A stretch of DNA of 64,000 nt. It comes from Chitinophaga sp. MM2321. Its GTDB lineage: Bacteria > Bacteroidota > Bacteroidia > Chitinophagales > Chitinophagaceae. The DNA lies in contig NZ_OZ035533.1 of assembly GCF_964033635.1 (NCBI RefSeq), forward strand, positions 6,714,473-6,778,472. The letters run 5' to 3'. Shown piece after piece: positions 1 through 64,000 of this stretch. The translations under genes were made by a program, and so were the position numbers. The notes under the pieces are model-generated. The model was not told the DNA's origin. It saw only the letters and a program-made list of their open reading frames with translations, and searched no databases. The stretch's first letter is position 1. Every line of letters starts with the position of its first letter.

Positions 1-30
1 GAATCTATTGGAACCAGAAAAAAACACGAA

Positions 31-86
31 TTAATAATTCCTTAACACTGGAGTAATATAAAAGTAATATAGCGTTTTTTTCTTTG
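31..86 (+). promoter_or_regulatory. PHO-box-like array and promoter (copy 1)
   Basis: Four TTAACA-type hexamers start at 31 (TTAATA), 42 (TTAACA), 53 (GTAATA) and 64 (GTAATA), exactly 11 bp apart. After a 9-bp gap comes TTTCTTTG (79-86), one mismatch from the Bacteroidota -10 consensus TAnnTTTG. The same geometry recurs before the next three genes. An 11-bp direct-repeat period just upstream of the -10 is typical of PhoB/PhoP-type response regulators. That PhoB is the regulator here is inference. Confidence 0.75.
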
Positions 87-144
87 CATTGAAAATTTGG
101 ATCATAGACAGGAGCCTACAGCCTGTACATACTTAGCTAATTTG

Positions 145-975
145 ATGTCCGATAAACGCCCATTAGATATTGTCGTTATTTCCGATGTACATCTCGGGAT
201 TTATGGTTGTCATGCCAAAGAACTTATCCAGTACCTGGATAGCATAGATCCCCGGATCATGGTGCTGAACGGGGATATTATCGACATCTGGCAGTTCAGT
301 AAACGGTATTTCCCCAAGTCACATACCAAGGTGATCAGGAAGATCCTGAAAATGATCGGCAAGGGAACCGAAGTGTACTATCTCACCGGTAACCACGATG
401 AAGCCCTGCGTAAGTACGCCGGTTTCGAGCTGAGTAACTTTACCATCGACAACAAGCTGGTGCTGGAAGTAGATGGCAAACGGCACTGGTTCTTTCATGG
501 CGACGTATACGATGTGACCATGAAAAACTCCAAATGGCTCGCGAAGCTGGGGGGTAAAGGCTATGATCTGCTGATTATCCTCAACCGCCTGGTAAATAAT
601 GTGTTGGAAAGCATGGGGAGGGAAAAGATGTCTTTCTCCAAAAAAGTAAAGCAGGGAGTAAAATCTGCGGTGAAATTTATCTCCGATTTTGAACAAACCG
701 TGGCTGAAATAGCGGCAGACAAAGCGTTTGACGTGGTTTGCTGCGGACATATCCACCAGCCGCTGATCAAAGAAATGAAGGTGGGCGACAAAACAGTCAC
801 CTATCTTAATTCCGGCGATTGGGTGGAAAGTCTCACTTCACTGGAATATGCCAACCGGCAATGGTCCCTCTATCAACATCCTGTTACCAAAACAAAGATC
901 GTGTTACCCGAAGATGACGATGATGCTGCTCCCGGATGGGATGCCGCCAGGATTATTATATTCCCCGCTTCCTAG
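145..975 (+). CDS. Metallophosphoesterase, PlcP/LpxH-like (possible phospholipase C or UDP-diacylglucosamine diphosphatase)
   Basis: A 276-residue calcineurin-like phosphoesterase. The metal-binding blocks are all present: ISDVHLG, NGDIIDIW, GNHDE, FHGDVYD and CGHIHQP, followed by LNSGDWVES. The overall pattern, including GC after the first block, SH after the second and the CGHIH/GDWVES ending, resembles the PlcP phospholipase C family that strips phospholipid head groups under phosphate starvation. That family is usually annotated as UDP-2,3-diacylglucosamine diphosphatase. The frame is open back to a TTG at 97, but the predicted transcription start lies near 95, so the ATG at 145 (MSDKRP) is chosen. 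It is a stand-alone gene behind PHO-box-like array 1. The array supports the PlcP reading, but an LpxH-like lipid A role cannot be excluded. Confidence 0.8.
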   Translation: MSDKRPLDIVVISDVHLGIYGCHAKELIQYLDSIDPRIMVLNGDIIDIWQFSKRYFPKSHTKVIRKILKMIGKGTEVYYLTGNHDEALRKYAGFELSNFTIDNKLVLEVDGKRHWFFHGDVYDVTMKNSKWLAKLGGKGYDLLIILNRLVNNVLESMGREKMSFSKKVKQGVKSAVKFISDFEQTVAEIAADKAFDVVCCGHIHQPLIKEMKVGDKTVTYLNSGDWVESLTSLEYANRQWSLYQHPVTKTKIVLPEDDDDAAPGWDAARIIIFPAS

Positions 976-1031
976 TCTCTCTTATTATTTATATTTAAAT
1001 ATATTTTATATATTAATAATTTAATATTATT

Positions 1032-1087
1032 TTCACATAATCATAACAAGTGCTTAATATTAAATTAAAGGTAGACTGTTATGTTTG
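1032..1087 (+). promoter_or_regulatory. PHO-box-like array and promoter (copy 2)
   Basis: Hexamers start at 1032 (TTCACA), 1043 (ATAACA), 1054 (TTAATA) and 1065 (TTAAAG), each 11 bp from the next. A 9-bp gap leads to a perfect -10, TATGTTTG, at 1080-1087. Transcription should start near 1094. The first ATG of the open frame (1081) therefore lies inside the -10 box and cannot be the start codon if this promoter is used. Confidence 0.75.
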
Positions 1088-1146
1088 CCGGAATTATAAT
1101 GAAGTGTGGCGATATTGACACATTTGGACATGAAGAACAATACGCA

Positions 1147-1548
1147 ATGAAAGTACTGAAGTTACATCCGCTGATGACCATCTCCTTGCTACAAATGCAG
1201 CTCCAGCGTTTGTTATCCTGTAATGTGGCCGTATATGTACATCACTCCCTTGCCAATGCTTTTGATACTTTAAAAGAAGTTGGTTTTGAGGAAGATGACC
1301 TGGTAGAATTTCCGATAGATGAAACCCTGAGCGTACGGGCCTTTGAAGAAGAACTGGAAGAACGTTTTAATTTTTGCCTGGAACTGTGCAATAAGGACAA
1401 CAAACCCTTTTTGAACAAGAGCCAGCATTTATTCCAGCTATCTGCTGCTGCGCCGGATAAGAAAGAAGAACGTACTTTCCCGCTGGATATATCCCTTGAT
1501 ATACTGCTGAACAATAACCGGCAAACACCACCCTCCTTTTTGATGTAA
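1147..1548 (+). CDS. Hypothetical protein of a putative PHO-type regulon
   Basis: About 133 residues, no family recognised. No signal peptide is evident. The N-terminal half (KVLKLHPLMTISLLQMQLQ) is hydrophobic and helix-prone, the middle is acidic (VGFEEDDLVEF, EEELEERF), and the tail is polar and low in complexity. The frame is open from 1081, but the ATG at 1081 falls in the -10 element and the ATG at 1099 would leave about 5 bases of leader, so the ATG at 1147 is preferred. It sits alone between two genes with the same upstream array, so it probably responds to the same signal. Its role is unknown. A small cytoplasmic adaptor or regulatory protein is one guess. Confidence 0.55.
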   Translation: MKVLKLHPLMTISLLQMQLQRLLSCNVAVYVHHSLANAFDTLKEVGFEEDDLVEFPIDETLSVRAFEEELEERFNFCLELCNKDNKPFLNKSQHLFQLSAAAPDKKEERTFPLDISLDILLNNNRQTPPSFLM

Positions 1549-1634
1549 GGCTTATCATATATCGTATAGTCCGCACCGTTATTTTTTTTCGTGTGCCCCT
1601 TCCCGTTAACAATTCGATAAACATATCTTAACAT

Positions 1635-1690
1635 TTAACATGCTGGTAATACTGGCTTAACACTCCGTTAATCCACCAGAGATACTTTTG
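1635..1690 (+). promoter_or_regulatory. PHO-box-like array and promoter (copy 3)
   Basis: Hexamers start at 1635 (TTAACA), 1646 (GTAATA), 1657 (TTAACA) and 1668 (TTAATC), at 11-bp steps. A 9-bp gap leads to a perfect -10, TACTTTTG, at 1683-1690. A further TTAACA at 1628 is out of phase. This is the closest match to the repeated TTAACA motif of the four arrays and drives the TonB receptor gene. Confidence 0.8.
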
Positions 1691-1699
1691 CCAACGATA

Positions 1700-1738
1700 T
1701 TAAAACGGTATTAAAGCCGGATTAAAACAAAATTGAAA
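1700..1738 (+). promoter_or_regulatory. Second 11-bp TTAA array in the receptor leader
   Basis: Hexamers start at 1700 (TTAAAA), 1711 (TTAAAG), 1722 (TTAAAA) and 1733 (TTGAAA), again 11 bp apart, ending four bases before the GTG start. It lies downstream of the predicted transcription start and is out of phase with array 3, 32 bp from that array's last hexamer. It could be a second binding block for the same regulator or a chance AT-rich pattern. Confidence 0.45.
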
Positions 1739-1742
1739 TATC

Positions 1743-4565
1743 GTGAAAGGCATAACCGCTATCTCTGTACAAATCTGGATATTAACTGTATTTACCCTGA
1801 TCGCCAATGTTGCATTGGCCGGCGATCCTGCCAAGCTTACCGGCAAAGTAACGGATAAGAAAACAGGAGAAGCCCTGATCGGCGTTACCATTGTGGTACA
1901 AGGCACCGGCAAAGGCGCCGTAACAGATGTGGAAGGCCGGTATTCCATGATCGTTGAACCCGGAACTTACACCATCAATTTTAAATACATAGGCTACCAG
2001 ACAAAATCAGTTTCTGAAGTAGCTGTAAAGCCCACCGCACCTACACAGCTCAACATCATTATGGATGAACCCAAGTCTGAAGAGCTCCGCGAAGTAGTGA
2101 TCAGAGGTTCTTTCAAACAGGAAACCATCAATGCATTATATGCAGCACAGAAAAATAGTGCCGTCGTATCCGATGGTATCTCTGCTGATCTCATCAAAAA
2201 ATCGCCCGATAAAAATACCGGTGAAGTATTAAAACGCGTCAGCGGTACCAGCATCCAGGATAATAAATTTGTAGTGGTAAGAGGACTGGGAGACCGTTAC
2301 AACACCACGCTGATGAACAGCTCCGTACTACCCAGCACAGAACCTGATAAAAAAGCGTTTGCTTTCGACATCATCCCCGCTAACCTGATTGATAACATCA
2401 CGATCTACAAAACAGCTTCGCCTGATCTGCCTGGTGATTTCTCCGGTGGCGCCATCAAAGTAAGCACCAAAGATTTTCCTGATCAGCAATTCCTGGAATT
2501 AACACTGGGAACCGGTTATAATACACAAACAACGTTTAAAGATTTTTATTCCGGTCCGCCTAAAGGTAAGTTTGACTTCATAGGTTTTGATGATGGATCG
2601 CGTAAATTGCCTGCTGCATACAGCAATGTTAAAAACAATTATACCAATCTCGAAACAAGTCAGAAAATAGCGATCTCGAAAAATTTCTCCAATACCTATG
2701 GTGAAACCAAAGACGGACAAGCATTGCCACCACTGAGCGTACAACTCTCTATGGGCAACAGTTGGACGTTGAAGAACAACCGCAGGTTCGGATATATCTT
2801 CGCAGTGAATTATGGAAACAGTCAAACCCTGCGATTTAAGCAAAGAGATGCTTACCTGAATACAAAGGAACATACCTATTCCTACCACGATGAGATTTAT
2901 GGAAAAAACCGCAACCTCGGTAGTGTGCTCAACCTGGCATACACCTACGGTAAAAGCAAGTTGTCGTGGAAGAATTTTTACAACAACGATTTTAATGTAA
3001 ACTTCACGCGCAGGAATGGTTTCCAGTATGATGGCACCAACCTCACCACAGGTGTTTATAGTTTGAATAATGAAACCACCCAAAACGGATTATTTAATTC
3101 TGTATTGGAAGGGCAGCATCGATTGAAGTCTGAAAAGTTGCGCATTGACTGGAATGCCGCTTACGGACGTTCCTACAGAAATCAACCAGACCAGCGGATC
3201 CTGGCGTTTTTCCAGCGCAATCCTGACCAGCCTTTCTTCCTGCATCTTTCCAATGAAAATAGTCCGGCTGTAAACAGTGCAGGACGCGTCTTCTCAAATC
3301 TTAAAGAAAATATTTTCAGTGGTAACCTGAATTTTACGATGCCTTTCAAACTGTTAGGCGAATCACAACAATTTAAATTCGGAGGCGGAAAAGTTTACAG
3401 AGACAGGGATTTTTCTGTAGTGGCGCTTGGTTATGCCAGTAATGCCAATGGCGGAAGCGGTATAAATATTGACCTTGATAAAGACGTGAACCCCGGTAAT
3501 ATTTTCAGTAATGCCAACCTGGATAAATACAGCATCTTCCTCGCCAGGATTGATATGAATACGAAAGATTATGAAGGCATAGGCGATCTTAGCACCGGGT
3601 ACCTGATGCTGGATAACAGGCTTACCAATAACATCCGGCTGGTATGGGGAGCGAGAATAGAAAATTATCACCAGCAATTAAAAGCGGTTAATCAAAAAAC
3701 ACAGGATTACAACAATACAGATGTATTGCCATCTGCTAATCTGACGATAGGATTGAGCGAGCAAACCAACCTGCGTGCTTCCTTCTCCAAATCCGTGAAC
3801 AGAGCGGAGTTCCGGGAACTGGCCTCTTTCAGATATTATGACTACGAGAATGAATTTATTATCTCCGGTAATCCTGATCTGCAACGTAGCATCAATTCAA
3901 ATGCGGATCTGAAATTTGAATTTTTCCCGGGCGCCGGCGAGGTATTATCTGCTTCTTTGTTCTACAAGAAATTTAAAAATCCGATAGAGCAGGTTAACAA
4001 AGGAAACGATGTGCTGTCTTTCAGTAATGCAGATGCTGCAACAGATTTTGGTGGTGAAATTGAATTGAGAAAGAACCTCGGATTTATCAGTCAGCATCCA
4101 GTTTTCCAGGGACTAACTTTTTACACGAATGCTGCCCTGATCCATTCCTCTGTAGATCTGCAAGGTGTGAATAAAAAAACGCCGTTACAAGGGCAGTCGC
4201 CTTACCTGGTTAATGGTGGGCTCACCTATGCTTCGTCCAACAACGGCTTCTCTATGAATCTCCTGTATAACCGTATAGGACAGCGTTTGCGCTTCAGAGG
4301 TGAACAGGAAGGATTGGATACCTATGAGAAACCCCGTGATGTGGTGGATTTTCAGATCAGTAAAAAATTGTTTGGAAATGCGGGAGAACTGAAACTAAGC
4401 ATTGCTGATATTTTTGCGCAACCTGTTGCCTTGTATTACAAGTATCCCGGTAGTGATAAAACAGCTTACAATGCCGGTAATGATAAGGTCATCAATGCGA
4501 TGAAACCGGGAACTACTTTCTCTGTTTCCTTCCGGTATAATTTCATGCACCATTCCAGCAAATAA
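1743..4565 (+). CDS. TonB-dependent outer membrane receptor
   Basis: A 940-residue outer membrane transporter. A signal peptide (about 1-26, ending ANVALA) is followed by a carboxypeptidase-regulatory-like domain (about 30-112: LTGKVTDKKTGEALIGVTI, FKYIGYQ), a plug domain (about 115-250, with FVVVRGLGDRYN and GDFSGGAI) and a beta-barrel to the C-terminus. The start is a GTG; an in-frame stop lies three codons upstream, so no longer start is possible. The next gene is a surface lipoprotein with its own matching promoter, so the two probably form an outer-membrane uptake pair. The substrate is not shown by sequence. The shared PHO-like arrays suggest a phosphorus-containing compound. It is not a classic SusC, since no SusD-like gene follows. 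Confidence 0.9.
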   Translation: MKGITAISVQIWILTVFTLIANVALAGDPAKLTGKVTDKKTGEALIGVTIVVQGTGKGAVTDVEGRYSMIVEPGTYTINFKYIGYQTKSVSEVAVKPTAPTQLNIIMDEPKSEELREVVIRGSFKQETINALYAAQKNSAVVSDGISADLIKKSPDKNTGEVLKRVSGTSIQDNKFVVVRGLGDRYNTTLMNSSVLPSTEPDKKAFAFDIIPANLIDNITIYKTASPDLPGDFSGGAIKVSTKDFPDQQFLELTLGTGYNTQTTFKDFYSGPPKGKFDFIGFDDGSRKLPAAYSNVKNNYTNLETSQKIAISKNFSNTYGETKDGQALPPLSVQLSMGNSWTLKNNRRFGYIFAVNYGNSQTLRFKQRDAYLNTKEHTYSYHDEIYGKNRNLGSVLNLAYTYGKSKLSWKNFYNNDFNVNFTRRNGFQYDGTNLTTGVYSLNNETTQNGLFNSVLEGQHRLKSEKLRIDWNAAYGRSYRNQPDQRILAFFQRNPDQPFFLHLSNENSPAVNSAGRVFSNLKENIFSGNLNFTMPFKLLGESQQFKFGGGKVYRDRDFSVVALGYASNANGGSGINIDLDKDVNPGNIFSNANLDKYSIFLARIDMNTKDYEGIGDLSTGYLMLDNRLTNNIRLVWGARIENYHQQLKAVNQKTQDYNNTDVLPSANLTIGLSEQTNLRASFSKSVNRAEFRELASFRYYDYENEFIISGNPDLQRSINSNADLKFEFFPGAGEVLSASLFYKKFKNPIEQVNKGNDVLSFSNADAATDFGGEIELRKNLGFISQHPVFQGLTFYTNAALIHSSVDLQGVNKKTPLQGQSPYLVNGGLTYASSNNGFSMNLLYNRIGQRLRFRGEQEGLDTYEKPRDVVDFQISKKLFGNAGELKLSIADIFAQPVALYYKYPGSDKTAYNAGNDKVINAMKPGTTFSVSFRYNFMHHSSK

Positions 4566-4578
4566 TTACCACAGATAA

Positions 4579-4634
4579 ATAACAATTGCGTAACGCTCCG
4601 TTAAAGTTGGTTTAATATAGAAAACCAAATTTTG
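4579..4634 (+). promoter_or_regulatory. PHO-box-like array and promoter (copy 4)
   Basis: Hexamers start at 4579 (ATAACA), 4590 (GTAACG), 4601 (TTAAAG) and 4612 (TTAATA), 11 bp apart. The 9-bp gap leads to AAATTTTG (4627-4634), one mismatch from TAnnTTTG. The lipoprotein gene therefore has its own regulated promoter, not only read-through from the receptor gene. Confidence 0.75.
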
Positions 4635-4656
4635 TAATCAAATTATTATAATAGCA

Positions 4657-6024
4657 ATGACAAACAAAAACTTGTTTTTACTGGTAGCAACTGCATCCCT
4701 GTTTGCGGCTTGCAGCAAAAATGATAACAACGGTACAACGCCACCACCGGCTGCAGATAGTGACACCATCAGTGTGAGAGGTACTATCAGTGCCAACACT
4801 ACCTGGTCTAAAGATAAAGTGTACCGGTTGCGCGGTTATGTGTATGTTGATGCTCCTGCAACCTTAACCATTGAAGCAGGTACACAGATTATCAGTAACA
4901 GAGATTCTGCTGGTGTACTCGTGATTTATAAAGGCGCCAAAATTATGGCCAATGGAACAAAAGATGCGCCTATCGTATTTACTTCCGCTCATACTGATAA
5001 ACAACCAGGTGATCTTGGTGGTGTAGTATTGATCGGTAAAGCAACCGGCAATGGTAACCACGCAGAAGTAGAAGGTGATGTAAATGCCGCTCATAAAGCT
5101 TTTGGTGGTAACGATGATCACGATAATTCCGGTGTACTGAAATATGTAAGAATTGAATACGGTGGTAAAGCAACTGCACCCAATGATGAAATTAACGGGC
5201 TTTCCCTGTATGCTGTTGGTGATGGTACTGAGATCGATTATGTACAGGTGATCCGCGGACTGGATGATGCCTTTGAATTTTTTGGTGGTACTGTAAATGC
5301 CAAACACCTCATTGCTTACAGATGCGCGGATGATGATTTTGATTTTGATGATGGCTACCGTGGTAAGATCCAGTATGCTATTTCCATTAAGGATCCTGCT
5401 TTTACAGATGATAAAACCAAGGGAGATATATCCAACAATTTTGAAGTAGACAACACAAATGGTACTTCCAAACCATACACGGCTACACCGATCACACATC
5501 CTATCCTGTCAAACTTTACGGCGGTTGGTCCTAACAACGCAGCAAATACCAGTGCCTCCTATGGCTACGGTATGCGTTGGAGAAGAGGCGCACAGTTTGA
5601 AATGGCTAACTCTATTGTAGTGGGTGGTCAACTGGCTGGTCTTGATCTTGATGATGACCTGACGGCTACTTACTATAAAACGGGTATCAGCAAGTTTGAA
5701 AATAGTTTCCTGCATGCTGTTAAGGAACCTTTCAAAATCGACAAATTAGTGGATGCTGCTGTATGGACTGCTGCTGATCTTAAACTGATGGTAGAAGGCG
5801 CGAATATGAGCAAACTTTTTACCAATCCTGCTGATATCAAACTGACAGACCCTTTCAACATCGTTGCACCTAATGTGAAGCCACAGGCGGGTTCTGTAGC
5901 ACTTACCACAACAGGTAAATTTACCGGTGGTCTGGATCATGCATTCTTTGACAAGACTTCTTTTGTTGGAGCGATGGATGCGACTAATGACTGGACAGCT
6001 ACCTGGGCCAAGTTTGGCAACTAA
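4657..6024 (+). CDS. Beta-helix-like lipoprotein paired with the TonB receptor
   Basis: 455 residues with a lipoprotein signal peptide (lipobox FAAC, Cys19) followed by a low-complexity linker (NDNNGTTPPP). The body has repeating short strands with Gly/Asn/Asp turns (TLTIEAGTQI, APIVFTSA, GVLKYVRIEYGG, FEFFGGTVNAKHLIAYRCADDDFDFDDGY), suggesting a right-handed parallel beta-helix. Clusters of Asp could bind calcium or another cation. Proteins of this type are often encoded next to TonB receptors in Bacteroidota and are probably surface-exposed, but no reaction can be assigned. A strong hairpin terminator follows the stop codon. Confidence 0.75.
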   Translation: MTNKNLFLLVATASLFAACSKNDNNGTTPPPAADSDTISVRGTISANTTWSKDKVYRLRGYVYVDAPATLTIEAGTQIISNRDSAGVLVIYKGAKIMANGTKDAPIVFTSAHTDKQPGDLGGVVLIGKATGNGNHAEVEGDVNAAHKAFGGNDDHDNSGVLKYVRIEYGGKATAPNDEINGLSLYAVGDGTEIDYVQVIRGLDDAFEFFGGTVNAKHLIAYRCADDDFDFDDGYRGKIQYAISIKDPAFTDDKTKGDISNNFEVDNTNGTSKPYTATPITHPILSNFTAVGPNNAANTSASYGYGMRWRRGAQFEMANSIVVGGQLAGLDLDDDLTATYYKTGISKFENSFLHAVKEPFKIDKLVDAAVWTAADLKLMVEGANMSKLFTNPADIKLTDPFNIVAPNVKPQAGSVALTTTGKFTGGLDHAFFDKTSFVGAMDATNDWTATWAKFGN

Positions 6025-6072
6025 AATTTGTATAAGTATTTAATATTTATAGATTTCATAAGCTGTATTTAT

Positions 6073-6104
6073 ACCGTCCCGGTTTTCACCGGGACGGTTT
6101 TTTT
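6073..6104. terminator. Bidirectional terminator between convergent genes
   Basis: A perfect 10-bp stem (6073-6082 with 6089-6098; arms ACCGTCCCGG and CCGGGACGGT), a 6-base loop and a run of seven T. It ends the lipoprotein gene and overlaps the 3' end of the YHS gene on the other strand. Confidence 0.9.
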
Positions 6105-6384
6105 ATTTCTTCAGCCTTGCCATAAATTTTTCGGGATTTTTTTCAAATACGCCTTTGCAGGTGGTGGAGCAAAAATGAATGGTGTCGCTTTGGTAAACAG
6201 TCCATTCCTTATAGCTGGTGTCATAAGGCATGCGGCATACGGGATCGGGCCATTTGTCGCTCACTACAGCCTGTTCAGGCGCTGGCGCTTCGGGCATGGG
6301 CGTATCTTGTGCGTCTGTGGGTTTGCTGCTTTGATTGCATGCGAAAATGAATAATGTGCTACAGGCCAGTATAAAAAGTTTCAT
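6103..6384 (-). CDS. YHS-domain lipoprotein
   Basis: A 93-residue secreted protein. The signal peptide ends in a lipobox (FIFAC, Cys16), followed by a Pro/Ala-rich linker and a YHS domain (about 45-92) with DPVCRMPYD and FCSTTCKGVFEKNPEKF. The three cysteines match the metal-binding pattern of YHS proteins, which are often linked to copper or other heavy metals. It probably sits in the periplasm or at the membrane surface and binds a soft metal ion. It is likely monocistronic, since a 35-bp hairpin lies 17 bases upstream of its start and separates it from the M13 peptidase gene. The metal is not known. Confidence 0.8.
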   Translation of the reverse strand: MKLFILACSTLFIFACNQSSKPTDAQDTPMPEAPAPEQAVVSDKWPDPVCRMPYDTSYKEWTVYQSDTIHFCSTTCKGVFEKNPEKFMARLKK

Positions 6385-6400
6385 GATTTTAATTGGATTG

Positions 6401-6483
6401 TTTGATAATTTATTTATTTAGATAGTTTGTTTCAGCATAGATCTTTTTCTGAAACAAACTATCTAAATAAATAAATCATCAAA
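6401..6483. repeat. 35-bp inverted repeat (hairpin)
   Basis: Arms at 6401-6435 and 6449-6483 are complementary over 35 positions with one mismatch, around a 13-base loop. It lies just after the stop codon of the M13 peptidase gene (minus strand) and 17 bases before the start codon of the YHS gene. It is AT-rich and has no long T-run, so it is not a standard intrinsic terminator. It may end or stabilise the upstream transcript. Confidence 0.85.
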
Positions 6484-6495
6484 TGACTAAATAAT

Positions 6496-8550
6496 TTACC
6501 AGATGACTACACGTTGCGCATCGGGCAATACCATTTTGCTCTCAGGAGTGCAACCCCATGCTGCCTGGAATTCCTGCATGTGCGGGAGCGGCCCGTTGAT
6601 GCGGAATCTTGCAGGAGAGTGTGGGTCTGTTTGTATCTGGTTGCGTAGTGCAGCATCAGTGATGTTACCGTGCCATACCTGTCCCCAGCCGAGGAAGAAC
6701 CGCTGCTGCCAGGTGAAACCATCAATTGGTTTAGGTTCGCCTTTACCTTCAAATGATTTCAGGAGTGCATGATAGGCCAGTGTTAAACCGCCAAGGTCAG
6801 CAACGTTTTCACCGATGGTCAGTGCGCCATTGATTTTGAAACCGGGTGCTGCTTCAATATTGCTGAAGTAATCGATATAACGTTTTGTCAGCTTATCAAA
6901 GTTTTCGCGGTCGGATTTGGTCCACCAGTTTTTCAGGTTACCATCTGCATCGAACTGAGAACCCTGATCATCGAATCCGTGTGTAAATTCGTGGCCTATT
7001 ACCGCGATGATACCACCGTAGTTGATTGCATCATCCGCATTGGGGTTGTAGAAAGGCGGCTGGAGGATACCTGCAGGGAATACTACTTCGTTGTTCAACG
7101 GGTTGTAGTAGGCATTCACCGTTTGCGGCGTCATCTCCCATTTGCTTTTATCTACCGGTTTACCAATTTTATCAATGTTTTCTTTGTGCTCATATAGCAT
7201 TGCGGAAACAGCATTTTCCAGCAGTTTACCTTTATCGATATCGATAGAAGAATAGTCTTTCCATTTATCAGGATAGCCGATCTTGTAGGTAAAGGAAGCC
7301 AGTTTTTTGTGTGCCATTACTTTGGTAGAATCGCCCATCCAGGTGAGTTTATCGATTCTTTCGCCGTATACTTTGCGCACGTTTTCGATCATCTCGGAAA
7401 CTTTCGCTTTACTGCTTTCGGGGAAATATTCTTTGGCAAACAGTTTACCCAGCGGCATACCCAGTTTGGAATCAGTAGAGCGGATGGCTCTTTCTGCGCG
7501 GGTTTTCTGTGTTTTTTTGCCAGTCATAACCGTTCCGAAGAAGTGGAAATTTTCTGACTGTAGCGCACTTGGTAAATAGCCTGCAAAGCTGCTCAGTAAC
7601 TGCCACCTGGTATATGTTTTCAATGTTTCCAGTGGCGTAGCTTTCAGTAATGCGTTGGCATTGGTGATATAAGCTTTGTTTTGCAGTACGAGGGTATCTG
7701 TTTTGATATCCTGTGAATGGGCGAAGGCATCCCAGTCGAAATCCGGCGCCAGTTTTTTCAGTTCAGAGAATGCTGCCCTGTTGTAGGTTTTAACCGGGTC
7801 GCGCAGTTCTACGTTTGATAACTGGATTTTGGCGAGTTTGGTTTCCAGGTTGAGGATGATGTTGCCGGGTGTTGCATCGGGGAAGCCGGCCAGGCTAAAC
7901 ATTTTATCTACGTGTGTAACAAATTCGCTACGTACATTTTTAGTGGCGGAATCTTGTCTTTCGTAGTAGCTTTTTTCACCGAGGCTCAGGCCTGCCTGTC
8001 CCTGGTAGAGGATATTCATTTTGCTGTCTTTCATGTCTGCATCGGCGCCGAAACCAGTAAAAGAGGTAACCCCTATTTTCTGTAGTTCGCCGGTCACAGC
8101 TGCCCAGTCAGCCAATGTTTTAATGCCATTGATCTTATCAAGATAAGGTTGCAATGGGGTGATACCGCGTTGTTCGATGGTAGCGGTATCGAGGTAAGAA
8201 GTGTAATAATCTGCGATTTGTTGTTCTTCAGAGCCTTTTTTCAGGTCTTTTTTGCTGGAAATGTTGGCGATAATTCCTTTCAGGCGGACTTCCTTGTTTT
8301 CTTTGTCCAGGATGTTGAATGCACCCCAACGGCTTTCAGTAGAAGGGATAGGGTTGTTCTTTTTCCAATTGCCGTTTACATAGTTGTCAAAATCATCGCA
8401 GGGTTTGTAGATGGAGTCGATGTCAGCCAGATTGAACGCAGGGACCTGGGTTGAATCTGCTGCTTGCTGCGAGGAACCGTTGTTATTGCAGGCTGCAAGG
8501 GTGACCATGGCAGCCAGCAACGGTAGTTTTACCGCATTTGCTTTGTTCAT
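6496..8550 (-). CDS. M13 family zinc metallopeptidase (neprilysin/PepO-like) lipoprotein
   Basis: 684 residues. An open frame extends 16 codons further upstream, but Met at 8550 starts a good lipoprotein signal peptide (lipobox LAAC, Cys21) and is chosen. The catalytic zinc motif HEFTH is at about 520-524 (VIGHEFTHGFDDQG), preceded by NAYYNPLNNEVVFPAGILQ and followed by the third-ligand motif GENVADLGGL. The protein ends in Trp, as is common in the family. N-terminal M13 features (CDDFDNYVNGNWKK) are present, so it is full length. It should be anchored facing the periplasm and cut oligopeptides. It is a single-gene unit. Confidence 0.93.
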   Translation of the reverse strand: MNKANAVKLPLLAAMVTLAACNNNGSSQQAADSTQVPAFNLADIDSIYKPCDDFDNYVNGNWKKNNPIPSTESRWGAFNILDKENKEVRLKGIIANISSKKDLKKGSEEQQIADYYTSYLDTATIEQRGITPLQPYLDKINGIKTLADWAAVTGELQKIGVTSFTGFGADADMKDSKMNILYQGQAGLSLGEKSYYERQDSATKNVRSEFVTHVDKMFSLAGFPDATPGNIILNLETKLAKIQLSNVELRDPVKTYNRAAFSELKKLAPDFDWDAFAHSQDIKTDTLVLQNKAYITNANALLKATPLETLKTYTRWQLLSSFAGYLPSALQSENFHFFGTVMTGKKTQKTRAERAIRSTDSKLGMPLGKLFAKEYFPESSKAKVSEMIENVRKVYGERIDKLTWMGDSTKVMAHKKLASFTYKIGYPDKWKDYSSIDIDKGKLLENAVSAMLYEHKENIDKIGKPVDKSKWEMTPQTVNAYYNPLNNEVVFPAGILQPPFYNPNADDAINYGGIIAVIGHEFTHGFDDQGSQFDADGNLKNWWTKSDRENFDKLTKRYIDYFSNIEAAPGFKINGALTIGENVADLGGLTLAYHALLKSFEGKGEPKPIDGFTWQQRFFLGWGQVWHGNITDAALRNQIQTDPHSPARFRINGPLPHMQEFQAAWGCTPESKMVLPDAQRVVIW

Positions 8551-8675
8551 ATTTAAGACAGGTTTAGTGTATAAAGTTAGGGAAATCAAGGCAGGCAATA
8601 TACCTCCTTTTTTATGAGTGGCAATAGGGGGGTAAATCTCCCGTCATCAAATCGTTAATTCTCTGAATAATTAGG

Positions 8676-8683
8676 TAGGTTTG
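8676..8683 (+). promoter_or_regulatory. -10 element of the membrane protein/globin/rarA operon
   Basis: A perfect TAGGTTTG (TAnnTTTG) lies 22 bases before the ATG at 8706. No clear TTTG -33 element is seen at the usual spacing. Confidence 0.6.
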
Positions 8684-8705
8684 TGTCGCTAAAAATAAGT
8701 AAATA

Positions 8706-9212
8706 ATGAATTTTAGGTTTAAATTATATAGGATACTGACAGCATTAACGCTAATGGTATCAGGCTTCTTCACGTTTGTTGGCTTATATGTGACTCTGTT
8801 TGTGGGTACAAATATTATGATGCTGCTATCGCTGATGATCTGGGGTGCGTGTTTTATCCATAGTATTTTGTCGCTATACCTCCAGCGGAGCCTGCTCCTG
8901 CCGGAAGTACCACTGAAAGAAAATACACCGACAGGCATCCGTATTATGGGTGCTATTACCATGGGTTTTGGAATGCTCCTGTTTTTCGGTGGATTTTGCC
9001 TGCTGGCAGCTTCCCCGGAAATGATTGCCGAAGCCGTAAAACAGATGCCTCCGCAGGAACAGGCGGCTATCAATGTATCTATCCTGAAGCCTTTGGGCGC
9101 TGTTTTCCTGGTACTTAGCTTCCTGCTTACGTTTAATGCCAACCTTTCCTTCAGTTATCTGAAGCAATGGTTGGGGAAACAGGAACAACATCACCAACAG
9201 GAAGAGGAATAA
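8706..9212 (+). CDS. Hypothetical integral membrane protein
   Basis: 168 residues with about four hydrophobic segments (near 10-32, 37-58, 78-102 and 128-148) and a charged Gln/Glu-rich tail (QEQHHQQEEE). No signature of a known transporter or enzyme was recognised. It is the first gene of a tight plus-strand set: 11 bases separate it from the truncated hemoglobin gene, and rarA follows 9 bases after that. A perfect -10 box precedes it. An overlapping minus-strand frame of similar length has no hydrophobic logic and is taken as a shadow. The function is unknown. Confidence 0.7.
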   Translation: MNFRFKLYRILTALTLMVSGFFTFVGLYVTLFVGTNIMMLLSLMIWGACFIHSILSLYLQRSLLLPEVPLKENTPTGIRIMGAITMGFGMLLFFGGFCLLAASPEMIAEAVKQMPPQEQAAINVSILKPLGAVFLVLSFLLTFNANLSFSYLKQWLGKQEQHHQQEEE

Positions 9213-9223
9213 AATAATCAGCT

Positions 9224-9649
9224 ATGGGAAAACAGGAAATTACAGACAGAAATGATATTGCCCTGTTAGTGAACAGTTTTTATGATAAAGTAAAGGGAGA
9301 TGACCTGATCGGATATATATTTAACGATATTGCCAAAGTAGACTGGGCGCATCATCTGCCCATTATGTACGATTTCTGGGAGAACCTGTTGCTGGATACC
9401 GGGAGCTATGGCCGGAATGCCATGAACCCGCATTTTGCGCTGAACAAAAAAATTGCATTGGAACCGGCACTTTTTGATCGCTGGCTGCAATTATTTGAAG
9501 CGACGGTAGCAGAACATTTTACCGGCGAAAAGGCCGCACTGGCGGTAGCCCGTGCCAGGTCCATCAAAGGAATCATGCAGCTGAAAATGCAGCAGATCAA
9601 TCATCCTGATAAAAAAAATCCACCCGTTGACCCGGGCAATCACCCATAA
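9224..9649 (+). CDS. Group III truncated hemoglobin
   Basis: 141 residues matching the compact 2/2 globin fold of group III truncated hemoglobins: an N-terminal helix with NSFYDKVKGDDLIGYIFND, the W-HHLPIMYDFW segment, and NPHFALN with the likely proximal haem ligand His70. It would bind haem and O2 or NO in the cytoplasm; roles in NO or peroxide protection or oxygen handling are proposed for the family. The tail is short and Pro-rich (KKNPPVDPGNHP). It lies between a membrane protein and rarA with gaps of 11 and 9 bases, so it is probably co-transcribed with both. Confidence 0.88.
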   Translation: MGKQEITDRNDIALLVNSFYDKVKGDDLIGYIFNDIAKVDWAHHLPIMYDFWENLLLDTGSYGRNAMNPHFALNKKIALEPALFDRWLQLFEATVAEHFTGEKAALAVARARSIKGIMQLKMQQINHPDKKNPPVDPGNHP

Positions 9650-9658
9650 TTTACATGT

Positions 9659-10915
9659 ATGCAACCATTAGCAGAGCGGATAAGACCTGTTACGTTAGAT
9701 GAACTGGTGGGGCAGGAACATCTTACCGGTAAAGACAGTATTTTAAGGAAGGCCATTCAGCAGGGAAAGATCCCTTCCATGATCCTGTGGGGCCCTCCCG
9801 GTGTTGGTAAAACCACCATCGCCAATATTATTGCACATACCCTCCAGGTGCCTTTTTATACGCTCAGTGCTATTTCTGCCGGCGTAAAAGAAGTGCGGGA
9901 AGTGATAGAAATGGCAAGACGGCAACATCATGCGGTATTGTTTATTGATGAGATCCACCGCTTTAATAAATCTCAGCAGGATGCCTTACTGGGTGCGGTA
10001 GAAAAGGGGATCATCACCCTCATAGGCGCTACCACGGAAAATCCTTCTTTTGAAGTGAATGCGGCGGTGCTGTCACGCAGCCAGGTATATGTACTGAAAC
10101 CACTCGACAACGACGCCCTGATGGAACTGTTGAAACAGGCCATGGAGCGTGATGAATGGCTGAAATCCAAAAACATTGAAATAAAGGAGACATCTGCCCT
10201 GTTTAATATTTCCGGCGGAGATGCCCGTAAAGTGCTCAACCTGTTTGAACTTGTTGTCAACACCGTGCAGGAAGATCCTATTGTGATCACCGATCAGCAG
10301 GTGATGGAGATTGCGCAACAGCGTGTAGCCATTTACGATAAGGGTGGGGAGCAGCATTATGATATCATCTCGGCCTTTATTAAGTCGATCCGTGGCAGCG
10401 ATCCCAATGCTGCTGTATACTGGCTGGCCCGCATGATAGAAGGCGGGGAAGATGTAAAGTTCATTGCACGGCGTCTGTTGATCCTCGCTTCTGAAGATAT
10501 CGGTAATGCCAATCCAAACGCCTTACTGCTGGCCACGAGCTGCTTTCAGGCCGTTAGCATGATCGGGTATCCCGAATCAAGGATTATCTTATCGCAATGC
10601 GTTACCTACCTGGCTGCTTCTGCCAAAAGTAATGCGGCTGTTGTGGCCATCAGCAGTGCACAATCCCTCGTATCCCAAACCGGTGATCTGCCTGTGCCCA
10701 TGCATATCAGGAACGCCCCTACGAAAATGATGAAAGAGATGGGATACGGCAAAGGATACGGTTACGCACATAGTTATGAAAATAACTTTATAGAACAGGA
10801 ATTTCTGCCTGATGCCATCAAAGGAACAAAGCTGTACGATCCAGGAAAGAACCAGCGCGAAGATGAGCTGAGAAAGCATTTGAAGGGGTTGTGGAAGGAG
10901 AAATACAACTATTGA
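9659..10915 (+). CDS. rarA: Replication-associated recombination protein A (AAA+ ATPase)
   Basis: 418 residues, the normal length for RarA/MgsA. The AAA+ core has Walker A GPPGVGKT (45-52), Walker B LFIDEIHRFNKSQQD and sensor 1 GATTENPSFEV. The C-terminal part carries the clamp-loader-like helical and tetramerisation regions (SIRGSDPNAAVYWLARMIEGGED, ASEDIGNANPNALLLA). RarA acts at stalled replication forks with SSB. It is the last gene of a three-gene operon. Its TGA stop overlaps the first bases of a 51-bp palindrome, which probably also ends transcription. Confidence 0.95.
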   Translation: MQPLAERIRPVTLDELVGQEHLTGKDSILRKAIQQGKIPSMILWGPPGVGKTTIANIIAHTLQVPFYTLSAISAGVKEVREVIEMARRQHHAVLFIDEIHRFNKSQQDALLGAVEKGIITLIGATTENPSFEVNAAVLSRSQVYVLKPLDNDALMELLKQAMERDEWLKSKNIEIKETSALFNISGGDARKVLNLFELVVNTVQEDPIVITDQQVMEIAQQRVAIYDKGGEQHYDIISAFIKSIRGSDPNAAVYWLARMIEGGEDVKFIARRLLILASEDIGNANPNALLLATSCFQAVSMIGYPESRIILSQCVTYLAASAKSNAAVVAISSAQSLVSQTGDLPVPMHIRNAPTKMMKEMGYGKGYGYAHSYENNFIEQEFLPDAIKGTKLYDPGKNQREDELRKHLKGLWKEKYNY

Positions 10916-11032
10916 CCAGGATTTACAGGAATAAAAAAGGATTAGCAGGATGGGCGTTTTGTTGAAATCATTATTTATAAACAACAAAACACCCATCCTG
11001 CTAATCCTTTTTTATTCCTGTAAATCCTGGTC
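10914..11032. repeat. Long palindromic repeat, copy A (51-bp arms)
   Basis: Arms at 10914-10964 and 10982-11032 are complementary over 51 positions with one mismatch, around a 17-base loop. The arm begins GACCAGGATT and contains GATTAGCAGGATGGG. It overlaps the stop codon of rarA on the plus strand and encodes the last six codons plus the stop of pbpC on the minus strand. A, B, C and D are members of one family. Confidence 0.95.
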
Positions 11033-13417
11033 TCCTGGTACGATAGTGAACTGTAGTTCTATTCTTTCTCCATTTTCATCTACGAGTGTGATGGTATGTT
11101 TTCCGCTGGGCGGATGTAAAGCCATCTGATGAAATTCGGTGGTGGTACCGATGAAATGATCATCGAGGTGCCAGAATATTTTGGCGGTGCTGTTGCGGTG
11201 TGTGGCGGTGAAGATGGTTTGACCGGGTTTACCGTCAATTTCTACGGGAACGGATATACGCGCATTAGGACGGGGGTAAATCAGCTCCATAGGGGCTTTA
11301 TCCTGCCCCAGGGAGGCGAGGCAATCCGGTTTGTAAGGGGGCAGTTGCTCGTACGAGTTTTTACCGCGGTAATAGTATTCCTGTGAAGGCGGCAGTACAA
11401 ACCATGATTTATGTTGCATGAACTCCGGCGACTCACAACTTTCCGTAACGCGCCACTGCCCTGTTCTGTCGAGATGCACCAATTGGTGATACGGACAAAC
11501 GCCTACCCTGATACCTGCTGCAGGTACATACATAGAATCTTTTACATCGCATAGTTCGCTGGCCCTGTAACCACTTTTACGACATACCTCTATTTTATGC
11601 AGCTGTGCATACGGCGTATTAAACCAGCTACCGGTGTGCAATAAACGAAATACGTCGAACAGGATGGGCGCTGCCGTGGAAACACCGATCAGCCCGGGTC
11701 TGCCTTCACCATCTGCATTACCTACCCATACGCCTACGATATATTTTGGGGTGACGCCGATGGCCCATCCATCACGGAACCCGAAGCTGGTGCCGGTTTT
11801 CCAGGCGATGCGCTGGGATGATGAGAACTGCTGCCACAGCATTTCTTCACCGGGGCGCATTACTTCTGTCATTGCCTGGAAGGCGTACCAGATGGAGCCT
11901 GCGTCCAGGATGCCTTCTTTGCTTAATCCGTATTGCGATTTGCGCTGGATGTTGCGCTGATAGTTAGGCGGATGAATATCATCCATGTCATATTTGCCGT
12001 TGTACTGATCCATGTGAATCAATGTTCGGGCCATACTGGCGTACATACCGCACATTTCCCACAGCGTGGTTTCACCTCCGCCGAGGATAAGGGAAAGACC
12101 GTAATGATCTGCGGGTTTATTGAGGGTGGTGATCCCCATTTTTTGCAGCAGTGCATGAAAACGTTCGTAGCGGTATATCTGTAACATGCGTACTGCCGGG
12201 ATGTTGAGGGAACGTGCCAGTGCCCGCGACGCTGGTACAGCGCCGTCATAGTTGAGGTCAAAGTTCTGTGGTGAGTAACCGGCTATTTGTGTGGGTATGT
12301 CCGGTATCAGTGTGTTGGGCAGTATGAGGCCATCATTGAGCATGGCTGCATAAAGAACGGGTTTGAGTGTACTGCCGGGACTTCTTCTCGCCTGGATAAT
12401 ATCTACATGGCTTTCCAGCTCGGGATCTTCCGGTTTATAAATATTGCCTACATAGGAAAGGGTGTTGCCTGTTTCCACGTCGAGTACCAGTACAGCGGCG
12501 TTGTTGATGCCATTGGCTTTGTAGGCGTTGTGATAGCGTTCTGCTATGGTAGTTACATTCCGTTGTAAGGCTATGTCTACGGTTGTTCTGATACGGGTAG
12601 GGGCATCTGATTTTTGTTGCTGATAATCCTGCCGGAAACGGTCCAGTAAATGCGGTGCATATTGCGGCAGCGGTAAAGGCTGATCTGGTAAGGGTTCCAG
12701 CTTGGCCAGCTGACAGGTAATACTGTCAATGTTGTGGCGATGATATAACCGGTCGAGCAGCTGATTTCGTTTAGTCATTAACGTTGTACGGTTACGACCG
12801 GGATGTACCAGTGCGGGGCTGTTGGGTAATACGGCGAGTGCGGCCATCTCGCCCCATGACAACTGATCCGCTTTCCGGCCATAGTAGCGCCACGAGGCGG
12901 CTTCCAGTCCAACCACGTTGCCACCAAAAGGTGCATTGGCGGCATATAAGGCGATGATCTTCTTTTTAGAGGCGGCAAATTCCAGGCGGGTAGCCATCAC
13001 TGCTTCCAGCATCTTTTGCCAGATAGTGCGGGGTTGATTACGCGATAACCGGATCACCTGCATCGTCAGTGTACTACCGCCACTCACTACTTTTCTGCCA
13101 CGCAGGTTCTGTTTTACCGCCCTGCCTACCGCAATGGGATCGATGCCCCAGTGATAATAGAAGCGTTTATCTTCATAGGCTACAATACATTTTTCAAATT
13201 TTTCCGGCACATCCGCGTTGTAAGGAAAGCGCCATTGCCCATCGGGTGCAATGCTGGCATTGAGCAGATCGCCACCGGTATCTTCCAGTACAAAAGAAGT
13301 AGGGCTGGTAAAAAGATGTCTGGGCAAACAAAAATAATAGGCCAGCAAAACCGCTGCTGCTGCGGCAAGCCACCATTTCTTTTTTATACACCACTGTCGG
13401 AATTTATATCGGTTCAT
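11012..13417 (-). CDS. pbpC: Penicillin-binding protein 1C
   Basis: 801 residues from the ATG at 13417; the frame continues upstream to a TTG at 13459, which is less likely. After an N-terminal membrane anchor (WWLAAAAAVLLAYYFCL) comes a GT51 glycosyltransferase (YEDKRFYYHWGID, GGSTLTMQVIRLSR), then a transpeptidase with the SxxK serine in RRSPGSTLKPVLYA and the KTGTSFGFRDGWAIG box, then a C-terminal PBP1C domain. It makes and crosslinks peptidoglycan. Genes for PBP1C and alpha-2-macroglobulin are adjacent in many bacteria; here an oppositely oriented three-gene operon separates them. The last residues (DQDLQE) are encoded by palindrome copy A. Confidence 0.95.
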   Translation of the reverse strand: MNRYKFRQWCIKKKWWLAAAAAVLLAYYFCLPRHLFTSPTSFVLEDTGGDLLNASIAPDGQWRFPYNADVPEKFEKCIVAYEDKRFYYHWGIDPIAVGRAVKQNLRGRKVVSGGSTLTMQVIRLSRNQPRTIWQKMLEAVMATRLEFAASKKKIIALYAANAPFGGNVVGLEAASWRYYGRKADQLSWGEMAALAVLPNSPALVHPGRNRTTLMTKRNQLLDRLYHRHNIDSITCQLAKLEPLPDQPLPLPQYAPHLLDRFRQDYQQQKSDAPTRIRTTVDIALQRNVTTIAERYHNAYKANGINNAAVLVLDVETGNTLSYVGNIYKPEDPELESHVDIIQARRSPGSTLKPVLYAAMLNDGLILPNTLIPDIPTQIAGYSPQNFDLNYDGAVPASRALARSLNIPAVRMLQIYRYERFHALLQKMGITTLNKPADHYGLSLILGGGETTLWEMCGMYASMARTLIHMDQYNGKYDMDDIHPPNYQRNIQRKSQYGLSKEGILDAGSIWYAFQAMTEVMRPGEEMLWQQFSSSQRIAWKTGTSFGFRDGWAIGVTPKYIVGVWVGNADGEGRPGLIGVSTAAPILFDVFRLLHTGSWFNTPYAQLHKIEVCRKSGYRASELCDVKDSMYVPAAGIRVGVCPYHQLVHLDRTGQWRVTESCESPEFMQHKSWFVLPPSQEYYYRGKNSYEQLPPYKPDCLASLGQDKAPMELIYPRPNARISVPVEIDGKPGQTIFTATHRNSTAKIFWHLDDHFIGTTTEFHQMALHPPSGKHTITLVDENGERIELQFTIVPGDQDLQE

Positions 13418-13651
13418 TCGTAAAATCTGGTAAAATAATTGTCTCAATCTGCCGAACAATTTGATTCAATGGCAAATGTGAGTATTTTGCAGTCAAATTT
13501 AAAGGATCTGGCATCGCTAAAGACAGATTTGTAATAAGTTATTTAAGAGAAACCGGTTGAACAACAAAAGATTTTACCTGTAATTGTATCAGTCATAACC
13601 AATTTATAGTTATAATGATAACCGGACGTTATTACCTATAATTATTAGTTA

Positions 13652-13683
13652 TTTGACACGACCCGCTGTACCTGCTACATTTG
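13652..13683 (+). promoter_or_regulatory. Promoter of the sulfur-type operon
   Basis: TTTG (13652-13655), 20 bases, then TACATTTG (13676-13683): a perfect match to the Bacteroidota -33/-10 consensus and spacing. Transcription should start about 20 bases before the ATG at 13710. Confidence 0.8.
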
Positions 13684-13709
13684 CAATGTACACCAACCTG
13701 TAATTTGCG

Positions 13710-14738
13710 ATGAAAACTGAGAACAATGATGTGCAACGCCACAGGCGTATTATTTTCCGATTGGTTACCTGCCTGTTTATTTTAGGGCTGCTGGTAGTAG
13801 TGGAAACCTGTTTTATTTTTGGGTATCTATGGTGGCGGCCATCGGGTAAGACGGATACACCCGCTACAGAGGCTGCATCAGCTGTTGCTGCAAAAGAACC
13901 TGCCTTATGGCAGCCGCCTGCGGAAAGCAGCATCCCTGCCGGCGAAAAGGGCGACGCCATTCGTTATGGCAAGGCGCTGATCAGTGAAACGGCCCGTTAC
14001 CTGGGTCCTAAAGGAAGTGTGTTGCAGCTCTCCAATGGAATGAACTGTCAGAACTGCCACCTCAATGCAGGCACCAGCCCCTTTGGTAACAACTATAGCC
14101 GGGTAGCTGCCAACTATCCCAAGTTCAGGGCGAGGTCCGGCACCAGCGAATCTGTTTACAAGCGTATCAGCGATTGTTTTGAGCGGAGCCTCAACGGTAA
14201 GGCGCCAGACACTTCCAGCAAAGAAATGGTGGCCATGAAGGCCTATATTGAATGGGTGGGCACCGGTGTGAAAAAAGACGAAAGCCCCGCGGGTAGCGGT
14301 ATTAAAAAAGTACCTATGCTTACCCGTGCTGCGGATGTTGCCGGCGGCAGCAAGGTTTACACACAAAAATGCCAGACCTGTCATGGTAAAAACGGAGAAG
14401 GCTTACTACAGCCCGATGGCGTGGTATATACTTTCCCGCCACTATGGGGGCCGCAAAGCTACAATGATGCTGCGGGTCTTTTCCGGCTCTCTAACTTCGC
14501 CGGCTATGTGAAATATAATATGCCTTTTGGCGTAACTTACGAAAACCCACAGCTGACAGATGAAGAAGCCTGGGACGTTGCTGCTTTTATTAACTCGCAG
14601 CCACGGCCACATAAAGATCAATCCGGCGACTGGGTCGATATTAAAAAGAAGCCGATCGATTTCCCGTTTGGTCCCTATGCGGATGCTTTCTCTGAAAAAC
14701 AGCATAAGTATGGCCCTTACCAACCGATGAAACCTTAA
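13710..14738 (+). CDS. Dihaem c-type cytochrome, thiosulfate dehydrogenase (TsdA)-like
   Basis: 342 residues with an N-terminal membrane anchor (about 15-42) and a periplasmic body with two haem c sites, CQNCH (113-117) and CQTCH (221-225). Between them, RISDCFERSLNG (Cys156) matches the conserved Cys that serves as an unusual haem ligand in characterised TsdA enzymes. VVYTFPPLWGPQSYN and YNMPFG are further TsdA-type blocks. TsdA joins two thiosulfates into tetrathionate, or does the reverse, passing electrons to c cytochromes. It is the first gene of an operon with a DsrE-like protein and a solute-binding protein, which supports a sulfur role. The direction and exact substrate are not shown. 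Confidence 0.85.
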   Translation: MKTENNDVQRHRRIIFRLVTCLFILGLLVVVETCFIFGYLWWRPSGKTDTPATEAASAVAAKEPALWQPPAESSIPAGEKGDAIRYGKALISETARYLGPKGSVLQLSNGMNCQNCHLNAGTSPFGNNYSRVAANYPKFRARSGTSESVYKRISDCFERSLNGKAPDTSSKEMVAMKAYIEWVGTGVKKDESPAGSGIKKVPMLTRAADVAGGSKVYTQKCQTCHGKNGEGLLQPDGVVYTFPPLWGPQSYNDAAGLFRLSNFAGYVKYNMPFGVTYENPQLTDEEAWDVAAFINSQPRPHKDQSGDWVDIKKKPIDFPFGPYADAFSEKQHKYGPYQPMKP

Positions 14739-14760
14739 CATTATAAAATATAAACCGACC

Positions 14761-15180
14761 ATGAGAAAAGGAATCCTGCTGCTCTGCCTCTTCAGCCTGA
14801 TAGGCACACAGTACGCCATGAGCCAGCGTAAAACAAAGTACAAGGCAGTGTATCAGCTGAACAGTGACAATGATAAGGTAATACGTGGCACCCTGCGTAA
14901 TATTAAAAACGCCCTGGAAGATCCACGTCTGCAAAATAAACTGACCATTGAACTGGTAGCACATAGTGGTGGTGTAGCTTTATACAGAAAGGATCACCCT
15001 TATGAAGAACTGCTCCAGGACCTGAAAGCAAGAGGAGTGATACTGGTAGAATGCGAGAACACACTCAAAGAAAAGAAGATCAGTAAAGATGAACTTTTCC
15101 CTTTTGTAAATTATACACCCAGCGGAAATGGTGAGCTGATCATCAAACAACAGGAAGGCTGGTCTTACGTACACCCATAA
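14761..15180 (+). CDS. Secreted DsrE/DsrF-like protein
   Basis: 139 residues with a signal peptide (about 1-21, ending AMSQ). The mature part has the DsrE/F fold pattern: YKAVYQLNSDNDKVIRGTLRNIKNAL, then IELVAHSGGVALY, then ELLQDLKARGVILVECENTL. Cytoplasmic DsrE-type proteins carry sulfur on a Cys. This one is exported and its only mature Cys is in VECENTL. It lies 22 bases after the TsdA-like gene and 10 bases before the solute-binding protein gene, so it is part of the same operon. It may bind a sulfur compound in the periplasm, but this is inference. Confidence 0.78.
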   Translation: MRKGILLLCLFSLIGTQYAMSQRKTKYKAVYQLNSDNDKVIRGTLRNIKNALEDPRLQNKLTIELVAHSGGVALYRKDHPYEELLQDLKARGVILVECENTLKEKKISKDELFPFVNYTPSGNGELIIKQQEGWSYVHP

Positions 15181-15190
15181 ACGATACACC

Positions 15191-16111
15191 ATGACGAAAC
15201 ATATTATAACACTGCTGGTAGCGAACCTGCTATTGGCCGGTAGTCTCTTTGCCCAGGATCATCGCTTTGATCCGCCATGGAACACACCACCCCAGGGTGG
15301 TGTACACTTTACCGTACCTGGTATCGACAATGTACCTGATCTGTTTGGCGATATCATTGACCCGCAGCTGGTGATCTTTTTTGCAGGTAATCAGTTTATG
15401 GTCATAGACTCTTTAATCGCCGACTTTAAAAAGGCTTATCCACAATATACACGTGTGTTTGCAGAAACGCTGCCGCCGGGCATCCTGGCACAGCAGATTG
15501 CTACCGGATCGCTGGTGATGGGCAACCTGCGCATTGAAATAAAACCTGACATCTACACCGCAGGAAAGGGCCGTATTGATCAGCTCCGTGATAGCTTCTC
15601 TGTTGTGAAAAATTATGCGGGTAATACCCTCGCTATCATGGTACAGAAAGATAATCCAAAAAAGATCCGCTCTTTGCGGGACCTGGCGCGGAAAGATGTG
15701 CGGGTAAGTATGCCCAATCCCGCCTGGGAAGGCATCGGCAAACGCATAGAAGAAGCATATGTAAAAGCCGGTGGTACTGCTTTACAGCATAGTATTATGG
15801 AAGATAAAGTGAAAACAGGTACCACTTATCTTACGAAAATCCACCACCGCGAAACGCCGCTGCGCGTTTTATATAAACAGGCAGATGCAGGCCCTGTATG
15901 GTTTACGGAAGCCTACTATCAGCAGTTACTGGGGCATCCGGTATCTTCGGTAGCTATTCCGGCAAAGGAAAATATCAAAGCATCCTATTGGGCGGGTATT
16001 TTGAAAACAGCGCCACATCAGCAGGCGGCCACTGATTTCATGGCTTTCCTGTTGGGAGACCGCGGACAAAGTATTTACCGGCACTTCGGCTTTACGCCGC
16101 CGGAGTTTTAG
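15191..16111 (+). CDS. Periplasmic solute-binding protein (ModA/sulfate-binding-like)
   Basis: 306 residues with a signal peptide (about 1-22, ending LFAQD) and a type II binding-protein fold resembling extracellular anion-binding proteins: LVIFFAGNQFMVIDSLIADFKKAYP, then NTLAIMVQKDNPKKIRSLRDLARKDVRVSMPNPAWEGIG, then FMAFLLGDRGQSIYRHFGF. It probably binds an oxyanion. No ABC permease or ATPase lies next to it, so it may act as a sensor or sulfur-compound carrier, or use a transporter encoded elsewhere. It is the third gene of the TsdA-like operon, 10 bases after the DsrE-like gene. A strong bidirectional terminator follows. Confidence 0.8.
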   Translation: MTKHIITLLVANLLLAGSLFAQDHRFDPPWNTPPQGGVHFTVPGIDNVPDLFGDIIDPQLVIFFAGNQFMVIDSLIADFKKAYPQYTRVFAETLPPGILAQQIATGSLVMGNLRIEIKPDIYTAGKGRIDQLRDSFSVVKNYAGNTLAIMVQKDNPKKIRSLRDLARKDVRVSMPNPAWEGIGKRIEEAYVKAGGTALQHSIMEDKVKTGTTYLTKIHHRETPLRVLYKQADAGPVWFTEAYYQQLLGHPVSSVAIPAKENIKASYWAGILKTAPHQQAATDFMAFLLGDRGQSIYRHFGFTPPEF

Positions 16112-16116
16112 TATAT

Positions 16117-16158
16117 AAAAAAAGGGCTGACCGAAGCATATCGGTCAGCCCTTTTTTT
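16117..16158. terminator. Bidirectional terminator
   Basis: A perfect 18-bp stem (16117-16134 with 16141-16158), a 6-base loop, and A7/T7 tails on both sides. It ends the solute-binding protein gene and the alpha-2-macroglobulin gene, which converge here. Confidence 0.95.
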
Positions 16159-16168
16159 ATTCCTTTCT

Positions 16169-19100
16169 CTACTTCGTTACCTCTACCCATTTTCCCGGTA
16201 TAAATGCATGTATGGTATTATCATACATCGCTTCGCAGGAAGTAGCCGGAAGATAATACCGGCCCAGGTATGCAGCATTCAGCAGCACGTTGTACGTACG
16301 TGTTTTATTTTCTTCAATATTAAAATAAGTATACACCCTGTCATCACGTATATCCATATACGTAGCTGGTGACGAATGGAATGCGCTGTCATTATCCATT
16401 AAGCGGGTATTGAGTATTTCCCATCCTGACGGGAAGATCTGCGACAGTGCCATTTGTTCGTAGTAGCCGCGTTTGCCGGGGTTGTGAATGGTAACAGTGG
16501 CCATGAAGTCGCTGCCCTGCCGCATGGTGGCGGGGTCCAGCGGTTTGCCGTCGCGGGTGCTGTATTGTACCTGCATACCGAGTATATCGGGATTATTGCT
16601 GGCCACCGGTTCCTGACCGGCATCGGGCTGGCCTTGCAGGATGAGGCGAACGTATAATACATTCTGTCCGTTGTTCTGCATGGTTATATTTCCCGTTGCG
16701 CCGCTAAAGGTGACAGGTACCTGCGTTACGAAAGATTGTCCGTTTACGCTGCCTTTAACGCCGTTTAAGGTGTATGCGAAATTCATTTTGCTGCTACCTT
16801 TATTGTTGCCACAATATTTCGCTACTGCAATGAGGGCATAGGCAGTTGTTTGTGTGCTATACCATTGGTCGTTTTGTGATAACTGCGCCGCAATCTGTTT
16901 CACCAGTTCATTCGCGCGGTTACGCTGTCCGAGGATGGTGATTGTTTCCAGGATCATGGCTTTATCACGCAGATCGGAGCCGAAAGTACCGCCCAGCTGA
17001 TTATATGGTTTTACATCTGTGCCCAGGTTCTGCACCAGTGAATTGGCTACTTCCGGTTGGCCTGCCAGCTTGTAAGCTGCTGCCAGCCGCCATTTGGCGG
17101 GAACAGACAAGTATTTGAATTCTTTCAGCCTGTTCATGGCGCCCAGTTCGGGCGCTTTGGCCAGTGCCAGCAGGTAGAGACGATACGATTGGGTAAGATC
17201 CCCGCCGTAGAAGTTCTGTGTACTGGGCGCCCAGGTGCTGGCTTTATTGCGCTGGTATTTCTTCCACTGGTCCAGTAATCCCGGTGGAAGCGTATAACCG
17301 AGCGCCTGTGCTTCCAGCATGAAATGCCCTGCATAGTTGGTACCCCATTCATCGGAGTTGCTTTCACCCGGCCAGTAGCTAAGACCTCCATCGGAAGTCT
17401 GGAAGCTTTTCAGGCGGTTGATACCGGCTTTTACATTCCTCGTTATTTCTGCCAGTTGTGATTCTTTCAGGTCCATCAGCTGGTTCAATACCAGTTGTGG
17501 GAATACACCGGAAGTTGTTTGTTCGATACATCCATGTGGATAGCCGATCAGGAATTGAAGACGTTTACCCAGGTTGAGCGATGGAATCGTAGAAACCTCC
17601 AGTACGCCGGAATTGGTACCACTCATACCCACAGGGCTGTACGGCGTGTTCCATTGCTGGCTTCCCTCCAGCGTGTGTTCGATCACGTTAGTGATCACCG
17701 GGTTGGGGTTCCGTACATTCAGCTCTATATTTTCTTCTGCTTTCTCGCCGCCGCTGCTGGCCACTACTTTAATTTTAGCGATGCCTGTCTGCGGTTTTAC
17801 TTTTACATCAAAGTACACCAGTTGTTCTCCTGGTTGGGAGAAGGTGACGGTTTTATTTTGTTCGCCTACTATTTCCAGCAATGGGCTGGTACTGAGTGTT
17901 ACATTAACAGAACGGATATTTGGTTCGAGGCCAAACACTGTAACCGGTAGCTGAATGGTTTCAGACGGTCCCAGTACACGGGGCGCTGTTGTGAGTAGCA
18001 TGAGTGGTTTTTTTATCGCCACCACTTTTTCTGCGAAACCGTATGCACCCTCCTGACCTGCTACCACCATGGCTTTTACCGAGCCGATGTAAGGAGGTAG
18101 TTTGAATTTATGCGTTTGTTTTTGTCCGCCCTTCAGGTAGAACGGTCCCATATATTTCACGACCGGTTTAAAGCGGTTTGCTTTGGCGCTGCCGGCATTT
18201 TTATCCAGCCCTTCATCACCGCCGATGCTCAATATGCGGTCCAGGTCAGCACCCCAGGCACCTATCACGTAATCAAAAAGATCCCATGTTTTTACGCCCA
18301 ACGCTTCACGTGCATAGAAGGAACTATGCGGGTCCGGTGTTTTGAAACGGGTAAGATCCAGCAATCCTTCATCCACAATGGCAATGGTGTAGGTCATTGC
18401 CTTACCGTTGCTTTCACTCACGGTTATAGTACCTTCTGATTCAGGTTGCAGCTTCTCCGGCATGGTGATCACCGGTTTCAGGATGGTGCCGGGATCTTCT
18501 ACAGAAATAGGAATGGTGCCATACATCCTGATAGGAAGATCATTCAGCGTTTGTGCATGTGGTTGCAGCAGGGTAACGTTAACGTATATATTAGGCGTCA
18601 TATTTTTCTCCGCCTTGAACTTGAATGTTGTTTGTCCCTGTTGTGTTTTGAGCCAGAATGTTTTCAGCACTTTACTACCGGATTCGATGCTGACCAATCC
18701 TCTGCCGCCTTCACTGCTGGGGATAGTGAGGTTGATGTCGTCGCCTGTTTTATACTGTTGTTTGTCTGATGTGAATACAAGCATCGCTGCTTCCGCAGGA
18801 TTGTCTTTCTGCATTCTTTCTGCCCATCCGGGCCAGTCAATGTACACAGATTTGCCCGCCGTATGGCCGCTTTGCAGGTCCTTTACACGGATCAGGAAAC
18901 GACCCCAGTCGGGTGCGTTAATGCGCAGGCTCCATTTGCCTTTACCATTTTGCAGGGTCACTGTTTCTTTGGTCAGCAGCTGGTTGTAGCTGTCCTGGGT
19001 AAAGTTGGAGAAATTCTCGTTCTCGCCTTCATCCCACCACCATCTCCACCTGATCTTATACAGTTCTACCTGTACTTCGCGGCTGCCGGTAGTAAGATTA

Positions 19101-21754
19101 CCCTTGTCATCCACATCCACGAGATCGATGGTGTGGTCTTTGTCTGTCAGCAGCATACCGGTGGTACGGTCGCCCTGCGGAATGCGGAGCCCTGCATAGG
19201 ACGTGAATGGATTATAGGGCATGGAGAAATGATCGATACTGAAATCACCTCCTGGCTCAAATACTTTCACTTCGAAGTTGGCTTTCAACTGGCCGGGGGC
19301 CAGTTTACCCAGTTGAATGTTTGCATTCACCGGTGCTGAACCGTTATCATTCAGCGGACCTTCAAAAATGGTTTTATTCTCTGCTTCAAACTGCGCTACC
19401 GGATCATCAAATGAATAGTCTGCGAAGTTTTTGAAGCTGGTTTTTTGTTGTACCAGCGATACATCTACCTTGGCTTTTAAATGCTGTGCAGTGGCGCCAA
19501 ACAGCCACATAGCAGATAAGGTGCCCTGGGAGCCGCTGCCTTTTGTTAGCGCGGTATTGCTGCCAAAATCCATTTTAATTTTCAGGCGGTTGGGCTTCAC
19601 GGTTTCTATACGCACATTTTTCTGGAAAGTGGCGCCGCCTACTTTTACTTTGGCCACCCAGCTGCCGGTAGGATCATCCGCATCGGTGGCGGTGGCAAAT
19701 TTGTAAAAGCCATGCAGGTTTTCGTGCTGGTTAATACGTTTATATAATTGTCCTTTTGGATTGTATAGTTCCAGTGTAACCGGGTGGTCGGCGGGGAGTT
19801 TGTTTTCTTTATCTTCCAGGATAAAGGTAAGGTATACGGAGTCACCGGGACGCCATACGCCACGCTCTCCATAGAGGAAGCCTTTGATACCGCTTTGCAC
19901 TTCTTCGCCTTTTACATCAAACCGGCTGAGAGGGAGTGAGCTGCCATCGTCCAGTTTAAGATAGCCCCTTTCATTTCCTTTTTTAGCAATGAGCACATAG
20001 GGCTTGCGTTTCAGGTCGAAAGTGGCCATACCTTCCCCATCACTTTTGGTTTTAAAGATAACCTGGTTCTGATAGTCGAGAAGTTCCAGTTCCACGCCTA
20101 TCAAGGGTTTAGTATCGCGTATATCCGTTACCGCTATCATCATGCTGTTGTCATTTCCTCTTTTGGCAATAAGGCCAATGTTGGAAGAGATAACGTTGCG
20201 GGACGCCCATTTGTCTGAGGTATAATAGGAGTTGGAGCAGGCATCATTACGGCGTTCCCAGCTGTAACCATATGGATAGTAGCTGTCATAGCGTTGCCAG
20301 AAGGCATCATCCTCATCTATCTTATCTCCGTAATAATTACGTTCATATTCATCATCTTCTTCATTGGCCTGTCCGTCTGCTAAGGTATCCGCTGCTGCGC
20401 AGGTAGTCATGGCATATGCTTTACGGAAGCCGATAGTGATGCGGTAGATAGCACCTGGCTCTGTGCGTAGTAATTTGTCGAGATCCAGGAAGAAGCGGTT
20501 CTTTTTGTGCAGGTTTACTGATTTATCCGAATCCAGCCTGACGGTTTTCTCTACTACGGGTCTGCCTACACGGCGTAATTCCTGGTCACCGTTGAGGGTA
20601 TTGCTTTGCAGGTATTGCGGCACATTATTTTCATAGATCTTGATGATGGTTACATCCACAGCGTTGAGGTTCACCGCTTCAAAGGGCATCACCAGCTTGT
20701 TGCTTTCCGGCAGGATTACGCCGTTGCCGGGGATTTCCACAGAGGGCAATGTGTTTTCAAAGTTTACATTGGCGCTGAAAGTTTTGCCTAAACGTTTATC
20801 TGTTATATTAATGATGCCTTCATTGATAATAGCGTTGTAGTTTCCTTCCAGCCGTACGGGTGCATATACTTTTACTTCGCTGCCATCAACGGTATAGCGA
20901 AGATCGGCCTGCCCGCTGATACTGATCAGTCCTTCCAGTGTTTGCGCCATGCTGACCGGATCGGAGAACTGTACCAGCAGGTGCAGTTCTGGATCAGTTT
21001 TGGCTTTCACGTCCAGTACTTTGAAGTCGCCAATGGCGGGAACTTCCACCGTTTTTTTGCCGGCATTATTTACTTTCAGGGCATCGCCGTTCCAGCTCAG
21101 TTCCAGGTTGCGGGCTGTATTGCCACGTTCAATATTGGCGACAGTAAATTTCGACGTACGTTCGTTGGCGTTATGTTGCCAGGTGATCGGCAGTTTCTTG
21201 CCGTTATATTGTGCGGTCAGTAATTTTTCGATGGCCTGCGGACTTTCTGTATCCGAAGTATATACGGCGCCGGTAAATGACATCTTGTCCAGGGTAGTAT
21301 TGGTACTGGCTTTCAGGCCATATACATCTACTGAAAAGGAAGGTTTGATCACCTTGAACCCAAAGTTGAATTCTTTGAGTGCTGCCGGTACATCCATGAC
21401 CTTACCCAGCTTAAAAGTAGCTTCGTAGGCTTTACCTGGTTGCAGATTTTCATCCGGCCGGAATTCGATAGTAGTGGCATCGATCCAGTATGATTTCCCT
21501 TTTATGGACGGGGAAAAGGTGAACACTTCTTTTTCAAGTGCTTCATTCTGCGTATGTGTTACGTTTACCTGTCCGGCAAGATGTACGCGGATAGGGCTTT
21601 GTTTGGAGATGATCCCCGCGGTATATGCCTCAATATATCTGGCAAATTCGGGATTCATTTCTTTTCGTGCGGTCCGGCAGCCGCTCATCAATGAAAGTGC
21701 TGCCAGGGAAACAAATAATGCTACAACAGCAAAGAACCGTTTTGTCAGGTGCAT
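16169..21754 (-). CDS. Bacterial alpha-2-macroglobulin (YfhM-like) lipoprotein
   Basis: 1861 residues. The signal peptide has a lipobox (LMSGC, Cys26), so the protein is membrane-anchored in the periplasm. Many MG-type beta domains follow. The bait region is not pinned down; an Asp/Glu/Tyr-rich stretch lies around 455-500. The thioester motif YPHGCIEQ is intact (Cys1409, Gln1412), followed by the alpha-helical thioester domain (WPGESNSDEWGTNYAGHFMLEA). Such proteins trap proteases that enter the periplasm and are thought to work with PBP1C in envelope repair. The pbpC gene lies downstream on the same strand but is separated by a 2.4-kb operon on the other strand. Confidence 0.93.
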   Translation of the reverse strand: MHLTKRFFAVVALFVSLAALSLMSGCRTARKEMNPEFARYIEAYTAGIISKQSPIRVHLAGQVNVTHTQNEALEKEVFTFSPSIKGKSYWIDATTIEFRPDENLQPGKAYEATFKLGKVMDVPAALKEFNFGFKVIKPSFSVDVYGLKASTNTTLDKMSFTGAVYTSDTESPQAIEKLLTAQYNGKKLPITWQHNANERTSKFTVANIERGNTARNLELSWNGDALKVNNAGKKTVEVPAIGDFKVLDVKAKTDPELHLLVQFSDPVSMAQTLEGLISISGQADLRYTVDGSEVKVYAPVRLEGNYNAIINEGIINITDKRLGKTFSANVNFENTLPSVEIPGNGVILPESNKLVMPFEAVNLNAVDVTIIKIYENNVPQYLQSNTLNGDQELRRVGRPVVEKTVRLDSDKSVNLHKKNRFFLDLDKLLRTEPGAIYRITIGFRKAYAMTTCAAADTLADGQANEEDDEYERNYYGDKIDEDDAFWQRYDSYYPYGYSWERRNDACSNSYYTSDKWASRNVISSNIGLIAKRGNDNSMMIAVTDIRDTKPLIGVELELLDYQNQVIFKTKSDGEGMATFDLKRKPYVLIAKKGNERGYLKLDDGSSLPLSRFDVKGEEVQSGIKGFLYGERGVWRPGDSVYLTFILEDKENKLPADHPVTLELYNPKGQLYKRINQHENLHGFYKFATATDADDPTGSWVAKVKVGGATFQKNVRIETVKPNRLKIKMDFGSNTALTKGSGSQGTLSAMWLFGATAQHLKAKVDVSLVQQKTSFKNFADYSFDDPVAQFEAENKTIFEGPLNDNGSAPVNANIQLGKLAPGQLKANFEVKVFEPGGDFSIDHFSMPYNPFTSYAGLRIPQGDRTTGMLLTDKDHTIDLVDVDDKGNLTTGSREVQVELYKIRWRWWWDEGENENFSNFTQDSYNQLLTKETVTLQNGKGKWSLRINAPDWGRFLIRVKDLQSGHTAGKSVYIDWPGWAERMQKDNPAEAAMLVFTSDKQQYKTGDDINLTIPSSEGGRGLVSIESGSKVLKTFWLKTQQGQTTFKFKAEKNMTPNIYVNVTLLQPHAQTLNDLPIRMYGTIPISVEDPGTILKPVITMPEKLQPESEGTITVSESNGKAMTYTIAIVDEGLLDLTRFKTPDPHSSFYAREALGVKTWDLFDYVIGAWGADLDRILSIGGDEGLDKNAGSAKANRFKPVVKYMGPFYLKGGQKQTHKFKLPPYIGSVKAMVVAGQEGAYGFAEKVVAIKKPLMLLTTAPRVLGPSETIQLPVTVFGLEPNIRSVNVTLSTSPLLEIVGEQNKTVTFSQPGEQLVYFDVKVKPQTGIAKIKVVASSGGEKAEENIELNVRNPNPVITNVIEHTLEGSQQWNTPYSPVGMSGTNSGVLEVSTIPSLNLGKRLQFLIGYPHGCIEQTTSGVFPQLVLNQLMDLKESQLAEITRNVKAGINRLKSFQTSDGGLSYWPGESNSDEWGTNYAGHFMLEAQALGYTLPPGLLDQWKKYQRNKASTWAPSTQNFYGGDLTQSYRLYLLALAKAPELGAMNRLKEFKYLSVPAKWRLAAAYKLAGQPEVANSLVQNLGTDVKPYNQLGGTFGSDLRDKAMILETITILGQRNRANELVKQIAAQLSQNDQWYSTQTTAYALIAVAKYCGNNKGSSKMNFAYTLNGVKGSVNGQSFVTQVPVTFSGATGNITMQNNGQNVLYVRLILQGQPDAGQEPVASNNPDILGMQVQYSTRDGKPLDPATMRQGSDFMATVTIHNPGKRGYYEQMALSQIFPSGWEILNTRLMDNDSAFHSSPATYMDIRDDRVYTYFNIEENKTRTYNVLLNAAYLGRYYLPATSCEAMYDNTIHAFIPGKWVEVTK

Positions 21755-21907
21755 CAGGGAATGGATTATGGTGATTAACTATTACTATTAAATACGAATG
21801 TAACAGGATTTATGTAATTAAATGGGTTGTCCTGATCAGCGAAGATAATTTTTTTTAAATATATATATCAATATTCGCCAACCAGGATGATGATGTTATA
21901 TTGTAAA

Positions 21908-23398
21908 TCACTGTTTACCGTTAGTTAACCGGATAAATTTATCTACGCAGGCCGGTAGTTCATCTTCGTAATGGGTAACATAGATGAGTGTTACGGGCAT
22001 ATGTTCACAAAGCAGTTCTATTACTTTTTTGAAATGTTGTTTTTGTTGTGCATCCAGTCCCTGGCAAGGTTCATCAAAGATCAGGAGTGGCGGGTTCTTT
22101 ACCAGTGCACGCGCCAGCAGCACCAGGCGCTGGGCGCTTTCAGGCACCTGTTTGAATGGCGACGCTGTATGCTGGCCGATGCCAAGGATGTCCATCCAGT
22201 CTTTTGCTATCTGCACCTGGGCGGGTGTAGCCGGGCGGATGCTGCCGATGATATCGGAGAAACCGGAACATACTACCTGTAAACAATGATCGCGCGAAGT
22301 GAAGTACTGATGAAGTTCGGGAGAGATAAAACCGATCTTCTTTTTAATATCCCAGATGCTTTCGCCGCTGCCACGTTTGCGGTCAAACAGCCATAGCTTG
22401 TTGGCATAAGCCTGTGGATTATCACCATTGATGAGACTCAGTAAGGTAGATTTACCTGCACCGTTATGTCCCAGCAAAGCCCATTTCTCATTGGGTTTCA
22501 CCGTCCAGTTAATATTATCCAGGATCACATTCTCTCCATACTTTACCCGTACGTTTTCCATCTTTACAATCGTCTGAAAGTCCGGTGTGGTAGTACGTTG
22601 CACCAATGCTGATATTTTAGCCGCTTCCATTTCGGGCAATGGCTGTTCCTTTTGCGCAGGTAACGGGCGCTTGATAAATTCACTGCGTGTATACTTACCC
22701 GTTATTACGCCATTTTCGAGCGTTAGTACATGGGTGATATGATCCGGTATTTCATGCGGTGCGGTAGCCAGCAATACGGTGGTGCCGTTGCGGATAATCT
22801 CATTGACCATGTTACTGAAGTCCTTACGTGCCTGTATATCCAGCCCGATGAACGGGTTGTCGAGCATGAGCAGTTGTGGCTGTTGCAGGAGTGCTTTTGC
22901 GATCATTACCCGCCGGGTTTCACCATTGGATAGTTTGATCAGCCGCTTTTCCAGCAGTGGGGCTATGCGCAGGGGTACTACCAGTGCAGGCAATTCGCTG
23001 ACCTGGAGATACTCCGTCACGGTAGGCGAATTTTCCGCATCCATACTGTTGAACCGCTGCTGATAGTAAAAATCTGTGGTCGTATTGGAGAGGTTGCGGA
23101 AAGTATGATGATGGCCTACCATCGCCACCAGGTTACGGTAGTTGAAATAAGGATCGGTGATGGTATGCGTAGCGCGCCAATCGTCATAAAAGTGATGATG
23201 GATGCTGCCGTTGATAATATTGAATTTGCCCAGGATGGTATTCAGCAGGGCCGTTTTGCCGGAGCCGCTGTCGCCGGTAACCGCCCATTGTTCTCCTTTG
23301 CTGATCTGCCAGCTGAGCGCATTGAAGAGTGTTTTGTCGAGGTATCTTACGGTGATGTGTTCCAGTGAAAGGAACGGCGTCTGCTTATCTTCCATCAT
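21908..23398 (-). CDS. Double ABC ATPase protein (ModF/PhrA-like)
   Basis: 496 residues made of two ABC ATPase halves. The first has Walker A GDSGSGKT (42-49), a signature-like LSNGETRRVMIAKALL and Walker B LLMLDNPF. The second has Walker A GHNGAGKST, a degenerate signature (VPESAQRLVLLARAL) and Walker B LLIFDEPCQGLD. No transmembrane segments or permease genes are nearby. This layout fits the ModF/PhrA group, whose role is not well defined. It lies upstream of the macroglobulin gene with a 153-bp gap and is divergent from the ElaA-like gene, so it is probably its own unit. Confidence 0.85.
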   Translation of the reverse strand: MMEDKQTPFLSLEHITVRYLDKTLFNALSWQISKGEQWAVTGDSGSGKTALLNTILGKFNIINGSIHHHFYDDWRATHTITDPYFNYRNLVAMVGHHHTFRNLSNTTTDFYYQQRFNSMDAENSPTVTEYLQVSELPALVVPLRIAPLLEKRLIKLSNGETRRVMIAKALLQQPQLLMLDNPFIGLDIQARKDFSNMVNEIIRNGTTVLLATAPHEIPDHITHVLTLENGVITGKYTRSEFIKRPLPAQKEQPLPEMEAAKISALVQRTTTPDFQTIVKMENVRVKYGENVILDNINWTVKPNEKWALLGHNGAGKSTLLSLINGDNPQAYANKLWLFDRKRGSGESIWDIKKKIGFISPELHQYFTSRDHCLQVVCSGFSDIIGSIRPATPAQVQIAKDWMDILGIGQHTASPFKQVPESAQRLVLLARALVKNPPLLIFDEPCQGLDAQQKQHFKKVIELLCEHMPVTLIYVTHYEDELPACVDKFIRLTNGKQ

Positions 23399-23486
23399 TC
23401 TTGGTTACACTAAAGATTCATTTATAGGCTATAAAATTAGCAGTATTATTGAAAGCTTCCATTAAATTTATAGCAAAGTTGTGTTT

Positions 23487-23930
23487 ATGAATTGGGAAAT
23501 TAAGTCCTTCGGGGAACTGACAACGCAGGAGCTGTATGCAATACTGCATTTGCGGAACGAGGTGTTTGTGGTAGAGCAGCGGTGCTTGTACCAGGATATT
23601 GACTACGCTGATCAGCAAGCGTTGCATGTGATGGGCAGGGATGCCAACGGTCAGTTGCTGGCTTATACCCGGGTGTTTGCGCCTGGCATTAGATTTCCTG
23701 AATCATCGATAGGCCGTGTAGTCACTTCTCAGCTGGCGAGGGGCACTGGTGCCGGCAGGGAACTGATGAAAAAATCCATTGCCACTGTACAGGAACATTA
23801 TGGGAAGGGTGCTATAAAGATCGGCGCCCAGCAATATTTACAGCGTTTTTATACGTCGCTTGGATTTGAACAAACGAGTGATACGTACCTGGAGGATGGG
23901 ATACCGCATATTGAAATGATCCGGCGCTGA
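23487..23930 (+). CDS. ElaA-like GNAT N-acetyltransferase
   Basis: 147 residues from the ATG at 23487; a GTG two codons upstream is also in frame. The sequence follows the ElaA subgroup of GNAT enzymes: an N-terminal LRNEVFVVEQRCLYQDIDYADQQALH, then an acetyl-CoA-binding region with IGRVVTSQLARGTGAGREL, and a C-terminal IGAQQYLQRFYTSLGFE. It would move an acetyl group from acetyl-CoA to an amine, but the substrate is unknown. Its TGA stop is directly followed, without a spacer, by the stop codon of the convergent gene on the other strand. Confidence 0.88.
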   Translation: MNWEIKSFGELTTQELYAILHLRNEVFVVEQRCLYQDIDYADQQALHVMGRDANGQLLAYTRVFAPGIRFPESSIGRVVTSQLARGTGAGRELMKKSIATVQEHYGKGAIKIGAQQYLQRFYTSLGFEQTSDTYLEDGIPHIEMIRR

Positions 23931-24728
23931 TTATTTTTTGGGTATTTTCTTTTTCTCCACCTTCGATGGTATCAAATGATGTTGCTTTATTCTGTACAGC
24001 GGAAACTGGTATGATATGGTGTATTGCATATCAAATACGGCATTTTTGGAGCCGCTGCCAAAGCCTGGTATCACCAGTGGTGTGATCTCATCAGATTTTA
24101 CGTTATTGATCAGGATGCGCTCACGCAGATTCCATCCCAGGAAAAAGTTTTTCAATACTTCTGCTTTCAGTCCCACTACCAGTTCTACCCAATGGGCATT
24201 GACATTGGTTTTAGGGATGCTGCCTGCGAGGTTTTTACCCCAGTATGGACTATTGATCGTATAGGAAGGTACTTCATAGGTGAGGTGGGAAAAGCCGTAC
24301 CGTATGCCGCCATAGAACATGTTTTTTTCTGACGGGTATTGTCTTTTCAGGAAGTTATAATCCACGCCCAGTGTTATAAAAGCGCCGCTTCCTTTATAAG
24401 TGTAGTTGGAATCGCTGAAGGGGGTATTGGTGTAACCCGCTTCTGCGGCGAGATACAGGTCACTTTTAATTCGGGCATCCGCTATTACGGTTACTTCTTT
24501 CCGGTAAGGATAATACACGGCGGTTAGAATACGGCCAAGATCGAGCCCCAGTCGTAACCCGCCGGGTACGAAGTACGAGCTGTCCTTATAAGTAATGGCA
24601 GCTGTGGTATCAGCTGCGGGTTTATGAATAGTATCTGTTTTAACGGCTGCCGGCTTTTGTTGTGCCTGTGCAGTAACGCCCCACAGGATACTACTGATTA
24701 AAGAAAAACAAAGTAAGATGCGTATCAT
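23931..24728 (-). CDS. Probable outer-membrane beta-barrel protein (DUF6048-like)
   Basis: 265 residues with a signal peptide (about 1-22, ending AQAQQ). The mature part has alternating strands (LRLGLDLGRILTAVYYPYRKEVTVIADARIKSDLYLAAEAGY, GAFITLGVDYNFLKR, MFYGGIRYGFSHLTYEV) typical of a small outer-membrane barrel, and a basic tail (KVEKKKIPKK). It resembles the DUF6048 family. Its start overlaps the end of the upstream lipoprotein gene by 38 bases, so the two are translationally linked. The function is unknown. Confidence 0.7.
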   Translation of the reverse strand: MIRILLCFSLISSILWGVTAQAQQKPAAVKTDTIHKPAADTTAAITYKDSSYFVPGGLRLGLDLGRILTAVYYPYRKEVTVIADARIKSDLYLAAEAGYTNTPFSDSNYTYKGSGAFITLGVDYNFLKRQYPSEKNMFYGGIRYGFSHLTYEVPSYTINSPYWGKNLAGSIPKTNVNAHWVELVVGLKAEVLKNFFLGWNLRERILINNVKSDEITPLVIPGFGSGSKNAVFDMQYTISYQFPLYRIKQHHLIPSKVEKKKIPKK

Positions 24729-25167
24729 TACTGCTGGTTACTGTCTTTAAATTAATTAGAACGGAATCAATTGTATGCCGTGTAGCTACTACCGTATCCA
24801 GGTAATAGTAAGTGCCGAAGCCGCATCCGGGTGATATAAAATGTGTGGTGCGTGTATACCTGAACGTTAGTGTGTCCGGCGTGAGCGTGGAGTCCACTTT
24901 CAGGTAAAACTGGCTGCTATCCACCAGGGGCGACAATGTCAGGAATATATTTTTCAGCCGTTGTTGTTTGTAGATACTGTCCCTTCCCAGTGCATACAAG
25001 GTTACTTTGGGCATGGTTGTGTCCCATACTTTACCTGCGCTGTCGCGCCGGAACAATACCTGCAGGTCCGAACGCAATGTCTGGTCGCAGATCTTTGTTT
25101 CATTTTCACAAGCTGCAATGGCTGCCAGTAATGAACACGTGAGTAATATCTGGTAAATGCTTTTCAT
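24691..25167 (-). CDS. Hypothetical lipoprotein (DUF6452-like)
   Basis: 158 residues with a lipobox (IAAC, Cys20) followed by ENETKICDQTLRSDLQVLF. The rest is beta-rich with FISPGCGFGTYYYLDTV and a C-terminal LTLFFFNQ. It resembles the DUF6452 family found beside DUF6048 proteins in Bacteroidota. It overlaps the downstream barrel gene by 38 bases and lies 24 bases from the uvrA stop codon. A lipoprotein and an outer-membrane barrel made from overlapping genes may form a complex, but this is inference. Confidence 0.7.
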   Translation of the reverse strand: MKSIYQILLTCSLLAAIAACENETKICDQTLRSDLQVLFRRDSAGKVWDTTMPKVTLYALGRDSIYKQQRLKNIFLTLSPLVDSSQFYLKVDSTLTPDTLTFRYTRTTHFISPGCGFGTYYYLDTVVATRHTIDSVLINLKTVTSSNDTHLTLFFFNQ

Positions 25168-25191
25168 TCCTTGTTTACAGTTGGCAAGATA

Positions 25192-28071
25192 TTAAATTCC
25201 CAGCTCCTTTTTGAGGAATCTGGCAGTATGGCTGTCTTTACAGGTGCTGATCTGTTCGGGTGTACCGGTACATAAAATGGTACCGCCACCACCACCGCCT
25301 TCAGGACCCAGGTCTATTACATAATCTGCCATCTTGATGACGTCGAGATTATGTTCTATCACCAATACCGTATTGCCGCGGTCTACCAGTTTGTTCAACA
25401 CTTTCAGCAGCAGTAAAATATCCTGGAAATGTAAACCTGTAGTAGGTTCGTCGAGGATATAGATGGTTTTGCCGGTATCTTTTTTAGAGAGTTCGGTGGC
25501 CAGTTTTACACGCTGCGCTTCTCCACCGGAGAGGGTTACAGCAGATTGACCCAGGGTGATATATCCCAGGCCCACATCCTGCAGTGTTTTTATTTTCCGG
25601 TAGATCCAGGGTACTGCCTGGAAAAATTCTACGGCCTCGTCTACCGTCATATCCAGTACATCGGAGATCGATTTTCCTTTGTAACGGATCTCTAGTGTTT
25701 CCCGGTTGTAGCGGCGACCATTACATTTTTCACAGTGCACATATACATCGGGGAGGAAGTTCATTTCTATGACGCGCATGCCGCCGCCTTCACAAACATC
25801 ACAGCGGCCGGTTTTTACATTGAAAGAAAAACGACCTGCATTGTAGCCCCTGATCTTGGCTTCCGGTACCATCGCAAACAGGGTGCGTATATCCGTAAAG
25901 AAGCCACAATAGGTAGCCGGATTGCTGCGCGGGGTGCGGCCTATGGGCGACTGGTCTATCTCAATGACTTTATCTATATGCTCCAGCCCTTTAATGCTTT
26001 TGTAGGGCATGGGCACCATTTTGGAGTCATAGGCATGTTTAGACAGAATGGGGTACAGTGTTTCGTTGATCAGGGTAGACTTACCGCTGCCGGAAACACC
26101 TGTTACACAGATGAAAGTGCCCAGTGGCAGTTTCACGTTTACATTCTTCAGGTTGTTGCCGGAAGCGCCTTTCAGCTCAAGGCTGTTGCCATTGCCTTTG
26201 CGGCGTTCGGCAGGAACGGGCACGGCGCGTTTACCGTTGAGGTAACCGGCGGTGGGTGTATTCAGTTTCAGGATCTCTTTGGGGGTACCTTGTGCAATGA
26301 TTTGTCCGCCGTGTACGCCGGCGCCGGGGCCTATGTCCACGAGGTGATCTGCACTCAGCATAATATCTTTATCGTGTTCTACAACAATTACGGTGTTCCC
26401 CATTTCCCGGAGGTTGCGCAGGGCTGCTATCAGCTGCATGTTATCGCGCTGATGCAGGCCGATGCTGGGCTCATCAAGAATATAGGTGATGCCCATCAGC
26501 TGGGAACCTATCTGTGTGGCCAGCCGGATGCGCTGCGATTCGCCACCGCTGAGGGTCCTGGTGGGCCGGTTCAGGGTGAGGTAGCTGAGTCCTACATTTA
26601 GCAGGAAGCCAAGCCGCTCGCGGATTTCCTTCAGGATATCTTTGGCGATAAGGTTCTGTTTCTTTTCCAGTCTGTCTTCCACGTGCAGGAACCAGTCGGC
26701 TAGTTTGTCGAGATCCATATTTCCCAGTTCGGAAATATTTTTATCATCTACCTTAAAAAACAAACTTTCTTTCTTCAGCCGGGTGCCATTACATTCCGGG
26801 CAGGTGCTGAGTTGCATAAAGCCTTCGGCCCAGTTGCGCACATGATCGGAAGAAGTATCGTTGAAATAGCGGCGTACCATGTTTACCACACCTTCATATT
26901 CGGTGGAATACTGGCTGCCGTCGCCGTTTTGCTCAAAGGCCATATCAACTTCCAGCTTACCGTTTTCATCGCCAAACAACAGTACGTTGCGGGCTTTTTC
27001 GGGGATGGAAGAAATAGGGGAAGTGAGTGAGAATTTATATTTTTTTGCGAGTTGCTGTACCTGTTTAAATGTAAAGGTGTCGCGGGCTTCGCCGAGAGGG
27101 GCCAGTCCGCCGTCGTTGATAGACACGCTTTCATCGGGGATGACCGCGTCCATATTGATCTGGTAGATGGTGCCCAGCCCTTTACACCGCGGACACGCGC
27201 CATAGGGCGAGTTGAAAGAGAAGGTGTTGGGAGATGGCTCTTCGTAGGAAAGGCCGGTATCTTCACACATCAACTGTTTGCTGTACTGGCTTACCTTGTT
27301 GGTATCATTATCCATGATAAACAGGAGGCCCTTGCCCATGGTGAGCGCCTTTTGTACGCTCTGGCTGATGCGGGTACGTGCATCGTCCTGCACCTGGATA
27401 CGGTCTATCACCAGTTCTATGTCGTGGATCTTGTAGCGGTCTACCTGCATTCTTTCTTTGAGGTCCTGTATTTCCCCATCCACGCGCACTTTCACGTAAC
27501 CCTGTTTGCGTACCTGTTCAAACAGTTCGCGGTAATGGCCTTTACGGCCACGTACCAGCGGCGCCAGTATAACGAGTTTCTTTTTATTATAATTTTTGAA
27601 GAGATGATCCAGTATTTCTTCTTCCGAGAAGCGCGTCATGCGCTTATTGGTATTGTAAGAATAGGCCAGTCCCGCGCGGGCATACAGCAACCGGAGGAAA
27701 TCATATATTTCCGTGATGGTACCTACGGTAGAGCGGGGATTTTTATTGGTGGTTTTCTGTTCAATAGAAATAACGGGAGAAAGACCGGTGATTTTATCTA
27801 CATCGGGTCTTTCCATATCGCCGATAAACTGACGGGCATAAGCAGAAAAACTCTCCATATAACGGCGTTGTCCTTCTGCATAAATTGTATCAAATGCCAG
27901 TGATGATTTGCCACTTCCACTGATACCGGTGATCACCACGAGTTTATTTTTGGGCAACAGCAGGTCCAGGTTTTTCAGGTTATGCTCCCGTGCGCCAAAT
28001 ACAGCTATCTGGTCATCTGCAGTGGCTTCTGGAGCGGGAGCAGCGGGTACATTCTCTTTTTTCTTTGCCAT
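25192..28071 (-). CDS. uvrA: Excinuclease ABC subunit A
   Basis: 959 residues, full length. Two ABC modules are present: Walker A GISGSGKSSLAF and GVSGSGKSTLIN, signatures LSGGESQRIRLATQ and LSGGEAQRVKLATELSK, and Walker B ILDEPSIGLHQRDN and ILDEPTTGLHFQD. The zinc fingers include CPRCKGLG and CPECNG in the first half and CDVCEGGG plus CEKCNGRRYN in the second. It finds bulky DNA lesions and loads UvrB. The neighbouring genes are not related to repair. A single arm of the palindrome family lies in its upstream region. Confidence 0.98.
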   Translation of the reverse strand: MAKKKENVPAAPAPEATADDQIAVFGAREHNLKNLDLLLPKNKLVVITGISGSGKSSLAFDTIYAEGQRRYMESFSAYARQFIGDMERPDVDKITGLSPVISIEQKTTNKNPRSTVGTITEIYDFLRLLYARAGLAYSYNTNKRMTRFSEEEILDHLFKNYNKKKLVILAPLVRGRKGHYRELFEQVRKQGYVKVRVDGEIQDLKERMQVDRYKIHDIELVIDRIQVQDDARTRISQSVQKALTMGKGLLFIMDNDTNKVSQYSKQLMCEDTGLSYEEPSPNTFSFNSPYGACPRCKGLGTIYQINMDAVIPDESVSINDGGLAPLGEARDTFTFKQVQQLAKKYKFSLTSPISSIPEKARNVLLFGDENGKLEVDMAFEQNGDGSQYSTEYEGVVNMVRRYFNDTSSDHVRNWAEGFMQLSTCPECNGTRLKKESLFFKVDDKNISELGNMDLDKLADWFLHVEDRLEKKQNLIAKDILKEIRERLGFLLNVGLSYLTLNRPTRTLSGGESQRIRLATQIGSQLMGITYILDEPSIGLHQRDNMQLIAALRNLREMGNTVIVVEHDKDIMLSADHLVDIGPGAGVHGGQIIAQGTPKEILKLNTPTAGYLNGKRAVPVPAERRKGNGNSLELKGASGNNLKNVNVKLPLGTFICVTGVSGSGKSTLINETLYPILSKHAYDSKMVPMPYKSIKGLEHIDKVIEIDQSPIGRTPRSNPATYCGFFTDIRTLFAMVPEAKIRGYNAGRFSFNVKTGRCDVCEGGGMRVIEMNFLPDVYVHCEKCNGRRYNRETLEIRYKGKSISDVLDMTVDEAVEFFQAVPWIYRKIKTLQDVGLGYITLGQSAVTLSGGEAQRVKLATELSKKDTGKTIYILDEPTTGLHFQDILLLLKVLNKLVDRGNTVLVIEHNLDVIKMADYVIDLGPEGGGGGGTILCTGTPEQISTCKDSHTARFLKKELGI

Positions 28072-28108
28072 AGTAATAAACTACTAAGCTACGTGATAAT
28101 TACGAATT

Positions 28109-28148
28109 GGACCAGGATTTATGAGATTGATATGATTACCAGGATGGG
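28109..28148 (+). repeat. Unpaired arm of the palindrome family
   Basis: The segment begins GGACCAGGATTTATGAG and ends ACCAGGATGGG, close to the left arm of copies A and D. No complementary arm follows, so no hairpin forms. It lies between uvrA and fabF. Confidence 0.6.
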
Positions 28149-28181
28149 TGCAGGAGGTGTGAAAAGTTGGTGAAATAACGG

Positions 28182-28218
28182 AAGATGCCTGTTCCTTTTA
28201 AGTGGGAACAGGCATCTT
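28182..28218. terminator. Hairpin downstream of fabF
   Basis: A perfect 14-bp stem (28182-28195 with 28205-28218) and a 9-base loop. It lies about 70 bases after the fabF stop codon. The T-run is weak on both strands. Confidence 0.65.
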
Positions 28219-28284
28219 AAATTTTATTGAGATATTTATTTTTTCCTGGTAATAATTTTTCTTATTTCAGGGAAATCATATCCA

Positions 28285-29547
28285 TTAAGATTTATATTTC
28301 TTGAATACCACAATGGCATTGTGTCCGCCAAAACCGAAAGTATTACTCATGGCAATGTTTACAACACGTTGCTGTGCTTTGCCCAGGGTGAGGTTCAGGT
28401 TAGTGGGAATACCTTCGCCGAGGGAAAGGGTATTGATGGTAGGCGGAATGATGTCTTCCTGGGTAGCTTTGATACACGCAATGGCTTCAATAGCGCCCGC
28501 AGCGCCCAACAGGTGACCTGTCATGGATTTGGTAGCACTGATATTGAGTTTGGGTGTATGGTCGCCAAATGCGGCTACAATTGCTTTCAGCTCACTCAGG
28601 TCACCAACCGGTGTGGAAGTGGTGTGTGAGTTGATATAATCTACATCTGTAGGGGTAATTTCAGCATCTTCCAGTGCCTGTTCCATACCTAATCTTGCGC
28701 CCATGCCTTCCGGATGGGTAGCCGTAAGATGGTAGGCATCGCAGGTCATGGCACCGCCGATCATTTCGCCGTAGATGGTAGCACCTCTGGCAACAGCATG
28801 TTCATATTCTTCCAGGATGATAGCACCGGCGCCTTCTCCCATTACAAAACCATCACGTAGTGCATCAAATGGGCGGGAAGCATGTTCTGCATCATCGTTG
28901 CGGGTAGATAATGCTTTTAATGCGTTGAATCCTGCAATACCTGCACGGGTAACCGGTGCTTCGGAGCCACCGGCAACGATCGCATTGGCTTTACCAAGAC
29001 GGATGTAGTTGAACGCATCTACCAGTGCACTTGTAGAAGAGGCACAGGCGGAAACAGTACAGAAGTTAACCCCCATAAAGCCATATTTCATAGCTATCTG
29101 GCCGGCAGCGATATCGCAGATTAATTTAGGAATAAAGAACGGATTGAATTTAGGAACAAAATTAGCCTGTGTAAATTCCACGATCTGTTCTTCAAACGTG
29201 AGCATACCACCGTTACCGGAAGCCCAGATCACGCCTATTTTAGTTTTATCTATCCCTTCTTTATCGAGGCCGGCATGTTGTACTGCTTCCTGCGCAGCCA
29301 CCATAGCATACTGCGTGAAGCAATCCATTTTGCGGGCTTCTTTCTTTTCCATATATTTTTCTACATCAAATCCTTTGACTTCACAGGCAAATTTTGTTTT
29401 GAACTCTGTGGTGTCAAATTTAGTGATGGGGCCGGCGCCACCGACACCTGCCTTCAAGTTGTTCCAAAAAGTTTCTACATCATTCCCGATAGGTGTTAAT
29501 GCTCCCAATCCGGTAACCACAACCCTTTTCAGTGTAACAGTACGCAT
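28285..29547 (-). CDS. fabF: Beta-ketoacyl-ACP synthase II
   Basis: 420 residues, normal for FabF. The Cys-His-His triad is present: Cys168 in VSACASSTSA, and His in NSHTTSTPVGD and MTGHLLGAAGA. The first His block reads NSHTTST where NAHGTST is more usual. The N-terminus (KRVVVTGLGALTPIGND) and C-terminus (NTFGFGGHNAIVVFKK) are typical. It condenses malonyl-ACP with acyl-ACP in fatty acid elongation. The acpP and rnc genes often found beside fabF are not in the flanking DNA. A perfect -10 box lies 32 bases upstream of its start codon. Confidence 0.95.
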   Translation of the reverse strand: MRTVTLKRVVVTGLGALTPIGNDVETFWNNLKAGVGGAGPITKFDTTEFKTKFACEVKGFDVEKYMEKKEARKMDCFTQYAMVAAQEAVQHAGLDKEGIDKTKIGVIWASGNGGMLTFEEQIVEFTQANFVPKFNPFFIPKLICDIAAGQIAMKYGFMGVNFCTVSACASSTSALVDAFNYIRLGKANAIVAGGSEAPVTRAGIAGFNALKALSTRNDDAEHASRPFDALRDGFVMGEGAGAIILEEYEHAVARGATIYGEMIGGAMTCDAYHLTATHPEGMGARLGMEQALEDAEITPTDVDYINSHTTSTPVGDLSELKAIVAAFGDHTPKLNISATKSMTGHLLGAAGAIEAIACIKATQEDIIPPTINTLSLGEGIPTNLNLTLGKAQQRVVNIAMSNTFGFGGHNAIVVFKKYKS

Positions 29548-29578
29548 ATTTTTTACTTTAATAAAAAAAGTTAGAGCG

Positions 29579-29586
29579 CAAATTTA
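29579..29586 (-). promoter_or_regulatory. -10 element of fabF
   Basis: Read on the minus strand this is TAAATTTG, a perfect TAnnTTTG, 32 bases from the ATG at 29547. No clear -33 box is seen. Confidence 0.6.
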
Positions 29587-29747
29587 GTTACTTATTGTTA
29601 TGAATATGCATATTCATTAAGATAATATAATATAACTTTCCGCGGACGGCCTGAAATGTAGTATGGACGGGCATTTTGACGAGCATCACTACCATTATAA
29701 GATATGATAGTGTTATAAAGTGTAAAAAAAATATGATATGGAGATGA

Positions 29748-30821
29748 TCAGGCTGCCGCTACCACCGGTGACGCTGGTGTGGAGATGATCCGCCTGGTAC
29801 GTTGTTTCAGGAAAGAAATAACTTCCGCATCTGTTTGAAACCGGTCGCCGATATTTACAAAATGCTTTGCCAGCAAGTCATACCGCTTACCCATCAGGTA
29901 GGCCCATACATGCAGAAAGTGAATGCCGTCAAATACAATCGCATCGTTGCTGATGTATTCAGCCAGTGTTTCCCGGAAAAATACCGGGTGTTCGGTCCAG
30001 TGCATATTGGGTTTCACATGATGACTGATGTGATAACCATCATTCCAGCATTTATGATTGTATTTGGTATTGATACAGGTAATGCTGTTTTTATAAGGGT
30101 TGTCTGGTTCTGTGGCACTGATAAACGCGTGCTGTGCCCAGTTTCCCACCATCATGATAACGCGGGAAATAGCATAGGGCAGGATGAACACCACTAAGGT
30201 TGCCGGGAAGTTGATGAAGGATAAACCAATACAGGCAGCTATAAATAGCAGCTCTCCCCTTACCAGCCGTACAAACAGTTTGCTCCTTTTTTTACGGAGA
30301 TGATAGCGTGCGAGGTTATATACGCCCACTACCACAAAACTGCCCAGGTAATTGGCGAAGCTGCGGATAGAGTCGCGCTGAAACGCCATGGTGGAGCTTT
30401 CATCTTCCGGCATATTGTTCTCCGGATGATGCATGCCAATATGGTGCGTATAGTAGGTTTCCGGTGTTTGACCAAAGAGCGGGCCTATAAACCAGGGGAG
30501 ATAATTATTAAGAAGATGGTATTTTTTTTCAAAGAAAACACGATGACTGGTACAGTGGAGCATCAGTCCGAACGGACCTTTGAAAGTAAGGTTGTTAAGA
30601 AACTGGTAGGCAATGGCAGCAGCCCACCAGATCCAGTTATTAACGCCGGGCCAGTAAAGGATGATAGCCAACGGCCATAAAGTGAAAGTGATTTGCAGCG
30701 TTAAGTACACAAATGGCAGATCGCGCTCGTCTTTGATCATGGACTTGAAAAGTCTGTCTAGGTATGTTTCCTGTGCTGATTTTACAAAAACAGGATCAGA
30801 AAGTTGGGAAAAATGCTTCAT
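29748..30821 (-). CDS. Membrane fatty acid desaturase
   Basis: 357 residues with the three histidine boxes of the desaturase family (HCTSHR, HHIGMHH, HISHH), which hold the di-iron centre, and about four transmembrane helices (for example LQITFTLWPLAIILYWPG and WIWWAAAIAYQFL). It would put double bonds into membrane acyl chains, or hydroxylate another lipid. The C-terminus is soluble. It is divergent from the lacI-type gene across 250 bp and is not in an obvious operon. The substrate position is unknown. Confidence 0.88.
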   Translation of the reverse strand: MKHFSQLSDPVFVKSAQETYLDRLFKSMIKDERDLPFVYLTLQITFTLWPLAIILYWPGVNNWIWWAAAIAYQFLNNLTFKGPFGLMLHCTSHRVFFEKKYHLLNNYLPWFIGPLFGQTPETYYTHHIGMHHPENNMPEDESSTMAFQRDSIRSFANYLGSFVVVGVYNLARYHLRKKRSKLFVRLVRGELLFIAACIGLSFINFPATLVVFILPYAISRVIMMVGNWAQHAFISATEPDNPYKNSITCINTKYNHKCWNDGYHISHHVKPNMHWTEHPVFFRETLAEYISNDAIVFDGIHFLHVWAYLMGKRYDLLAKHFVNIGDRFQTDAEVISFLKQRTRRIISTPASPVVAAA

Positions 30822-30901
30822 AGTCTGTCTGTCTAAATTTGTCTGCTGTACTGGATACAGGTAGTTTAATGCTCCGTTGTATTATATAATAACGCGTGGT
30901 T

Positions 30902-30921
30902 TAACAGAATATTTCCTGTTA
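30902..30921. promoter_or_regulatory. Inverted repeat between the desaturase and lacI-type genes
   Basis: TAACAG (30902-30907) and CTGTTA (30916-30921) are exact inverted copies with an 8-base spacer. A further CTGTTA lies at 30962-30967. It could be an operator in this divergent region. Which regulator would bind it is unknown. Confidence 0.35.
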
Positions 30922-31071
30922 GCCTAAGATAACCAATTTGTTCCTTTTTTATATGAATTAACTGTTATTTTGTATTTTCCACTACAATGCCCTTCAAATA
31001 AAGTTCCGGCAAATCCAAATGCGTACACGAAGAAATACGCAGGAGCACCAATCAAATATTAAAATATACCC

Positions 31072-32088
31072 ATGAAGAGACTCACCCTGAAGGATGTTGC
31101 TAAAATGGCCGGTGTGGCGCCATCTACGGTATCCTTTGTATTGAATGGAAAAGGTAAACAAATGCGGATCCGCGATGAAGTAGCCGCCAAAATTCTGAAA
31201 GTGGTGGAAAAATCCGGTTATGAACCTCATCGTGTAGCGGTAAATCTCCGTACCGGCCAGTCCAAAACCCTTGGACTGATCGTAGAGAGTATTTCAGGAA
31301 GTTTTTTTGCCAGTCTCGCTAAAACCATCGAAACGGAAGCGGAGCTGATGGGTTATAACGTGGTGTATTGCAGTACAGAGAATAATGCACAGAAAGGAAG
31401 TGAATTGATACACATGTTGGGCCGGCAGATGGTAGATGGCTACCTGATCACCCCAGCACCAGGTATGGAAAAAGAAATCCAGCAGCTGGTACAGCATCAT
31501 AAGCCGGTAGTGCTGATGGATAGTTACTTTCCGGCTATCAAGGCGCCTTATGTACTGATCGATAATTTCGACGGGGTGCAACAGGGAATGGAACACCTGA
31601 TCAAAAAAAGGTTTACAAAAATTGCTTTTGTTACGGTAGATGTTAAGCTGATTCAATTGGAGGAGCGCCTCCGTGGCTATATGAGCAGTATGAAACAGCA
31701 TGGCATTCCCGTAAAAAAGAAATATATCCACCGGGTAGATTACCACAAACCCCGGGAAGAATCTTTACAGGAGCTGCAACGCTTTATAGGAGACAACCCT
31801 GATCTGGAAGCTGTTTTCTTTGCCACCAATTACCTGGGCATCATGGGGCTGGAGGTACTGGCTAAGCTGGGGTTGAAAATGCCGGACGATCTGGCAGTGA
31901 TTTGTTTTGATGACCAGGACATTTTCAGGCTTTATCCTCCCGGTATATCTGTGATAGAGCAGCCTATTGAAGGCATTGCAAAAGCGGCTATCGCCCTGCT
32001 GATGCACCAGCTGGGGAAGGATAAGGGTCCGCTCACGGAAATGGCGGTGGAATTGCCGGGAAAACTGATCCTGCGGGGATCTGCCTGA
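31072..32088 (+). CDS. LacI family transcriptional regulator
   Basis: 338 residues. The helix-turn-helix is at 4-25 (LTLKDVAKMAGVAPSTVSFVL), followed by the hinge helix (LRTGQSKTLGLIV) and a periplasmic-binding-protein-like sensor domain that likely binds a sugar. The C-terminal half contains PDDLAVICFDDQDIFRLYPPGISVIEQP, typical of the family. The two GH92 genes follow on the same strand, so they are its likely targets. A small hairpin with a T-run ends this gene, so the GH92 genes have their own promoter. Confidence 0.92.
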   Translation: MKRLTLKDVAKMAGVAPSTVSFVLNGKGKQMRIRDEVAAKILKVVEKSGYEPHRVAVNLRTGQSKTLGLIVESISGSFFASLAKTIETEAELMGYNVVYCSTENNAQKGSELIHMLGRQMVDGYLITPAPGMEKEIQQLVQHHKPVVLMDSYFPAIKAPYVLIDNFDGVQQGMEHLIKKRFTKIAFVTVDVKLIQLEERLRGYMSSMKQHGIPVKKKYIHRVDYHKPREESLQELQRFIGDNPDLEAVFFATNYLGIMGLEVLAKLGLKMPDDLAVICFDDQDIFRLYPPGISVIEQPIEGIAKAAIALLMHQLGKDKGPLTEMAVELPGKLILRGSA

Positions 32089-32204
32089 CGGTGACGCGGT
32101 TTCGCTACCACTCTTGCGCCTTTACAGCAACATTTGCGTGTAGGGTGGTTGCCGGTTGTAAAAAAAGTGACCGATCCTTGCAATAGATCCGAAAATATTT
32201 ATAC

Positions 32205-32277
32205 ATTTAGCATTCATCAGGTGAAAAAGAGCGGGAAAGGATTCGCAGAATCTTTTTTTTTGATACTTATGCTAAAT
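32205..32277. promoter_or_regulatory. Split inverted repeat before the GH92 genes
   Basis: ATTTAGCAT (32205-32213) and ATGCTAAAT (32269-32277) are exact inverted copies 55 bases apart, flanking the lacI terminator. Possible operator half sites or chance; the evidence is weak. Confidence 0.25.
32236..32260 (+). terminator. Terminator of the lacI-type gene
   Basis: A short stem (32236-32244 with 32248-32256, one G-T pair) with a GCA loop, running into an uninterrupted T-run of nine. Confidence 0.7.
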
Positions 32278-32322
32278 CGATTTTCTACTATTTGAACCTT
32301 AGTTTTTATTTAATAATACATC

Positions 32323-34614
32323 ATGAAAAAAGTTGGATTGTTGGCAGCTGCTTTACTTTGTATATATGGCGCACAAAGCCAGACAGTAAATAAAGTAACT
32401 GATCCGGTAGAATGGGTAAATACCTTGATGGGGACAGATTCAAAAGTGAGCCTGTCCAATGGTAATACCTATCCTGCCATCGCCCTGCCCTGGGGTATGA
32501 ATTTCTGGATGCCCCAAACCAATACCATGGGCAACGGTTGGGCGTATCAATATACCGCTGATAAAATCAGGGGCTTTAAACAAACACACCAACCTTCTCC
32601 CTGGATCAACGACTATGGCCAGTTTGCCATTATGCCCGTTACCGGGAAAGCTAAGTTTGACCAGCTGTCACGCGCCAGCTGGTTCTCCCATAAAACAGAA
32701 ATAGCCAAACCATATTATTACAGTGTATACCTCGCTGATCCGGATGTGACCACGGAAATCACACCTACAGAAAGAGCGGCACAATTGCGGTTCACCTATC
32801 CGGCTACAGACAGCGCATTTGTAGTAGTAGATGCATTTGATAAAGGTTCCTATATTAAAATATTACCGGAAGAAAGAAAGATCATCGGCTATACCACCAA
32901 AAACAGCGGCGGTGTACCAGCTAATTTTAAAAACTACTTCGTTATTTACTTCGATAAGCCTTTCACCGTAGCCAGCGCCTGGCGCGATTCTACGCTGATG
33001 AGCGGGAAACTGGAACTCCAGGCTGATCATACCGGCGCTATCGTGGGATTCAAAACAACAAAAGGAGAAAAAGTAGTGCTGAAAGCAGCATCTTCCTTTA
33101 TCAGTTTTGAACAGGCAGAATTAAACCTGCAACGTGAAATAGGTAAAGATGCTTTTGACGTTACCCGTCAGAAAGCAAAAGATGTATGGAATAAGGAACT
33201 GGGCAGACTGTCCGTAGAAGGTGGTTCTTCTGAACAGGTGAGTACTTTCTATTCTTCTTTGTACCGTACCATGCTGTTCCCGCGCAAGTTTTATGAATAC
33301 AACGCGAAAAACGAAATCGTACACTACAGCCCTTTCAACGGAGAGGTATTACCGGGCTATATGTTTACCGACAATGGTTTCTGGGATACTTTCCGCGCAG
33401 TGCATCCCTTCTTTACCCTCATGTATCCATCATTAAGTTCACATATCATGGAAGGCCTGGCCAATGCCTATAAGGAAAGCGGATGGCTGCCGGAATGGGC
33501 TAGTCCAGGTCACCGTGATTGTATGATCGGCTCCAACTCTGCCTCGCTGATTGCAGACGCTTACCTGAAAGGAATCCGTGGATATGATATCAACACGCTG
33601 TATGAGGGTATCCTGAAAAATTCAGAAAATGAAGGCCCGTTAACCTCTGTAGGCAGGGCTGGTGTGAAGTATTATAATACACTCGGCTATGTTCCCTACG
33701 ATGTGAATGTGAATGAAAATGCCGCCCGTACACTGGAATACGCCTACGATGACTTTACCATCTACGAGCTGGCAAAGGCGCTGAAAAGACCTAAAGCAGA
33801 AATTGAACGTTTTGAAAAACGTTCACAGAACTACCGCAACCTGTTTGATCCTGAAACAAAACTGATGCGCGGTAAAAATAAAGATGGCAAATTCCAGACA
33901 CCCTTCAATCCTTTCAAATGGGGCGATGCCTTTACGGAAGGAAACAGCTGGCACTATACCTGGTCCGTGTTTCAGGATATCCAGGGGTTGTCTGACCTCA
34001 TGGGTGGCAAAGAAATGTTTGTCAATATGCTGGACTCAGTTTTCAAAATGCCGCCTGTATATGATGAAAGCTACTACGGCACTGTTATCCATGAAATAAG
34101 GGAAATGCAGATCATGAACATGGGCCAGTATGCGCATGGCAACCAACCCATTCAGCACATGATCTATCTTTATAACTATGGTGGCCAGCCCTGGAAAACA
34201 CAGTACTGGGTCCGCCAGGTGATGAATAACCTGTACAAGGCAACACCGGATGGTTATTGTGGTGATGAAGACAATGGTCAAACCTCTGCCTGGTATGTAT
34301 TCTCTGCCATGGGATTCTATCCTGTTACACCCGGTACCCAACAGTATGTATTGGGAGCGCCGCTGTTCTCCAGGCTCACCATGACCCTCGAAGATGGTAA
34401 GAAAATGGTGATAGATGCACCAGGCAACAGTGATAAAAACCTGTATGTACAAAGCGCGTCTTTAAACGGACAAGCTTATACGAAAAACTGGATCAGTCAC
34501 CAGGATTTGCAGAAAGGCGGTAAGCTGGTATTCAAAATGGGCGCCACTCCTGAGAAGTCAAGAGGTACGCAGCCATCGGCTTTCCCGTATTCCTATTCTA
34601 CAGCCAATAAATAA
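32323..34614 (+). CDS. GH92 family protein with Gln in place of the catalytic Glu
   Basis: 763 residues with a signal peptide (about 1-20, ending GAQSQ). The GH92 fold is complete: the N-terminal beta-sandwich (VNTLMGTDSKVSLSNGNTYPAIALPWGMNFW) and the alpha/alpha barrel (NGFWDTFRAVHPF, EGNSWHYTWSV). The Asp-rich base motif GDEDNGQTSAWY is present. The general-acid block, normally HGNEPSHH, reads HGNQPIQH, with Gln608 where Glu is expected. From family knowledge, a Glu-to-Gln change at this site occurs in a mannosyl-phosphate-cleaving GH92, which needs no acid. It may therefore act on mannose phosphodiesters or other activated substrates, or be a weak enzyme. A canonical paralogue follows. Confidence 0.92.
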   Translation: MKKVGLLAAALLCIYGAQSQTVNKVTDPVEWVNTLMGTDSKVSLSNGNTYPAIALPWGMNFWMPQTNTMGNGWAYQYTADKIRGFKQTHQPSPWINDYGQFAIMPVTGKAKFDQLSRASWFSHKTEIAKPYYYSVYLADPDVTTEITPTERAAQLRFTYPATDSAFVVVDAFDKGSYIKILPEERKIIGYTTKNSGGVPANFKNYFVIYFDKPFTVASAWRDSTLMSGKLELQADHTGAIVGFKTTKGEKVVLKAASSFISFEQAELNLQREIGKDAFDVTRQKAKDVWNKELGRLSVEGGSSEQVSTFYSSLYRTMLFPRKFYEYNAKNEIVHYSPFNGEVLPGYMFTDNGFWDTFRAVHPFFTLMYPSLSSHIMEGLANAYKESGWLPEWASPGHRDCMIGSNSASLIADAYLKGIRGYDINTLYEGILKNSENEGPLTSVGRAGVKYYNTLGYVPYDVNVNENAARTLEYAYDDFTIYELAKALKRPKAEIERFEKRSQNYRNLFDPETKLMRGKNKDGKFQTPFNPFKWGDAFTEGNSWHYTWSVFQDIQGLSDLMGGKEMFVNMLDSVFKMPPVYDESYYGTVIHEIREMQIMNMGQYAHGNQPIQHMIYLYNYGGQPWKTQYWVRQVMNNLYKATPDGYCGDEDNGQTSAWYVFSAMGFYPVTPGTQQYVLGAPLFSRLTMTLEDGKKMVIDAPGNSDKNLYVQSASLNGQAYTKNWISHQDLQKGGKLVFKMGATPEKSRGTQPSAFPYSYSTANK

Positions 34615-34623
34615 GATAAAATA

Positions 34624-34672
34624 CCCGGCCCTCTTCAAACTTCGCCCTGCGTGAGGTTTGGAGGGGGCCGGG
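34624..34672 (+). terminator. Intercistronic hairpin between the GH92 genes
   Basis: A GC-rich stem of 17 positions (34624-34640 with 34656-34672), including some G-T pairs, and a 15-base loop. It starts 10 bases after the first stop codon and ends 19 bases before the next start. Only a weak T-run follows, so it may attenuate or stabilise the transcript rather than end it. Confidence 0.6.
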
Positions 34673-34690
34673 GACTTTAAAATACCCATC

Positions 34691-36979
34691 ATGAAAAAAT
34701 TGCTGCTACCCGTACTCTGCTTTGCTGCCTTTTCCCTGCATGCGCAGGAGAATGTATTGCAATACGTAAAACCCATTACCGGTACACAAAAGATGGGGCA
34801 TACCTATCCCGGCGCCACGGTGCCTTTCGGCATGGTGCAGCTCAGTCCTGAAACGGATACGCTGCCCTATGAAATGAATGGGAAGTATAACGGTGATGTA
34901 TATAAGTATTGCGCCGGGTATCAGTATGAAGATAAAACCATCGTGGGTTTCAGTCATACACATTTCAGTGGTACGGGGCATTCCGATCTGGGCGATTTTT
35001 TAATCATGCCTACTGTTGGTCAGCTGCAACTGAACCCAGGTACGGCAGATCATCCGGAGAGTGGCTACCGTTCCCGCTTTTCGCATAGTACGGAAGTAGC
35101 CGAACCTGCTTACTATAAAGTAAAACTGGAAGATGACAACATCCTCGCAGAGCTTACCACCAGTACCCGAGTGGGTTTCCACCAATACACATTTCCTGCC
35201 TCTGATCAGTCGCATATCATCCTGGACCTGATGTCGGGCATCTACAACTACGCCAACAAAAATGTATGGACTTTTGTAAGAGTAGAAAATGATTCGCTGA
35301 TCACCGGCTTCCGGCAAACTAACGGTTGGGCACGTACGAGAATAGAATATTTTGCCATGGCTTTCTCCAAGCCATTTAAACAGTATGGCCACGAAAACTA
35401 TGCAAATGATGTGTACAAAGGCTTCTGGCGCAAGTTTGATCAAACTAAAAACTTTCCTGAAATGGCCGGCAGACAGATCCGCGCCTATTTCGATTTCAAT
35501 ACGACTGCCGGAGAAAAGATAAAAATAAAATTCGCGTTGTCGCCTGTCAGCACGGAAGGCGCCCTGAAAAATCTGCGCGCTGAAATTCCGGGATGGGATT
35601 TTGAACAGGTAAAACAAGCCGGTCAGGCCCTCTGGACCAAAGAGCTGAATAAAGTACACATCGAGTCGCGCAGCCGTGAAGAGAAGGAAAATTTCTATAC
35701 CGCCATGTACCACGCTTTCATTAATCCAACTACCTATATGGATGTTGACGGCTCCTACCGCGGACTGGATATGAACATTCATACCGCAAACGGCTATACG
35801 AATTATACTACTTTTTCGCTGTGGGATACCTACCGCGCTTTACATCCGCTGTTTAATATTGTGCAGCCCAAGCGCAATGCGGATATGATTCAGTCTATGC
35901 TGCACCACTATGATCAAAGCGTACACCATATGCTGCCTATCTGGTCGCATTACGCCAATGAAAACTGGTGTATGATCGGCTACCACAGCGTATCCGTTAT
36001 TGCCGACGCCATCATGAAAGGCAATGCTCCTTTTGATGTGAATAAGGCACTGGATGCTTGTGTAACCACTGCGCGTCACCGCAATTACGACGGACTGGGA
36101 TACTATATGGACATGGGTTATGTGCCGGAAGATAAAAACGGTTCGTCTGTTTCCAAAACACTGGAATATGCCTATGATGACTGGTGTATAGCACAGGTAG
36201 CAAAGAAACTGGGAAGAACGGATCTCTATAATGAGTTTATCAAACGTTCCACCAACTACAAAAATGTGTATGATGCAGCTACCGGGTTTATGCGGCCAAG
36301 ATTGAATGACGGCACATTCAAAGCCGATTTTGATGCCCTGCAAACGCACGACCAGGGCTTTATTGAAGGCAACGCCTGGAACTATAGCTTATACGTACCG
36401 CAATATCCGGATGAAATGATTGCAATGATGGGCGGTAAGCAACAATTTACCGCACACCTGGACTCTTTATTCACCATGGAACTGCCGGATAAATATTTTG
36501 CGGAAACAGAAGATATTACCCGTGATGGCATCATCGGCAACTATGTACATGGTAATGAACCATCGCATCATGTGGCGTATCTGTATAACTGGACCGGCTA
36601 TCCGTGGAAAACGCAGGAGCGGGTGCGCATGATCCTGAAAAAAATGTATCATCCCGGTCCTGATGGCCTGGGCGGTAATGATGATTGCGGTCAGATGAGT
36701 GCGTGGTATATTTTCAGCACATTGGGTTTTTATCCTGTTTGTCCCGGCTCCGATCAATATGCATTGGGCAGTCCGGCTATTGATAAAGCCACCTTGCAAT
36801 TAGAGAATGGGAAAACATTTATAGTAGATGTGAAGAACCAGGGAGATAAAAATGTGTACGTACAAAAAGTACTGCTGAATGGTAAGCCATTGAACCGGCT
36901 GTATATCACGCATGATGAGATTATGCAGGGGGGAGAGATCGTATTCTACATGACCATGACCAGGATTAAACGGATATAA
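34691..36979 (+). CDS. GH92 alpha-mannosidase-like protein
   Basis: 762 residues from the ATG at 34691, which starts a signal peptide (MKKLLLPVLCFAAFSLHAQ). An in-frame ATG upstream at 34658 lies inside the intercistronic hairpin and is rejected. The GH92 hallmarks are intact: HTYPGATVPFGMVQLSP, SHTHFSGTG, HGNEPSHH with the general acid Glu623, and GNDDCGQMSAWY. It is predicted to remove terminal alpha-mannose in the periplasm using calcium. It follows a paralogue with a changed acid residue, and the two are probably co-expressed. The last residues (TRIKRI) and the stop codon are encoded inside palindrome copy B. Confidence 0.93.
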   Translation: MKKLLLPVLCFAAFSLHAQENVLQYVKPITGTQKMGHTYPGATVPFGMVQLSPETDTLPYEMNGKYNGDVYKYCAGYQYEDKTIVGFSHTHFSGTGHSDLGDFLIMPTVGQLQLNPGTADHPESGYRSRFSHSTEVAEPAYYKVKLEDDNILAELTTSTRVGFHQYTFPASDQSHIILDLMSGIYNYANKNVWTFVRVENDSLITGFRQTNGWARTRIEYFAMAFSKPFKQYGHENYANDVYKGFWRKFDQTKNFPEMAGRQIRAYFDFNTTAGEKIKIKFALSPVSTEGALKNLRAEIPGWDFEQVKQAGQALWTKELNKVHIESRSREEKENFYTAMYHAFINPTTYMDVDGSYRGLDMNIHTANGYTNYTTFSLWDTYRALHPLFNIVQPKRNADMIQSMLHHYDQSVHHMLPIWSHYANENWCMIGYHSVSVIADAIMKGNAPFDVNKALDACVTTARHRNYDGLGYYMDMGYVPEDKNGSSVSKTLEYAYDDWCIAQVAKKLGRTDLYNEFIKRSTNYKNVYDAATGFMRPRLNDGTFKADFDALQTHDQGFIEGNAWNYSLYVPQYPDEMIAMMGGKQQFTAHLDSLFTMELPDKYFAETEDITRDGIIGNYVHGNEPSHHVAYLYNWTGYPWKTQERVRMILKKMYHPGPDGLGGNDDCGQMSAWYIFSTLGFYPVCPGSDQYALGSPAIDKATLQLENGKTFIVDVKNQGDKNVYVQKVLLNGKPLNRLYITHDEIMQGGEIVFYMTMTRIKRI

Positions 36980-37141
36980 GGATTAAAAAGGATTGAACTG
37001 GTAGGTATAATAGGTATAAAAAGAAATAAGGATTAAAAAGATTGAACCGGTAGATATAAAAGAAGAATAATTTTCTCTTCTCTTATATCTACCGGTTCAA
37101 TCTTTTTAATCCTTATTTCCTTTAATCCTGGTCCTGGTCTA
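36958..37141. repeat. Long palindromic repeat, copy B (compound)
   Basis: A perfect 37-bp stem (37023-37059 with 37083-37119) plus outer arms GACCAGGATTAAA (36958-36970) and TTTAATCCTGGTC (37121-37133). A second, imperfect copy of the arm lies at 36979-37020, so the element has three arm-like units. It provides the end of the GH92 gene and the TAG stop of the ThuA fusion gene on the other strand (37139-37141). Confidence 0.9.
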
Positions 37142-40100
37142 GCCTTTTAATGTAAATGTTGCTATTCCCAATGGTACCTGTTTGGTAGCATCAGTAGCTT
37201 TCATTTTGAAGTAAAGGTTATGTTTCTTTCCATCAGCAACCGGTGTAAAGTTAATATTGGCTTTGGTGGCGGCTTTTGGTGCAGCGCCGGGGCCGATAGT
37301 TACTTCACCCAGGCGGGTGCCGTTGGCATTATCCAGGAATGCTTCCACGATATAACCCTGTTGTTGCGGGTCCTGCACGAAATAGGTGATTTCAATACCG
37401 TTTATATCTGTGAGATCAAGATCATTGTAAACTACCCATCCTGCGGAAGTGGCCGGGATCAGGAGTTTCATGCCGTCTGCCGTGAATACGGAAACGCCAT
37501 CAGCTTTGCTGTAGTCTACGGCTGCGAGTTTTGGATTATACAGTTCTACAGTAGCGGTACCAGTGATTGGTTTGATACCGGGACCACCTTTATCTGTATA
37601 GCTGGCGAGCAGGTAAAGCACGCCATTATCTTTCGGCTCGTTGCCCATAGTCGCATTGATGCTACCGCTAACAGGCAAAGATTTCACTTTGGCAGCATTG
37701 CCACCTATGGAATAAATGTATTCCACCAGTTGCCTGGCTTCACCCATAGAAATGCCGGGATGTGCAGCCATAGCTGTTTCGCCCCATACACCGCTACCAC
37801 CTTCGATAATCTTTTTGGCAAGTTTTTCAGGCGCCGCAGGATCATCTTTATATTTTTCTGCTACCTGTTTGAAGGATGGCCCGATAGATTTTTCGTCGGG
37901 TTTATGACAGGTTTTACAGTCAGATACTTCCATGATGTTTTTACCTGCAATAGCGCCGGTAATAACCTGGTGGCCTTGTGGCAGTGCTGCTTTATCACGG
38001 CCCTCTACGTAATCGGCTTTTACAAAGATGTTGGACTCATCAAGTTTGCCATCTGCGGTAGAACCATCTTCCTTATCACTAACGTTAACGGCATAACGAA
38101 CCTGTTTGCCGGGGAAGTAGAACATTTTGTTTCCGGTAATATCAATCTTCACCTGTGGTGTTTCATTCCCAGCGTACAAAGCTATTTCATGGCTTTTTGT
38201 TTTAGCGCCTTTGTCGTCCTGTACTTCTACAAATGCAGCAAATTCGCCGGCAGCAGTGTAGGTGTATTCCACCGTAGGTTCGGTGGTTTCCTTTTTGTTG
38301 CCGTTACCAAAGTTCCAGAGATAGGTGAGTTTGTCGCCATCAGGATCAACAGATCCTTCTGCAGACAGCTTCACTTTGAAGGGAAGGCCACCGGTCAGCT
38401 GATCCACGTGGATGTTGGCTTTAGGTGCACGATTGCCGCCGTTGTAATCGATACGTGATAACGCTGCATCAGCATTTTTGCTGAACCAGCCATTACCATA
38501 TTCCAGTATGTAGAGGCGGCCATCAGGACCCATCTCCATATCGATAGGTGCATTCAGCTTGGTACCAGGCATGAATTTTTCCATCTTGGAGAAGTTGGCA
38601 TCCTTATCGAAGGTTACTGCCATGATCCAGCCGCGGATCCAGTCGTAAATAAACAGTTTGTCGTTGTAATAATCAGGGAAGCGTGTTTCCTTGGGATAGA
38701 ATTCGCTGTAGTAAACGGGGCCTGCTTCTGCGTTACGGCCACCGCTACCCACCAGTGGAAACTCTTCTGATTTGGCATAAGGATACCAGATGAAGGCCGG
38801 CGTTGGCGGAGGCAATTCTGTTAAACCGGTATTATTGCGTGAATCATTGATCGGTTTCTTCACATCATAATAAGGGCCGCTTTCACCGGTTTCATAATTG
38901 TATTTGCGGTATGGTTTATTGTCGGCAATAAACATCGGATAACCAAAGAAGCCTGGCTTTTTAGCCTGGTTGATCTCATCGTATCCTCTTGGTCCGCGGG
39001 TAGAGTCATCGTTGTTGGCATCCGGGCCTACTTCTCCCCAATAGGCATACCCGGTTTTTCTGTCTACACTCATCCGGTAAGGGTTGCGGGTACCCATCGC
39101 ATAAATTTCGGGACGGGTTTTTGGCGTGCCTTTAGGGAAGAGGTTACCTTCAGGGATCGTATATGATCCATCGGCTTCCACTTTAATACGCAGGATCTTT
39201 CCGCGCAGGTCATTGGTATTGGCAGAACCGCGGCGGTCATCATACTGGAGGTGGCCAGGACGGTCATCAGTAGGGCCATAGCCTTTACTGGTATATTTCT
39301 GTCCTGGTTCATCAAATGGCGTGGTGTTATCTCCTGTAGATAAATACAGCAGTCCGCCTGGTCCAAACGCAATAGAACCGCCGGTATGGCAGCAAATGTC
39401 ACGTTGAGAGTAGAACTCGAGTACCACTTTTTCTGACGACATATCCAGCTTATCGTTTTCAAATTTGAAACGGGATAAGCGGTTTACAGAAGTATCCACC
39501 GGGGAATACATGGCGTAGATATAGTGATTGTTTTTGAAGTCGGGATCTGCGGCCAGGCCGAGGAAACCTTCTTCTGCATTCACATGCGGCACATCTGTTT
39601 TATGATATACATTCAGGAAACCTACCTGTGTCAGTGCTTTAGTGGATTGCTTGTAGAGCATCAGTTCACCACGGCGTTGTGCTACCAGGATATCCAGGGT
39701 AGGCAGTATGGCCATTTCGGTAGGTTCAAAGAACTGACCGGAGGTGAGTACATTTTTAGAGAACCGGTCTTCTGCAGGTACGCGCAATGTTTTGGCTGCG
39801 CTGTAGTCCAGTACCTGGTTTTTACCAATGGCGTATTGAATACCACCGAGAATATGTTTCAGGAATAAAGAGTCGCTGTAAGTTTCCTCGGTATGACCAA
39901 GTGCGGTATAAAATGCGCGGCCACCATCATAATCGTGGTACCAACTCACCGGGTGATCATTGTTCATATTGCCGCCTTCGTAGCTCTTTTCGTCTACCTT
40001 CATTAATATGGTGGTAGTGGTGTCCCGTTTTTTGAAATTATACCATTCATCGGTATGTTGCCATGTATCGGGGAAGCCGGCAGTGGCGGGGAATGATTTG

Positions 40101-40546
40101 TCCACTACCTCGAGGGTAGCTTTGTGTACGCCCGGAGGATGGCTCTGGAAGTAGGCGCCGGCGAGGTGGTTGTACCAGCCCCAATCGTATTCAGTATCGG
40201 TAGCTGCGTGTATACCTACGTAGCCGCCACCTGCCTGAATATATCTTTCAAAGTCGGCTTCCTGGTAATTGTTGAGTACATCACCGGTTGTATTCAGGAA
40301 GATAACCGCTGCATATTGAGAGAGGGAATCTTCGTTAAATTTATCGGCATTTTCGGTGGTGTCAACGTCAAACCCGTTTTCTTTACCGAGTTTTTCAACG
40401 GCTGCAATCCCTGCGGGGATAGAGGCGTGACGGAAGCCCATCGTTTTTGTAAATACGAGTACTTTAGGATGGCCGGGTCTTGATTTTTTACAACCAGCGG
40501 CTACCATAAGTACGAGTAATAAAATAATACTTATTGCTTGCTTCAT
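37139..40546 (-). CDS. ThuA-sugar dehydrogenase-PKD-cytochrome c fusion lipoprotein
   Basis: 1135 residues with a lipobox (VAAGC). Domains in order: ThuA-like (about 28-245; KVLVFTKTMGFRH, GGYVGIHAATDTEY, DEWYNF), a PQQ-type soluble glucose dehydrogenase-like propeller (about 260-710; GGSIAFGPGGLLYLSTGDN, MGTRNPYRMSVD, EYGNGW), a PKD domain (about 715-800; AEGSVDPDGDKLTYLWNFGNG), a haem c domain (CKTCH, 877-881), and a C-terminal beta domain like a carbohydrate-binding module. The ThuA and cytochrome parts each have a stand-alone paralogue nearby (40556 and 42221). One polypeptide could bind a sugar, oxidise it and pass on electrons. It is the last gene of the cluster. Confidence 0.9.
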   Translation of the reverse strand: MKQAISIILLLVLMVAAGCKKSRPGHPKVLVFTKTMGFRHASIPAGIAAVEKLGKENGFDVDTTENADKFNEDSLSQYAAVIFLNTTGDVLNNYQEADFERYIQAGGGYVGIHAATDTEYDWGWYNHLAGAYFQSHPPGVHKATLEVVDKSFPATAGFPDTWQHTDEWYNFKKRDTTTTILMKVDEKSYEGGNMNNDHPVSWYHDYDGGRAFYTALGHTEETYSDSLFLKHILGGIQYAIGKNQVLDYSAAKTLRVPAEDRFSKNVLTSGQFFEPTEMAILPTLDILVAQRRGELMLYKQSTKALTQVGFLNVYHKTDVPHVNAEEGFLGLAADPDFKNNHYIYAMYSPVDTSVNRLSRFKFENDKLDMSSEKVVLEFYSQRDICCHTGGSIAFGPGGLLYLSTGDNTTPFDEPGQKYTSKGYGPTDDRPGHLQYDDRRGSANTNDLRGKILRIKVEADGSYTIPEGNLFPKGTPKTRPEIYAMGTRNPYRMSVDRKTGYAYWGEVGPDANNDDSTRGPRGYDEINQAKKPGFFGYPMFIADNKPYRKYNYETGESGPYYDVKKPINDSRNNTGLTELPPPTPAFIWYPYAKSEEFPLVGSGGRNAEAGPVYYSEFYPKETRFPDYYNDKLFIYDWIRGWIMAVTFDKDANFSKMEKFMPGTKLNAPIDMEMGPDGRLYILEYGNGWFSKNADAALSRIDYNGGNRAPKANIHVDQLTGGLPFKVKLSAEGSVDPDGDKLTYLWNFGNGNKKETTEPTVEYTYTAAGEFAAFVEVQDDKGAKTKSHEIALYAGNETPQVKIDITGNKMFYFPGKQVRYAVNVSDKEDGSTADGKLDESNIFVKADYVEGRDKAALPQGHQVITGAIAGKNIMEVSDCKTCHKPDEKSIGPSFKQVAEKYKDDPAAPEKLAKKIIEGGSGVWGETAMAAHPGISMGEARQLVEYIYSIGGNAAKVKSLPVSGSINATMGNEPKDNGVLYLLASYTDKGGPGIKPITGTATVELYNPKLAAVDYSKADGVSVFTADGMKLLIPATSAGWVVYNDLDLTDINGIEITYFVQDPQQQGYIVEAFLDNANGTRLGEVTIGPGAAPKAATKANINFTPVADGKKHNLYFKMKATDATKQVPLGIATFTLKG

Positions 40547-40555
40547 TAGTAGAGT

Positions 40556-41299
40556 TTATTGATTAGCTTTTTTGGTACCCATCGTATATTCGATACCACC
40601 CAGCAAATGCTTCAGGTATACGGGATCTGTATAAGATTCTTTGGTATGGCCCATTTCCGTGTAGAATGCACGGCCACCTTCAAATTCGTGGTACCAGCAC
40701 ATAGGATGATTGTCCCCGTTTTTACCGCCCTCATAGCTTTTCTCATCGATCTTGATCAGCACATGTACATCCGGGTTAAGGTCTTTGAAATTGTACCATT
40801 CGTCTTTGCGTACCCATTCATCCGGCAGGTCTTTGGTAGCAGGATGATTGTGGTCAATTACCTGGAGGGTGGCCTGTTGCTGGCGGGGATGGCTGAGAAA
40901 CCAGGCACCGGCCAGTTTGTTGTACCATGGCCATCCATATTCCGTGTCGCAGGCAGCATGGATACCCATCCAGCCACCACCCTTGTGGATGTAGTGCTCG
41001 AAGGCTACCTGTTGTGCGCTGTCCAGTACATCACCGGTGGTGCAGCTGAAAATGACGGCGGCATATTTTTTTAAGTTGGCAGGTGTGAATGCACTGGCAT
41101 CTTCAGTAGTGTCTACCGTAAAGCCGTTTTCCTTGCCGAGTTGCATGATGGCAGCTTTTGCTACCGGAATGCAATCATGACGGAAGCCGGTTGTTTTGCA
41201 GAACACCAGCACCTTTTTTGTTTTGTGCTTATGACCGGCCTGCACAGAAAAGGTGCCTGCCAGGAGCAGCAATGTAATAAAAGCGGTTAATGTTTTCAT
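40556..41299 (-). CDS. ThuA domain protein
   Basis: 247 residues with a signal peptide (about 1-21, ending VQAGH) and one ThuA-like domain: KVLVFCKTTGFRHDCIPVAKAAIMQLGKENGF, GGGWMGIHAACDTEYGWPWYN, DEWYNF, CWYHEFEGGRAFYTEMGHTKE. ThuA is a glutamine-amidotransferase-like fold linked to trehalose and 3-keto-sugar use in rhizobia. It is clearly a paralogue of the first domain of the fusion protein nine bases downstream. It should be periplasmic. The exact reaction is not established. Confidence 0.9.
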   Translation of the reverse strand: MKTLTAFITLLLLAGTFSVQAGHKHKTKKVLVFCKTTGFRHDCIPVAKAAIMQLGKENGFTVDTTEDASAFTPANLKKYAAVIFSCTTGDVLDSAQQVAFEHYIHKGGGWMGIHAACDTEYGWPWYNKLAGAWFLSHPRQQQATLQVIDHNHPATKDLPDEWVRKDEWYNFKDLNPDVHVLIKIDEKSYEGGKNGDNHPMCWYHEFEGGRAFYTEMGHTKESYTDPVYLKHLLGGIEYTMGTKKANQ

Positions 41300-41357
41300 C
41301 GTATATACGTGGTAGTTAGTTAGCAGAAATAATGCACGGTGGTGGTATCGGGAGGTA

Positions 41358-41453
41358 ATTTAATTTTTTTACCCCGAAGGAGCAATATACCGGCAGGATA
41401 AAAAATTTGTTGCTACCGATATGTTGCCCCTCCGGGGTAAAAAAAAATTAATC
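41358..41453. repeat. CCCCGGAGGGG-type inverted repeat
   Basis: Imperfect arms of about 42 bases (41358-41398 with 41411-41453) pair through TTTTTTTACCCCG and CGGGGTAAAAAAAA, then GGAGCAATATACCGG with CCGATATGTTGC. It lies between the ThuA and DUF1080 genes. Similar CCCCGGAGGGGCAACAT elements occur between genes in other Bacteroidota, as I recall; no search was done. Confidence 0.75.
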
Positions 41454-41472
41454 CTGTGAAAGATGAATATGC

Positions 41473-42195
41473 TTATAACACACGAATCTTGATATTGCGA
41501 TAGGAAACCACGTTGCCGTGATCCTGTAATGCAATACGTCCTTTCGGGTATTTGCCGAATCCTTTCCAACCTTTGAATTTGCTATTGGCTACCAGGGCAT
41601 CCCATTCAGGTGTACCTATGGTTGTTTCTACTGTTTTTACACCATTCAGCCAGAGGGTCAGGTGACCATCTTTCTTCATGATTTTGGCAGTATTCCACTG
41701 ACCTACCGGTTTCACTGCATTCTTCGATGATTTTTTCAGATCGTAAAGATCACCGGAATTGTGTTTGTTGATTTTTCCATCCGAATGCCTGGCATCATCC
41801 AGTACCTGCATTTCAGGGCCTGTAAGATAGCTTTGTTCGAATGCAGGATCTTCATGAACACTGAAAATGATACCACTGTTGCCGCCTTCTGAAATTTTCC
41901 AGTCAACGCTTAGTTCGTAGTTTTCATATTCGCCATCCGTCACGAGATCACCACCTGGAGCGCCGTTCTTTTTAGCTTCCTGATCGAGTACCAGCGCGTT
42001 GTCGGAAATTTTCCATGCCGGGCTGGCAGTTTCTTTCAGGTAGGTATGCCAGCCGGTAGTAGATTTACCATCGAACAGCAATTGCCAGCCATTTTTTTTC
42101 TCTTTGGCAGAGAGGGTATTTAATTGCTGGGCCTTTACTGCGGAAGTGCTGATAACTGTCCCCAGGACGAGTGCCCCCATGAGTAATTTTTTCAT
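41473..42195 (-). CDS. DUF1080 (3-keto-disaccharide hydrolase-type) protein
   Basis: 240 residues with a signal peptide (about 1-22) and a concanavalin-like DUF1080 domain: GWQLLFDGKSTTGWHTYL, GDLVTDGEYENYELSVDWKISEGGNSGIIF, GPEMQVLDD, GHLTLWLNGVKTVET, GRIALQDHG. Members of this family split or process 3-keto-glycosides. It lies in a cluster with ThuA, Gfo/Idh/MocA and a sugar isomerase, the usual partners of 3-keto-sugar pathways. It is probably periplasmic. Whether it hydrolyses or eliminates is not shown. Confidence 0.9.
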   Translation of the reverse strand: MKKLLMGALVLGTVISTSAVKAQQLNTLSAKEKKNGWQLLFDGKSTTGWHTYLKETASPAWKISDNALVLDQEAKKNGAPGGDLVTDGEYENYELSVDWKISEGGNSGIIFSVHEDPAFEQSYLTGPEMQVLDDARHSDGKINKHNSGDLYDLKKSSKNAVKPVGQWNTAKIMKKDGHLTLWLNGVKTVETTIGTPEWDALVANSKFKGWKGFGKYPKGRIALQDHGNVVSYRNIKIRVL

Positions 42196-42220
42196 TCTGT
42201 TGGTTATTTGCTGAGAGAAA

Positions 42221-42631
42221 TTATTTACCGGATAAGGATAAGATATAGCTTACCATTTCTTTCGCATCTTCCTTGGAAACATTCGGATGCGGCAGCATAG
42301 CCACTTCACCCCAGTTGCCAGAGCCGCCTTTAATTACTTTATCAGCCAGGTGGTCCACATTTTCAGGTGTGTTTGGATATTTTCCTGCAATATCTTTCAG
42401 TGCAGGTCCTACTACTTTCATTTCTTCTTTGTGGCAGGTTTTGCAATCGTTTTGTGCCATCAGTGTTTCGCCTTTGCTGGCTGGTTTCCCTGCGTTAGGC
42501 GATACCATGGAATTATCTACAGCCGCATTTTCGTGGCTGTCACTTGCCTTTTGCTCAGGTTTTGTATCACCTCCGCACGCTGCAAAGAGTAAAGCACTCA
42601 TTACAAGCGGCGCCAGATATCTCTTTCTCAT
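42221..42631 (-). CDS. c-type cytochrome lipoprotein
   Basis: 136 residues with a lipobox (LLFAAC, Cys19), an Ala/Ser/Lys-rich linker, and one class I cytochrome c domain with CKTCH (63-67) and a likely Met axial ligand in VAMLPHPNVS. It matches the cytochrome domain of the large fusion protein (shared GGSGxWGExAMxxHP). It could accept electrons from a periplasmic sugar dehydrogenase and pass them to the respiratory chain. Upstream of DUF1080 on the same strand with a 25-base gap. Confidence 0.9.
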   Translation of the reverse strand: MRKRYLAPLVMSALLFAACGGDTKPEQKASDSHENAAVDNSMVSPNAGKPASKGETLMAQNDCKTCHKEEMKVVGPALKDIAGKYPNTPENVDHLADKVIKGGSGNWGEVAMLPHPNVSKEDAKEMVSYILSLSGK

Positions 42632-42708
42632 AATTTAAATATTTACAATTTTTATTTGTTAAGAATTCAGTTAATCGATTTACCGGATGCGACGGGCTAA
42701 TTTACGAA

Positions 42709-43764
42709 TTAAATACCTAAAACGCGGTTGTTGAAAGCATTATCGGTAGCTGCGCCGGCAAAATCATCAAAAGCTCTCTCCGTAACACGGATAATATGAT
42801 CCTTAATAAAAGGAGCGCCTTCTTTTGCGCCATCTTCCGGATGCTTCATACAACATTCCCATTCCATCACTGCCCATCCGGCATAGTCATATTGTGTGAG
42901 CTTGCTGAATATGGATTTGAAATCTACCTGTCCGTCGCCAAGGGAACGGAACCTGCCGGGACGGTCGATCCATGACTGGAAACCGCCATACACGCCGGAG
43001 CGGCCGGTAGGATTAAATTCAGCATCTTTTACGTGAAATGCTTTTATTCTTTCGTGGTAAATATCAATGTATTGCAGGTAATCAAGACACTGCAATACAA
43101 AATGGCTTGGATCGTAGAGCAGGCATGCACGGGAGTGATTACCGGTGGCTTCCAGGAAACGTTCATAACTGGCGCCGTCATGCAGGTCTTCTCCCGGATG
43201 AATTTCATAACAAAGGTCTACACCGTTTGCATCAAATTCCTGGAGGATAGGTACCCAGCGTTTTGCCAGTTCGGCAAAACCTGCTTCTACCAATCCTGCC
43301 GGGCGTTGCGGCCACGGATACAAGGCAGGCGCCCACAAGAGGGCGCCGCTGAAAGTACCGGCTGCACTAAGTCCGAGGTTACGGCTGGCTTTCGCAGCAT
43401 ATTTCAGCTGGTTAGTCGCCCATTCCGTACGTGCTTTAATGTTATTATGATATTGCGCTGGTGCAAAACCGTCGAACATTTCTGAGAAAGCCGGGTTAAC
43501 GGCTACCAGTTGTCCTTGCAGATGGGTGCTCAGTTCTGTGATTTCCAGGCCCGCTTCGTTCACGATGCCTTTTATCTCATCTGCATACGTTTTGCTTTCT
43601 GCCGCCTTTTGCAGGTCCATCAGGCGCCCATCCCAGCTAGGGATCTGCACGCCTTTAAACCCAATGGACGCCGCCCATTCACAGATGGATTTCAAACTGT
43701 TGAAAGGCGCTTCGTCTCCCATGAACTGCGCCAGAAAAATACCAGGCCCTTTTATAGTCTTCAT
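42709..43764 (-). CDS. Sugar phosphate isomerase/epimerase (xylose isomerase-like TIM barrel)
   Basis: 351 residues without a signal peptide. The AP-endonuclease-2/xylose isomerase-like barrel has the metal ligands in CYEIHPGEDLHD, LLYDPSHF, KAFHVKDAEF and AVMEWECCM. It would act in the cytoplasm on a sugar or keto-sugar. It is 26 bases from the oxidoreductase gene (43790) and probably co-transcribed. In 3-keto-sugar clusters such proteins are proposed to epimerise or isomerise the keto-sugar. The substrate is unknown. Confidence 0.9.
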   Translation of the reverse strand: MKTIKGPGIFLAQFMGDEAPFNSLKSICEWAASIGFKGVQIPSWDGRLMDLQKAAESKTYADEIKGIVNEAGLEITELSTHLQGQLVAVNPAFSEMFDGFAPAQYHNNIKARTEWATNQLKYAAKASRNLGLSAAGTFSGALLWAPALYPWPQRPAGLVEAGFAELAKRWVPILQEFDANGVDLCYEIHPGEDLHDGASYERFLEATGNHSRACLLYDPSHFVLQCLDYLQYIDIYHERIKAFHVKDAEFNPTGRSGVYGGFQSWIDRPGRFRSLGDGQVDFKSIFSKLTQYDYAGWAVMEWECCMKHPEDGAKEGAPFIKDHIIRVTERAFDDFAGAATDNAFNNRVLGI

Positions 43765-43789
43765 ATAGTCGTTCTTGTTATAAAGGATA

Positions 43790-44953
43790 CTAAATATCGA
43801 AAGTAGTCCATTTTACGTCACTTTGTGAAGAGCGTACTACGTTGTCGATAAATGCCATACCACGTACACCATCTTCCACACCAGGGAAATCCAGTGATTC
43901 AGGGCTTGGTTGTACGCCATCTATTTTAGCCGATAATGTTTGTGCGAAGTTGCGGTACAGGTTACCAAAAGCTTCCAGGTATCCTTCCGGATGACCACCC
44001 GGTGTGCGGGTATTATGGGTCATGTAGGAAGACTGGGAACCGTAGTTAGCACCGGCGCGATAGATTTCGGCAGGCTTATCCAGCCATTTTACCAGCAGGG
44101 TGTTAGGTTCATGTTGCGCCCATTCAAGGCCGCCTTTTTCGCCATAGAGCCTGATCTTCAGCGCGTTTTCTTCGCCGGCAGCTACCTGTGATGCCATCAG
44201 CACACCAGCAGCACCGTTGTCGAAGCGGAGCAGTACGGAGCCGTCATCATCCAGCGCACGACCGGGTACCAGGATATTCAGATCGGCACACAACTTTTCA
44301 ATTTTAGCACCGCTGATATATTCTGCCAGGTTAGCAGCATGGGTGCCAATGTCGCCCATAGAGCCGCTTTTGCCGGATTTTTTCGGATCTGTTCTCCAGG
44401 CTGCCTGTGCATTCCCTTCTCTCTCACTCAGTTTGCTGAGCCATCCCTGGGGATATTCTACCCATATTTTACGGATTTTTCCCAGTGCTCCGTCTTTCAC
44501 CATCTGCCTGGCCTGTTTTACCATCGGGTAACCCGTGTAGGTATGCGTGAGCAGGAGTGTTAAACCGGTAGCTTCCACTTTAGCCTGTAATTGTTTGGCC
44601 TCTTCAAGAGAGAAAGTGATCGGCTTTTCTACAACAACGTTGAAGCCCAGATCCAGCGCCATCATAGCAGGTTCGAAGTGAGCGAAGTTAGGCGTGACAA
44701 TAGTCACGAAGTCAAGACGCTTATCTGCCGGCATCGCTGCTTCTTTGGTAAGCATGGTCTTGAAATCGATGTAAGTCCGCTCCGGATCAAGGAACAACAT
44801 TTTACCTGATTCAATAGCTATTTCATTATTGATGCTGAGTGCGCCGGCAGCAAGCTCAATAAGCCCGTCCATATTGGCAGCAATACGGTGAATAGCACCT
44901 ATGAAGGCGTCTTTACCGCCTCCGATCATTCCCATTCTGAGTTTCCGTGTCAT
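43790..44953 (-). CDS. Gfo/Idh/MocA family oxidoreductase
   Basis: 387 residues. The N-terminal Rossmann domain has GMIGGGKDAFIG and TIVTPNFAHFEPAMMALDLGFNVVVEKPITF (catalytic Lys in the EKP motif). The C-terminal half has GDIGTHAANL with the catalytic His. No signal peptide, so cytoplasmic. It would oxidise or reduce a sugar at one hydroxyl, often C3, with NAD(P). It lies 23 bases downstream of the MFS transporter gene, so import and oxidation are linked. Confidence 0.92.
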   Translation of the reverse strand: MTRKLRMGMIGGGKDAFIGAIHRIAANMDGLIELAAGALSINNEIAIESGKMLFLDPERTYIDFKTMLTKEAAMPADKRLDFVTIVTPNFAHFEPAMMALDLGFNVVVEKPITFSLEEAKQLQAKVEATGLTLLLTHTYTGYPMVKQARQMVKDGALGKIRKIWVEYPQGWLSKLSEREGNAQAAWRTDPKKSGKSGSMGDIGTHAANLAEYISGAKIEKLCADLNILVPGRALDDDGSVLLRFDNGAAGVLMASQVAAGEENALKIRLYGEKGGLEWAQHEPNTLLVKWLDKPAEIYRAGANYGSQSSYMTHNTRTPGGHPEGYLEAFGNLYRNFAQTLSAKIDGVQPSPESLDFPGVEDGVRGMAFIDNVVRSSQSDVKWTTFDI

Positions 44954-44976
44954 ATTTTACAATTATCGTTTTTAAG

Positions 44977-46251
44977 TTATACTATTTGAACCTGTGCTTT
45001 TTTACGATTGCGCATATAAAAGAAAAGTCCTATAAATGCCACGATCAGGACAACGGGTATTATCAGTGTGGCATTCAGGATTTCCGGGCCTGCTACTGCG
45101 GTAGCCTGGCTAAAGGTGGCGGCTTCCGGACTGCCGGGGGCAGCGGAGCGGTAAGCATCCAGGGAAGCATCTGCCGGCAACTGTTTTACGAGAATGCTGT
45201 CATAAAAACCACCCATGAAATACATATATACTGAAACGGCAAACATACCGGCGGCACCCATCAGGTTCATACCCAATGCACCTGATTCAGGGATGTTTTC
45301 CGATACAAAACCCAGCATAGTAGGCCAGAAATAAGTAACACCGATACCAAATATAAAGGCGGCCACAAATACCATGTCGCCCGATACATGGGACAGTAAA
45401 TATAAGCCCAAAGCGGAAAATATTGCAGAAAGAACTAAAACGCCGGTTGGGGAGATCCTATGCACCACTGGTCCGGCGAAGGCCCTGCCCAGCACCTGCA
45501 CACCTGCAGTCATTGCCAGAATGAGGATGGAATTTTCAGTTACATTCTTTAATAATACTTCAATCCACTGGCCGGTAAAGAGTTCTGTGATGGCGGTGCC
45601 AAACATCAGGATGAACATTACAATAAACAGCGGACTTAAAATTGATTTGTACATCTGGGCGGAAGATACACCGGATGCCACCCTTTCTGTAACAGGGAAA
45701 TCAAGTTTAAGAAAAAGATAACCATAGATAAGGGTAGGGATAATCATGGTAGCTACCTGGAGCTGCCAGCTGATACCTATTTTGCTCAGTAAAAATACCA
45801 ACAGGGTGCCGACTACAATACCGCCGGGGAACCAAAGGTGAAAATGGTTTAGTTTGGTTGTTTTGTTGTCAGGAAAAATAGTGGCTACCAATGGATTACA
45901 GGCTGCTTCCACAGTACCGTTAGCCAAACCAATAAACAGGGTAGAGATGAACAGGGTCCAGAAGCCGGTAGCAAATATGGTCAGCACTATACCTATCAGG
46001 TGTAGTACAAAAGCTGCTACCAGTAATCGTTTCATGCCTATGGCATCTACTACAAAGCCACCTATTAAAATGGCCAAAGGAAAGCCCCAGAAAGCAGTTC
46101 CTGTGATAATGCTCAGTTCCTTCGTATTCAGATGGAACTCAACACCCAGGCCGCTTAAGATGCCGGCGCGGATTCCGAAAGATAACGATGTTACCAGCAG
46201 CGCCATGCAGCTGGCGACGAATAATTTTTGTGGCTGAATTGTGTTTGCCAT
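44977..46251 (-). CDS. MFS transporter (probable sugar permease)
   Basis: 424 residues with about twelve hydrophobic segments and no signal peptide. Loops include GGFVVDAIGMKRLL after the second helix, and LWFPGGIVVGTLLVF. It is the first gene of the seven-gene minus-strand cluster and has 478 bp of non-coding DNA upstream. It probably brings an oxidised or partly degraded sugar across the inner membrane for the oxidoreductase and isomerase. The substrate is inferred from context only. Confidence 0.88.
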   Translation of the reverse strand: MANTIQPQKLFVASCMALLVTSLSFGIRAGILSGLGVEFHLNTKELSIITGTAFWGFPLAILIGGFVVDAIGMKRLLVAAFVLHLIGIVLTIFATGFWTLFISTLFIGLANGTVEAACNPLVATIFPDNKTTKLNHFHLWFPGGIVVGTLLVFLLSKIGISWQLQVATMIIPTLIYGYLFLKLDFPVTERVASGVSSAQMYKSILSPLFIVMFILMFGTAITELFTGQWIEVLLKNVTENSILILAMTAGVQVLGRAFAGPVVHRISPTGVLVLSAIFSALGLYLLSHVSGDMVFVAAFIFGIGVTYFWPTMLGFVSENIPESGALGMNLMGAAGMFAVSVYMYFMGGFYDSILVKQLPADASLDAYRSAAPGSPEAATFSQATAVAGPEILNATLIIPVVLIVAFIGLFFYMRNRKKAQVQIV

Positions 46252-46729
46252 AAAACGTGGATATTTTGGTAAAAGTTGAAACTGATATTAAAACCACTAA
46301 ATTTATAAAAAGAATTCACATATTTATATTTTTTACGGTTGAACGGACATTTTTTCAAGAATCTTCTTTTCATGACCCTCCCGGAACGGGGGATTTAGCC
46401 TATTTCCCGGTTCTCCGGCGCTCCCTGTTTGCAGCACCTGCCATATCATTTCAGCATGCCACGGAAATATCTCTCCATCATCTCTGAATCCCCGAATTTA
46501 TTCCTAATTTTACCGTCCTTGTAAAGTAGCTATGGTAAGCTGACAGCTTGACAGTCTGGCTTTCCAAGCACAATATTTGAGTAACTTGGGTTCCCGTCTA
46601 TCCAGCTACCTAAGTCCATAGCCTCTGTGCCACAGGCTGGTATGCCGGAAAAAACCAACTGACAGCAATGTGGACGGGATGGGGTATGTTACAGAAATTG
46701 AAATCGTAATTCGTAATTAAACATTTAAC
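46252..46729 (+). other. 478-bp non-coding region before secA, possible structured RNA or leader
   Basis: No gene was found. 46530-46710 has many local pairings: GCTATGG (46529-46535) with CCATAGC (46616-46622), TCCCGTC (46592-46598) with GACGGGA (46673-46679), and CTTGTAA near 46518 with TTACAG near 46689. The 3' part has the AATTCGTAATT-type repeat (46702-46720). No T-run terminator follows, so it may be a structured secA mRNA leader or a small RNA. It did not match any riboswitch I know by eye. Confidence 0.35.
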
Positions 46730-49700
46730 ATGTTAGGTTTTTTAACAAAACTTTTTGGAGGGAATAAGTCCGACAGAGATATTAAATCCGTCACTCCATT
46801 TGTGCAGCAGATTAATGAGGAGTACGAAAAACTTCAGTCCCTGCCTATCGATGACCTGCGTCAGAAAACACAGGAATTCCGCCAGCGCATCAGCGTACAC
46901 CTGGCTGTTATCGACAAGGATATAGCAGAAAAAGTAGCCGCAGCAGAGACTTCAGAAGATGTAACACAGAAAGATACTATATACCAGGAAATAGATTTAC
47001 TAAAGAAAGACCGGGATAAACAACTGGAAGTTGTACTGAAAGAACTGTTGCCCGAAGCTTTCGCTGTTGTAAAAGAAGCCGCACACCGTTTCACCAACAA
47101 TACTACTATCACTGCCACTGCCACTAACCTGGACAGACAACTGGCCGTGAGAAAAGAATATGTTACCATCAATGGCGATCAGGCTACCTGGAGCAATACC
47201 TGGAAAGCTGCCGGCAGCGATGTTACCTGGAACATGGTACACTATGATGTACAGCTGATAGGTGGTATGGTATTACACCAGGGTAAAATTGCCGAAATGG
47301 CTACGGGTGAAGGTAAAACACTGGTATCTACCCTCCCCGCTTACCTCAACGCACTGGCAGGTCAGGGTGTTCACATCGTTACCGTGAATGACTACCTGGC
47401 ACGTCGTGACTCCGAATGGAACGGACCTCTCTTCGAATTCCTGGATATCACCGTTGACTGTATCGACAAACACCAGCCTAATACACCGGAACGCCGCAAC
47501 GCTTACCTGGCTGACATTACATATGGTACCAACAATGAATTCGGTTTTGACTACCTCCGTGATAACATGGTACACAGCCCGGATGAAATGGTACAGCGCA
47601 AACACCACTACGCCATGGTGGATGAAGTGGATAGCGTACTGGTAGATGATGCGCGTACACCGCTCATCATTTCCGGCCCTATTCCCCGCGGTGATGAACA
47701 GGAATATCATGCATTGAAACCACGTATTCAATACCTGGTAGACATGCAGAAAAAAGTAACCAACCAATACCTTCAGGATGCCAAGAAACTGATTGCAGAA
47801 GGCAAAGACGACCCCAAAACTGGTGGTCTGGCCCTGATGCGTGCGTGGAGAGGCTTGCCGAAAAACAGTGCGCTGATCAAATACCTCAGCGAACCCGGTA
47901 TGAAAGTATTGCTGCAAAAAGCTGAAAACTACTACCTGGCAGATCAGCAACGCGAAATGCCAAAAGTAGATGAAGGACTATACTTCACCATCGAAGAAAA
48001 ACAGAATAGTGTAGACCTCACCGAAAAAGGGATCACCCTTATTACGCAAGGCGGCGAAGATCCAAACTTCTTCATCATGCCGGATGTAGGTTCTGAACTC
48101 GCCGAAATTGAAAAACAGCCTATTCCGGCGGAAGAAAAACTGCAACGCAAAGAATCGATGTTGCAGGACTACGCCCTGAAATCTGACCGTATCCACTCCG
48201 TACAACAATTACTGAAAGCATACACCCTGTTTGATATAGATGTGGAATACGTAGTAATGGATGGAAAAGTGAAGATCGTAGATGAACAGACAGGTCGTAT
48301 CCTTGATGGACGCCGTTATTCAGACGGTTTACACCAGGCGATTGAAGCCAAGGAAAATGTGAAAGTGGAAGCTGCCACCCAGACATTTGCCACTATCACC
48401 CTGCAAAATTATTTCCGTATGTATCACAAGCTGGCCGGTATGACCGGTACAGCATCTACGGAAGCGGGTGAACTCTGGGAAATCTACAAGTTGGATGTAG
48501 TTACTATTCCTACTAATCTGCCGATCTCCCGTATAGATACAGAAGACCTGGTTTACAAAACAAAAAGAGATAAGTATAAAGCCGTTATCGAAGAAATCAA
48601 AGGATTACAGGCAAAAGGCCGCCCGGTACTGGTAGGTACTACCTCCGTGGAAGTATCCGAATTGCTGAGCAAGATGCTGACCTTCGAGAAGGTGCCACAT
48701 AATGTACTGAATGCGAAGCAACATGCCCGTGAAGCACAGATTGTTGCAGAAGCAGGTTTGCCTTCCGCTGTGACCATCGCTACCAACATGGCGGGTCGTG
48801 GTACGGATATCAAACTCGGACTCGGCGTGAAAGAAGCCGGTGGTTTGGCCATCATTGGTACGGAAAGACATGAAAGCCGTCGTGTAGACAGACAGCTGCG
48901 TGGTCGTGCCGGTCGTCAGGGTGATCCCGGAACTTCACAGTTCTTTGTTTCCCTGGAAGATGACCTGATGCGTATGTTCGGCTCCGAGCGTATTGCCGGT
49001 CTGATGGACCGCATGGGCTATAAAGAAGGAGAAGTGATCCAGCACAGCATGATCACCCGATCCATTGAAAGAGCACAGAAAAAAGTAGAAGAAAATAACT
49101 TCGGTATCCGTAAGCGCCTGTTGGAATATGATGATGTGATGAACAAACAGCGCACCGTGATTTACGCAAAACGTAACCACGCCCTGTTTGGTGAACGCCT
49201 GGCTATCGATACAGATAATGCCTTCTATGATGTAGCAGAAAATATGGTGATCACCCACAAAGAAAGCGGCGACTATGAAGCTTTCAAAATGGATGCCATC
49301 ATGAACTTCTCCATCGATACAGCTATTACCAAAGAAGAACTGGCCCGTACAGATGTGCCTTCACTGGCGTCTAAACTGTACCATGAAGGATTGCAGAACT
49401 ACCATCGTAAAGTGCAGGAAATTACTGCCAACACTTTCCCGGTGATTGAACGCATCCACAATGAACAGGGACACCAGATCGAAAATATTTCTATTCCGTT
49501 TACCGATGGTAAGAAAGGCATCAATGTACTCGCTAACCTGAAAACGGTAGTGGAAACAAAAGGCCATGAAACCATGAACGCCCTGGAACGCAGTATCACA
49601 CTGGCATTAATTGATGATGCCTGGAAAGAACATCTGCGTGCGATGGATGAACTGAAACAATCAGTACAGGGTGCGGTATACGAACAGAAAGATCCTTTAC

Positions 49701-50047
49701 TGATCTACAAACTGGAAGCCTTCAAACTGTTCAAGCAGATGGATGGTGAAACCAGCCGCGACATCGTTTCCTTCCTTTGCAAATGCGGTATCCCCGTAAG
49801 CCAGGAAAGACAGGATGAACAGATCCGGGAAGGCTATGAAGAAAAAACCGACATGAGCGGTCTGCGTGCATCCCATGATGATATTGCAGAACACAATGGT
49901 CACCAGTCAGCCGGTGGTGAAGCATATCCTACTGCTGTAGAAGAAAAACAGGAACCGGTACGCGTAGGCCCTAAAGTAGGCCGTAACGATCTGTGTCCTT
50001 GTGGTAGCGGGAAGAAGTTCAAGAACTGCCATGGAAAAGATTTGTAG
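46730..50047 (+). CDS. secA: Preprotein translocase ATPase SecA
   Basis: 1105 residues, longer than in E. coli, as usual in Bacteroidota. Walker A is GEGKT (193-197, in ATGEGKTLVSTLPAYLNAL), followed by YGTNNEFGFDYLRDNM and MVDEVDSVLVDDARTPLIISG. The preprotein-binding and helical scaffold domains follow, and the C-terminus has a zinc-binding tail CPCGSGKKFKNCHG (first Cys at 1089). It drives export through SecYEG. An insert around residues 355-460 lengthens the protein. A strong hairpin terminator follows. Confidence 0.98.
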   Translation: MLGFLTKLFGGNKSDRDIKSVTPFVQQINEEYEKLQSLPIDDLRQKTQEFRQRISVHLAVIDKDIAEKVAAAETSEDVTQKDTIYQEIDLLKKDRDKQLEVVLKELLPEAFAVVKEAAHRFTNNTTITATATNLDRQLAVRKEYVTINGDQATWSNTWKAAGSDVTWNMVHYDVQLIGGMVLHQGKIAEMATGEGKTLVSTLPAYLNALAGQGVHIVTVNDYLARRDSEWNGPLFEFLDITVDCIDKHQPNTPERRNAYLADITYGTNNEFGFDYLRDNMVHSPDEMVQRKHHYAMVDEVDSVLVDDARTPLIISGPIPRGDEQEYHALKPRIQYLVDMQKKVTNQYLQDAKKLIAEGKDDPKTGGLALMRAWRGLPKNSALIKYLSEPGMKVLLQKAENYYLADQQREMPKVDEGLYFTIEEKQNSVDLTEKGITLITQGGEDPNFFIMPDVGSELAEIEKQPIPAEEKLQRKESMLQDYALKSDRIHSVQQLLKAYTLFDIDVEYVVMDGKVKIVDEQTGRILDGRRYSDGLHQAIEAKENVKVEAATQTFATITLQNYFRMYHKLAGMTGTASTEAGELWEIYKLDVVTIPTNLPISRIDTEDLVYKTKRDKYKAVIEEIKGLQAKGRPVLVGTTSVEVSELLSKMLTFEKVPHNVLNAKQHAREAQIVAEAGLPSAVTIATNMAGRGTDIKLGLGVKEAGGLAIIGTERHESRRVDRQLRGRAGRQGDPGTSQFFVSLEDDLMRMFGSERIAGLMDRMGYKEGEVIQHSMITRSIERAQKKVEENNFGIRKRLLEYDDVMNKQRTVIYAKRNHALFGERLAIDTDNAFYDVAENMVITHKESGDYEAFKMDAIMNFSIDTAITKEELARTDVPSLASKLYHEGLQNYHRKVQEITANTFPVIERIHNEQGHQIENISIPFTDGKKGINVLANLKTVVETKGHETMNALERSITLALIDDAWKEHLRAMDELKQSVQGAVYEQKDPLLIYKLEAFKLFKQMDGETSRDIVSFLCKCGIPVSQERQDEQIREGYEEKTDMSGLRASHDDIAEHNGHQSAGGEAYPTAVEEKQEPVRVGPKVGRNDLCPCGSGKKFKNCHGKDL

Positions 50048-50099
50048 AAATTAAGAAGGACCGTAGCGTAATTTTTAATTTTTGTGAGATAATTATTTT

Positions 50100-50152
50100 A
50101 ACGGATTTTGAATGGAACATTTTTTAATGTGAGATTCATAATCCGTTTTTTT
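50100..50152 (+). terminator. Terminator of secA
   Basis: A compound hairpin: outer stem AACGGATT (50100-50107) with AATCCGTT (50140-50147), inner TGAAT/ATTCA and ACATT/AATGT pairs, then a T-run. Confidence 0.85.
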
Positions 50153-50244
50153 GCTTGCGCACAAAAACAAAGAAAATACCACACAAACAGCCGCTAAAAT
50201 CACCCTGCACTTCCGTAATTCACCATTCGTAATTTGTAATTGTT

Positions 50245-50252
50245 TATTTTTG
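50245..50252 (+). promoter_or_regulatory. -10 element of deoC
   Basis: TATTTTTG is a perfect TAnnTTTG, 23 bases before the ATG at 50275. An AATTCGTAATT-type repeat lies just before it. Confidence 0.6.
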
Positions 50253-50274
50253 AGCTTGTATTCACAAAACAGCC

Positions 50275-50946
50275 ATGAACATAAACAGATATATAGACCA
50301 TACTATTCTAAAGCCTACTACAACACTGGATGATATCAAAACCCTCTGCATGCAATGTGTGGAGTTTGATTTTGCAGCGGCTTGTGTGCCACCGCTATAT
50401 GTGAAGCTGGCCAAACAATTCCTGGGAGCTACCAATACTAAAATTGCTACGGTGATAGGTTTCCCTTTCGGGTATTCCGCAATTGAAGCAAAAGTGGCGG
50501 AAACGGTGCTGGCAATTGTAGATGGCGCTGATGAGCTGGATGTAGTGATCAATATCTGTGCTATCAAAAATAATGACTGGGAATACCTGGAAAAAGAAAT
50601 TGCGCACCTGCTCTATATTATCCGGGAGAAAAAGAAGGTGATCAAGGTCATTATTGAAAGTGGCATATTATTGGAGGATGAGATCGTAAAATGTTGCCAG
50701 CTTTATGGCAGGTATGGGGTGGATTTTATGAAAACATCCACAGGCTATGCTGAAAAAGGCGCTACTGTGGCCGCAGTAAAACTGATGCGGGAAAACCTGC
50801 CAGCCAACATACAGATTAAAGCTTCCGGTGGGATTCGTACCTTTACTTTTGCGAAGGAACTGATAGATGCCGGTGCCACACGTATCGGGGCTAGTGCCAG
50901 CGTAGGTATTGTGAATGAAAGCAAGGCTGCGGAGGCTTCCTCTTAA
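50275..50946 (+). CDS. deoC: Deoxyribose-phosphate aldolase
   Basis: 223 residues, a normal length. The Schiff-base lysine is Lys153 (DFMKTSTGY), with a second Lys at 182 (IKASGGIRTF); DELDVVINICAIK also matches. It splits 2-deoxyribose 5-phosphate to acetaldehyde and glyceraldehyde 3-phosphate in nucleoside breakdown. A SPOR protein gene follows 33 bases later. No other nucleoside gene is nearby. Confidence 0.95.
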   Translation: MNINRYIDHTILKPTTTLDDIKTLCMQCVEFDFAAACVPPLYVKLAKQFLGATNTKIATVIGFPFGYSAIEAKVAETVLAIVDGADELDVVINICAIKNNDWEYLEKEIAHLLYIIREKKKVIKVIIESGILLEDEIVKCCQLYGRYGVDFMKTSTGYAEKGATVAAVKLMRENLPANIQIKASGGIRTFTFAKELIDAGATRIGASASVGIVNESKAAEASS

Positions 50947-50979
50947 TAATGATTATTAATAGTTAATTATACAGTATTC

Positions 50980-51423
50980 ATGCAAAAATTATTCATCCTC
51001 ATTTGCTGCCTGTTGGGAAGTAGTTGGGCCATGGCGCAGGACAATGCGCTGGCTTCCGGCAACGGAAATGTGAAAGTGATCAAAGATAGCCGGCTGGATG
51101 TGCTGATTAAAAAACAGATCTACATTAACACACTGGCTATCCGTAATCAATCCGGTTTCCGGGTGCAGGTGATCTCTACCAACAAGCGTGGTGATGCGAA
51201 TGAAGCCAAAGCCCGGGTAATGCAGTTGTACGGTGATTACCGTACCTACCTGGATTATCAGGCTCCCTATTTTAAAGTGCGCGTAGGCGATTTCAAAAGC
51301 CGTGAAGAGGCCAGCGAGTTACGCGATAAATTATCCAGCCTGTTTTCAGGTGGTGTATTTGTAGTACCGGCCATTATTAACGTGTCACTGGATAAAGAAC
51401 TATCGAATGAAGAACCGTATTAA
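50980..51423 (+). CDS. SPOR-domain secreted protein
   Basis: 147 residues with a signal peptide (about 1-20, ending AMAQD) and a SPOR domain (about 45-135): RNQSGFRVQVISTNKRGDANEAKARVMQL, YFKVRVGDFKSREEASELRDKLSSLF. SPOR domains bind glycan strands bared of stem peptides, so it probably associates with peptidoglycan in the periplasm. Its last 17 bases overlap the start of the amidohydrolase gene, so the two are translationally linked. An envelope link is possible but not certain. Confidence 0.88.
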   Translation: MQKLFILICCLLGSSWAMAQDNALASGNGNVKVIKDSRLDVLIKKQIYINTLAIRNQSGFRVQVISTNKRGDANEAKARVMQLYGDYRTYLDYQAPYFKVRVGDFKSREEASELRDKLSSLFSGGVFVVPAIINVSLDKELSNEEPY

Positions 51424-52582
51424 AGAGCTGGCAAAAGCCTATGCACCTGCCTTTATAGATATCAGGCGTCATATTCATGCTCATCCTGAACTGTCATTCC
51501 AGGAATATGAGACTTCAAAATTCATTCAGCAGAAACTGGATGAATTTGGCGTGTCTTATAAAGCCGGTATCGCCGGTACAGGCATTATTGCGCTGATAGC
51601 AGGAAAGAACCCCGGCTCCAGAACAATTGCACTCCGTGCTGATATAGACGCATTGCCTATTACAGAGGCCAACGATGTATCTTATAAATCCACCAACAAC
51701 GGCGTGATGCATGCCTGCGGACATGATGTACACACCACCTGCGTACTGGGAGCTGTGAAAATACTGCATGAACTCAGAGATGAACTGGAAGGAACCGTTA
51801 AAATCCTTTTCCAGCCGGGGGAAGAAAAGCATCCCGGCGGCGCCAGCATCATGATTGAAGAGGGTGCATTGGAAAATCCACGGCCTGACGCTATCCTGGG
51901 TATGCATGTGCAGCCCACTATGGAAGCGGGCAAGCTGGGATTCCGTGCGGGTAAATATATGGCCAGCGCCGACGAAATTTATATCACCATCAAAGGGAAA
52001 GGCGGCCACGCGGCCACGCCTCATCTGACCGTAGATACCATCCTGGTGGCATCACAGCTAGTGGTAAGTCTTCAGCAAATTATCTCCCGTAATAACAATC
52101 CGTTTTCTCCCTCTGTATTATCTATCTGTGCTTTCAATGGTGGTTTTACAACCAATGTGATCCCCAGCGAAGTGAAGCTGATGGGCACTTTCAGGGCAAT
52201 GGACGAAACCTGGCGCTTTAAAGCGCATGAGCTGATCCGTAAACAGGCCGTTGGTATTGCGGAAGCAATGGGAGCAACAATAGATATCCAGATATTGGTA
52301 GGTTATCCTACTTTATATAACAACGAAGAAGTGACCGCCAAAGCCCGCGGCTTTGCAGAAGACTATCTCGGATTATCGCAGGTAGAAGATACAGAGATCC
52401 GGATGGGTGCAGAAGATTTTGCCTTTTACTCACAGATCGTACCGGCCTGTTTTTTCAGGTTGGGTACCGGCAATATAGCCAGGGGCATTACTTCCGGCGT
52501 ACATACACCTACTTTTGATATTGATGAACGTGCCATAGAAGTAGGCATGGGAACAATGGCTTACCTGGCCACACAATTCTAG
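51407..52582 (+). CDS. M20 family amidohydrolase
   Basis: 391 residues with the M20D amidohydrolase blocks: RRHIHAHPELSFQE, ALRADIDALPI, HACGHDVHTTCVLG and FQPGEEKHPGG (metal ligands), GKGGHAATPH in the dimerisation domain, and a C-terminal MGAEDFAFY. It would hydrolyse N-acyl-amino acids, such as N-acetyl or auxin-type conjugates, in the cytoplasm. The ATG overlaps the end of the SPOR gene by 17 bases. A terminator follows 25 bases after the stop codon. Confidence 0.93.
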   Translation: MKNRIKELAKAYAPAFIDIRRHIHAHPELSFQEYETSKFIQQKLDEFGVSYKAGIAGTGIIALIAGKNPGSRTIALRADIDALPITEANDVSYKSTNNGVMHACGHDVHTTCVLGAVKILHELRDELEGTVKILFQPGEEKHPGGASIMIEEGALENPRPDAILGMHVQPTMEAGKLGFRAGKYMASADEIYITIKGKGGHAATPHLTVDTILVASQLVVSLQQIISRNNNPFSPSVLSICAFNGGFTTNVIPSEVKLMGTFRAMDETWRFKAHELIRKQAVGIAEAMGATIDIQILVGYPTLYNNEEVTAKARGFAEDYLGLSQVEDTEIRMGAEDFAFYSQIVPACFFRLGTGNIARGITSGVHTPTFDIDERAIEVGMGTMAYLATQF

Positions 52583-52607
52583 CAAAATAGTTGATAGCAA
52601 TAACAGG

Positions 52608-52640
52608 AACGTCCCGATAAAGATCGGGACGTTTTTATTT
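52608..52640 (+). terminator. Terminator of the SPOR/amidohydrolase operon
   Basis: A perfect 11-bp stem (52608-52618 with 52623-52633), a 4-base AAAG loop and a T-rich tail. Confidence 0.9.
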
Positions 52641-52725
52641 TAGTTTAACTTTTAGTGATAAGAGGGGTGACTTGAAAATCATCCCGATAAGATACTAAAT
52701 CGATAAAATTGTATAGTTGCACTTG

Positions 52726-53442
52726 TTATTTAAGCTGTTTAATATTCCCGAGCGCATCTCCGGAGATATTCATCTCCCGTAAACTATCTACCTGGATATC
52801 ACCAAATTTATACGCACCCCTGAAAGTGAGTGCACTGGCTTTTCCCAGCTTCAGCCACAGGGAATCGGTTACACTGTTTTCTTCCATATGGAAACTGCTT
52901 TGCGCACCACCGGTGAAAGATAATGTACCAATCCGGGTGTCATGGAAGTAGGATTCAGTAGCCGGGCCCACATCAACCTTGAGCGTAGCGGCCTGTTTTT
53001 CATCGAGGCGCAGGTTGCATCCGCTGCTGCTGATCTGTTCCAGTGTAGTGCAGGAAATATCCACACTCCCTTCCTTCAGAAATACAACAAATAAGGTATC
53101 ACCGGATTGATGGGACCTATAGCAACTGCTATCCCAGGAAGCTGCCTGGTACTTATTGTTGTTATTAACGCTTATCCAGGGAGTATTTTGTTTGTAAATA
53201 TCGGTATTGCTATTGTTGCCATTTTCTCCTGCCTTAACTTTCTGTGCCGGACTTTCATTTGTTGCTACCAGTATTTTAAATGGTTGCAGCCGGTTGATGG
53301 CCTGGGTATTCCTTTGATTGTTACCGAAATGGATGTTGGTAATCCCTTTACTATAATTGGCCCGGAGTACAATATCTGTGCACAGCATCAATAACACGAG
53401 CATCCCGCCAAAGCCGATCAATAATTTAGTACTCGTTTTCAT
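52726..53442 (-). CDS. Hypothetical membrane-anchored protein of the YtrA-like operon
   Basis: 238 residues with one N-terminal transmembrane segment (about 6-27, LLIGFGGMLVLLMLCTDIV) and an extracytoplasmic beta-rich body with repeats such as LWLKLGKASALTFRGAYKFGDIQVDSLREMNISG, which suggests a small beta-helix like those in adhesin-like (DUF2807/GIN) proteins. It lies one base after the GntR regulator and is the last gene of the four-gene ABC operon. No enzyme motifs are seen. It may help the exporter or sense envelope stress, which is inference. Confidence 0.65.
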   Translation of the reverse strand: MKTSTKLLIGFGGMLVLLMLCTDIVLRANYSKGITNIHFGNNQRNTQAINRLQPFKILVATNESPAQKVKAGENGNNSNTDIYKQNTPWISVNNNNKYQAASWDSSCYRSHQSGDTLFVVFLKEGSVDISCTTLEQISSSGCNLRLDEKQAATLKVDVGPATESYFHDTRIGTLSFTGGAQSSFHMEENSVTDSLWLKLGKASALTFRGAYKFGDIQVDSLREMNISGDALGNIKQLK

Positions 53443-53443
53443 G

Positions 53444-53815
53444 TTATTTGAAATTTGTTTTTTTATATTTTTCGTAATGGGGTTTCAGTTCGTCCAGGTC
53501 TATATCCAGGAGGTAGATGTTTCGGAATAAGCTGGGCAATTCATTGGATATAAATGCTTCCTTTTTGAATTGCTTGATCTTTTTCACGGCATCACTGCTG
53601 ATGAAGTAACCAATCCCTCTTTTGTTATAGATAATTTCCTGTTGCTGGAGTAATTCGCAGGTGCGCATCACTGTATTGGGATTTACTTCCAGCGTTATCG
53701 CCAGCTCCCTTACAGAAGGAATGCGTTCTTCCGGCTGCCATTTGTTAAGCAATACCTGCTCACAGATATAATCAGCGATCTGTACATATATTGCCTGTGT
53801 TTCTTTAAATTCCAT
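53444..53815 (-). CDS. GntR family regulator, YtrA-like
   Basis: 123 residues. The winged-helix domain is at about 8-75 (IYVQIADYICEQVLLNKWQPEERIPSVRELAITLEVNPNTVMRTCELLQQQEIIYNKRGIGYF), followed by a short C-terminal tail without a ligand-binding domain, which is the YtrA layout. It is the third gene of the operon, after the ABC permease. The inverted repeat at 55484-55509 in front of the operon is a good candidate operator, so it probably represses its own operon. The inducer is unknown; YtrA in Bacillus responds to cell-wall stress. Confidence 0.92.
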   Translation of the reverse strand: MEFKETQAIYVQIADYICEQVLLNKWQPEERIPSVRELAITLEVNPNTVMRTCELLQQQEIIYNKRGIGYFISSDAVKKIKQFKKEAFISNELPSLFRNIYLLDIDLDELKPHYEKYKKTNFK

Positions 53816-53827
53816 CTCGCAAAAATT

Positions 53828-54631
53828 TTAAATTTCTTTATCCTTTAACCGGAAATAGGCAATGGTCCATAGTATGGGCGCCAGCAGGTATTGGGCGATG
53901 AACTTATACGCATCCTGCATTGGCTGCGATATGAGGTAAAGCCCTTGCTGCTTGTTGCCTCCGTGCGTATTTATGAGCACAAAGGGAAACTGGTTTTTGA
54001 TACTCTCTAATTTGCTGCCAAACAGGATATAGGAAAATAGCCCATTGAGGATGTAGAGTGCAAAAAGTACGGCGAACAAGGCCACGATGGTTTTAATAAA
54101 GGGTGCTTTATTAAAAGATACAGCCCCCAACAGGAATACCGAATGCAGGAAAATATAAGTATAGTAAAAGTAGACGTGTCCATTCCTCTCAGTAAAAAAA
54201 TCCCAGTCGTTTTGTATGTGTTGCTGGCTGATGGAATACTTTACGCTAACTACTATCAGGTAGGCGCTATAGGCGCATAAGTGATATACCAGCAGAAAGC
54301 CGATAGACGTGATGAGAAACATGGTGATGAATTTCTCAAACTGGGAAGCTGGGAGCATGAGGAAATTGACCCCTTTTTCTTTGTTGCTGAATTCGCTGAA
54401 AGCCATGCTGGTAAAGAGTAACCCTACAAAGAAAAGTCCGATATAGTAGATAGCCACAATATCATTTAGCTGGTTAAAGCGATTGCCTGTTACCAGCATC
54501 AGTACCGGTATAGCAGTCATTAACCCAAACATGGATAAAATGCCCAGCAGGTAAGGCCGGTAGTTGGCCGTGAAATGTTGCCTGAAATAAAACCCCAGGC
54601 GGCGGGGATCGAGTACGTTATTGGGTTGCAT
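53828..54631 (-). CDS. ABC transporter permease-like membrane protein
   Basis: 267 residues with about six hydrophobic segments (for example LLGILSMFGLMTAIPVLMLVTG and IGLFFVGLLFTSMAFSEF). It lies 12 bases upstream of the GntR gene and 7 bases after the ATPase gene. The sequence is too divergent to name a family, but gene order makes it the permease of a YtrBC-type ABC exporter. Export of an antibiotic, lipid or peptide is possible. Confidence 0.78.
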   Translation of the reverse strand: MQPNNVLDPRRLGFYFRQHFTANYRPYLLGILSMFGLMTAIPVLMLVTGNRFNQLNDIVAIYYIGLFFVGLLFTSMAFSEFSNKEKGVNFLMLPASQFEKFITMFLITSIGFLLVYHLCAYSAYLIVVSVKYSISQQHIQNDWDFFTERNGHVYFYYTYIFLHSVFLLGAVSFNKAPFIKTIVALFAVLFALYILNGLFSYILFGSKLESIKNQFPFVLINTHGGNKQQGLYLISQPMQDAYKFIAQYLLAPILWTIAYFRLKDKEI

Positions 54632-54638
54632 GTAGCGG

Positions 54639-55472
54639 TCAGTTAAAGAGTTCTTGAATAGGTTGGCGGTTGGAGAGTACGGCGTTAAACAGGAGTTCCA
54701 TGTCTATCCTGCTTTGTTCCATGTTGATGTTTTTCATGACTACTGCATGTCCGCGCAGGGAGCTGTCTGCATACAATACATGCTGCCGGTCGTCCAACTG
54801 GTTCAGTAATTTAAAACTCAGTTTATCCGTTACCGTGCCTACATCCTGGTTGAAGATGATTTTGTGTTCATCGATAATAACGATGCTGTCGATCAGGTTA
54901 TCGAGGTCGCGTACCTGGTGCGTGGAAATGACGATGCATTTCTCTTCACTGACGGCAGCTGCAATTACTTTACGGAACTGGCTTTTGGAAGGGATGTCGA
55001 GACCATTGGTTGGTTCGTCCATGATCAGCACTTTTGTGTTGGCGGCCAGGGCGAAACTGATGATCACTTTTTTCTTTTGTCCGTACGACATACTGGTGAG
55101 CTGCTGATCCTGCGGAATGGTAAATTCTTTGAGGTAGCTGTAGAATGCCTGTTCATCGAAATTGGGATAGAAGGGAGCATAGGACCTTACGTAATTACGG
55201 ATGGTCACTTTTGGTAAATAGAACTCTTCCGGTACCAGGAATATTTCGCGTAAGAAAGCGGGTTGCCTTTTCATGGCCTTGTACCCCATTACTTCGCAGG
55301 AGCCGCCGTCGGGGAATAATAATCCTGCCATCTGTTTGAGCAAGGTTGATTTTCCTGCGCCGTTCTTTCCGAGCAATCCGTAGATGTGACCGGCATTCAG
55401 ATGAAGACTGAGTTCTTCAAACAGTGGCTTGTTTTTGCGGTAACTAAAGTTAAGAGACTGGATGTTAATCAT
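54639..55472 (-). CDS. ABC transporter ATP-binding protein (YtrB-like)
   Basis: 277 residues with one ABC ATPase domain: Walker A GLLGKNGAGKSTLL, signature-like TSMSYGQKKKVIISFALA, Walker B VLIMDEPTNGLDIPSK, H-loop ISTHQVRD. A C-terminal extension of about 60 residues follows. It is the first gene of the operon, with the operator and promoter directly upstream. Confidence 0.92.
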   Translation of the reverse strand: MINIQSLNFSYRKNKPLFEELSLHLNAGHIYGLLGKNGAGKSTLLKQMAGLLFPDGGSCEVMGYKAMKRQPAFLREIFLVPEEFYLPKVTIRNYVRSYAPFYPNFDEQAFYSYLKEFTIPQDQQLTSMSYGQKKKVIISFALAANTKVLIMDEPTNGLDIPSKSQFRKVIAAAVSEEKCIVISTHQVRDLDNLIDSIVIIDEHKIIFNQDVGTVTDKLSFKLLNQLDDRQHVLYADSSLRGHAVVMKNINMEQSRIDMELLFNAVLSNRQPIQELFN

Positions 55473-55483
55473 GCTGTGTGTTT

Positions 55484-55517
55484 TAGTGTACTACTTTACT
55501 AGTACACTACAAATATA
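55484..55517 (-). promoter_or_regulatory. Promoter and operator of the YtrA-like operon
   Basis: TAGTGTACTA (55484-55493) and TAGTACACTA (55500-55509) form a perfect 10-bp inverted repeat with a 6-base spacer. Directly upstream, the minus-strand sequence 55517-55510 is TATATTTG, a perfect -10. Binding would cover the transcription start and block it, fitting a GntR-type repressor. Confidence 0.85.
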
Positions 55518-55544
55518 ATGATCTTTCTGAAACATCCAAATAAA

Positions 55545-55662
55545 AGACCAGGATTACCAGGATAAAAAAAGATTAGCAAGATGGGCGTTTTGTTCAATTG
55601 TTTTTTATAAACAACAAAACATCCATCTTGCTAATCTTTTTTTATCCTGGTAATCCTGGTCT
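55545..55662. repeat. Long palindromic repeat, copy C (50-bp arms)
   Basis: Arms at 55545-55594 and 55613-55662 pair over 50 positions with two mismatches. The arm begins AGACCAGGATTACC and contains GATTAGCAAGATGG. It contains the TAG stop of glyA (55661-55663) and lies upstream of the ABC operon promoter. Confidence 0.95.
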
Positions 55663-56938
55663 ATAGTTCGGGATACAGCGGAAACTGTTGCATGAAAGTA
55701 TTTACTTCTCCTCTTACTTTAGTAATAAGTGCTTCGTTATCCGCATCCAGCAGCACCTGATCAACCCAGTCAACGATCTGGCCCATATGGGTTTCGTTGA
55801 GGCCACGGCTGGTGATAGCCGGTACACCGATACGGATACCGGAAGTAACAAAGGCAGATTTATCATCAAACGGTACCATGTTTTTATTGACAGTGATATC
55901 CGCTTTTACGAGTACTTGTTCTGCTTTTTTACCGGAGATATTTTTATTACGGAGATCGATCAGCATCAGGTGGTTATCTGTACCGCCGCTGATGATCTGA
56001 TAGCCTTTGCTGACAAATAGTTTCGCCATGGCCTGTGCATTTTTCAGGATCTGTTTGGCGTAAATATCGTAGTCATCTGACAGGATTTCAAAGAAAGACA
56101 CCGCTTTTGCAGCAATCACATGTTCCAGCGGACCGCCCTGGATACCAGGGAATACAGCAGTGTCAATGAGAGAGCTCATCAGGCGGGTTTCGCCTTTTGG
56201 TGTTTTCAGTCCAAACGGATTTTCGAAATCCTTGCCCATGAGGATCATACCGCCACGGGGGCCACGCAATGTTTTATGGGTAGTAGTAGTAACGAAATGA
56301 CAATGTTCAAACGGAGAATTCAGCAATCCTTTGGCAATGAGGCCGGCAGGATGTGCAATATCAGCCATTACAAAAGCGCCTACCTGGTCAGCAATTTCGC
56401 GGATACGTTTGTAATCCCAGTCGCGGCTGTAGGCAGAAGCACCACAAATAATCAATTTGGGTTTTTCCTGGTGGGCCACTTCTTCCATTTTATCATATTC
56501 TACGAGGCCGGTTTCCTTGTTAACGCCGTAGAAATGAGGCTGGTAGAGCTTTCCGGAGTAGTTTACTGCAGAACCGTGTGTGAGGTGACCGCCCATGCTG
56601 AGATCCAGTCCCAGGATCTTGTCGCCTGGTTGCAGGATAGCCAGCATTACAGCGGCATTGGCCTGTGCACCGGAGTGTGGTTGTACGTTGGCATAAGCAG
56701 CCCCAAATATTTGTTTAGCCCTGTCAATCGCCAATTGCTCGCTCTGGTCTACTATTTCGCAGCCTGCGTAGTATCTTCTGCCAGGGTAGCCTTCGGCATA
56801 TTTATTCGTCATCACATTACCCATGGCCTGCATTACCTGTAAGCTGGTAAAGTTCTCAGATGCGATCAATTCTATGCCATGGCGCTGACGCTCCAATTCC
56901 TGGCGGATAATATCAAATATTTGCTGGTCTCTTTGCAT
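55661..56938 (-). CDS. glyA: Serine hydroxymethyltransferase
   Basis: 425 residues, full length. The PLP-binding lysine lies in [15 protein letters not shown], and [24 protein letters not shown] and [10 protein letters not shown] are typical. It moves a one-carbon unit between serine and tetrahydrofolate. It is monocistronic. Its TAG stop codon lies in palindrome copy C. A perfect -10 box is present upstream. Confidence 0.97.
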
Positions 56939-56957
56939 GATGCCTTAAAATTTGGTG

Positions 56958-56965
56958 CAAAAATA
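56958..56965 (-). promoter_or_regulatory. -10 element of glyA
   Basis: Read on the minus strand this is TATTTTTG, a perfect TAnnTTTG, about 20 bases before the ATG at 56938. AATTCGTAATT-type repeats (56980-57012) lie just upstream. Confidence 0.65.
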
Positions 56966-57069
56966 AAATAAAGCCTGATCAATTGCAATTCGTAATCCGT
57001 AATTCGCAATTCTTCTCAAAATTGTCCTATTTTCGCCGCATTCGGAGCTCATCCTAACTACAACGTACA

Positions 57070-58062
57070 ATGAAGGCAATAATACCAGTGGCTGGTGCGG
57101 GCACCAAACTTCGGCCACATACATATACACAACCCAAAGCACTGATTCCTTTAGCTGGCAGAACGATCCTCAGTATCATTATAGATCAGCTGGTAGAGGC
57201 CGGCATCACGGAATTTGTATTTGTGGTAGGCTATCTTGGTGAAAAGATCCAGCATTATGTTGAAAGTAAATATCCGCAACTGACCTGTCATTTCGTACAG
57301 CAAAACAGCCGCGAAGGCACTGGTCATGCGATATTACTGACACGCGAGGTAGTAGCCAACAAAGAAATACTGATTGTTTTGGGAGATACGATCTGCGAAT
57401 GTGATTTCAAAGAAGTGATTGCCTCTCCTTATTCTGTGCTGGGCCTGAAGAAGGTAGATGATCCGCGCGATTTTGGTGTAGCCGAACTGGATGAAAACGG
57501 AAAGATCACAAAAGTTGTGGAGAAACCACAGATTCCTAAGTCGAATCTCGCACTGGTAGGGCTTTACAAGATCAAGGAAAGCGCGCAACTCTATGATTGT
57601 CTGCAAGCCAATCTTGATAACCATGTAAAGTCACATGATGAGTTTCAGCTCACGGATGCGCTGGAATGCATGATCCAGCACGGTGTACGCTTCAATGCGT
57701 TCCGGGTAACCAACTGGTTTGACTGCGGACGTAAAGACACCCTCCTCGAAACAAATGCTATTCTGCTTAAAAAATATAAACTGGCCAGCAGCCCGGTATT
57801 ACCGTATGAAAATACGATCATTATTCCACCGGTAAGTATAGGTGAAGGATGTAATATCAAAAATGCGATCATAGGTCCCAACGTAGCCGTGGGAGATAAT
57901 ACGGTGATCAACTACTCCATTGTGAAAGACTCTATTATCGGTTCTTTCAGCAACCTGTATGAAGTCGTGCTTAAATCTTCCCTGATCGGTAGCGATGCCA
58001 ATATCCGCGGACTTAGTCAAAGTCTGAATATAGGAGACAATACGGAGATTGATTTAGGGTAA
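57070..58062 (+). CDS. Sugar-1-phosphate nucleotidylyltransferase
   Basis: 330 residues. The N-terminal nucleotidyltransferase has the signature GAGTKLRPHTYTQPKALIPLAG, then VLGDTICECDFKEV, and VVEKPQIPKSNLALVGLYK. The C-terminal 80 residues are hexapeptide-like repeats of a left-handed beta-helix (IGEGCNIKNAIIGPNVAVGDNTVINYSIVKDSIIG). It would join a nucleotide to a sugar 1-phosphate, perhaps dTTP or UTP with glucose 1-phosphate, for envelope glycans. The nucleotide and sugar are not certain. A flavin oxidoreductase gene follows 26 bases later. Confidence 0.88.
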   Translation: MKAIIPVAGAGTKLRPHTYTQPKALIPLAGRTILSIIIDQLVEAGITEFVFVVGYLGEKIQHYVESKYPQLTCHFVQQNSREGTGHAILLTREVVANKEILIVLGDTICECDFKEVIASPYSVLGLKKVDDPRDFGVAELDENGKITKVVEKPQIPKSNLALVGLYKIKESAQLYDCLQANLDNHVKSHDEFQLTDALECMIQHGVRFNAFRVTNWFDCGRKDTLLETNAILLKKYKLASSPVLPYENTIIIPPVSIGEGCNIKNAIIGPNVAVGDNTVINYSIVKDSIIGSFSNLYEVVLKSSLIGSDANIRGLSQSLNIGDNTEIDLG

Positions 58063-58088
58063 TCCGTAATTATTTTATATTCGTTGGT

Positions 58089-59024
58089 ATGAACCGGATC
58101 TCCAGTCTCTTCAATATCCAATATCCGATTATCCAGGCAGGGATGGTGTGGGCCAGCGGATGGCGTTTAGTCAGCGCCGTTAGCAATGCGGGCGGCTTAG
58201 GCCTGATAGGCGCCGGCAGTATGTATCCCGATGTATTGCGGGAGCATATTCTAAAGTGTAAAAAGGCTACAGACAAGCCTTTCGGGGTAAATATACCTTT
58301 GTTATATCCTGATATAGATCAACTTATTCATATTATACTGGAAACCGGTGTGGGCATTGTTTTTACTTCTGCCGGCAATCCAAAAACCTGGACACCGGTG
58401 CTGAAAGCGGCCGGCGTGAAAGTGGTACACGTAGTATCCAGTTCCACCTTTGCTTTAAAAAGTGAAGCTGCCGGCGTAGATGCTGTAGTAGCAGAAGGTT
58501 TTGAAGCCGGCGGGCATAATGGCCGGGAAGAAACCACTTCCATGGTATTGATTCCTGCGGTATGTGAAAAGGTAAAGATCCCTGTGATCGCCGCCGGAGG
58601 CATTGGCTCAGGAAGAGCCATGACAGCAGCTTTCGCCCTGGGCGCCGAAGGCGTGCAGATCGGCAGCCGATTTGTAGCCACCCCTGAAGCATCTTCTCAC
58701 ATCAACTTTAAACAGGCTGTGGTAAACACCCGAGAAGGCGATACCATGCTGAGTTTAAAAAAGCTCACCCCCGTACGTCTCATTAAAAATCATTTCTACG
58801 AAGCCGTAAAAGCAGCGGAAGATCAGGGCGTAGATGCTGCCGCCCTGCAAATATTACTTGGCCGCGCACGCGCCAAAGCCGGCATGTTTGAAGGCAACCT
58901 GGAAGAAGGAGAACTGGAAATAGGCCAGGTCAGCGCACTGATTCACGACATAAAGCCTGCCGGGGAAATTGTGAAAGAAATATGGGAGGAGTTTGAAACA
59001 GTCAGAAAACAACTGGGAAAATAA
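58089..59024 (+). CDS. NAD(P)H-dependent flavin oxidoreductase (nitronate monooxygenase/FabK-like)
   Basis: 311 residues of the 2-nitropropane dioxygenase/FabK TIM-barrel family: YPIIQAGMVWASGWRL, AEGFEAGGHNGREETTSMVLIP, VIAAGGIGSGRAMTAAFALGAEGVQIGSRF. FMN-binding residues are present. It could be a nitronate monooxygenase or an enoyl-ACP reductase, and sequence alone does not decide. Its stop codon is adjacent to the stop of the convergent ABC permease gene, with no spacer. Confidence 0.88.
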   Translation: MNRISSLFNIQYPIIQAGMVWASGWRLVSAVSNAGGLGLIGAGSMYPDVLREHILKCKKATDKPFGVNIPLLYPDIDQLIHIILETGVGIVFTSAGNPKTWTPVLKAAGVKVVHVVSSSTFALKSEAAGVDAVVAEGFEAGGHNGREETTSMVLIPAVCEKVKIPVIAAGGIGSGRAMTAAFALGAEGVQIGSRFVATPEASSHINFKQAVVNTREGDTMLSLKKLTPVRLIKNHFYEAVKAAEDQGVDAAALQILLGRARAKAGMFEGNLEEGELEIGQVSALIHDIKPAGEIVKEIWEEFETVRKQLGK

Positions 59025-60335
59025 TCAACTCCGTTTCACCACCCACTTCATCGCTTCTTTCAACGTAATCTTCTTTCCATACATCAATATGCCGGTACGG
59101 TATATTTTACCGGCTGCCCACGTGGTAAAAATGAATCCGGCAATCAGGAAGGTGAAAGAGAGGATCAGTTGCCAATAGGGCACCGTTCCGGGCACGCCGT
59201 AGGGTAGCCGCGCCATCATCACCATAGGCGACGTAAAGGGGATAATACTGCCCCATACGGCCAAAGAACTGCCGGGATCGTGCACAGCTTTCATCATAAT
59301 CATGATACCAATGATAATCGGCAAGGTGATGGGGAAGGTAAGCTGTTGTATATCTGATGCATCTTCATTGGCCAAACTGCCTACTGCTGCATACAGGGAA
59401 GAATAAAAAAGATACCCGCCCAGGAAATAAAAGACAAAACAGGTAAGCAGCAGTGACCAGTTGATACTGCCCATCACATCGCTGATACGGCGGAATGCTT
59501 CTGCCGCTTCCGCATTGTTGCCCTGCGCCATCGTATTACCCTGGCTGGCCGCCTGGATGCTTTCCGGCGAAATGAATAACGGGATGACCGCATAGATAAC
59601 GGTGATCAGCACCCCCCAGATCAGGAACTGCAACAGTCCCACGGCGGCGATGCCGATGATCTTGCCCATCATGAGCTGAAAGGGTTTTACACTGGAGATC
59701 ATCACTTCTGCAATGCGGCTTACTTTTTCTTCCATCACGCCTCTCATCACGGAGGTGCCAAACAGGAGCAGGATAATATAGATCGTGAATCCGCTGGCGT
59801 AGCCAACGCCATAGGCCACCCAGGAGTTGCCTTTCTTCTCATCACTCCCTGTCTTGAAATCCGCCGCCACATCAGATTTGATGGCATCGAGCTGGGATTT
59901 GTCGATACCCTGCAATTCCATGCGCTTTTTTTCAATGATATGGTTGATATCACTGTTGATATTACTTTCCAGCGTAACGCTTGCCTGGCCTTTGCTGAAG
60001 AATTCAAAGCCGGAAGGACGGTTAATATCAATATCAGGAATGTACAATACCCCGGAATAGCCCTGGGCTTCATAATGGAGCTTTAAGCTGTCCAGGTTTT
60101 CTTTTGGGAGATATTTGAAGTAAATGCCTTTAGCATCGGGGAACTGATTTTCAAACAGTCCGCTTTTATCTATTACAGCAATCCGTTTGTTATCGCTGGA
60201 ATTGGTAGCAATAAGGATCGGTACGATGATCATGGCGGCAAATGCCAGTGGTACCAACAGGGTTACTACCAGGAAAGACCTTTTTCGTACGCGGGTAAAG
60301 AATTCTCTTTTTATGATGAGCCAAATTTTTTCCAT
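59025..60335 (-). CDS. ABC-2 type permease (NatB-like)
   Basis: 436 residues from the ATG at 60335; the longer open frame starts 40 codons upstream but lacks family features, while MEKIWLIIKREFFTRVRKRSFLVVTLLVPL is a typical start. An N-terminal helix, a large extracytoplasmic loop (about 45-190), then about five helices (for example GFTIYIILLLFGTSVMRGVMEEKVSRIAEVMISS). It pairs with the ATPase 22 bases upstream and probably exports sodium or another substrate, as in NatAB. Confidence 0.9.
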   Translation of the reverse strand: MEKIWLIIKREFFTRVRKRSFLVVTLLVPLAFAAMIIVPILIATNSSDNKRIAVIDKSGLFENQFPDAKGIYFKYLPKENLDSLKLHYEAQGYSGVLYIPDIDINRPSGFEFFSKGQASVTLESNINSDINHIIEKKRMELQGIDKSQLDAIKSDVAADFKTGSDEKKGNSWVAYGVGYASGFTIYIILLLFGTSVMRGVMEEKVSRIAEVMISSVKPFQLMMGKIIGIAAVGLLQFLIWGVLITVIYAVIPLFISPESIQAASQGNTMAQGNNAEAAEAFRRISDVMGSINWSLLLTCFVFYFLGGYLFYSSLYAAVGSLANEDASDIQQLTFPITLPIIIGIMIMMKAVHDPGSSLAVWGSIIPFTSPMVMMARLPYGVPGTVPYWQLILSFTFLIAGFIFTTWAAGKIYRTGILMYGKKITLKEAMKWVVKRS

Positions 60336-60357
60336 AATCTGTATGATGGGGGAATGA

Positions 60358-61302
60358 TCAGGCGGGCTGTTGTACAGTCGCTGTAGCAGCAGCTTTCTCT
60401 GTTTGCTGCACCTGGGTGATAAATACTTCGTTGATAGAAGGCAGGATTTCCTCAAAATAATTCACGGGTATGTCCTGGTTGATGAAATGCCGCAGGATAT
60501 CGTTGGTACTGCTGTCTTCATTCATCTTCACGGTGAAAGCCTTATCATGTACGTGTATGATATTAAAATGATAGGTTGCCATCTGTGCCGCATTGGGCAT
60601 CACGTCCAGCCCTATACGAAAGAGGCCCTGTTTAAAGTCCTGTTTGATCTGTTGTATGCTGCCGTCCAGTATCTTATGGCCCTGGTTGACCAGCATGATA
60701 TGGTCACATATTTCTTCTACCTGTTCCATGCGGTGGGTGGAGAAAATGATGGTGGTGCCTTGTTTGCTGAGGTTGAATATTTCCTGTTTGATCAGATTGG
60801 AGTTGATGGGATCCAGTCCGGAGAAGGGTTCATCCAGGATGAGCAGTTGGGGATCATGCACGATGGTAGAAATGAACTGTACTTTTTGTTGCATGCCTTT
60901 ACTGAGTTCATCCACTCTTTTGTTCCACCAGGAGGTGATTTCCAGTTTTTCGAACCAGTATTTTATTTTCTGTAAAGCATCTTTCTCGCGCAATCCTTTC
61001 AGGCGGGCGAGATAGAGTGTTTGTTCGCCTACTTTCATTTTTTTGTACAACCCTCTTTCTTCGGGCATGTAGCCGATATGCTGGATATCATTTTCCGGGT
61101 CAAATGGTTTGCCATTGAAAAGGATACTGCCCTCATCGGGATAGAAGATGCCGGTGATCATGCGCAGGAGGGTTGTTTTGCCGGCGCCGTTAGGGCCGAG
61201 GAGCCCGAATATGCTGCCTTGCTCAATGTCAAAGCTGATATCATCCACAGCTTTGTGGGTGGCATAGTGTTTTTTCAGGTGTTTGACTTCAAGTAAGTTC
61301 AT
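60358..61302 (-). CDS. ABC transporter ATP-binding protein (NatA-like)
   Basis: 314 residues: Walker A GLLGPNGAGKTTLL, signature-like ELSKGMQQKVQFISTIV, Walker B LLILDEPFSGLDP, and FSTHRMEQVEEI. A C-terminal extension (about 220-314) ends in an Ala/Thr-rich tail (EKAAATATVQQ). It is the first gene of a two-gene unit with the permease. It powers an ABC-2 exporter. Confidence 0.92.
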   Translation of the reverse strand: MNLLEVKHLKKHYATHKAVDDISFDIEQGSIFGLLGPNGAGKTTLLRMITGIFYPDEGSILFNGKPFDPENDIQHIGYMPEERGLYKKMKVGEQTLYLARLKGLREKDALQKIKYWFEKLEITSWWNKRVDELSKGMQQKVQFISTIVHDPQLLILDEPFSGLDPINSNLIKQEIFNLSKQGTTIIFSTHRMEQVEEICDHIMLVNQGHKILDGSIQQIKQDFKQGLFRIGLDVMPNAAQMATYHFNIIHVHDKAFTVKMNEDSSTNDILRHFINQDIPVNYFEEILPSINEVFITQVQQTEKAAATATVQQPA

Positions 61303-61358
61303 GATGAAAAATTAATGATTAATCGTGAATAACGGATCATTAAATCACGTGGGTGAAG

Positions 61359-62918
61359 TTAGCCTAGTTTAGCTGCGATGGTGGCCGCTACGCGTTCTCC
61401 GTCCATGGCGGCAGACACGATACCACCGGCATAGCCGGCGCCTTCGCCGCAGGGGTAAAGACCGGGCAGTTGCGGATGTTCGAGGGTATCGTTGTTGCGG
61501 GGAATGCGTACCGGTGAAGAAGTACGTGATTCGGTGGCTACCAGTATGGCATCTGCGGTGTAGTAGCCTTTCATTTTGCGGCCGAAAGCCTTGAATGCAC
61601 CGGCCAGCCTTTCGTGTACTACAGCGGGTAATACGCTGCGGAGATTGGTGCTGTTGACGCCTGGTACATAAGAGCAGTCGGGTAGTGAGGCGGAAGTTTT
61701 TCCGCTCACGAAATCGGTCATTCTTTGTGCGGGTGCTACGAAGTGGCCACCACCGGCTTTATAGGACTGTTGCTCCACTGCCTGTTGAAAGTACATCGCT
61801 GCGAGTGGGCCGTGGTGGGCAAAAGGAGCGAAGTCTGATTCATCAACGGTGACAACCATGCCGGAGTTGGCGTAAGGATTGTTTCTTTTGGAGGGCGACC
61901 AGCCGTTAACGACCAGTTCACCGGGATCGGTGGCAGCCGGTGCGATGATACCACCAGGGCACATACAGAAGGAGAATACGCCGCGGCCCTGTACCTGTTC
62001 CACGAGGCTGTAACTGGCTGGTGGCAGGTATTCGCCGCGCAGGTCGCAATGGTATTGGGCGCTGTCTATCAATTCCTGCGGATGTTCCACGCGTACGCCC
62101 AGTGCAAAAGGTTTTGCTTCCAGTAAAATGTTTTGCCGGTGCAACATGATAAATATATCTCTGGCAGAGTGTCCTGTGGCGAGGATCAGGTACTTGCCTT
62201 CGTGTACCTGACCGGAAGTGGTGGTGATGCCCGTAACAACGCCATTATTGATGTTGATGTCGCTTACTTTTTGTTCAAAGTGTACTTCACCACCGGCCGC
62301 AATGATCTGTTCGCGTATAGCGGTGATGATATGCGGGAGTTTGTTGGTGCCGATGTGCGGGTGTGCATCGATCATGATTTTTTCTTCCGCACCAAAATGC
62401 ACGAATATGTTGAGGATGCGGTTTATATCGCCGCGTTTGTTAGAGCGGGTATATAGTTTACCATCGGAGTAAGTACCGGCGCCACCTTCGCCGAAGCAGT
62501 AGTTGGAGTCGGGATTTACTTCCCCTGTTTTATTGAGTGCGGCCAGATCGCGGCGACGTGCGCGTACATCTTTACCCCGCTCCAGTATGATGGGTTTTAT
62601 CCCGGCTTCTATGAGCCGCAATGCGGCAAAGAGTCCGGCGGGTCCTGCGCCGGCAATGAGTACGCGGGGAGCATTGACAGGCAATTCATTATAAACGGGG
62701 TGTGTATGTTCGCGTTGCAGGAAAGGTTCGTTGACGAATACCAGGAGGGTGAGTACAAAGTATGCTTGCCTGGAACGAGCGTCTATAGAGCGTTTGAGCA
62801 GGTGAAAGCCGGTGATGTCTGCTGGTTGTATGCCGACTGCGGCAGCAGCATGTGTAATAATATGTGTATTACTGGCTGCATCGGCTGGCAGCAGTTTAAG
62901 AGAGATTTGTTGTTGCAT
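61359..62918 (-). CDS. FAD-dependent dehydrogenase (COG2509 type)
   Basis: 519 residues. An N-terminal region of about 85 residues precedes the FAD-binding Rossmann motif VLIAGAGPAGLFAALRLIEAG (GxGxxG). Then CFGEGGAGTYSDGKLYTR, ILATGHSARDIF, ALGVRVEHPQELID, CMCPGGIIAPAATD, and a C-terminal PCGEGAGYAGGIVSAAMDGERVA. This group is conserved but the substrate is unknown. It is 56 bases upstream of the NatA-like start codon and could be co-transcribed. Confidence 0.9.
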   Translation of the reverse strand: MQQQISLKLLPADAASNTHIITHAAAAVGIQPADITGFHLLKRSIDARSRQAYFVLTLLVFVNEPFLQREHTHPVYNELPVNAPRVLIAGAGPAGLFAALRLIEAGIKPIILERGKDVRARRRDLAALNKTGEVNPDSNYCFGEGGAGTYSDGKLYTRSNKRGDINRILNIFVHFGAEEKIMIDAHPHIGTNKLPHIITAIREQIIAAGGEVHFEQKVSDININNGVVTGITTTSGQVHEGKYLILATGHSARDIFIMLHRQNILLEAKPFALGVRVEHPQELIDSAQYHCDLRGEYLPPASYSLVEQVQGRGVFSFCMCPGGIIAPAATDPGELVVNGWSPSKRNNPYANSGMVVTVDESDFAPFAHHGPLAAMYFQQAVEQQSYKAGGGHFVAPAQRMTDFVSGKTSASLPDCSYVPGVNSTNLRSVLPAVVHERLAGAFKAFGRKMKGYYTADAILVATESRTSSPVRIPRNNDTLEHPQLPGLYPCGEGAGYAGGIVSAAMDGERVAATIAAKLG

Positions 62919-62952
62919 AATGTGATTGTTAGGTAGTTATCCTAAAAAAAAT

Positions 62953-63061
62953 ACCAGGATTGTCAGGATAAAAAAAGATTAGCAGGATGGGTGTTTTGCT
63001 GTTTATAAAAAAACAAAACATCCATCCTGCTAATCTTTTAAATCTTTTTAATCCTGGTCTA
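62953..63061. repeat. Long palindromic repeat, copy D
   Basis: Imperfect inverted repeat with ACCAGGATT (62953-62961) pairing with AATCCTGGT, and GATTAGCAGGATGG pairing with CCATCCTGCTAATC (63022-63035). It supplies the TAG stop codon of the DUF3127 gene (63059-63061) on the minus strand and lies upstream of the FAD dehydrogenase. Confidence 0.85.
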
Positions 63062-63445
63062 GAAGGGGAGATCATCACCACCGTCATTACCAGGAGCTGG
63101 TGTTTGCGGGGTGTTGTAATTAGGCATTGGATCAGCGCCGGGAGCAGGAGCAGCCATCACAGATTCCATACGCCATGCATCCAGGTTGGTGATGTAGTTC
63201 ACCTTACCTTCTTTTTCCCATCTGGTACCCTTGATATTGAAATAAACTTTAACGTTTTCTCCCTCATTAAACCGGTCAACAATACCTGTGCGGTCTTGTA
63301 CCGACTGGAATTTAATGTAGTTGTTGATAACACGGCCATTGATATCATCAGATTTTTCGATAACGAACTCTCTTGTCTTAAAAGTTTCGCTACGTTGTAC
63401 CGTGTTGTACTTCACAATCAGCTTTCCGGTAATTTCAAAACTCAT
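63059..63445 (-). CDS. DUF3127 protein
   Basis: 128 residues. DUF3127 domain: MSFEITGKLIVKYNTVQRSE, FKTREFVIEKSDD, EGENVKVYFNIKGTRWEKEGKVNYITNLDAWRME. It looks like a small OB-fold protein, and the acidic tail ending DDLPF resembles the C-terminal tip by which SSB recruits partners. It could bind DNA or RNA. The tail is Pro/Ala-rich. It has its own promoter and a TAG stop within palindrome copy D. Confidence 0.88.
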   Translation of the reverse strand: MSFEITGKLIVKYNTVQRSETFKTREFVIEKSDDINGRVINNYIKFQSVQDRTGIVDRFNEGENVKVYFNIKGTRWEKEGKVNYITNLDAWRMESVMAAPAPGADPMPNYNTPQTPAPGNDGGDDLPF

Positions 63446-64000
63446 AGAAAAATTATTTTAAATTCAGAAGCATCAAAGATAAGGTATTCACTGAAGTGCG
63501 TGCAAATATTTTTTAGCAATACTGTGCGCGCGGTTATATAAAGAATTAGTCCGGTAATTACTAGCGTGAAACACATTTTTTTAAATGGAGATACTAACAT
63601 AGTTTTGCACCCTTCGCAGGAAAATTGTGAATATCTCATGGTTTTACTGTGAAGGATTTTTTTAGGAAGATGAGTTACGATATTATTTTATCAATTATAT
63701 CTCCATATTTATGATAAAAAGGACAATGATAAAGGTAAAGGTGCTGTTAATCAACATGATTTATAGTACTGAAAAGCGTGTATCGTCAGTGCTGTAAAGC
63801 GTTGGCAGCAGGGCAATGAGAAGTAGTTACACACTGTAATCAGGAGAATATAAACAAGGGTAGATAAATTTTTTTTTTCAACATTTTCTACAGATATTCG
63901 TCATCCTGTCTGAAAATTTTTCAACATCCTGCGTTGAGGAATTTACGAATTCGAGAACTTAGCATCCTTAATTAAGAAACAACTAATTTTTTTTATCTCA
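63446..64000. other. 555-bp non-coding region
   Basis: No convincing gene was found. It contains the DUF3127 promoter on the minus strand and a perfect plus-strand -10 TAGTTTTG at 63600-63607. Two tiny overlapping frames (14 codons from 63669 and 28 codons following) have no support. The plus-strand promoter could serve a small RNA or a gene beyond the window. Confidence 0.5.
63474..63506 (-). promoter_or_regulatory. Promoter of the DUF3127 gene
   Basis: On the minus strand, TTTG (63506-63503), 21 bases, then TATCTTTG (63481-63474). This matches the Bacteroidota consensus. The start codon at 63445 is about 29 bases downstream. Confidence 0.75.

Follow-up and report, generated by a model that had tools for sequence, protein, structure and literature searches.

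The PHO box sits close upstream of the -10 region, and its half-site is CTGTCAT in Escherichia coli and of the TTAACA type in Bacillus. It consists of two or more direct-repeat units of 11 nt, on which PhoB or PhoP is bound head to tail; the box is defined as two such units, and the operators of Streptomyces vary in unit number (PMC4415409). Within the Bacteroidota, PhoB of Bacteroides fragilis binds the pstC promoter in an EMSA and controls a phosphate regulon (PMC3547664), and in Flavobacterium johnsoniae the PUS clusters, the phoBR operon, the FI-FIII lipoproteins and PlcP are strongly induced by phosphate depletion (PMC8115612). The main text of the former study nowhere contains the terms "consensus" or "binding site" (PMC3547664), nor does that of the latter contain "Pho box" or "motif" (PMC8115612). 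For PhoP of Riemerella anatipestifer (RAYM_RS09740), DAP-seq yielded 583 peaks and a motif with TTTAACA as its most conserved nucleotides, said to resemble the ArcA motif of E. coli, and an EMSA covers a site of 35 nt that lies before phoPR (PMC9603813); in a mutant of this OmpR-family regulator pstS is up 8-fold (PMC5399024). Putative Pho boxes have also been computed for the clusters of plcP, a gene induced by P starvation in marine Alphaproteobacteria and a flavobacterium (PMC4796936). In Caulobacter crescentus, the phosphate-starvation-induced lipoprotein ElpS (CC0170) adjoins the TonB receptor CC0171, which is expressed equally in rich and poor media (PMC2996285). Among the matches listed in the open literature, no Bacteroidota Pho-box consensus of the form described below was found, and the Riemerella TTTAACA motif was the nearest.

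In the present work, we have analyzed a stretch of 64,000 nucleotides from Chitinophaga sp. MM2321 (hereafter the window; contig NZ_OZ035533.1, positions 6,714,473 to 6,778,472), its genome and related genomes. Information regarding the architecture, the species distribution and the probable function of four repeat arrays in this window is presented below.

Architecture of the Arrays and the Genes Behind Them

At all four sites, hexamers of the KTAAYA type recur four times with a period of exactly 11 bp, and TAnnTTTG comes after a further 9 bp (Table 1). Direct reading of the sequence at 31, 1032, 1635 and 4579 agrees in this respect with the single layout reported in a preliminary description of the window, as it does with its count of two perfect -7 boxes and two with one mismatch. 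All half-sites lie on the coding strand in equal orientation. In the 16 hexamers, T at position 2 and A at position 4 are invariant (16/16 each) and position 3 is A in 15/16, while the consensus has T or G at position 1 and C or T at position 5. Array 2 may possess one or two extra, weaker upstream half-sites, at 1021 and 1010. The leader 3' of promoter 3 contains more 11-bp repeats (TTAAAA TTAAAG TTAAAA TTGAAA; 1700..1738, + strand).

Table 1. Arrays, promoter elements and downstream genes in the window.
Feature	Position	Strand	Characteristics
Array 1	31..69	+	half-sites 31-36, 42-47, 53-58, 64-69: TTAATA TTAACA GTAATA GTAATA
-7 element of promoter 1	79..86	+	TTTCTTTG, one mismatch to TAnnTTTG
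PlcP-like calcineurin-type phosphoesterase, 276 aa	145..975	+	ATG 145; PF00149 / PF12850
Array 2	1032..1070	+	half-sites 1032, 1043, 1054, 1065: TTCACA ATAACA TTAATA TTAAAG
-7 element of promoter 2	1080..1087	+	TATGTTTG, perfect TAnnTTTG
ORF2, small protein	1147..1548	+	homolog starts favour ATG 1147
Array 3	1635..1673	+	half-sites 1635, 1646, 1657, 1668: TTAACA GTAATA TTAACA TTAATC
-7 element of promoter 3	1683..1690	+	TACTTTTG, perfect TAnnTTTG
TonB-dependent receptor with CarbopepD_reg_2 domain, 940 aa	1743..4565	+	PF13715, PF07715, PF00593
Array 4	4579..4617	+	half-sites 4579, 4590, 4601, 4612: ATAACA GTAACG TTAAAG TTAATA
-7 element of promoter 4	4627..4634	+	AAATTTTG, one mismatch to TAnnTTTG
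Lipoprotein-like protein, 455 aa	4657..6024	+	PF28492

The downstream genes had been described as encoding a PlcP-like phosphoesterase, an unknown protein, a TonB receptor and its lipoprotein partner; ORF2 has no Pfam or NCBIfam match at E 0.001. The phosphoesterase scores under the LpxH equivalog cut-offs (e.g. 50.5 vs 134 bits) and is thus distinct from LpxH; its orthologs reach 83% identity, and a second match in its own genome is separate, at 29%. We name it PlcP-like only, with phospholipid hydrolysis as a putative function. The listed start of ORF2, 1081, falls within the -7 element of promoter 2, and the starts of its homologs from two further Chitinophaga genomes favour ATG 1147; ORF2 homologs in L132 and L134 likewise have upstream arrays. 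The TonB-dependent receptor scores 226 bits against TIGR01782, under its cut-off of 310. PF28492 in the lipoprotein-like protein comes from the precomputed domains of the protein database, the family being absent from the Pfam copy used for the window domain scan. This protein has 6,692 homologs out of 8,000 candidates scored, its Cys19 is conserved in 24/24 aligned sequences, and a PDB sequence search with it gave no relative at E 0.001. Next to array 1 lies a DUF47-PitA pair for phosphate transport.

Specificity of the Arrays Within the Genome

When at most 3 mismatches are allowed, the full pattern (DTAAYA four times at 11 bp, 10 N and ANNTTTG) is matched 5 times across the 6.78-Mb genome, 4 of these being the window arrays, vs 0 for the reversed pattern that served as control. 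In a leave-one-promoter-out scan with the hexamers alone, every array ranks 1st to 5th of 127,920 window positions, and the remaining places in each top five are taken by the other arrays or by array 2 shifted by 11 bp. If the -7 element is dropped, the four hexamers are weakly selective at up to 3 mismatches, since they give 46 matches in the genome vs 24 in the control; at 0-1 mismatch, all matches lie within the window cluster except one at 6424747 on the minus strand. A two-copy pattern gives no useful signal in this genome (61+53 matches vs 47+49 in the control). Two other places were considered and rejected, viz. the array at 6424747, which runs backwards relative to the adjoining SusC/SusD pair and lies out of promoter register, and repeats at 370998 before an OmpA-family gene, which have no -7 element in register.

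The genome encodes 11 OmpR-family regulators, one of which matches the regulator beside the Flavobacterium arrays described below (56-57% identity; next at most 37%). This PhoB counterpart adjoins a PhoR-type kinase (the pair lies in locus L051 at 6583-7266 and 7384-8493) and a Porin_O_P gene, which is preceded by three TTAACC/G repeats at 11 bp that stand 23 bp, not 9, before TACTTTTG. A search for PhoU in the same genome gave no match.

Period, Register and Copy Number in Other Genomes

A matrix built from the window arrays alone was applied to the upstream regions of 29 TonB-receptor orthologs (the best 29 of 146 other genomes) and of the best 29 PlcP-like orthologs. Before the receptor orthologs, period 11 gives a mean of 25.2 vs 0.8-4.1 for other periods from 6 to 18, with 8.4 for the reverse complement and about 0 for the coding control; before the PlcP-like orthologs, period 11 gives 20.4 and other periods 0.3-2.7, and periods 10 and 12 are near background in both sets. 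The matrix has in this way recovered arrays at period 11 alone before both kinds of genes. The receptor orthologs with period-11 arrays include other genera, 20 of the 29 PlcP-like orthologs sit far from the receptor locus, and the PlcP-like orthologs at L278 and L279, from two further Chitinophaga genomes, have an array nearly identical to array 1.

With the -7 element as sole anchor, the top four mean hexamer scores fall 15, 26, 37 and 48 bp upstream of it, for receptor and PlcP-like promoters alike. This anchoring is noisy for the PlcP promoters because their -7 is weak (19/28 are without any in-register copy), and array-anchored counts were therefore adopted. Among 53 arrays, a 9-bp gap is seen in 46 at threshold 2 and in 44 at thresholds 0 and 1. 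The -33 element of Bacteroidota promoters is expected at 21-27 bp before the -7 element. A scan of 81 arrays for TTG between 17 and 31 bp before the -7 element found no TTG start at 21-27 bp, and 14 of them have TTG at 31 bp. Since its last half-site ends 9 bp before TAnnTTTG, the array stands just upstream of that box and takes the position of the -33 element.

Four copies are present in 56 of the 81 arrays, six in 22 and five in 3, in a count that took in arrays of four or more, and the fifth and sixth copies occur together. This preference for four or six copies is new here; judged from the sequences, the arrays look as though their length came in units of one PhoB dimer. The "double boxes" of the preliminary description hold for the commoner type, and six copies form a second type beside it.

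Distribution in the Phylum

In 20 genomes of the family, including its own, the full pattern has 62 matches vs 4 in the control. In 38 of them the gene that follows is homologous to one of the four in the window, and 22 lead into neither such a homolog nor a 148-aa protein (9 before large outer-membrane barrels, 7 before other genes, 1 before another SusC-type receptor and 5 without a gene in reach). Ten Flavobacteriaceae genomes contain 17 matches vs 4 in the control, and 10 of the 17 lead into OprP, DUF47 or lipoprotein genes. Within Flavobacterium, arrays are found before OprP beside phoBR and before DUF47-PitA, phoBR is flanked by arrays in three loci, and one array heads an operon that runs from OprP through a PstS-type protein and three ABC-transporter genes to PhoU. 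The Flavobacterium arrays are shorter, usually with three strong half-sites; a three-copy pattern has 19 matches vs 6 in the control, about half at unrelated places, and 2 of 4 lipoprotein groups are without an array. The genomes used were relatives of F. johnsoniae, and their matches per genome are far below the number of low-phosphate loci in that species.

In a phylum sample of 158 genomes, scanned with at most 2 mismatches, 27 carry the pattern, with 47 matches in all vs 2 in the control, and the other 131 have none. The array precedes a TonB-receptor, lipoprotein, OprP, PlcP-like or PstS-type gene in 20 of the 28 loci examined. One genome of the sample, G158, gave false positives whose source is an 11-bp tandem repeat.

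Functional Interpretation of the Arrays

These arrays are very probably PHO operators of the Bacteroidota, i.e. predicted PhoB sites before phosphate-starvation genes. The PHO-type regulon suspected in the preliminary description is supported by their presence before PlcP-like, OprP (beside phoBR), OprP-Pst-PhoU, DUF47-PitA and PstS-type genes. We infer PhoB as the binder, its phosphorylation, low-phosphate induction and the dimer stoichiometry. Upon phosphate starvation, the sensor kinase PhoR would phosphorylate PhoB, of which two dimers (on four KTAAYA half-sites) or three (on six) would bind head to tail on one DNA face; the array would then serve in the -33 element's place, and PhoB bound to it would recruit RNA polymerase to the promoter. 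The window cluster and the adjoining DUF47-PitA importer would together constitute a phosphate-scavenging and lipid-remodelling island.

The arrays could instead be bound by another regulator of the OmpR/PhoB family (e.g. ArcA-like or envelope-stress), whose regulon merely overlaps phosphate genes. The number of OmpR-family regulators in the genome (11) is compatible with this, as are the lack of a canonical register before the porin adjacent to phoBR and the Riemerella PhoP data, in which a TTTAACA motif said to be ArcA-like has 583 peaks and pstS is up in the mutant (PMC9603813; PMC5399024); because of this 8-fold rise of pstS, a TTTAACA motif alone does not name PhoB. However, arrays flank phoBR in three Flavobacterium loci, and OprP, Pst-PhoU, DUF47-PitA and PlcP-like genes all lie behind arrays. 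We know of no signal shared by these genes other than phosphate, and a different regulator is thus unlikely.

It is highly improbable that the repeats are helically phased A/T-rich DNA, strengthening promoters by curvature or in an UP-element-like manner without a specific regulator. The elements are indeed A/T-rich and their spacing is near one helical turn, but their consensus is not A-tract-like, the reverse complement scores 8.4 vs 25.2, periods 10 and 12 are near background, copies five and six appear jointly, and the downstream genes are a non-random set. Even less credence is due to chance or a selection effect, by which look-alike hexamers would have been picked from A/T-rich intergenic DNA. 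Although visual inspection can turn up degenerate hexamers and the tandem repeat of G158 produced false positives, this source of the arrays is in our view refuted by the genome-wide control (5 vs 0), the leave-one-out ranks (1-5 of 127,920) and the two sets of 29 promoters from other genomes that were each selected by gene first.

If the arrays are PHO operators, they provide a testable PHO-box definition (KTAAYA four or six times at 11 bp, 9 bp, TAnnTTTG) for a phylum that abounds in soil, the sea and the gut; phosphate regulons would then be readable from sequence, and ORF2, the PF28492 lipoproteins and the PF25183 barrels could be placed in phosphate acquisition. We further suggest, tentatively and with slightly less than even confidence, that the Bacteroidota share one ancestral PHO operator, the length of which, at least in this family, comes in whole PhoB dimers, two or three, at 9 bp from TAnnTTTG. 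In that case, the Bacteroidota RNA polymerase would be activated only by PhoB chains of four or more subunits, and the change from four to six would determine promoter strength or the phosphate threshold. A dimer-counted length raises directly the question of how PhoB activates promoters with the Bacteroidota -7/-33 signals.

Comparison with Known Systems

PHO boxes are known already as a kind, and the Bacteroidota array would be a variant of them. It shares with the PHO boxes of E. coli, B. subtilis and Streptomyces the 11-nt direct repeats before phosphate genes. Its half-site, KTAAYA, is unlike the CTGTCAT of E. coli and close to the TTAACA of Bacillus, and the prevailing forms here have four or six units, the last of which is 9 bp from the Bacteroidota TAnnTTTG, whereas the classical PHO box is defined as two units. 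The Riemerella PhoP motif comes from the same phylum and has TTTAACA as its most conserved part; the likeness is one of motif, as the available portion of that source gives no repeat period, copy number or -7 register (PMC9603813). Likewise, the marine plcP Pho boxes, among which there may be a Bacteroidota box, are comparable by gene target, their sequence, repeat number, spacing and clades not being given in the available portion of the report (PMC4796936). The ElpS/CC0171 pair resembles the window in its arrangement of neighbouring lipoprotein and TonB-receptor genes, a likeness of gene order. The PHO regulon of F. johnsoniae has target genes of the kinds found behind the arrays here.

Arrays of the Window and Their Occurrence in the Genome

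Our analyses have confirmed that the four arrays of the preliminary description, each consisting of four KTAAYA-type hexamers at 11-bp steps, are present in the window at the positions claimed for them, and this observation stands. T2 and A4 of the hexamer are invariant (16/16), A3 is found in 15/16 hexamers, and C or T at position 5 and T or G at position 1 are each found in 14/16. The last hexamer is separated by 9 bp in all four cases from a -7 element, TAnnTTTG (two perfect, two with one mismatch), which is the Bacteroides -7 consensus (PMC4747536). In a leave-one-out scan of 127,920 positions, each array ranked among the first five.

The genome of Chitinophaga sp. MM2321 (a single contig of 6,778,472 bases with the window at its end) was searched with the pattern DTAAYA(N5)x4 + N10 + ANNTTTG, allowing up to 3 mismatches and using the reversed pattern as control. 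Five matches were found vs. none for the reversed pattern, and four of the five are the window arrays. The fifth precedes a 148-aa protein, whose homolog in a second genome of the genus is also array-preceded (locus L133 of G006); neither copy could be assigned to a Pfam family, and the protein is a candidate member of the phosphate regulon. Just beyond the edge of the window, and divergent from array 1, are genes for a DUF47 (PhoU_div) protein and a phosphate permease of the PHO4 family; the closest homologs of the lipoprotein are, by name, from Chitinophaga, Filimonas, and Niastella.

Several further features were observed in this genome. Between promoter 3 and the start of the receptor gene, the leader carries a second 11-bp repeat run (TTAAAA, TTAAAG, TTAAAA, TTGAAA); in some relatives a second upstream array is found instead. 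The start listed for ORF2 overlaps its -7 element, and those of its homologs point to a later ATG. Beside a SusC/SusD pair lies a strong array of four copies, in reverse orientation and outside the promoter register, and TTAAC-type inverted sites that recur four times about every 236 bp, three of them identical, are probably a long tandem repeat.

Locations of arrays and related features (G000, the genome of Chitinophaga sp. MM2321; other G numbers, sampled genomes; L numbers, fetched loci)
Feature	Location	Remark
Array 1	window 31	before calcineurin-type, PlcP-like phosphoesterase
Array 2	window 1032	before ORF2
Array 3	window 1635	before TonB receptor
Array 4	window 4579	before PF28492 lipoprotein
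ORF2 start	window 1081-1146	listed start 1081; ATG 1147
Leader repeat run	window 1700-1738	
Second upstream array in relatives	L113 5866; L119 5233	
Fifth pattern match	G000:5984448	L046
Array beside SusC/SusD	G000:6424747-6424784	L043
TTAAC-type inverted sites	G000:195201-195925	
Candidate regulator	G000:5501582-5502265	followed by PhoR-type kinase; Porin_O_P gene on other strand
Porin repeats	G000:5504992-5505018	L051
Array-preceded large outer-membrane proteins	L115, L123, L132, L135, L136, L139, L150	
404-408-aa proteins	L143:4811-6025; L148:4460-5686	
Tandem repeat	G158 C1:1717342-1717452	false matches

Arrays in Promoters of the Chitinophagaceae

The TonB receptor was searched for in 147 family genomes (the present one included), and the promoters of the best 29 besides its own were scored with a matrix made from the window only, as the best four-hexamer score upstream at periods 6 to 18. 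The mean best score was 25.2 at period 11 vs. 0.8-4.1 at the other periods, with 18/29 promoters scoring at least 24 at period 11 and none at any other; the reverse complement gave 8.4 and coding sequence about 0. For PlcP-like promoters (again the best 29 besides its own) the values were 20.4 vs. 0.3-2.7, and 17/29 scored at least 20. The array before PlcP-like genes is not due to conservation by linkage, because 20/29 of these genes lie more than 90 kb from the receptor match or on another contig; six are within 20 kb, and for three the receptor place is not listed.

The register to the -7 element was examined in both directions. When the best TAnnTTTG-like octamer was the sole anchor (29/29 receptor and 28/29 PlcP-like promoters anchored), the receptor set had positive mean hexamer scores at just four distances upstream, 15, 26, 37, and 48 bp, where the PlcP-like set, with lower scores, also has its four highest values. 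When the array was located first (53 arrays found among 58 promoters), the gap to the octamer was 9 bp in 46/53 at threshold 2 and in 44/53 at thresholds 0 and 1.

The pattern was also applied to 20 family genomes, hand-chosen, in most cases because they had a receptor match and few contigs (the present genome contributing its five matches). It gave 62 matches vs. 4 for the control, some promoters having two overlapping matches, with at least one match in every genome. The genes that follow comprise 17 TonB receptors, 12 PlcP-like genes, 6 lipoproteins, 3 ORF2, 2 of the 148-aa protein, and 1 other SusC-type receptor; 5 matches have no gene within 450 bp, and 16 precede genes that do not match the reference set. 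Nine of these 16 (seven genes) precede outer-membrane proteins of 1,052-1,115 aa, PF25183 and CarboxypepD_reg domains being found in five of the seven (five scanned). The other seven, among them a DUF218 protein, a trehalose-phosphate synthase, and proteins without a family assignment, are unexplained. Arrays also precede secreted-looking proteins of 404-408 aa, lacking Pfam matches, in two genomes of one genus.

Arrays in Flavobacteriaceae and Across the Phylum

In ten Flavobacteriaceae genomes (nine Flavobacterium and one MAG) the same pattern gave 17 matches vs. 4 for the control. The downstream gene was read for 12: seven homologs of the Chitinophaga porin (23-26% identity; the two that were scanned have PF07396), two DUF47, one lipoprotein, and two others. 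Of the phoBR loci L269 to L272 and L276, the three that were read (L269, L270, and L272) have an array on either side, one facing the TonB receptor and the other facing OprP. F. branchiophilum has an array on the OprP side only, heading OprP, a PstS-type protein, two permeases, an ABC ATPase, and PhoU (L275; PstC, PstA, and PstB named by position). The Flavobacterium arrays usually have three strong copies, and a three-copy pattern gave 19 matches vs. 6 for the control in five of the ten genomes, nine of the 19 being arrays already named above. At loci of lipoprotein homologs (seven genomes; one gene twice), 12/26 have three hexamers scoring at least 15 at period 11 vs. at most 5/26 at any other period tried; two of the four homolog groups, grouped by eye, have no array.

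Among 158 genomes of the phylum (at least 90% complete, the present one included), 47 matches with up to 2 mismatches were found in 27 genomes, vs. 2 for the control, and none in the other 131. Family f14, of another class, has matches in 10/13 genomes, some without mismatch. In the 28 loci fetched, matches precede 11 receptor homologs, 3 lipoproteins (two promoters), 2 OprP, 1 PlcP-like gene, 3 PstS-type binding proteins (PF12849), and 8 other things. In G158, three of the five matches come from a tandem repeat with an 11-bp unit, ATAACAACCCA, which resembles the array, and were counted as false.

Copy Number of the Hexamer

Copies were counted in 86 promoters (58 gene-first, 24 score-first, and 4 of the window), of which 81 were anchored; four PlcP-like promoters (L284, L302, L304, and L306) and a receptor promoter with one 10-bp step (L059) fell below the counting cut. 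At hexamer scores above 2, 56 promoters have four copies, 3 five, 22 six, and none seven; lowering the threshold to 0 gives 53, 4, 23, and 1. The fifth and sixth copies co-occur (Fisher p 1.7e-11, the species being related), the procedure does not disfavour a fifth copy, and six of the promoters assigned four copies lack a fifth although their sixth position is good. Counting starts at four copies, so that arrays of two or three are invisible to it, and the score-first promoters were selected with a four-copy matrix. These cautions and the three-copy Flavobacterium arrays led us to place slightly under even confidence in the suggestion that array length is counted in whole PhoB dimers (four or six copies). 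The consensus of the 77 arrays from other genomes is KTAAYA, often followed by TT and then three loose positions.

Candidate Regulator and Comparison with Known Phosphate Regulons

Of the 11 OmpR-family regulators of the genome, one shares 56-57% identity with the regulator that adjoins the Flavobacterium arrays, no other exceeding 37%, and the stretch RTIDVHIRK, which we take to be part of the recognition helix, is the same in all three regulators aligned. On this one clear counterpart and the identical stretch, PhoB is the best candidate binder, short of proof. The porin gene adjoining phoBR carries three copies of TTAACC/G at 11-bp steps, 23 bp from TACTTTTG, in a register different from that of the arrays; a search of this genome for PhoU (PF01895) gave no match. 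Data on Riemerella PhoP call for caution regarding PhoB: its motif, from 583 DAP-seq peaks, has a TTTAACA core (PMC9603813), and pstS is up 8-fold in the PhoP mutant (PMC5399024).

The PHO-type regulon suggested in the preliminary description is supported by arrays before PlcP-like, OprP, Pst-PhoU, DUF47, and TonB-receptor genes, with PhoB as the presumed binder, and the arrays are very probably PHO operators in kind. Searches of open-access papers (main texts) showed, among the papers listed, no Pho-box consensus of such an architecture for Bacteroidota, and both the definition of the operator in this phylum and the rule of four or six copies seem to be new. In B. fragilis, PhoB binds to the promoter of pstC (PMC3547664). 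Putative Pho boxes have been predicted computationally in plcP clusters, the text consulted giving no sequence (PMC4796936). Phosphate starvation induced plcP expression in the marine strains tested, including the flavobacterium Dokdonia MED134 (PMC4796936). In Caulobacter, the lipoprotein ElpS, which adjoins a TonB receptor, is induced by phosphate starvation (PMC2996285), and in F. johnsoniae phosphate depletion induces the TonB receptor and lipoprotein of the phoBR operon, a second such pair, and PlcP (PMC8115612).
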